Source: Microcoleaceae cyanobacterium MO_207.B10
GTDB taxonomy: Bacteria; Cyanobacteriota; Cyanobacteriia; Cyanobacteriales; Microcoleaceae
Direction: 5' to 3'
DNA: 32,624 bases
Assembly (NCBI GenBank): GCA_030064835.1
Contig: JASJEE010000015.1
Span: 1-32,624, forward strand
In this document: positions 1 to 32,624 of the stretch, piece by piece
Position numbering within the stretch: position 1 is the first letter of the stretch
How the letters are laid out: every line of letters begins with the position of its first letter
Translations under genes and position numbers: made by a program
Notes under the pieces: model-generated
The model's database searches: none
Seen by the model: only the letters and a program-made list of their open reading frames with translations
Told to the model about the DNA's origin: nothing

Positions 1-215
1 CTCAGCTATCAGCTTTCAGCGTTCCTCGTTTTTGGCATTTGGAGGATGAATTAAGATTGAAGTAGTGCCATAATTCAAAGTCTGGGTAACAGCGGACATC
101 ATCAGCTAACTTTAACTATTTAGGTAAATATTTGATTGCTGAAGTGCTGACTGCTAATAGCTTAATGCTGACCTATTATTTATTAACTATTTGAGTAGAC
201 GTAATATAAAAGAAA
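1..215. other. Intergenic leader of the first gene
   Basis: There is no open reading frame of note here. The first 30 bases and positions 138-175 carry imperfect runs around AGCT(A/T)TCAGC and GCTGACTGCTAATAGC, related to the small ATCAG/GCTGA repeats seen elsewhere in the window. The last 40 bases before the glycosyltransferase start are AT-rich and presumably hold its promoter, but I cannot assign -10/-35 boxes. Confidence 0.5.
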
Positions 216-1406
216 ATGAATTTAAGTTTTTGCATTATCGTAAAAAATGAGGAAAAAAACTTGCCAAGATGTTTGGCAAGTGTAAAAGATGTAGTCGATG
301 AAATAGTCGTGCTAGATACAGGGTCAACCGATCGCACGCCAGAAATAGCTCAAGATTTTGGTGCAAAAGTACATTATTTTGAATGGTGTAATGATTTTGC
401 AGCAGCAAGAAATGAATCTCTAAAATATGTGACAGGAGACTGGGTATTAGTATTAGATGCAGATGAATATCTCTCACCAAAAATAGCTCCACATATTCAG
501 GCAGCAATTAAGAGCGATCGCTACATTTTAATTAATTTAATCAGAGAAGAAATAGGCGCAAAACAATCTCCCTATTCTCTAGTTTCTCGTCTGTTTAGAA
601 ATCATCCAGAGATAAAATTTTTCCGACCATATCACGCCATAATAGATGATAGTTTGACTGAGATTTTAGCAAAAGAATCTCAGTGGCAAATTGCTTCCTT
701 ACCAGAAGTGGCAATTTTACACGAAGGTTATCAAAAGGGAGAAATTACATCTAAAAATAAATTGCAAAAAGCACGAGCAGCAATGGAAAGTTTTCTCAGT
801 AATAATCCTGATGATGCTTATGTTTGTAGTAAGTTAGGTGCTTTATATCTTGAAATTGGCGAAAGAGAAAAAGGTATGGAGTTGTTACTTCGAGGTTTGA
901 AAAATCTGGAGATAGACAAAACAATTTTGTATGAACTACATTACCACTTAGGAATTGCCTATCGACAAAAGCAAAATAGAGAAATGGCAAAGAGTCATTA
1001 TCAAATAGCAACAGAATTAAATATTTTGCCGAAATTAAAGTTAGGAGCCTACAATAATTTGGGTAGTTTGCTCAAAGAAGAAGGAAATTTACAGGATGCA
1101 AAAACTAACTATGAAATTGCTGTACAGATAGACCCTAATTTTGCAGTTGGTCACTACAACCGAGGCATGGTATTAAAACAAATAGGTTGGTTTACCGAGG
1201 CGATCGCTGCTTATGAAAAAGTAATTAAAATTGATAGTAATTATGCCGAAGCTTATCAAAATTTGGGAGTAGTGTTGTTAAAAGTTGGAAAAGTGCCAGA
1301 AAGTTTAGAGGCGTTTGGGAAAGCTATTAGTTTGCATGAAAAATATAATCCTACTGAAGCAAAGCGACTAAGGCAGGGATTAGAGACTATGGGTTTTGTT
1401 TTGTAG
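216..1406 (+). CDS. Family 2 glycosyltransferase with C-terminal TPR repeats
   Basis: The first ~100 residues are a GT-A glycosyltransferase fold. The protein opens with SFCIIVKNEEKNLPRCLAS, followed by the nucleotide-sugar binding VLDTGSTDRT (residues 32-41) and the DxD-type metal site in VLDADEYL (DADE at 81-84). From about residue 185 to 385 the chain is helical TPR repeats; the clearest are AYNNLGSLLKEEGNLQDA, GHYNRGMVLKQIGWFTEA and AYQNLGVVLLKVGKVPES. This GT2-TPR arrangement is common in cyanobacteria and is usually linked to glycan or glycopeptide modification. The acceptor cannot be told from sequence. There is no signal peptide or membrane segment, so it is cytoplasmic. It stands alone, with convergent gene 1488-2009 behind it. 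The ATG start fits the family N-terminus exactly. Confidence 0.9.
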   Translation: MNLSFCIIVKNEEKNLPRCLASVKDVVDEIVVLDTGSTDRTPEIAQDFGAKVHYFEWCNDFAAARNESLKYVTGDWVLVLDADEYLSPKIAPHIQAAIKSDRYILINLIREEIGAKQSPYSLVSRLFRNHPEIKFFRPYHAIIDDSLTEILAKESQWQIASLPEVAILHEGYQKGEITSKNKLQKARAAMESFLSNNPDDAYVCSKLGALYLEIGEREKGMELLLRGLKNLEIDKTILYELHYHLGIAYRQKQNREMAKSHYQIATELNILPKLKLGAYNNLGSLLKEEGNLQDAKTNYEIAVQIDPNFAVGHYNRGMVLKQIGWFTEAIAAYEKVIKIDSNYAEAYQNLGVVLLKVGKVPESLEAFGKAISLHEKYNPTEAKRLRQGLETMGFVL

Positions 1407-1487
1407 GAGCTGAAAATACTGGGAAAAATTTATAAGGTTTAAATAAGATTAAACTTCATCAATGTAAAATAATCACTCCTCAATATT

Positions 1488-2009
1488 TTAGTATCGAAAA
1501 GGTTTTAATCCCCATGCTTCAGGAAGCCAGTATATACCAATCTTATTAAATGCCTTGAAAAAGATTTTTTTTGCTTCCTGATGTAGCTTATCAATATTAG
1601 GATCATTATTGTCAACTGGTCGAATAACTTCTGCGGGGTATGTTCTGATGTTATGTTTTGCTAATAAACTTAAGATAGTTTTACCTCCTCTACCTGCTTC
1701 TCCACTGTGATTAATATTGCAACAACCTATAGCCACTAAGACTGTAATCTGTAGTAATGAACCAGGCTCTTTAACAATTAAAAATACATCTAGAGCACCT
1801 AAAAATTCTCCTTGTTCAGCTTTTTTAAATAGGTAAGATGCCGGATTTTCTGATGATTCAGCAAAGATAAACCAATCAGGAGGTTGCTCTTTAGGTCTAT
1901 CTTCTCCCATCAATATACAACCGACTATTGATTCTGGCTTGTGTTCAATTAAAGTTAAAATGGGAATGATAGATGCTGTCCTTCTTTCTTGAAAAAAAAT
2001 GAATTCCAT
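1488..2009 (-). CDS. Unknown 173-aa protein
   Basis: I do not recognise this protein. It starts MEFIFFQERRTAS and is soluble, with no signal peptide or membrane segment. It has a central hydrophobic beta-like run (GALDVFLIVKEPGSLLQITVLVAIGCCNINHSGEAGRGGKTILSL is one continuous region, about residues 70-115) and a charged helical C-terminus ending WGLKPFRY. The segment SGEAGRGGKTILSLLAKHN resembles a loop-helix, but I would not call it a P-loop because no hydrophobic strand plus GxxxxGK spacing fits well. Two cysteines sit side by side (GCCN). It is convergent with the upstream glycosyltransferase and is followed upstream by a repeat-rich tract. Codon use looks like that of the neighbours, so it is probably a real gene of unknown role. 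Confidence 0.65.
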   Translation of the reverse strand: MEFIFFQERRTASIIPILTLIEHKPESIVGCILMGEDRPKEQPPDWFIFAESSENPASYLFKKAEQGEFLGALDVFLIVKEPGSLLQITVLVAIGCCNINHSGEAGRGGKTILSLLAKHNIRTYPAEVIRPVDNNDPNIDKLHQEAKKIFFKAFNKIGIYWLPEAWGLKPFRY

Positions 2010-2044
2010 TATTTCTATTTATCAAATTTTCTAAAATCAATAAA

Positions 2045-2890
2045 CATCATATATTGAAAGTAGAGCGATCGCCACCTTAATACTTTATCTAAAATCTAAA
2101 AACCCCAACGTTGTAGTTAATTTAATAAAAAAGTAGGTTGGGTTTCCTTTCGTCAACCCAAGATACAAATCTCAAGATACTTTTGTTGGGTTGCGCTAAA
2201 GCTTAACCTAACCTACAGGTGTGAAAAACTAAGACGTTGCAGTTGAATTAATTATCAAGAAAAGAGAGAGTTGAGCGATCGCCTCCTAACTTCTCATCTA
2301 AAATCCAAAAACCCCAACGTTGTAGTTAATTTAACAATTAATGCAGGTTGGGTTGACCACAGGAAACCCAACATACAAATGTTGAATATTATTGTTGGGT
2401 TGCACTGATGCTTTTCCAAAATTCAAAAACTAAGACGTTGCAGTTGAATTAATTATCAATCTAGAAAGAGTCAAGCGATCGCCTTCTAACTCCTCATCTA
2501 AAATCCAAAAACCCCTACGTTGTAGTTAATTTAACAATTAATAATGTAGTAGTGTGCATAGCTTGAAAAGGTGAAAAACCTAACCCCCAACCGCCTTCCC
2601 TTGCTAGGAAGGGGGTTGGGGGTTAGGTCTTTTAAGTGTCTGGCTAAACACCCACAAATTTAGTCTAGACGCGCCAGTAGGTTGGGTTTGCTTTGCTCAA
2701 CCAGACATTTATATGTTGGATGTTGTTATTGGTTTGGATTGATGCTTTTCCAAAGTTCAAAAACTAAGACGTTGCAGTTGAATTAATCATCAAGAATAAG
2801 AGAGAGTTGAGCGATCGCTACTTAACCACCTCATCTAAAAACTCAGTTGAATGATAGTTGTTGGGTTGCGCTAACGCTTAAGCCAACCTA
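2045..2890. repeat. Intergenic array of 18-bp repeats with HIP1 and palindromic spacers
   Basis: Six copies of a degenerate 18-mer, ACGTTGYAGTTRAATTAA (with TTAATTTAA variants), begin at 2108, 2234, 2317, 2435, 2517 and 2769. Two subtypes alternate: ACGTTGTAGTTAATTTAA preceded by AACCCC (2108, 2317, 2517), and ACGTTGCAGTTGAATTAA preceded by AACTAAG (2234, 2435, 2769). The spacers alternate too. One contains a HIP1 site (GAGCGATCGCC) and CTCATCTAAAATC. The other contains a GGTTGGGTTT/AACCCAA inverted pair. The compound period is about 200 bp with roughly three and a half copies. No protein is encoded. It is an intergenic tandem repeat of unknown role. Confidence 0.75.
2578..2627. repeat. Long inverted repeat / hairpin
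   Basis: ACCTAACCCCCAA plus CGCCTTCCC is followed by a 6-nt loop (TTGCTA) and the near-perfect complement GGAAGGGGG plus TTGGGGGTTAGG. The stem has about 22 bp and is followed by TCTTTT on the plus strand. It lies inside the 18-bp repeat array and separates its fifth and sixth copies. Hairpins with this CCTAACCCCC core are a dispersed cyanobacterial repeat type. It could work as a terminator, but no gene ends next to it. Confidence 0.7.
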
Positions 2891-2926
2891 CTTGACTGAT
2901 AACTGTTAACTATTAAATGATAACTT

Positions 2927-3145
2927 TTACAGAGGGCGTACTAATAAAGTAATTCCCTGACGACCGATAACCAAAACTTCTTGACCAGGTTCAAGAGTAA
3001 GATTGTAACCTCTAAAAAGTTTCGCAGGCCAATATGTAGCTTTGAACTTAACTCTTCCAGGTTGATGAGGAGCAATTGTTTCATCTACTATGCCAGGCAA
3101 AGGTTTAGCAAACATTTGTGGAGCGTCACAACGAAATTTCTGCAT
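2927..3145 (-). CDS. NfeD-like C-terminal domain (OB-fold) small protein
   Basis: This 72-aa protein looks like the soluble OB-fold domain that ends NfeD proteins. A short N-terminal tail leads into GRVKFKATYWPAKL (about residues 30-43) and ends in QEVLVIGRQGITLLVRPL, the typical closing beta strands (EVxVxGxxGxxLxV). Stand-alone NfeD domains of this size occur in cyanobacteria. In membrane-bound relatives the domain partners SPFH/stomatin proteins, but no stomatin gene is visible here. The ATG start is preceded by a purine-rich GGAAGGAAGGA stretch that serves as ribosome binding site. Upstream is a long non-coding stretch. Confidence 0.7.
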   Translation of the reverse strand: MQKFRCDAPQMFAKPLPGIVDETIAPHQPGRVKFKATYWPAKLFRGYNLTLEPGQEVLVIGRQGITLLVRPL

Positions 3146-3169
3146 TACTATCCTTCCTTCCTTAGATAG

Positions 3170-3982
3170 CTAAGGTTATTTAATTAACTAATTAAATGCA
3201 CCTGTTTTGAAAAATATTAAATAAGTTCAGATATTTAACTTTTGTTGTTAGTTAGCACTACATTTGGCTTATGTAGTTTTCCGGAGATAGTTTTGATTTA
3301 TTACTATAATTATCTTCTTAGATATATATACTTATACTATTTTCATAAAATATTGCTACATTGCTTGGTTGTAGGTATTAGGTGGCAGGTTGTAGGTATT
3401 AATATAAGAAGTGTAAATATTCCCCTCCTTTTGTGTCTGGATTTTACTGTAACAATTCCCCGGAGTTTACCCTCGCGGAGGCGGGGGCGGGGGGAAGCTT
3501 TATTCAATTTGGTATTATTTCATTCTATTTTCCTTATTTTATATTGCTGATTCCTTAAAATTATAAAATCACTAAAATTCTGTATCTAATCAAATTAAAA
3601 ACTGCTTTTATAAAATACTAATCCCAAATTATTTGTGACAAAAAAACTGTAGGGATTTGGAAACCAAAACCCATGTTAGTTTGGAGACCAAACCCCTACG
3701 ATCAAATATTACAACCTATTTAAGATTGCCATAGCAGTTATCATCTGCATAAGATAAATTTTCTTCTGCTCTGTTTTCTGTTGCCCACTCCTACATAAGT
3801 TCGGATAATTAGTAATCAATAAAATCTCTAATTTTAGCTGCTCATATCCCCATTCCCTACAGCTCTTTAAACCCAATTAGACCACAAGTTCAGCCTTCTT
3901 GAGATTCGCAGCCTTTGTTTCACCTAACACCTACCACCTAGATTTTTAGCTGTGGTTTATTCATATAAAAACTGCTGTAAAA
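3170..3982. other. Non-coding stretch with one palindromic element
   Basis: I see no credible gene in this 0.8-kb AT-rich gap. It holds a GC-rich island at 3458-3497 (CTCGCGGAGGCGGGGGCGGG core) whose composition is unlike the surroundings, and a full copy of the palindromic GTAGGGGTTTGG element at 3618-3732. Weak ORFs here on the plus strand have low-complexity Tyr/Leu/Phe content. Confidence 0.6.
3618..3732. repeat. Palindromic element of the GTAGGGGTTTGG family, copy 1
   Basis: The element begins CTAATCCCAAATTATTTGTG and carries TGTAGGGATTTGG, then TTGGAGACCAAACCCCTACG, and ends ACAACCTATTTAAGATTGCCATA. The two termini are imperfect inverted copies (CTAATCC.AAAT / ATTTAAGATTGC). The same layout recurs at 6257-6380, 24766-24884 and 26010-26099, so it is a dispersed non-coding family that resembles a MITE. 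Confidence 0.75.
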
Positions 3983-6061
3983 TTAAGAATAAGGTTCTCC
4001 AAAGATAACCACAGAACAACTAATTTCCGACAAAACTTTAGTAGTAACATCACTCACAGATAATCCCGCTGCGGTACGTCGTCGCATCGAACGTAATATT
4101 ACTAATTGATATGATTTTGCCGCCTTACTAATAACAGGAGAGACATCATCATAACGAATAATTTTAATTCTTGATTTAACTTGAGGTTGACCTTCAGAAA
4201 CAAGTTGAGAAAGTTGGGAATGAAACTTAGTAATTTGCTCTTCAGGAGTTTGGCGATCGCAAACATGAAGCAGAGTCACAGAAGCTTGATTAGTATCAGC
4301 AAAAAGTTGAGCAAATCTAACAGTTCTTAATGCTTGAGGCGTAATATTTTTAACTGGTACTAAAATGCGACGAATATTAGTGGGGTCTTCTAACAGACGT
4401 ACCACAGCTACCGGGCAATGAGCAGACCAAAAAACTCGGTCAATAATATTCCCAAATAAACGAGCTTGAATACCAGTATTTTTCCGCCAACCCATCACAA
4501 TCAAACTAGAATTTTTTTCCCTTGCTGTCCGACTAACACCTTTAGCAAAATCATCATAAATTCGGATTTCTGGATTAGCTTCAACTGCAAAACTTTGACT
4601 AATTTCTAAAACAGAATCTAATCTTTGATAACTCTGTCGTAAAGCCATTTTCAACTGAGGAGAATCCATATGAACGTAACCTTTAACTAAACATAAAGGT
4701 ATAACTAAACCTGTCTCATGTTTTGCCAACATTGCAGCCATTTCAATCAAATATTTTGTTTGTTCTGAGGAAAAATATACTGGTACTAATACCACAAATT
4801 TATGATTAACATTTCCCTCAAATGTCTCTGTCAAACTATCTGGGATTTCCTGATGAGTCTCCCACCAAATCAAAGAATTGTCTGACGAAAAATCCTGCTC
4901 TGGTAAAGATAATTTACTGGCAAACTTAGAAGTAAGAATCGGACCTAAAATAGATGTCACCAACATGAGAAAAACCACACTATTAAATATAGTCTCTGGC
5001 AATATACCTACTTGCAAACCCACCAAAGCAGCAGCCAAAGTAGCTGCTACCTGTGGCATTGACAGAGACCACATACTCATAGTTTCATACCAATTATATA
5101 GATAAATCTTTTTAGCAAAAAACGCTGCTAAAAATTTACTACCGAGCAAACCTAAAATAATTGATAAAGTTAATTCAAAGCTTGTCAAAAATGTATTAAC
5201 AAAAGCCGACATATCCAGCAATAATCCCATATTAACAAAGAAACAGGGAATAAATAAAACACTCCCAACAAACTCTATTTTATCCTTGACCGGACTTTTT
5301 CCCACCACATCATTAACTGCCAAACCAGCCAAAAAAGCACCAACAATTTTATCTATATTAATTACAGTTGCCCCTAAAGCAGCAATAAAAACAACCAACA
5401 AAATAAACAAAAATTGATTACTTTCTTGATTAGTAGTTCGCCGGAAAAATTGTTTACCTAGCGATTGAAAACCCCAGAGAATTACTACTGAATAAATAGC
5501 CAAACTTCCCAATTGAATTCCCAAACTAATCACAGAAAAATTACCAGCATTAATCGATACACAAATTGCTAAGACTAATAAAGCTGCAATATCAGTAAAA
5601 ATAGTCGCTCCAATTGTTACAGTAATTGCTTGATTTCCCACTACACCCAACTGCTGCACAATTGGATAACCTAAAAGAGTATGAGAAGCCAATAAAGAAC
5701 CAGTTAAAATTGCACCATTCCAACCCAAACCAAATATTTTAGCAACTAATGTACCAGTAATAAGTGGGAATAAAAAAGTAGCAATACCAAAACCCAGAGA
5801 GCGGTCTTGATGTTTTTTAAATTCCTCCAAATCAATTTCTAATCCAGCAACAAACATCAGATAAACCTTACCAATATCTGATAATAACTTCATGGTTTCT
5901 GTTTCCGGGTCGAGTAATTTTAATCCATCTCCACCTAAAATAATTCCTGCTACTAATAAACCTACTAATCCAGGCAGTCGGATACGCTCAAACAGAGGGG
6001 GGAGAGTTAAAATTACTAATAAAAGAATAGTAAATGTAAAAATCGGATTTTGTGAAAGCAA
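3983..6061 (-). CDS. CPA2-family cation:proton antiporter with two C-terminal UspA domains
   Basis: Residues 1 to ~400 form a membrane domain of about 12 hydrophobic segments typical of CPA2 Na+(K+)/H+ exchangers. It opens with FTFTILLLVILTLPPLFERIRLPGLVGLLVAGIILG and includes MFVAGLEIDLEEF, the sequence around helix 3 conserved in this family. From about residue 425 onward there are two tandem universal-stress (UspA) domains: VNHKFVVLVPVYF..., with SLIVMGWRKNTG, and then RRILVPVKNITPQALRT. Such domains in cyanobacterial antiporters bind nucleotides and are thought to regulate transport. The substrate (Na+ or K+) cannot be decided here. The first codon is TTG, with AGGAT about 9 bases upstream. 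The gene stands alone between repeat-rich gaps. Confidence 0.88.
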   Translation of the reverse strand: MLSQNPIFTFTILLLVILTLPPLFERIRLPGLVGLLVAGIILGGDGLKLLDPETETMKLLSDIGKVYLMFVAGLEIDLEEFKKHQDRSLGFGIATFLFPLITGTLVAKIFGLGWNGAILTGSLLASHTLLGYPIVQQLGVVGNQAITVTIGATIFTDIAALLVLAICVSINAGNFSVISLGIQLGSLAIYSVVILWGFQSLGKQFFRRTTNQESNQFLFILLVVFIAALGATVINIDKIVGAFLAGLAVNDVVGKSPVKDKIEFVGSVLFIPCFFVNMGLLLDMSAFVNTFLTSFELTLSIILGLLGSKFLAAFFAKKIYLYNWYETMSMWSLSMPQVAATLAAALVGLQVGILPETIFNSVVFLMLVTSILGPILTSKFASKLSLPEQDFSSDNSLIWWETHQEIPDSLTETFEGNVNHKFVVLVPVYFSSEQTKYLIEMAAMLAKHETGLVIPLCLVKGYVHMDSPQLKMALRQSYQRLDSVLEISQSFAVEANPEIRIYDDFAKGVSRTAREKNSSLIVMGWRKNTGIQARLFGNIIDRVFWSAHCPVAVVRLLEDPTNIRRILVPVKNITPQALRTVRFAQLFADTNQASVTLLHVCDRQTPEEQITKFHSQLSQLVSEGQPQVKSRIKIIRYDDVSPVISKAAKSYQLVILRSMRRRTAAGLSVSDVTTKVLSEISCSVVIFGEPYS

Positions 6062-6256
6062 TTTTGTTATATCCTAATAAAAAAATATCCTATTCTCTAT
6101 ACTTTAGAGTAAGGAGTAAGAAATCCTATTAAATCTATTTACAGCCCTTTGCATAACAGTTAAGTACAATAATTGAAGCAATGAACTTTGAGAAATTAGA
6201 ACTTATTCAACTGTCTATTGTTACTGTACTGATTAGTTGGGCAAAGTGCTATATTA

Positions 6257-6380
6257 TAGCAATCCTAAATCAGGTTGTAAGATTTTATCGTAGGGGTTTA
6301 GTTTCCAAATCCTATCTTAAGCTTGGTTTTAGAGACCAAACCCCTACATTGTTTTTTTCACAAATCATTTAGGATTAGCA
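6257..6380. repeat. Palindromic element of the GTAGGGGTTTGG family, copy 2
   Basis: The terminal sequences TAGCAATCCTAAAT and ATTTAGGATTAGCA are inverted copies of one another. Inside are CGTAGGGGTTTAGTTTCC and, inverted, GAGACCAAACCCCTAC. It is the cleanest copy and best defines the ends of the family. It is non-coding. Confidence 0.8.
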
Positions 6381-6683
6381 TATAACTTATACCATCTGTA
6401 GGAGAAAATAGCTGTTTACCTCTACAATAATTAACTTATCCACAAAAAGCAGGACTTGAAAAGAAGCGATCGCCAACAATAACATCATCAGAAAAAACAT
6501 TTTGTGAAGCACCAAAAACCTCAAGGATAATAAAATCAGCTTGAACAATAGTCATTGCCACCCTAGGAAGCAATCTCCGCGCACCTCTGAGATTGCTATC
6601 CGTTCCAGAATGGTGCGCAAACCTTCCACTCCGTTGCAGTCGCAATAACCCAGGTATAGCAATTATTCAGATTTGATATTACA

Positions 6684-6733
6684 AAAGAAAAAAAATCCTT
6701 TTAGGCAATCCTTCTATAACAGAAGAGGTAATA
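6684..6733. repeat. ~50-bp direct repeat, first copy
   Basis: This stretch (AATCCTTTTAGGCAATCCTT core, then ACAGAAGAGGT) is repeated at 7206-7255 with two or three differences. Diverged relatives follow the 3' ends of genes near 12140-12230, 12820-12910, 18260-18350 and 30250-30330. All share a TTT(T)AGTCAATCC..CTTTTA..AGGTAATTA pattern and lead into AATTATCAATT runs. Confidence 0.65.
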
Positions 6734-7205
6734 ATTACTAATTATTAATTATTAATTGTTGAAAGTGTTTATAAAGTTGATCAAACAGGTTAATAACAAA
6801 AATAAAACCTACAATAGTTAGGTTTTATTCGATTATATTTTATTGATTTGTGAGATATAATTATTATTTTTAAAACATAGAAAAATTCTCTCCTAACTCC
6901 TGAATTATGTATTCTGAACCCTAGTTAAAAAGTAATTCTTAGACAGTGGGTAATTTCATTTATCAGTTAGCCTCCTATCGGAGGAACTGCGTTAACAGTT
7001 ATCAGCGAACCTCCGACTAAACTCGGAGGCTTGAAATACTGAATTAGATATTTTTTTCATCCCCTTAACAGGGGAGGCTTGAGACCAAAATTTTTCGGTA
7101 ATTTTGATTTACCCACAAAAAAATTAAGCCTAAATGGTGTAATAATTTCACTTATTTCACCAAAAAATCAAGATTTAAAACTCCTCCTTTCCTTAAAAGT
7201 ATAAA

Positions 7206-7255
7206 AAAGAAAAAAAATCCTTTTAGGCAATCCTTGTATTACAGAAGAGGTCATT
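7206..7255. repeat. ~50-bp direct repeat, second copy
   Basis: This is the second copy of the repeat at 6684-6733. It is followed by CATTTCAGTTATCAGTTATCAG tandem heptamers and then AT-rich TAATTATTAAT runs that reach the stop codon of the 297-aa gene. Confidence 0.65.
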
Positions 7256-7441
7256 TCAGTTATCAGTTATCAGTTATCAGTTAACAGTAACTCTAGCTGT
7301 TTGCGCAGCATGACCTAGGAAACCCAGAGGCTTGAAATAATGAAATTTATTCTTTTCATCCCCTTAAAAGGGCAGGCGAATGCCCTCTTTTTTTGGTAAT
7401 AATTAATAATTAACAATTATTAATTATTAATTATTAATTAT

Positions 7442-8335
7442 TTAAGCTTCTTCTACAGCTTGTAAAATCAAACGACGAGCTACAGTTTGAACACCAGTAT
7501 GCTCAAAATAATTAGTAGTCAAATCAATAAATGCCGCCAAATAATCCAACTTATCATCAGCAATATCTACAAAATTTTGCAAACTATCAATAATCATTTG
7601 AGGGTCTAATCCTCGCGATGAAACTAAATTACTCATCCAACCTCTAACCGCATCAAAACTATTACCAATAAAATCAAGTTTGCCTTCGGTACTATCACCA
7701 GGAATCAAATTATTTACCCTCTGAAATAAAGGATTTTGTTTCAAACCAGAAGAACTCATTCCCCCAATAATATCTCCCACACGATTCACAAAATCAGGTC
7801 CTAGAGGAATCAACCCATCGAAACAGACCAAAGCAACCATTCGCATCAAAGAAGGACCGCTATATTCTTCTGCCAAAGCTGCCGAAAAATCTCCTAAACT
7901 ATCCTTCGTTGGCATTCCATTTAATTTGCAGAAAGCAACCAACTCGGCTACTATTTTGATGGATAAATCTATTGCTTGAGTTGTATCTGCTGATGGGGTT
8001 AACTTATTCAGGAAACCCAGGAAAGAGATTTTTTCGCCAATTTTATTTGCCATTGCTGCTGCACCTAAAGCAGCATCAGCTTTATCTAGACTTTGGTAAG
8101 TCCAGATAGCGTCTTGATATCCTTGAGATTCCTCGTTATATATCCACAAAGCACGTTCGCTAATTTTTTGAATCTTTTTGGATTTTTCTTCCCCAGTAAT
8201 TTCACGAACGGTATCTTCAAAACCTACTAAATTGTTCCATTCACCAGGAACTACAAAATCTAAGGCGCGTAATGCTGAAACTGTAATCCCACCAGTGGGT
8301 AAGTCATCGACTAATTTGATAATTGAATCGCTCAT
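7442..8335 (-). CDS. Conserved hypothetical protein, 297 aa, alpha-helical
   Basis: I do not recognise a named family. The protein is acidic and almost entirely helical, with no signal peptide and no clear transmembrane helix. The run MRMVALVCFDGLIPLGPDFVNRVGDIIGGM (about residues 165-195) is moderately hydrophobic and glycine-rich. The ATG start (MSDSIIKLVDDLPTGG) is well placed. The stop codon lies at the edge of a TAATTATTAAT repeat. A short upstream frame (8332-8514) overlaps the start as ATGA, but I judge it doubtful. No neighbour suggests a role. Confidence 0.75.
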   Translation of the reverse strand: MSDSIIKLVDDLPTGGITVSALRALDFVVPGEWNNLVGFEDTVREITGEEKSKKIQKISERALWIYNEESQGYQDAIWTYQSLDKADAALGAAAMANKIGEKISFLGFLNKLTPSADTTQAIDLSIKIVAELVAFCKLNGMPTKDSLGDFSAALAEEYSGPSLMRMVALVCFDGLIPLGPDFVNRVGDIIGGMSSSGLKQNPLFQRVNNLIPGDSTEGKLDFIGNSFDAVRGWMSNLVSSRGLDPQMIIDSLQNFVDIADDKLDYLAAFIDLTTNYFEHTGVQTVARRLILQAVEEA

Positions 8336-8775
8336 AATTTATCTTTGTGTATTAATTTTTTCTCCATCACAACTTTGAGTCGTTCCGGAGAGGATATTCT
8401 CATTCTATTTGCAATCTTATCAAATCTAGTAAACCTTGATTTCAGTAGCTCGTACCATAAAAACCCACTTTTATAATTATAGATATGTCTTAGAAAATAG
8501 TAGTTTCGATTCAACTTCCGCTACAAACATTCATCCTGTGAAGCATCCCAGAAAAAATTCAGTGTTAGGGAGGTTTTACTCTTGTATCCTGCTAAAAATT
8601 AGGATATCGTATAATTAAGTGGGTTAATCCGTCTTTATGTATGACTTTTTCTTCAACTTAAAAATCTAATAACTAGAAAATAAAGAAGCGGAAGCGATCG
8701 CTCAGATTTAGAGGAAGACTTTACCCTTGGAACTACCACCTTTTCTTGCTAACCTAACAGTTATTAAACAAAAAA

Positions 8776-8916
8776 CTACCTCTTGAGATAAAAAGCATCT
8801 GCCCAAGTTTCTGCTTCCCAATTTGTTTCAATTCTTGGAAAACTAAACTCTCCTAGAAATTCATCTAACTCTTCAACTCTGGCAGAATTTTCATATAATT
8901 CATCTCGGATAATTAA
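8776..8916 (-). pseudogene. C-terminal remnant of an unrecognised protein
   Basis: Read on the minus strand this is about 47 codons of protein-like sequence, LIIRDELYENSARVEELDEF and onward to WADAFYLKR, then a TAG stop. Upstream the frame is closed at once by a TAA, and there is no start codon or ribosome binding site. The composition (balanced charge, Trp in NWEAETWADAF) looks like the end of a real soluble protein that has lost its front part. The family is unknown. Confidence 0.4.
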
Positions 8917-9084
8917 TATTTTTTAGAATTTCTAGACTACATTTCAATACTCAATACTTATAATACCAATTCCCATGCATTAATGCTATACTTCCGATGG
9001 AACTTCAGTTATTAAGTAATAAGTAAGCTTCAATCATTTTTTTAACGATTATTAGCATTAAGCCAAGATATCTTATGTCTAATA

Positions 9085-9146
9085 ACCCTGCTCCCTACTC
9101 CCTACTCCCTACTCCCTACTCCCTACTCCCTACTCCCTACTCCCTA
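9085..9146. repeat. 7-bp minisatellite (CTCCCTA)n
   Basis: About eight consecutive CTCCCTA heptamers run from 9085 into the 3' end of the YlqF/RbgA gene. The reverse complement TAGGGAG supplies the last codons (Asn-Arg-Glu) and the TAG stop of that gene. Related but different pyrimidine-rich runs occur at 12709-12745 (CTCCTGT/CTCCTGA), 15172-15202 (CTCCTGA) and 22808-22850. Confidence 0.9.
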
Positions 9147-9997
9147 TTCAAAGGTAACTCCAAAGGTATTTGACCTAATAAACCCTTGCGAAAATCATCT
9201 AAAATTCGTCTAGAAGTACGCTCAACATCTCCTTGATGAATCTGATTTGCAACCTCGTGTAAATAACCTTCACCTGTATAACTATTAACTTTTAAGCCAT
9301 AACGAGAATCCAAACAAGAAGTAGAAACAAAACCATTACTATCAACCTCTAGAGACATGAAAAAATCAATCAAACTAGCAGCTATGATTTGATTATCATA
9401 AGCAGCATCCCCAATATCCTCACAAATAGCCAGCTTAATCGCATCATCTGGATTTTTAATCCTACTAGGAATTACACCAGGAGCATCTAACAATTCAATC
9501 TCATCAGAAATGCGTACCCATCTTAATTGTTTCGTCACACCAGCACGCCTCGCACTTTCAACAACCTTCCTCTTCAACAGTCTATTAATCAGAGCAGACT
9601 TACCAACATTAGGAAAACCAATTACCACAGCACGGACAGGCCGAGGTAACATCCCGCGATCGCGCCGTCTCTGATTAACAGCACGACCAGCTTCCCGTGC
9701 TGCCTTGGCCACATTTTTAACTCCATCACCCAACCGAGCATTAGTAAAATAAGGGACTTCCCCTTTACTTTCAAACCATTCCTGCCATTCTTTCATAACT
9801 TCTACAGGAATCATATCCATCCGATTTAATACCAAAACCCGGGCTTTAGCACCTACCCACTCAGAAACCTGTGGATGATTAGTAGTCAGAGGGATACGAG
9901 CATCTCGAACCTCTAGAACCACATCAACCCGTTTCAGTTGTTCCTTAAGATTTCGTTCGGCCTTTGCAATATGGCCCGGATACCATTGAATAGTCAT
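9137..9997 (-). CDS. ylqF: Ribosome biogenesis GTPase YlqF/RbgA
   Basis: This is a circularly permuted GTPase. The G4 motif NRMD (residues 58-61) comes first, followed by G1 GFPNVGKS (127-134), the switch region GVTK (153-156) and G3 DAPG (171-174). The N-terminal signature IQWYPGHIAKAER is the hallmark of YlqF/RbgA, which helps late assembly of the large ribosomal subunit, with GTP hydrolysis driving its release. The length of 286 aa is typical. The C-terminal ANTAR-like helical region (after residue 190) is present, and the very last residues are encoded by a minisatellite. It is cytoplasmic and apparently monocistronic. The start ATG matches the family N-terminus. Confidence 0.95.
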   Translation of the reverse strand: MTIQWYPGHIAKAERNLKEQLKRVDVVLEVRDARIPLTTNHPQVSEWVGAKARVLVLNRMDMIPVEVMKEWQEWFESKGEVPYFTNARLGDGVKNVAKAAREAGRAVNQRRRDRGMLPRPVRAVVIGFPNVGKSALINRLLKRKVVESARRAGVTKQLRWVRISDEIELLDAPGVIPSRIKNPDDAIKLAICEDIGDAAYDNQIIAASLIDFFMSLEVDSNGFVSTSCLDSRYGLKVNSYTGEGYLHEVANQIHQGDVERTSRRILDDFRKGLLGQIPLELPLNRE

Positions 9998-10356
9998 ATA
10001 GATAATTCAACCGCTTTGCGGAAGTCAAAATTCAAAATTTAAAAATGAGAAACTGCAAAAATTGGCAATAGGTTCTCATAGAAAAAAATATTAGCTTATT
10101 CAGGACTTACGGACAGACACTACCTGTAGGGGCAATTCATGAATTGCCCCTACAAAGAACGCAATTTATAGATGCTTTGTGTAAATCTTGTTATTAATAA
10201 TGGGCACTTACGGCCATAGTCGGATTTGCTATTTAGTTATTAGCATTAGCACCGCCCAAAAGTTGAGAAGTAGCAATAGTTCAAGTCAAATAAATTTAGG
10301 ATCATATTTGCATTATTCAGATGTAGCATCTTAATTGTGATTTAGGGAAATCTTTC
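9998..10356. other. Intergenic region upstream of bicA
   Basis: Between divergent ylqF and bicA there are 359 bases without a gene. A perfect 28-bp palindrome lies at 10126-10153. Both promoters must be here, but I see no convincing -10/-35 pair or regulator site (I looked for CcmR/CmpR-type inverted repeats). Confidence 0.5.
10126..10153. repeat. Perfect 28-bp palindrome (GTAGGGGCAATTC type)
   Basis: GTAGGGGCAATTCA is followed directly by its exact complement TGAATTGCCCCTAC. It belongs to a dispersed class of short GTAGGG(G/A)...(C/T)CCTAC palindromes. The other members here (15289-15316, 18026-18053, 29336-29363) have the core GACGTT/AACGTC. Confidence 0.85.
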
Positions 10357-12063
10357 ATGCAAATTACCAATACGATTCATTTCCGAAACCTAAAAGGAGA
10401 TATTTTTGGTGGCTTGACTGCTGCAGTGGTGGCCTTACCCATGGCACTCGCTTTTGGAATAGCTTCTGGAGCAGGTGCTGCAGCAGGGTTATGGGGAGCA
10501 ATCTTAGTCGGATTTTTTGCCGCTTTATTTGGTGGTACTCCTAGTCTAATTTCTGAACCCACCGGACCTATGACTGTCATTGTCACTGCTGTTATTGCCG
10601 AATTAATGGCCGCCAATCCTGAAAGTGGTCTGGCAATGGCCTTTACCGTAGTAATGATGGCCGGTATATTTCAAATCCTATTTGGAGTCCTGCGATTAGG
10701 AAAGTATATTACTATGCTTCCTTATAACGTCATTTCTGGTTTTATGACAGGAATTGGCGTAATTTTGATTTTTTTGCAAATTGCCCCGTTTATTGGTCAA
10801 CAAACCCCCTCTGGTGGAGTAATTGGCGTGATTAAGGCTTTCCCTAATTTGATTGCCAATATTAGTCCATGGGAAACGTTGTTAGGGTTAATTACTCTAG
10901 GAATTTTGTTTTTTTGTCCCGCCAAACTCAAAAAGTTAGTTCCTCCTCAACTAATAGCTTTGGTAATTGGTACGGCGATTTCTTTTATTTTCTTTGGAAA
11001 CATTGAAATTCGGACGATCGCTACAATTGGAGAAATTACCCCCGGTTTGCCACAACTGCAAATGCCTACATTTACCGCTGAAAATTTACGGTTAATGTTT
11101 GTGAATGCCATGGTTTTGGGTATGGTGGGTTCTATTGATTGCCTATTAACTTGTTTGGTGTCAGATAGTTTGACTAGAACTGAACATAAATCGAATAAGG
11201 AATTAATCAGTCAAGGGGTGGCGAATTTAATTACAGGTTTATGTGGTGGAATTGCTGGATCTGGAGCCACAACGGCAACTGTAGTTAGTATCCAAGCGGG
11301 GGGACGCACTGCTTTATCTGGGATTAGTCGTGCTTTAGCCCTGTTAATTGTTGTGTTATGGGCAGCACCTTTAACTTCTGGAATTCCTCTAGCTGTATTA
11401 GCTGGAATTGTCTTAAAGGTGGGAATTGATATTATTGATTGGGGTTTCCTGAAACGGGTTCACAAAATTTCTTGGAAGGCTGCCGGAATTGTTTATAGTG
11501 TGGTATTACTCACGGTATTTGTGGATTTAATGGTGGCAGTTGCAGTGGGAGTTTTTATCGCCAATATTTTAACTATTGAACGCCTCGAAGAAATGCAATC
11601 TAATTCTGTCAAAGCTATTACTGATGCGGACGATAAAATCGTAATGACTGAGGAAGAAAAGCAAATTTTGGAATTGGCAAATGGCCGAGTTTTGCTGTTT
11701 CATTTGAGCGGGCCAATGATTTTTGGAGTAGCCAAAGCGATTTCCAGAGAACATGGTGCCATTAGTAATTATGATGTATTGATTGTCGATTTGAGTGAAG
11801 TTCCAATTCTGGGGGTGACTTCTTCTTTGGCGATTGAAAATGCTATTCAAGAGGCGATTGATGCTGGAAGAAATATAGTTATGGTTGGAGCAACTGGAAA
11901 GGTAAAACGTAGGTTAGAAAATTTGGGAATTGCTGGCTTAATTCCAGAGAATCACTGGATGGGCGATCGCCTAACTGCACTTAAAGAAGGTTTACAAATA
12001 GTGAAGCAAAAAGAAAGCTCTGGCTATGAAGATATCCCAAAATCTGCTTTTCCTAGTTCTTAA
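10357..12063 (+). CDS. bicA: SulP-family Na+-dependent bicarbonate transporter BicA
   Basis: The N-terminus MQITNTIHFRNLKGDIFGGL and the SEPTGPMTV segment match characterised cyanobacterial BicA closely, and the length (568 aa) is the same. The membrane domain covers residues ~10-405. Residues assigned to the Na+ site in the BicA structure (Asp258, Thr262, Gly300-Ala301-Thr302) have counterparts here at Asp261, Thr265 and Gly303-Ala304-Thr305, a constant offset of three. A cytoplasmic STAS domain occupies about 430-545 (GRVLLFHLSGPMIFGVAKAI..., LIVDLSEVPILGV). BicA imports HCO3- at the plasma membrane for the CO2-concentrating mechanism. It is monocistronic here. Its assignment over a sulfate SulP rests on this close N-terminal and active-site match. 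Confidence 0.92.
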   Translation: MQITNTIHFRNLKGDIFGGLTAAVVALPMALAFGIASGAGAAAGLWGAILVGFFAALFGGTPSLISEPTGPMTVIVTAVIAELMAANPESGLAMAFTVVMMAGIFQILFGVLRLGKYITMLPYNVISGFMTGIGVILIFLQIAPFIGQQTPSGGVIGVIKAFPNLIANISPWETLLGLITLGILFFCPAKLKKLVPPQLIALVIGTAISFIFFGNIEIRTIATIGEITPGLPQLQMPTFTAENLRLMFVNAMVLGMVGSIDCLLTCLVSDSLTRTEHKSNKELISQGVANLITGLCGGIAGSGATTATVVSIQAGGRTALSGISRALALLIVVLWAAPLTSGIPLAVLAGIVLKVGIDIIDWGFLKRVHKISWKAAGIVYSVVLLTVFVDLMVAVAVGVFIANILTIERLEEMQSNSVKAITDADDKIVMTEEEKQILELANGRVLLFHLSGPMIFGVAKAISREHGAISNYDVLIVDLSEVPILGVTSSLAIENAIQEAIDAGRNIVMVGATGKVKRRLENLGIAGLIPENHWMGDRLTALKEGLQIVKQKESSGYEDIPKSAFPSS

Positions 12064-13130
12064 TTTATAACCATCCGTCGCTTTTGCTTGTCATCTGTCC
12101 CTTTTTAGTTACCGAATTATTAATTATTAATAATTAAATAATTCTGGTTTAAAGCCTCCTCTTTTAAGGGAAAAAAAGAAATAATATTTCCTGATATTCA
12201 ATCCTCTCGGTTTTAACCAGAGGTAATTATCAATTATCAATCATCAATTATCAATTATCAATTAATGAAGTTTTGGTCTACCTATGACTAGAGTCATATT
12301 GGCCATTACTTATAGTCGGGTTATATTACCGTAAGCATTCAGCTATTCCTACGAAATGCTGCACAAACAGCAAACCCTATCTAAACATTAAAATGGCTTT
12401 AAATGAATATAACCTTTAAAGTCGGCTTTGATAGTAAGATTCAATTTACCTAAACTGATAAAGCTTTTTTCTCAAACTAAAATAAATAGCTGATAGCTAG
12501 TAGCTGAATGCTTACATATTACCGAATAATTAATTAGGGCTTGCTGATTAATTATGAAAGTATTGAAAGATCAAGAATTGAGAATTTTTTAGTTGAAAAA
12601 AGTACCAGCTTTTTGGTGATAAAAGCTGAAAAAGTTAGTATGCATGAGATGATTATGGCAGAAAAATTGAGGAATAATTTTGCGAGTACCTCCCCGATAA
12701 TTCCCATTTCTCCTGTCTCCTGTCTCCTGACTCCTGACTCCTATCCCTTACCCATAAAACTTTTTCAGCAAGCCCTAATTATTAATAATTACTAATTAAA
12801 TAATTCAGCTTCATTAGCCTCCCCTTTCAACGGGAAAAAAGTGCTAGGATTATTATATTTCCTTGTATTCAATGAACTACGGTTTTAACCAGAGGTAATT
12901 ATCCATTATCAATTAATGAACCTGAAGATTTGCCTAGAAATTGACATAGTTTTTTGTTTTTTTTGGGTGGTGAGAGTGTTAGGAATAAAAGTAAATAATG
13001 GAACAGGGGAAAATAATTTATCAAATTTTTAGCTATTAGCAGAATCGGTCGTTTTTGTTCACAAAACGGGTACTAGGAAGCCAATCTCTAATTCCCCCAT
13101 ACCATAAAATCTCCACCCCAAGACCCTAAT
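12064..13130. other. 1.07-kb repeat-rich gap without a functional gene
   Basis: It holds two copies of a composite repeat (about 12115-12265 and 12780-12920). Each starts TTATTAATTATTAATAATTA, passes through GCCTCC(T/C)CTTT..GGGAAAAAA, and ends GGTTTTAACCAGAGGTAATTATC. Between them lies a 245-bp element with 14-bp inverted ends (12534-12778). The rest is AT-rich and empty. Confidence 0.6.
12534..12778. mobile_element. Non-autonomous inverted-repeat element (MITE-like), 245 bp
   Basis: The ends TTAGGGCTTGCTGA (12534-12547) and TCAGCAAGCCCTAA (12765-12778) are perfect 14-bp inverted repeats. The inside holds a broken coding stretch (about KAEKVSMHEMIMAEKLRNNF) and then a CTCCTGT/CTCCTGA minisatellite just before the right end. 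A right-end relative (TTTTTCAGCAAACCCTAA), also preceded by a pyrimidine minisatellite, lies at 22808-22876. It is probably an internally deleted insertion sequence. The parent family is not identifiable from this. Confidence 0.65.
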
Positions 13131-13535
13131 CTAAGGAACTACCAAAACAGGACAAGGAGATAGATTAATAATCCGGTTACTGACACTATCCGTAGTTCCT
13201 TCTTCCGTTAAACCTGTACCTCGGGAGCCAATCACAATTAAATTAGCTTCAATCTCATCAGCTACATCACAGATAACAAAAGCCGGTTTACCCTCTCTTT
13301 CGAGAATTTCCGCTTCGATACCCTGCTGGGCAAACATAGCCTTAGCTCCTTCCAAAAGTTTGGCAATTGCTTCGTGGTCATTCATTTGAAATGTCTCCTG
13401 GCCTTCCGAAACTGGTACCCTCACTGATAATAATACCAGGCGAGAGTTATATTTTTGGACAACGTTAGCCACCACTTCCGCAGCTTCGCGGCTTTCTCGG
13501 CTATCATTTACAGGAAATAGAACTGTTTGAAACAT
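13131..13535 (-). CDS. Universal stress protein, UspA family
   Basis: This is a single UspA domain, 134 aa. The N-terminal strand is MFQTVLFPVNDSRESREA, and the C-terminal ATP-binding loop region is LIVIGSRGTGLTEEG, ending CPVLVVP. The usual ATP motif is G-2x-G-9x-G-(S/T). Here it reads GSRG-TGLTEEGTT-DS, so the last glycine is replaced by aspartate, and nucleotide binding may be weak or altered. It is a cytoplasmic stress-adaptation protein. It is divergent from pgk, whose start lies 138 bases away, so the two share an intergenic promoter region. Confidence 0.9.
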   Translation of the reverse strand: MFQTVLFPVNDSRESREAAEVVANVVQKYNSRLVLLSVRVPVSEGQETFQMNDHEAIAKLLEGAKAMFAQQGIEAEILEREGKPAFVICDVADEIEANLIVIGSRGTGLTEEGTTDSVSNRIINLSPCPVLVVP

Positions 13536-13673
13536 AGAAGTATATTTGGGGTACGGACTCCGATAAAATGTCTACCATGAACAAATTGTTGTAACCTAAT
13601 TCTATCTGTTTATGGGCCAATAATCTGACCATAGATGGATATAGATTAAGACAAATACTAGGAGATTAATCCT

Positions 13674-14870
13674 GTGGCCAAAAAAACTGTAGCAAATTTA
13701 TCGGCATCTGACTTATCTGGTAAAAAGGTACTCATGCGGGCGGACTTTAACGTGCCTGTTGATAATGGTAGTATTACAGATGATACCCGGATTCGGGCAG
13801 CTCTTCCTACAATTCAAGATTTAATTGGTAAGGGAGCAAAAGTTATCTTGACTAGCCACTTTGGACGTCCAAAGGGAAAAGTAAATGATGATATGCGTCT
13901 GACTCTTGTGGGAGAAAGACTTTCTGAAGTATTGGGTAAGGAAGTTAAGAAGTGTGACGACTGCATTGGTGAGGAAGTAAATTCTACTGTGGCAGGGATG
14001 CAAGATGGTGATGTAGTTTTGCTGGAGAATGTTCGGTTCTATCCTGGAGAGGAGGGAAATGACCCAGAGTTTGCCAAGCAACTTGCTTCTGTGGCAGATG
14101 TTTATGTGAATGATGCTTTTGGAACTGCTCACCGCGCTCATGCTTCGACTGAAGGGGTGACTAAATATTTGAGTCCTTCTGTCGGTGGTTATTTAATTGA
14201 GAAGGAATTGAAATTCCTTCAAGGTGCAATTGATAATCCTCAAAAACCTTTGGCTGCTATTATTGGTGGTTCTAAGGTTTCTAGTAAGATTGGTGTGATT
14301 GATGCTTTGTTGGATAAGTGCGATAAGTTGCTCTTGGGTGGCGGTATGATTTTCACTTTCTACAAAGCTCGTGGTTTAAGTGTGGGTAAGTCTTTGGTTG
14401 AAGACGATAAGCTAGAATTGGCTAAGTCTCTGGAAGCTAAGGCAAAAGAGAAAGGTGTGGAAATGTTGTTACCTACTGATGTGGTTGTAGCTGATAAGTT
14501 TGACCCTGAGGCAAATACTCAAACTGTTAGTGTTGAAGCTATTCCTGATGGTTGGATGGGTTTGGATATCGGTCCTGACTCTGCAAAGGTTTTCCAAGAT
14601 GCTTTAGCAGACTGTAAGACTGTAATTTGGAACGGTCCGATGGGTGTGTTTGAGATGGAGAAGTTTGCTAAGGGGACTGAGGCGATCGCCAGGACTCTTG
14701 CTGATAAGCAGGATTCTATTACTATTATTGGTGGTGGTGACTCCGTTGCTGCGGTGGAGCAGTTAAATTTAGGTGAAAAAATGAGTCACATTTCTACTGG
14801 TGGTGGTGCTAGTTTGGAATTATTGGAAGGTAAAGAGCTACCTGGTATTGTTGCTTTAGACGAAGCGTAA
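13674..14870 (+). CDS. pgk: Phosphoglycerate kinase
   Basis: It catalyses 1,3-bisphosphoglycerate + ADP <-> 3-phosphoglycerate + ATP in glycolysis and, in reverse, in the Calvin cycle. The signature RADFNVPVD (residues 22-30), the substrate-binding SHFGRP (61-66), and the nucleotide-site GGGDS (353-357) and STGGGASLE (374-382) are all present. The length of 398 aa is typical for bacteria. The start is GTG, preceded by AGGAG 10 bases upstream. GTG GCC AAA fits the usual MAKKTV N-terminus. Codons are enriched in GGT, GCT and AAG compared with its neighbours, as expected for a highly expressed gene. Confidence 0.98.
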
Positions 14871-15330
<460 letters not shown>

Positions 15331-16137
15331 ATGAAAAGTGCTGTAACATCAATTTTTAAGAAAACGTACTTATTTCAATATCCTGAGTTGAAAACTCCTG
15401 AAAATACTCCAGAAGGATTCAAACTCATAGCTCATAATCACCATATATTTTCACTAATTGTGTTATTAATTCCAACTATCTTTTTTGTTATATTTGTTAT
15501 CTTTTTATTTCCAGTAGTTGAATTGATTGAATTTATCTTGATGTTTTTGTCTAAAAGCAAACAGTTTTTTATGGGAAATATTTCTGCTTCAGATTTAACT
15601 ATTTTGAAGTGGGAGGTTTGTATTTCTGTAGCAATTATTATATTTATATTATTTATATCATGGTTCATTCGACATATAGAAGTTATTCAACTTATTTGGG
15701 ATTCAATTCAACATCTTATCAAGTTTGACAATCCTGGTGAATTGTATCTTTCCCATTATCCTTTAAGGTTAGGAGATATTTGTCAAATATGCTATTTTCG
15801 TTCGTTGCGTTCGGGGATTTCTTTAAAGAAAAATAGTAATTTAAAAGCAAGTTGAATATGTTCAGAACGGATAACTTATGGCTATTATTAAAAAAATAGA
15901 ATAAGTTTACAATAAATCATCCTAGAAGAACCTTTAATTAATCAAATAATAGCTACAGGTACTCAAGTAATTGAATTGACAACATCTATTGAAATTCCCA
16001 AGCATGGCACTCCTTCATTTGAGGCAGAACACAATCGAATTGTTTGGTAAATTGAAGTATATTTACAGTTGGAAGGCATGGTTTTTACACATAAAAAAAA
16101 TGGTCTTTTATACAGTTTTTCTAGGGTTATTAAGTAG
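15331..16137 (+). pseudogene. Decayed membrane protein gene with several in-frame stops
   Basis: The open part (15331-15855, 174 codons) encodes two strong transmembrane segments (LIVLLIPTIFFVIFVIFLFP and VCISVAIIIFILFISWFI) and ends ...HYPLRLGDICQICYFRSLRSG. After the TGA at 15853 the same frame stays protein-like: it reads ICSERITYGYY, then EEPLINQIIATGTQVIELTT and PSFEAEHNRIVW, interrupted by TAA codons near 15889, 15913 and 16048 and closing with TAG at about 16135. No frameshift is needed. The arrangement (two TM helices, then a beta-rich domain ending HNxIxW) resembles DUF3592-like cyanobacterial proteins, but that is a weak guess. Confidence 0.6.
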
Positions 16138-16350
16138 AAAGTGGTAAATATTGTACTTTATGTATCAAATTGTAAACTGGTTCATAAGTAAGTTATATCA
16201 GTGGTTTTAAGGCTTTTATAACTAAATATCCAACACATTTTTTTTACCTTGCTCTACTTAATAGTAATTTATCTACTTTTGCCTTTGCTGTCGATCCAGA
16301 ATTAGTGGATTAATTAACCTTAAATTATCGAAGTTTATTTGAAAAGGCAA

Positions 16351-16830
16351 AAGTTTATGATAGATATTCAGCTTCAAAATAATGAAATTGAAGTCGGTCA
16401 ATCATTTTCCGGACAGTTTTATTGGACGGGAAATAAAACTCCAGAGGAAATTAGTTTTGAAGTGAGATGGGGTACAAAGGGACGCGGTACTGTTGATAGT
16501 GAAACACTTTATTCTAATTCTTTTGCCGGAACAACATCCTCAGCTTTTAGATCATTTTCGGTTAAATAGTTACTATAATTAAAGCTCGTAGTAGGGCTTT
16601 AGCTCTAACTCTAGATAGGGCTGAAGCCCTACTACAAACAAAAACTTTATTATAAGTGATTATCCGAACATGATATTACCTGTATAATTCCCGGTTTAGG
16701 ACCTGTATCTTACGATGGTCAAATGATACAGATAATTTGGGAAGCGATTGTTGAAGTTAGATTTCCTGGATTATTCGGTGGTATGGAAAAAGAGGTAAAA
16801 GTGTTTCGAGTAATTCCGAAAAGAGGTTAA
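16351..16830 (+). pseudogene. Second decayed gene, split by a repeat insertion
   Basis: The first piece (16351-16569) encodes a beta-rich start, MIDIQLQNNEIEVGQSFSGQ, then FYWTGNKTPEEISFEVRWG, and so on. A palindromic repeat occupies 16583-16657. The second piece (about 16681-16830) continues as PGLGPVSYDGQMIQIIWEAI and ends KVFRVIPKRG with a TAA stop. The sequence pattern (GxSFxGQFxW, GPVSYDGxxxxIIWE, FRV) looks like an arrestin-like beta-sandwich protein. The fold guess is weak, but the brokenness is clear. It may once have been cotranscribed with the decayed gene just upstream. Confidence 0.55.
16583..16657. repeat. GTAGTAGGGCTTTAGC hairpin repeat
   Basis: CGTAGTAGGGCTTTAGC is followed by a short loop and its complement GCTGAAGCCCTACTAC, then AAACAAAAACTTT. 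It interrupts the pseudogene at 16351-16830. A diverged copy (CTTGTAGTCTCTCAGCC...CTACAAACAAAAACTTTT) lies at 24513-24572, inside the Ro locus. Confidence 0.7.
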
Positions 16831-17012
16831 ACTTGTTTAAATTCAAACCTCAAAATAGCTATAATTATGCATGGGTATCAGTTTAATACCAATTCTTACA
16901 AATTTTGCTATTTTTAGATATTTAAAGTATCGGAGATGGGAATTTAAAATCAAATTAGTTATGTAAAATTATAATTCCCAAAAACAAAAATTTACCACCT
17001 ATCACCTAACAC

Positions 17013-17825
17013 CTACTCTCCGGCTGACCAAGGTTTTTGAAACTTAGGATAAAGAGTCAAACCACCATCGATAAATAAAGTTTGCCCAGTAATATAAGAA
17101 GCATCATCAGAAGCTAAAAATGCCGTAACTGTAGCCATTTCTTCTGCAGTTCCTACCCTTCCCATCGGAATATTCTCGGCAACTTTTTTTTGTTTTTGAG
17201 GGTCTTCTGTCCAACTTTTATTAATATCTGTAGCAGTAGCTCCCGGACCAATTGCATTGACTCGAATTCCTCGGTCTGCATATTCTAAAGCTAGAGTTTT
17301 AGTCAAATTTTCCATGCCACCTTTACTAATAGAATAACTCACATATTGAGGGCGAGGAATAATTTCATGGACGCTGGAAACATTAATAATTACTCCTCCA
17401 TTTTTCTGTTCTAAAAAATGCTTTATTGTTTCCCGCGCACAAAGATAAGCACCCCGTAAATTAACACTAATAACTTGATCAAAATCAGCAGTGGAAACGT
17501 TATGAGAATCGGCAGCAAATTGAATACCTGCGTTATTAATTAAAATATCAATACTGCCAAATTCTTTCACAACTTCTGCTACCATTCTGACAACATCCGC
17601 TTCTTCAGAAACATCTCCCTCTACAGGAAAATCTCGACTGCCACAACCTTTAATCTGATTACAGATATTGTCAATCATTTCCTGAGTTTCAGCCACTTTT
17701 TTGATATCATTACGATAGTTGATAGCTACATTTGCCCCTTCCTTTGCCATCTGCACAGCGATCGCCTGACCAATACCGGAAGTTGCTCCTGTGACTAAAA
17801 CATTTTTTGACTTTAAACCTTTCAT
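17013..17825 (-). CDS. SDR-family oxidoreductase, glucose 1-dehydrogenase type
   Basis: This is a classical short-chain dehydrogenase of 270 aa. The NAD(P)-binding TGATSGIG lies at residues 12-19, NNAG at 97-100, and the catalytic residues are Ser150/151, Tyr164 and Lys168 (SYSISK). The C-terminal FIDGGLTLYPKFQKPWSAGE is characteristic of the glucose 1-dehydrogenase-like subgroup. It would oxidise glucose (or a related sugar or polyol) with NAD(P)+. It lies downstream of a GH63-type glucosidase on the same strand, with 565 bases of repeats between them, so a functional link (release of glucose, then oxidation) is attractive but unproven. The ATG is preceded by AGGAGAAC, a good ribosome binding site. 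Confidence 0.88.
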   Translation of the reverse strand: MKGLKSKNVLVTGATSGIGQAIAVQMAKEGANVAINYRNDIKKVAETQEMIDNICNQIKGCGSRDFPVEGDVSEEADVVRMVAEVVKEFGSIDILINNAGIQFAADSHNVSTADFDQVISVNLRGAYLCARETIKHFLEQKNGGVIINVSSVHEIIPRPQYVSYSISKGGMENLTKTLALEYADRGIRVNAIGPGATATDINKSWTEDPQKQKKVAENIPMGRVGTAEEMATVTAFLASDDASYITGQTLFIDGGLTLYPKFQKPWSAGE

Positions 17826-18390
17826 TTAAGTTCTCCTGAAGATTTAATCTGGGATAGTCCCAATTAATTTTACTTCAAACTTAGCACTTATTTTACTTTA
17901 GCTATAGAAGTATTTAATAATGGTTCTTTCTAAACCGGATTTAGTATTACCCATACAAATAGCAGATTTCAGGTTAATGTGGTATCAGTAAAAAGGATGA
18001 ATATGTTTCGCCTACTCCCACACTTGTAGGGACGTTGAATACAACGTCCCTACTTCCCACCCTCCTCACTAAAATCGGCGTTGCTGAATACTGGGATGAT
18101 TTCGGCTGACACGGGGATTATGGTTTCTGCTCTGTGACTAAATCATCCGGCAATTATGCAATACCCTAAAAACATAAAATATATGTACTTGAGAAAGTTG
18201 GAAACTGCTGTATCAATCACCGAATAATTAATAATTAATAGTTAATAATTAATAATTGGAAGATTCAGGTTTGAAGCCTCCTCTTTGAAGGGAGAAATCA
18301 AAAATTTTCCTTTTAGTCAATCCTATCCGTTTTCAGAAGGAGTAATTATTAATTATTAATTGTTCATTGTTAATTGCTCAACAGACCAAC
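17826..18390. other. Repeat-bearing gap between the SDR and glucosidase genes
   Basis: There is no gene. A palindrome of the GTAGGGACGTTG family lies at 18026-18053. At 18217-18370 is a composite repeat (ACCGAATAATTAATAATTAAT..., GCCTCCTCTTTGAAGGGAGAAA, CAATCC, GGAGTAATTATTAATTATT). It closely resembles those after bicA and the GNAT gene, and it ends just past the glucosidase stop. Confidence 0.6.
18026..18053. repeat. Short palindrome GTAGGGACGTTG / CAACGTCCCTAC
   Basis: Twelve-base perfect arms with an AATA loop. It belongs to the same family as 15289-15316 and 29336-29363. Confidence 0.85.
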
Positions 18391-21060
18391 CTACAACTCA
18401 CAACTATACTCACTCCGTTGCTGAATCAACTTCGCCACTAAACCAGTCCAACCAGTCTGATGACTCGCACCTAACCCAGCACCCTTATCGCCATGGAAAT
18501 ATTCATAAAATAAAATCAAATCTTGCCAATGAGGGTTATTTTGGAAGATTTCCCTCCCACCATAAACCGGACGGTTTCCGGTTTCATCCTTGACGAAAAT
18601 CTTGATTAACCTGGCTTCAATTTCCAATGCTACTTCCCACAAGTTCATCATATTACCTGAACCTGTCGGACATTCTACCTGGAAATCTTCACCTAAATAA
18701 TCATGAAATCTCTGGAGAGATTCTACCATTAAGTGATTAATGGGAAACCATATCGGACCGCGCCAATTAGAATTTCCACCAAACATCCCACTACTAGATT
18801 CAGCAGGTTCGTAGTCAACTCGATATTCCTCATTATCTGTATAAAAAATATAGGGATTTTCAGCGTGGAAACGAGATAAAGAACGAATACCATACTCACT
18901 AAAAAATTCGTTCTCATCGAGCATTTTTTCGAGAATTGTGCGGAGGCGTTCGGGACTGGCAATTGCTAGTAAACGTTCTGAGTCAATACCGCAAGCTTCC
19001 ATGCAAGCAATATTTTTGCTTAAGTCTGGGCGATTTTGCATAAACCAATTGACTCGTTTCTGGAAATTAGGTAATTTTTGCAGGGTTTCTGACTCAATAA
19101 TAGCGACAGCAAATAAAGGAATTAATCCTACTATTGAACGTACTTTTATATGCACATCTTCTTGATCGGGCGGATGCAATACATCATAATAAAAACCATC
19201 TTCTTCATTCCAAAGTTGAGTACCATCTGGACCTAGATGATTCATGGCATCAACTATGTAGAGAAAATGCTCGAAAAATTTAGAAGCAATATCTTCGTAA
19301 ACTTCATTTTCTCTGGCTAATTCCAGAGCAATAGTTAACATATCTAGACAGTACATTGCCATCCAACTTGTACCGTCTGATTGTTCAATATGTCCTCCGG
19401 TTGGTAGTTCTGAACTCCGGTCGAATACTCCAATATTATCTAAGCCTAAAAAGCCTCCTTCAAAAACATTATTACCTTCCATATCTTTCTGATTTACCCA
19501 CCAGGTAAAGTTAAGTAATAACTTTTGAAATACTCTTTCTAAAAACTGGCGATCGCCCCGACCATAGACTTCTTTTTCAATTTTATAAACTCGCCAAGTT
19601 GCCCAAGCATGAACGGGAGGATTTACATCACTAAAATTCCATTCATAAGCAGGTAATTGACCGTTGGGGTGCATATACCATTCTCTGGTTATTAGGTCTA
19701 GTTGATGTTTGGCAAAATAAGGGTCAATTATTGCTAAAGGTATGGCATGAAATGCTAAATCCCAAACTGCATACCAGGGATATTCCCATTTATCGGGCAT
19801 GGAGATGACATCATCATTAAATAGATGAATCCATTCATAATTTCTAATATTTTTGCGATTTTCTGATACTGGTGGTTGGGTAGGGTCGCCTTTTAACCAT
19901 TCATCAACTACATAATAATAATATTGTTTTGTCCACAATAGTCCGGCAAATGCTTGACGCTGAATGTTTTGCCATTCATCGCTCATTTTGCAAGGTGATA
20001 TGCGTTGATAAAATTCATCTGCTTCTCTGATGCGTGTTTGAAAAATATGGTCAAATTCTGAGTTTAATGGTTGTGAATTTTCTGGTGAATTACTCAGTCT
20101 TAATTTTATAGTTTTGGTTTCTCCTGCACCTAGTTCTATCTGATAATATGGTGAAAATTTAGTGCCTTTCATTTCTGGATTTACGGCTGATTTTACACCT
20201 TTAACCAAATAATCGTTGATGCCATTTTTTACATAAGGTGTATCATTTTCTTCTCCAAATAAATATTCTTTATTAGTCTCATTTTCGATAAATAATAATT
20301 CTTTTGCATCCTCACAATAAAGCCACATTTTGCCTAAAATATGATGCTCCGCTTCTACCAAATTAGAGTTAATTTTTTTCAGAATAGGTTTTTTTGAATT
20401 ATTATCCCAAGACCAAATATTTCTAAACCAAAGAGTGGGGAGTAAGTGTAAAGTTTTAGTTTCCGGGCCTCGATTACTAACAGTAATTTTGATTAAAATA
20501 TCTTCTTCTGTTGCTTTAGCATATTCAACTAAAACATCAAAATAACGATTTTCTGCAAAGATTCCCGTGTCCAGTAGTTCGTATTCCAAAGCATAGCGAT
20601 CGCGCTCTTGATTTTCTGTTACCAAGTCAGCATAGGGATAAGCACTTTGAGGATACTTATACAAAGCTTTCATGTAACTATGACTGGGGGTACTATCTAG
20701 ATAAAAATAATATTCTTTGACATCTTCCCCATGATTTCCTTGACTACCTGTGAGACCAAAAAGTCGTTCTTTAATAATAGGATCTTCGCCATTCCAGAGA
20801 GCGATCGCAAAACACAGCAATTGATGATTATCGGAAATACCGCAAATACCGTCTTCTCCCCAACGATAAGCGCGGTAATGAGATTCTTGGTGAGAAAAAT
20901 AATCCCAAGCTGAACCATCTTCACTGTAATCTTCTCGTACTGTACCCCATTGTCTCTCACTTAAATAGGGACCCCAGCGTCGCCAATATGCTTCATGGTT
21001 AAGGTCTGCTTCTAATCTTTTTTCTTCTTGAGTTAAGAGGTTGTTTTCTTGAGTATTCAT
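18391..21060 (-). CDS. GH63/MGH1-like glycoside hydrolase (glucosidase)
   Basis: The protein is about 889 aa, with the pattern of GH63 alpha-glucosidase / mannosyl- or glucosylglycerate hydrolase-like enzymes. An N-terminal beta-rich domain ([34 protein letters not shown]... in several steps) precedes an (alpha/alpha)6 barrel that contains [15 protein letters not shown] (about residue 445) and [13 protein letters not shown] (about 765-776), the regions holding the acidic catalytic residues of the family. It would hydrolyse alpha-linked glucosides in the cytoplasm, possibly compatible solutes, since no signal peptide is seen. The longest frame begins at a TTG (21072), but I prefer the ATG at 21060 ([13 protein letters not shown]). 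The exact substrate is uncertain. Confidence 0.85.
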
Positions 21061-21250
21061 AATGACTGACAATTTGCAGCAGTTTTGAAGTTAAATTTAC
21101 TATACTTTTGATTAACTATCTGTAACATAATGATCCTTTCTGCTCTATCAAAGTGATACAAAGGGTAACATAAAGTGAGAAATTAATGCTCTCTGTAGCT
21201 ACATGGAGATTAATTTATACTAATGGCTTTAGTTGTCTTTTTTTCTGAAT

Positions 21251-21388
21251 TTAATCAGCATTATTTTTCGGCTCAATTTGTTTGAGTTCTTTTTCTAAGA
21301 AAAAGTTAATAAAAGTCCTAATTCCAGCAATAGCTCCTAACTTTCCGACATCACTCCAACTAGGAGATATTGCTGTTCCTACTATGTC
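21251..21388 (-). pseudogene. Truncated C-terminus of a DUF1622-type membrane protein
   Basis: On the minus strand this reads LLDIVGTAISPSWSDVGKLG, then AIAGIRTFINFFLEKEL and a TAA stop at 21251-21253. The pattern DIVxTAISPSW...RTFxNxFLEKEL is what I know from the end of DUF1622 family proteins. The reading frame is closed by TAG at 21386-21388 and nothing of the expected N-terminal membrane part follows, so the gene has been cut off at about 21388. Confidence 0.55.
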
Positions 21389-21892
21389 TAGTAGCTAATA
21401 GAAATTCTCAGGCAAGAACTAATGAAACTCCTAAATATAGTCGTATTTTTCCCTCTGAAGCAAACCGTTTTCAATTTTTCCGCCTCCGCCACATTTGTGA
21501 TCATGCTTTGAGTACACCAAAAGTAATAATCACAATTGCAATGGCTTATATTATTATCTTCAGCATGGTTACAAATTGGTCTAATAAATTTTCTATTATT
21601 TCAATTAGACTTGTGTTTAGATCCAGATTGCTAAACAGATTGAAGAATTTTTTATTCATGGTTTTTCCCAAAGTTTATTAATTTCTAAATATCAATGGCG
21701 GAGGCGTGCATTATGGGAGCGACTTGTGGGTAGATTTTAGCTTTTATTTTATTGGCAACTGATTAATTTCTCTAGTTCGCAAGTTTATCGCATTTATAGT
21801 AACTTTAATAGTAATATTTTTTCTAAATTATCAGAATTTTTTGAAAATTTTGTCAAGGAGAAAACAATTATTATAGAAAAAATCTTGATGTA
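21389..21892 (+). pseudogene. Degraded coding stretch of unknown origin
   Basis: A protein-like frame runs from about 21400 to 21681 (TPKYSRIFPSEANRFQFFRL, then RHICDHALSTPKVIITIAMA). A second frame continues as SKYQWRRRALWERLVGRF and, after a TAG, ends EKTIIIEKILM with a stop at about 21892. One frameshift and one nonsense codon separate the pieces. It abuts the truncated DUF1622 fragment and may be what truncated it. It could be a mobile-element remnant, but I cannot name a transposase family. Confidence 0.35.
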
Positions 21893-21990
21893 AAAAGAAT
21901 TGGCTATATCTAAATGTTAAGGGGAGAAAATATTTCTTTCCCCCCTAGTTTTTGTTAAAGGTAAATAATGAGATTTTAACTAAAAAAAAC

Positions 21991-22302
21991 TTAAACTTGA
22001 TTTGAACCTATTTCTAGAAGTTTTTCCAATCTTGCCGTTGACCAGTATTCTGTAGGGTAGGCGATCGCAAAAATAGACGAAAGCCTAACCAACCATGTCA
22101 CCTGTTTAAAAGAATCATCTTCATCATCATATTCATCAGGTGGGACTAATACCATAATTTCGACAAAATCTTTTGTTAAAGTAATGGGGAGGCCATAATA
22201 ACTTTCCTCAGCTTCGATGCGGACTTTATTACCATTTTCTAATGCTTCTTTCAACCTTTGATAGAGAAGATTAGACTTTTTTAACTTTTCCTTTTTGGCC
22301 AC
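21991..22302 (-). CDS. Conserved small cyanobacterial protein, 103 aa
   Basis: I do not recognise a named family. The start is GTG (GTG GCC AAA AAG) with GGGAGAA about 7 bases upstream. The N-terminus is lysine-rich (MAKKEKLKKSN). Then come NGNKVRIEAEESYYGLPITL and VEIMVLVPPDEYDDEDDS, which look like a small beta-barrel or Sm/OB-like fold with an acidic loop, and then VTWLVRLSSIFAIAYPTEYW. A KxRIE..YYGxPxxL core of this kind hints at a nucleic-acid or regulatory role, but this is speculation. It is cytoplasmic and monocistronic, on the same strand as the Ro gene but 570 bases downstream of it. Confidence 0.7.
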   Translation of the reverse strand: MAKKEKLKKSNLLYQRLKEALENGNKVRIEAEESYYGLPITLTKDFVEIMVLVPPDEYDDEDDSFKQVTWLVRLSSIFAIAYPTEYWSTARLEKLLEIGSNQV

Positions 22303-22875
22303 AATTATTCTCCCTAAGTCTGATGTTGCAATTTAGCACTTTTAATAGCACCGATGCACAACTGTGTGATTAACCCGGAGGCAGTCGCCGCCTTTTGCAA
22401 CTGACCAAAGTTAATTTAATTGTATGTCTTGAATTTTAACTTGATTGAGAACTTTTTCAACTTATTTACTGGCTAACGCCATTTGATTTTGTCAGGAAAC
22501 CATTACAGGGAAGCTAGTTAAAATTCAAAAATCAAAAGTCAAAAGTGTTTTTTCTATGATCTGTAAATCTTTGACTATTGCAATTTTTTATAGTCAGGAC
22601 TTACGCAAAACTGCCATATCCAGTAGGGGCTTTTTGCTATCGCAAAACTCCATTGAGGGGGGTTGCAAATTAAAGAATGATAATAGATTTTCAACTGTCG
22701 ATATATTGAGGAAAGAATTACCTAAAAATATCTACTTTCTGATTTCATCATTCCTAATCGTGCAACGCCTAAAAAGTTAGTATTTTGGGAAGACAAAGGC
22801 AAAAAAATTACTCCCCTACTCTCTTACTCCCCCGCTCCCTTACTCCCTAAAAAAGACTTTTTCAGCAAACCCTAA
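22303..22875. other. Gap downstream of the Ro gene
   Basis: There is no convincing gene. From about 22590 to 22876 the sequence resembles a decayed repeat element. It contains a pyrimidine minisatellite (CTCCCCTACTCTCTTACTCC region, 22808-22850) followed by CTTTTTCAGCAAACCCTAA, the right-end sequence of the MITE-like element at 12534-12778. The Ro stop codon lies immediately next to this end, so the element inserted at or near the 3' end of the Ro operon. I see no clear intrinsic terminator. Confidence 0.5.
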
Positions 22876-24405
<1,530 letters not shown>

Positions 24406-24426
24406 TTAATATTTATGATTAAATAT

Positions 24427-24493
24427 ACCGCGCAAGTTAAGAGAGTTTTGCTACTGAGAAGCTGTATGTAATCTCTCTAGTTTGGGGCGCGAC
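24427..24493 (-). ncRNA. U0: minimal Y-RNA-like hairpin in the Ro leader
   Basis: The RNA reads CGCGCCCCAAACUAGAGAG... ...CUCUCUUAACUUGCGCG. The outer stem CGCGC/GCGCG (24487-24491 with 24429-24433) and inner stem AGAGAG/CUCUCU enclose the conserved internal loop (5' CCCAAAC, 3' UUAACUU). The apex is short: AUUACAUAC, a relic of the acceptor strand seen in the other units, and a GCU..AGC hairpin. It has no D, anticodon or T arm. It sits 100 bases upstream of the Ro start codon, after the L7/L12-like gene, so it would lie in the mRNA leader of Ro. It could be a deletion product of a full unit, or a binding site through which Ro controls its own mRNA. Confidence 0.65.
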
Positions 24494-24512
24494 GACAACT
24501 GCTAAATAAAAG

Positions 24513-24572
24513 CTTGTAGTCTCTCAGCCTTATATATTTTCAGGCTAGAGCAATACTACAAACAAAAACTTT
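24513..24572. repeat. Diverged copy of the GTAGTAGGGCTTTAGC hairpin repeat
   Basis: CTTGTAGTCTCTCAGCC ... GGCTAGAGCAATACTACAAACAAAAACTTTT matches the element at 16583-16657 in order and ends but has lost most of the stem pairing. It lies between U0 and the L7/L12-like gene. Confidence 0.5.
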
Positions 24573-24765
24573 TTTATCCCTTGTTATTTAGACATAATAT
24601 TATTGTTTAAGGATAATTAAAAGCTTTAAATGAAATTCTAAAAGGGTTTTAAATCTGGTTTTACCCAATTTTTTCGAGCTTCCCAAGACATCAAGTTTTC
24701 TCTACTATAATATTCAAAAGGTAAAGCTGAATTTTCGTAAAGGTTGACTAAATTATTAGATACAC

Positions 24766-24884
24766 AATAGGGATTCTAAATGATTTGTAAAAAAACTGTA
24801 GGGGTTGGCTTTCCAAATCCCTCCTTTGGGTTTGGAGACCAAACCCCTACGATAAAATATTACAACCTAATTTACGGCTGCTAT
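24766..24884. repeat. Palindromic element of the GTAGGGGTTTGG family, copy 3
   Basis: It begins AATAGGGATTCTAAATGATTT and contains CTGTAGGGGTTGGCTTTCC and GAGACCAAACCCCTACG. It ends ACAACCTAATTTACGGCTGC, 5 bases from the stop codon of the L7/L12-like gene. It probably inserted at the 3' end of that gene and may now serve as its transcript end. Confidence 0.7.
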
Positions 24885-24888
24885 CAAA

Positions 24889-25278
24889 TTATTTCAAAGA
24901 AACTGTTGCTCCTAATTCTTCTAATTTTTGCTTCATCTGTTCAGCGTCTTGAATATTGACATTAGATTTAATAACTTGGGGTAAGTTATCAATAACTTTT
25001 TTAGTTTCCTGTAAACTTCCAAAGAGACTTAAACTGCGTATCTCCTTAATAAAAGATATTTTTTTGTTAGCTGGAAATTCCTCTAATACAATATCAAAAA
25101 TAGTTTTTGCTTCAGGAGGATCTATCTTATTCTTATCGACAATAGGAATAGGGTTTACTACAGTAATTTTATCGGCACTTACTTGAAAACAATCTTCTAT
25201 TTGTTTCACCAATTCTGTAGCTTCTAACATTGTTATTGATTTTAGTCTTTCCAATATTTCATCAGTTTTTATAGACAT
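24889..25278 (-). CDS. Divergent paralogue of ribosomal protein L7/L12 (bL12-like)
   Basis: At 129 aa it has the full bL12 layout. The N-terminal dimerisation helices (TDEILERLKSITMLEATELVKQIE, first 30 residues) are followed by a hinge (about 35-57, lacking the usual Ala/Gly-rich composition) and the C-terminal domain (58-129, FDIVLEEFPANKKISFIKEIRSL ... DAEQMKQKLEELGATVSLK). The translation-factor contact residues of E. coli L12 (Lys65, Ile69, Lys70, Arg73) have equivalents at Lys73, Ile77, Lys78 and Arg81. The near-invariant GLGLKEAK turn is changed to LFGSLQETK. It is not in an rplJ-rplL operon but between RNA units U1 and U0, upstream of Ro on the same strand, with GGAGAAAG before its ATG. 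It probably interacts with ribosome-associated GTPases or the stalk. Its role is unknown. Confidence 0.85.
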   Translation of the reverse strand: MSIKTDEILERLKSITMLEATELVKQIEDCFQVSADKITVVNPIPIVDKNKIDPPEAKTIFDIVLEEFPANKKISFIKEIRSLSLFGSLQETKKVIDNLPQVIKSNVNIQDAEQMKQKLEELGATVSLK

Positions 25279-25343
25279 GATGCTTTCTCCATATAATAAA
25301 AATTTTATATACTTTAAATTTATCTACAAATTACTTAAAATAA

Positions 25344-25488
<145 letters not shown>

Positions 25489-25631
25489 ATATTTTGATTT
25501 TTTATTGAATCTTTTTAGAGTGGATAGGTATTGTGATTGATACTAATATAAAATCTTATGATTTTGCCTGCCCTAAATATTTTGTAATCATCTGTAAATC
25601 TGTTTAATACCTTTTGCTTTGGTTTAAAATC

Positions 25632-25750
25632 ATCTCGCGCAAGTCAAGAAAGCTATTTGTATACAGACAGGAACAATACCCGTTTTTTCTTGATTATCAG
25701 TCAAGTGCCGTTTGGCTAGTATGTAAGCTTTCCCAGTTAGGGCGCGAGAT
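25632..25750 (-). ncRNA. U2: Y-RNA-like stem carrying a shrunken tRNA mimic (GAU loop)
   Basis: The outer stem is 9 bp (AUCUCGCGC/GCGCGAGAU), with internal loop CCUAAC / UUGACUU and inner stem GAAAGCU/AGCUUUC. The apical domain has a reduced D arm (GCC-AAAC-GGC). Its anticodon arm CUUGA-CUGAUAA-UCAAG (25705-25689) has the same stem as U1 but anticodon GAU (Ile) in place of CAU. The T-like arm is ACGGG-UAUUGUU-CCUGU, whose loop has lost the UUCRA consensus. The long variable arm of U1 is missing. The Y-like stem is intact while the tRNA part is eroding. Confidence 0.75.
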
Positions 25751-25877
25751 AAAAGTTCAATTTTTAGCAATTTATTTAATTATATAAACTGACATTTTTT
25801 GATGTCAAAAATTACTCTAATCATTGTTAAATATGTTTGAAAATATGTGTCTTACTTGGCTTTATTGTAGTAGTTAA

Positions 25878-25991
25878 AATCATTTCGCGCAAGTCAAAAA
25901 CCTGTATACGCAGGATACCTGCATTAGCTCTCGCTAACTTGCGTGGCAGTCAAATATATCTAAGATTTAATTGTTAGGGCGCGAAATGATT
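25878..25991 (-). ncRNA. U3: Y-RNA-like stem with a partly lost tRNA mimic (GCC loop)
   Basis: The outer stem is a perfect 13 bp (25979-25991 with 25878-25890). The internal loop is CCUAAC / UUUGACUU. The inner stem has changed to AAAUCU/AGGUUU, so pairing is kept while the sequence differs. The apex lacks a D arm. It keeps an anticodon-like arm UUUGA-CUGCCAC-GCAAG (25954-25938; anticodon GCC, Gly, with one A-G mismatch at the loop edge). A variable-arm hairpin UUAGC-GAGA-GCUAA capped by a GNRA tetraloop (25937-25924) and a T-like hairpin GCAGG-UAU-CCUGC with a 3-nt loop follow. Confidence 0.7.
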
Positions 25992-26009
25992 GTTTTATGT
26001 TGATAAATA

Positions 26010-26099
26010 TAGCAATCCTAAATAGGTTGTAAGATTTTCTCGTAGGGGTTTGGTTTCCAAATCCCTACAGTTTTTTCTCACGAATGATTTCCTATTGTT
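26010..26099. repeat. Palindromic element of the GTAGGGGTTTGG family, copy 4
   Basis: It begins TAGCAATCCTAAAT and contains CGTAGGGGTTTGGTTTCC and AATCCCTACAG, ending TGATTTCCTATTGTT. It is inserted in the spacer between U3 and U4 without disturbing either RNA unit. Confidence 0.75.
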
Positions 26100-26127
26100 A
26101 TATATTTTTTGAAATTAGGAATTAAAA

Positions 26128-26256
<129 letters not shown>

Positions 26257-26344
26257 AATTTTCTCTGCTTTATTTAATCTATTTAACTTGTTCCAACTTT
26301 AGTATTAAAATTAGAAATGACATATTAAGAGATAGGAATTAAAA

Positions 26345-26473
26345 TCACTCCGCGCAAGTTAAGAAAGCTGTTGTTTCATACGCAGGAATTGAACCTGCTA
26401 CGACTTGCGTGGAAGGCAAATGCTCTACCAAATGAGCTAGTATGTAAGCTTTCATTGTTAGGGCGCGGAGTGA
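26345..26473 (-). ncRNA. U5: as U4 but with a Gly-like anticodon arm (UCC loop)
   Basis: This unit is 129 nt and nearly identical to U4 in outer stem, internal loop, inner stem, acceptor-like stem, D arm and T arm. The outer stem (CACUCCGCGC/GCGCGGAGUG) shows compensatory change. The anticodon arm is a different sequence altogether: UUUGC-CUUCCAC-GCAAG (26420-26404), with anticodon UCC at 26413-26411 and a five-pair stem. Flanks of U4 and U5 are also related (GAUAGGAAUUAAAAUCAC on the plus strand), so the two arose by tandem duplication of about 217 bp, followed by replacement of only the anticodon arm. Confidence 0.88.
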
Positions 26474-26552
26474 AATTTTCTATGGTTTATTTAATCTATT
26501 AAAGCTGGTTAAACTTGAATATTAAAAGTAGAAAAGCATCTTAAGAGATAGG

Positions 26553-26730
26553 ATTTTACTAAGTTGAAAAAATAATGAATACAATACAGCCGTTCTTATC
26601 AGTTTTTAATCTGACAGTGAACCCACTAATCTTTATCTTCAGAAAGACTTAGAAAGTTTCACAATTAGTCGGTTGCCCGAATATCGCTATCTTAGAATGT
26701 ATGTATACTTTATCCGTTAGGGTGTTAAAT
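26553..26730 (-). ncRNA. U6: long degenerate unit related to U8
   Basis: The 5' part reads ACACCCUAACGGAUAAAGUA followed by UACAUACAUU, which follows U8 (CACCCUAACUGGUAAAGCGU, ACAUACAUU) rather than U1-U7. The 3' part ends UCAACUUAG, a decayed form of the UURACUUGCGC strand. The outer stem is poor. The middle holds a GNRA hairpin UCGG-GCAA-CCGA, an ACUAAU...AUUAGU pairing, GUGGGUUCACUG (T-arm-like GGGUUC) and a UCAG...CUGA hairpin. No anticodon arm can be read with confidence. A plus-strand frame of 36 codons across it (NLYLQKDLESFTISRLPEYR) looks slightly protein-like, so an inserted gene fragment is possible. It is probably a decaying copy. Confidence 0.45.
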
Positions 26731-26801
26731 CATTTCAGTTATCAGTTACCAATAAAAGTTTGATTTTTGATTTTTTTATTCTTATTATAATAGTTTAAAA
26801 A

Positions 26802-26930
26802 TCACTTCTTACAAGTTAAAAAAGCTGTTGATTCATCCGCAGGAATCGAACCTGCTACACTTTGTTCTTGAGACAAATGCTCTACCAAATGAGCTAGTAT
26901 GTAAGCTTTTTTTGTTAGGGCACGAAGTGA
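26802..26930 (-). ncRNA. U7: as U4/U5 but with a CAA anticodon arm
   Basis: It is again 129 nt. The D arm is identical to U4/U5, the T arm is GCAGG-UUCGAUU-CCUGC, the acceptor-like stem CAUAC/GGAUG and the inner stem AAAAGCU/AGCUUUU. The anticodon arm UUUGU-CUCAAGA-ACAAA (26877-26861) has five pairs and anticodon CAA (26870-26868), which would read Leu UUG, although real tRNA-Leu is class II. The outer stem UCACUUC/GAAGUGA is intact, but the GCGC part has changed to GUGC/GUAA with two weak pairs. It is the third member of the same scaffold with a third anticodon arm. Confidence 0.85.
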
Positions 26931-26948
26931 ATTTTAACCACTATTATT

Positions 26949-27108
26949 ATGTTCCGCACAAGTCAATAAAGGGCTGAATACTGATGCTCTATCCGTTGAG
27001 CTACACCCCCACAAAATATTAAAGAGGGGATGGTAGGACTTGAACCTACAACCTTCGGTTTAGCAAACCAAAATGTATGTACGCTTTACCAGTTAGGGTG
27101 CGGAACAT
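26949..27108 (-). ncRNA. U8: Y-RNA-like stem carrying a circularly permuted tRNA (GCU loop)
   Basis: The outer stem AUGUUCCGCAC/GUGCGGAACAU is a perfect 11 bp. The internal loop is CCUAAC / UUGACUU, and the inner stem UAAAG/CUUUA. Inside, the tRNA parts occur in permuted order. First comes the anticodon arm UUGGU-UUGCUAA-ACCGA (27071-27055; anticodon GCU), then AGGUU, the T arm GUAGG-UUCAAGU-CCUAC (27049-27033) and acceptor 3' strand CAUCCCC (27032-27026). A 15-nt AU-rich linker follows (27025-27011), then acceptor 5' strand GGGGGUG (27010-27004), UA, and D arm GCUC-AACGGAUA-GAGC (27001-26986). GGGGGUG and CAUCCCC form a perfect 7-bp acceptor stem. The D/T/acceptor parts look like a tRNA-Arg body, and the anticodon arm like tRNA-Ser(GCU). 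Confidence 0.85.
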
Positions 27109-27140
27109 TGAATATATTTTCCTTAAAACTCAGGTTTTAT

Positions 27141-28131
<991 letters not shown>

Positions 28132-29277
28132 ATGCTAAAAAAACTTTATGTCAACAACTTTAAATGTCTGGTTAACTTTGAAATTAAATTCTCAAATATA
28201 AATTTACTACTAGGAGCAAATGGTTCTGGAAAAACAACAGTTTTTGAAGTTTTGCATAAACTCCAAAAATTTATATTAGGAGAATTTGAAACTACTGGAA
28301 AATATTATCAAGTCTCAGAAATTTTTCATCAGCAAGATTTAACCAAATGGCAAAATTCATCTGTTCAGAAATTTGAATTAGAAATTGCTGGAAACGGAGG
28401 CACATATTTATATGTTCTGGAAATAGAATATCAAGATAATTCCATTCCCAGAATGCTTTCTGAAAATTTGACCTTTGATAAAAAACTTCTATTTGAGTTT
28501 AATATCCAGCAGACTTTACGAGAAATTCCTTTTGCAACACTATTTAATGATTACTCTAGCACCAAAGGATCTATGCTTGGATATTTTGATTTTTCGCGCT
28601 CAGGAGTAGGTTTTGTTCCTGAAAAACCAGACCAACAAAAACTTACTTTCTTTAAAAAGTTAATTGCCAATTTTTTTATTGTTCAAATAAATCCTTTTGC
28701 TATGACTACAGAAAGTCGTCAAGAGGAAAAACATCCTAATAGAAATATGTCAAACTATGCTGCTTGGTATAGTCATCTATCTCAAGAATTTTTGAATCAA
28801 ATATTTGAGCTTACACTAGAATTACAAAAAATAATCAAAGGTTTTAATTCTTTCCAAAATCAGAAATATGGAGAAGCTAGAATTCTTTCGGCAATTTTCA
28901 ATCTTCCCACTAAAACATCCTACAAACTTAACGAATTATCAGAAGGTCAAAAAACATTAATTGCTCTATATACTTTGATATTTTGCACTCCAGAAACTGA
29001 TTGTATTTTATGTATTGATGAACCAGAAAATTTTCTAGCTTTACCAGAAGTACAACCTTGGCTAATGAAACTTTTTGACTATTGTCAGTCGAATCAAAAA
29101 CAAGCATTATTAATTTCTCATCACCCATCTTTAATTAACTATTTAGCTAGTAATTCAGGTTATTGGTTTGAAAGACAAGAAAATCAACCTGTGCGGGTAC
29201 AGAAAATTGTTGAAGAAGATGAAGATGGTTTATCAATTGCCAAATTAATAGAACTTAGATGGATTTATGATGATTGA
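28132..29277 (+). CDS. SMC/ABC-like AAA_21 family ATPase
   Basis: The 381-aa protein has Walker A GANGSGKT (residues 28-35) right after MLKKLYVNNFKCLVNFEIKF. The ABC-type signature LSEGQ lies at 269-273, Walker B with catalytic Glu in CILCIDEPE (291-299), and the H-loop ISHH at 328-331. The insert between Walker A and signature is about 230 residues with no long coiled coil. This is the RecF/OLD-like ATPase type often paired in cyanobacteria with a small TOPRIM-like protein, as it is here. Such pairs occur in anti-phage modules (OLD, PARIS, Gabija-like), but the exact system is not identifiable. It is cytoplasmic. The ATG start gives the standard N-terminus. Confidence 0.87.
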   Translation: MLKKLYVNNFKCLVNFEIKFSNINLLLGANGSGKTTVFEVLHKLQKFILGEFETTGKYYQVSEIFHQQDLTKWQNSSVQKFELEIAGNGGTYLYVLEIEYQDNSIPRMLSENLTFDKKLLFEFNIQQTLREIPFATLFNDYSSTKGSMLGYFDFSRSGVGFVPEKPDQQKLTFFKKLIANFFIVQINPFAMTTESRQEEKHPNRNMSNYAAWYSHLSQEFLNQIFELTLELQKIIKGFNSFQNQKYGEARILSAIFNLPTKTSYKLNELSEGQKTLIALYTLIFCTPETDCILCIDEPENFLALPEVQPWLMKLFDYCQSNQKQALLISHHPSLINYLASNSGYWFERQENQPVRVQKIVEEDEDGLSIAKLIELRWIYDD

Positions 29278-29335
29278 ATAAAAATTATGGTTGTTTTGGA
29301 GTGTTTAAATAAACCGGGTTTGTTGGAGGGAAATG

Positions 29336-29363
29336 GTAGGGACGTTGCATGCAACGTCCGTAC
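29336..29363. repeat. Short palindrome GTAGGGACGTTG / CAACGTCCGTAC
   Basis: The arms meet at a central GCATGC, with one mismatch. It is the third GACGTT-type copy in the window and lies between the ATPase gene and its partner. Confidence 0.85.
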
Positions 29364-29433
29364 AAGGGAATTTCATACAAACTCGGTTTCTATCTTTTGA
29401 TTTGATATTACTTCTAAATTAATATTGCTAAAA

Positions 29434-32624: not shown

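Follow-up and report, generated by a model that had tools for sequence, protein, structure and literature searches.

A conserved bL12 paralogue upstream of a Ro60-like gene in cyanobacteria: a candidate ribosomal stalk variant behind a putative TrcR-type operator

Why would a gene for ribosomal protein bL12 (L7/L12) lie among tRNA-like RNA units, upstream of a Ro-like gene? The question is raised by a locus in 32,624 nucleotides from a Microcoleaceae cyanobacterium, the whole of which is called here the window (genomes, contigs and loci are designated by our G, C and L numbers). A first-pass annotation had described a full-length bL12-like gene between RNA units U1 and U0. The open reading frame was confirmed, upstream of the Ro-like one and on the same strand, and is named bL12p hereafter. 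The features of the locus, in the direction of transcription, are the following.

27798-27827, minus strand: putative TrcR-type promoter/operator, TGTAGTAT overlapping the -10 box of TTGACA-N18-TAGTAT (sequence match).
27141-27341, minus strand: P66, 66 aa, first gene of the locus, with a conserved C-terminus and a beta-grasp-like model.
26947-27110, minus strand: RNA unit U8, with a conserved outer stem and a divergent tRNA-like part (46 bits).
26800-26932, minus strand: U7, tRNA-Leu(CAA)-like (143 bits).
26548-26735, minus strand: U6, probably degenerate, limits approximate (5' motif at 26724, 3' arm placed by eye).
26343-26475, minus strand: U5, tRNA-Gly(TCC)-like within a two-step outer stem (154 bits).
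26126-26258, minus strand: U4, tRNA-Asn(ATT)-like (154 bits).
25878-25991, minus strand: U3, with a reduced tRNA-like part (58 bits).
25628-25754, minus strand: U2, truncated tRNA-like (130 bits).
25342-25490, minus strand: U1, tRNA-Met(CAT)-like with a long variable arm (133 bits).
24889-25278, minus strand: bL12p, full-length bL12 (L7/L12) paralogue, 129 aa (Pfam and TIGR matches, Ro-linked clade).
24650-24850, minus strand: remnant of DUF141, a 141-aa gene (50% identity, to residues 64-141 only).
24424-24498, minus strand: U0, a short unit that lacks the tRNA-like part and directly precedes Ro (recognised by the conserved 5' and 3' motifs).
22876-24327, minus strand: Ro60-like protein, helical repeat ring plus vWA domain with DKSGSM, probable start at 24327 (AlphaFold model, structure match).
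21991-22302, minus strand: P103, a small protein also found downstream of Ro in relatives.

The window copy matches both bL12 domains above the curated cut-offs (PF00542, 71.6 bits; PF16320, 31.2 bits) and scores 98.6 bits against the equivalog model TIGR00855 (cut-off 84.4). Its predicted layout combines a dimerisation and putative uL10-binding N-terminal domain (NTD) with a factor-binding C-terminal domain (CTD), joined by a hinge that is not Ala-based. The factor-contact residues K73, I77, K78 and R81, reported earlier as kept, are all in place; they align with what we take to be K65, I69, K70 and R73 of E. coli, whose sequence serves as a numbering ruler only. In this numbering, K65, I66, K70, R73 and K84 are kept in 32 to 33 of the 34 Ro-linked copies aligned, position 69 is mostly L or I, and many NTD positions are conserved. 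The first-pass annotation also noted that the Ala-rich hinge and the GLGLKEAK motif were missing; this is true of the window copy, but most other Ro-linked copies keep GLGLKEAK or a near form of it. Among the copies compared, the motif is lost as a whole only in the window's own lineage, and its loss from the window copy may weaken factor binding.

The window gene is not the only rplL of its genome. A separate canonical copy, for which a search had been suggested, is found at G000:C395:2331-2729, behind uL11, uL1 and uL10 in the rplK-A-J-L order. A bL12 tree, likewise suggested with TROVE-linked branches in mind, placed the Ro-linked copies in one clade by maximum likelihood, with a support of 97/99 on all columns, 100/96 after removal of the hinge columns and 100/99 with an outgroup, the clade then being nested inside the cyanobacterial canonical rplL; these trees rest on only about 130 columns, many of their inner branches are weak, and the most diverged row (L165) was excluded from the hinge-free and outgroup ones. 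In the rooted tree the outgroup does not fall on a single side, because row L281, counted as outgroup, belongs to the same class. A hinge artefact is ruled out, since the support persists without those columns. Judging from these trees, bL12p goes back to one old duplication within cyanobacteria. It resembles canonical cyanobacterial bL12 in both Pfam domains, in its TIGR00855 score above cut-off and in the conserved NTD and factor-binding residues, and differs from it by its separate clade, by a charged or Pro-rich hinge (Ala/Met-rich in the canonical protein), by its place outside the rplK-A-J-L cluster and the rplJ-rplL pair, behind a TrcR-type promoter, and, in the window, by the absence of GLGLKEAK.

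The neighbouring gene had been labelled Ro/TROVE. Pfam TROVE (PF05731) gave no match in its 483-residue product up to an E value of 10, and a TROVE family search of the window's genome found none, so the family label did not hold; the Ro60 part of it did. An AlphaFold model of the protein (pLDDT 84) matches Ro60 structures (9nfa, E 5e-12, TM 0.68; 2nvo, E 1.3e-11) and D. radiodurans Rsr, at about 15% identity, which points to a divergent Ro60-fold protein. A classical Rsr locus is ruled out by the absence of Pfam TROVE, the similarity being one of fold only.

The RNA units share a fold in which a two-step outer stem closes a tRNA-like part. A covariance model trained on 20 units retrieved 428 matches in 76 loci. 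In 150 of these, 583 two-sided changes were counted against 148 in shuffles, and 97.7% of the paired cells were formed, both in an alignment that was itself fitted to the model. The covariation of helices 1-2 and of the tRNA-like arms was reached by 0 of the 500 shuffles and was far lower in slid controls. By this comparative evidence the units are real structured RNAs; U0 on its own folds no better than shuffles (z -1.4). The array does not consist of true tRNA genes, as each of the four tRNAs called in the window is the tRNA-like part of a longer structured unit. Linkage with the Ro-like gene suggests that the units are putative Ro ligands. The known bacterial Ro60 systems pair Rsr with a Y RNA (YrlA), as in D. 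radiodurans Rsr or Salmonella rsr-yrlBA-rtcBA (PMC7790460). Both have a Ro60 fold with vWA and an RNA whose tRNA-like part is closed by a longer outer stem; the present loci differ in the 15% identity and the missing Pfam TROVE, in their many RNA units per locus, in that no rtcB was seen next to the Ro-like gene, and in the bL12 or EF-Ts paralogues alongside.

Recurrence of bL12-like genes beside this Ro gene, which the first-pass annotation had named as a point to check, was found in many genomes; together with the single clade, it rules out a chance neighbourhood. Within the order, eight family-level groups have Ro-linked bL12 genes, with constant slot and orientation, and Nostoc and Anabaena loci have bL12p in that same slot. 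Seven other genomes of the window's family carry it upstream of Ro, and an eighth (G040) holds only a 16-residue remnant. The general order is [GNAT]-P66-RNA units-P239-bL12p-DUF141-Ro, every accessory gene being optional; DUF141 follows bL12p in most relatives. Ro was present in 84 of the 243 genomes of an order-wide sample; the strongest non-canonical bL12 matches adjoined it in 16 genomes, and local search added three further diverged Ro-linked copies, a count that is unbiased, whereas counts over all loci examined are biased because later loci were partly picked for having bL12p. A genome search also showed, near the Ro gene of G005 (L073, 7895-8098, minus strand), a CTD-only L12-like stretch with 39% identity and an internal stop.

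The genes that accompany bL12p and Ro are often related to translation. Eight loci, all with bL12p, encode an EF-Ts paralogue distinct from the other tsf of each genome (e.g., L171 5918-6541, L172 4405-5013 and L182 7270-7932; it lies downstream of Ro in L174-L177). The Ro loci of G037 and G012, which lack bL12p, have an additional EF-Tu gene, with about 80% identity to the other copy of the genome. Long tRNA arrays adjoin the loci of G037 and G085; in L076 (9283-15595, plus an extra EF-Tu gene) and L173 (3867-6704) the array, some 30 tRNA genes long, immediately precedes the locus on the same strand; no array of true tRNA genes was found on the window contig. Next to the window locus, at 28132-30006 on the plus strand, an AAA-ATPase and a 193-aa protein are hit by PADLOC models of HEC-01 and of AriA type and form a possible defence pair.

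Santamaria-Gomez 2021 (NAR) reportedly described the Anabaena trn operon as a silent long tRNA array. Its TrcR site consists of TGTAGTAT over the -10 box (PMC10272220). TrcR of Anabaena represses this operon as well as rtcB, rsgA and rimK, and the repression is lifted by chloramphenicol, spectinomycin and streptomycin (PMC10272220). The promoter of the window locus carries a putative operator of this type by sequence: the strict pattern at 27798-27827 on the minus strand is the sole match in the window's genome (6.2 Mb). Of the 68 loci, which are not all independent, 48 carry the TGTAGTAT 8-mer in the 520 nt that precede P66, against 0.018 expected per locus, and 40 have a TTGACA at 17-18 nt. 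The likeness to the trn/TrcR regulon (PMC10272220) lies in TGTAGTAT overlapping the -10 box and in the long tRNA arrays directly adjoining some Ro loci; the difference is that here bL12p, tRNA-like RNAs and Ro share one locus, and no bL12, EF-Ts or Ro gene is named among the strongly TrcR-repressed genes listed in that article. A second promoter candidate, a 12/12 sigma-70 type match at 25808-25779 on the minus strand, lies just upstream of U2 and overlaps a small inverted repeat. It could allow TrcR-independent transcription of U2, U1, bL12p and Ro.

The reading we favour, with moderate confidence, is that bL12p is a variant stalk protein that can be derepressed, as part of a translational-stress kit. 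Taking together its homology, single origin, conserved residues, gene order and operator sequence, we infer the following course of events. Impaired translation would lead to loss of the repressor, and the locus would be switched on. Dimers of bL12p would then mount on uL10, replacing canonical bL12 or beside it, where the changed hinge may alter the recruitment of EF-Tu and EF-G. Spare tRNAs and EF-Ts would sustain elongation, and the Ro RNP would in parallel deal with damaged or misfolded RNA. Ro and bL12p would cooperate, if at all, as co-regulated partners of one response, for which contact is not needed. The pattern suggests a reserve ribosome part for emergencies.

The first-pass annotation had instead seen in bL12p an adaptor joining a Ro/tRNA-like RNP to the stalk or the translation GTPases, with Ro inspecting stalled or damaged tRNA-ribosome complexes. 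The strict order P239-bL12p-DUF141-Ro on one strand in many genomes would agree with this, as would the tRNA-like RNAs, the kept factor-binding residues and the EF-Ts paralogues in common loci. However, no intact Ro gene accompanies bL12p in three genomes (L170, L171 and L172), where bL12p has a stress-type promoter of its own 109-312 nt upstream (TTGACA-N17-TAGTAT, the -10 box overlapped by TGTAGTAT), and most genomes with Ro lack bL12p, which the Ro system therefore does not require. In L182, bL12p stands in a P66-headed locus without Ro, the same genome having Ro elsewhere. Moreover, nothing in bL12p stands out as a Ro-specific region, the hinge alone being strongly different. Given that three genomes keep bL12p under a TrcR-type promoter of its own, and that related loci share EF-Ts or EF-Tu paralogues, a Ro-bL12 complex is probably not what links the two genes, and a shared translational-stress regulon accounts for the association at least as well. 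We consider the adaptor unlikely and favour the stalk variant over it, since these genes have translation under stress in common and bL12p occurs without Ro.

A conflict scenario, in which tRNA mimics, bL12p and the EF-Ts/EF-Tu paralogues are decoys or resistant spares against phages or toxins (anticodon nucleases, EF-Tu- or stalk-targeting toxins), would fit the many different anticodon arms of the tRNA-like units, accessory genes that differ from genome to genome and the AAA-ATPase pair resembling defence models beside the window locus. Mycobacterial tRNA arrays, for their part, have been termed a putative antidefence system (PMC12803027). Against it, Ro, P66 and P239 gave no PADLOC match, the operator indicates translational stress in general, and the factor-binding residues are kept rather than randomised; the conflict scenario seems improbable to us.

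For the window's lineage, a further reading is that the bL12 paralogue was useful once and, with selection relaxed, is now carried along while it decays. Pairwise dN/dS of bL12p runs from 0.09 to 0.14 in Nostoc and from 0.17 to 0.31 in other families, and is highest in the window's lineage (0.38-0.53), ratios that indicate purifying selection in most lineages and its relaxation in this one. Three copies in close relatives are decayed (an in-frame TAA in G057, a split gene in G039 and the remnant in G040), and together with the dN/dS values they mark bL12p as dispensable in this lineage; the long branch to the window's clade and the DUF141 already reduced to a remnant agree with decay. Yet the window's open reading frame is intact and of full length, its dN/dS remains below 1, and G056, which has two tandem, diverged bL12 paralogues (L035, 8811-9194 and 9363-9749), keeps its second copy. 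That it is a mere passenger is, on balance, quite unlikely, but the gene may be in the course of being lost from this lineage.

P66 ends in RPEA(V/I)YG in cyanobacteria and in RPEAVFG in a planctomycete; counterparts lie at L091 7661-7858 and L099 8704-8928. With its model, Foldseek found nothing below E 0.2, and VIA-align aligned it to chains of ubiquitin, MoaD-like and PB1 type with a Z of about 5, which its notes describe as common; P66 is on this basis a possible ubiquitin-like modifier. Downstream of Ro, 15 loci encode a protein of 282-351 aa together with a ThiF/E1-like enzyme (L091 12773-14477; L099 13295-15403), and the planctomycete locus adds a Prok-JAB protein and an AAA ATPase. A wider reading takes the whole locus as a single inducible reserve for translation and its quality control, made up of bL12p, variant EF-Ts/EF-Tu, spare tRNAs, the Ro60 RNP and its tRNA mimics, and P66, which with E1-like enzymes (and JAB-like ones in the planctomycete) would tag parts of ribosomes that have failed. 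Such a system would roughly correspond, in bacteria, to ribosome-associated quality control; this is a long shot.

The open-licence literature searched treats tRNA arrays, the TrcR regulon and Ro/Y RNA separately, and in it we found neither a bL12-Ro link nor a locus of this kind with a bL12 paralogue described. In the vWA-MoxR conflict systems of Bacteroidetes, an L12-like domain is inserted in a vWA protein (PMC7159879); they share with the present loci the association of an L12-type domain with a vWA protein, whereas bL12p is a stand-alone, full-length paralogue. A TROVE gene of Chlorogloeopsis is induced by erythromycin (PMC6424891); since this gene could be a classical Rsr, it is not counted as evidence here.

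The NCBI model TIGR00855 would label bL12p genes as plain L7/L12. A divergent Ro60/tRNA-like RNA system tied to translational stress is a possible clue to the purpose of bacterial Ro RNPs, and a second conserved bL12 clade with a stress-type promoter would make the exchange of the bacterial stalk under stress directly testable.
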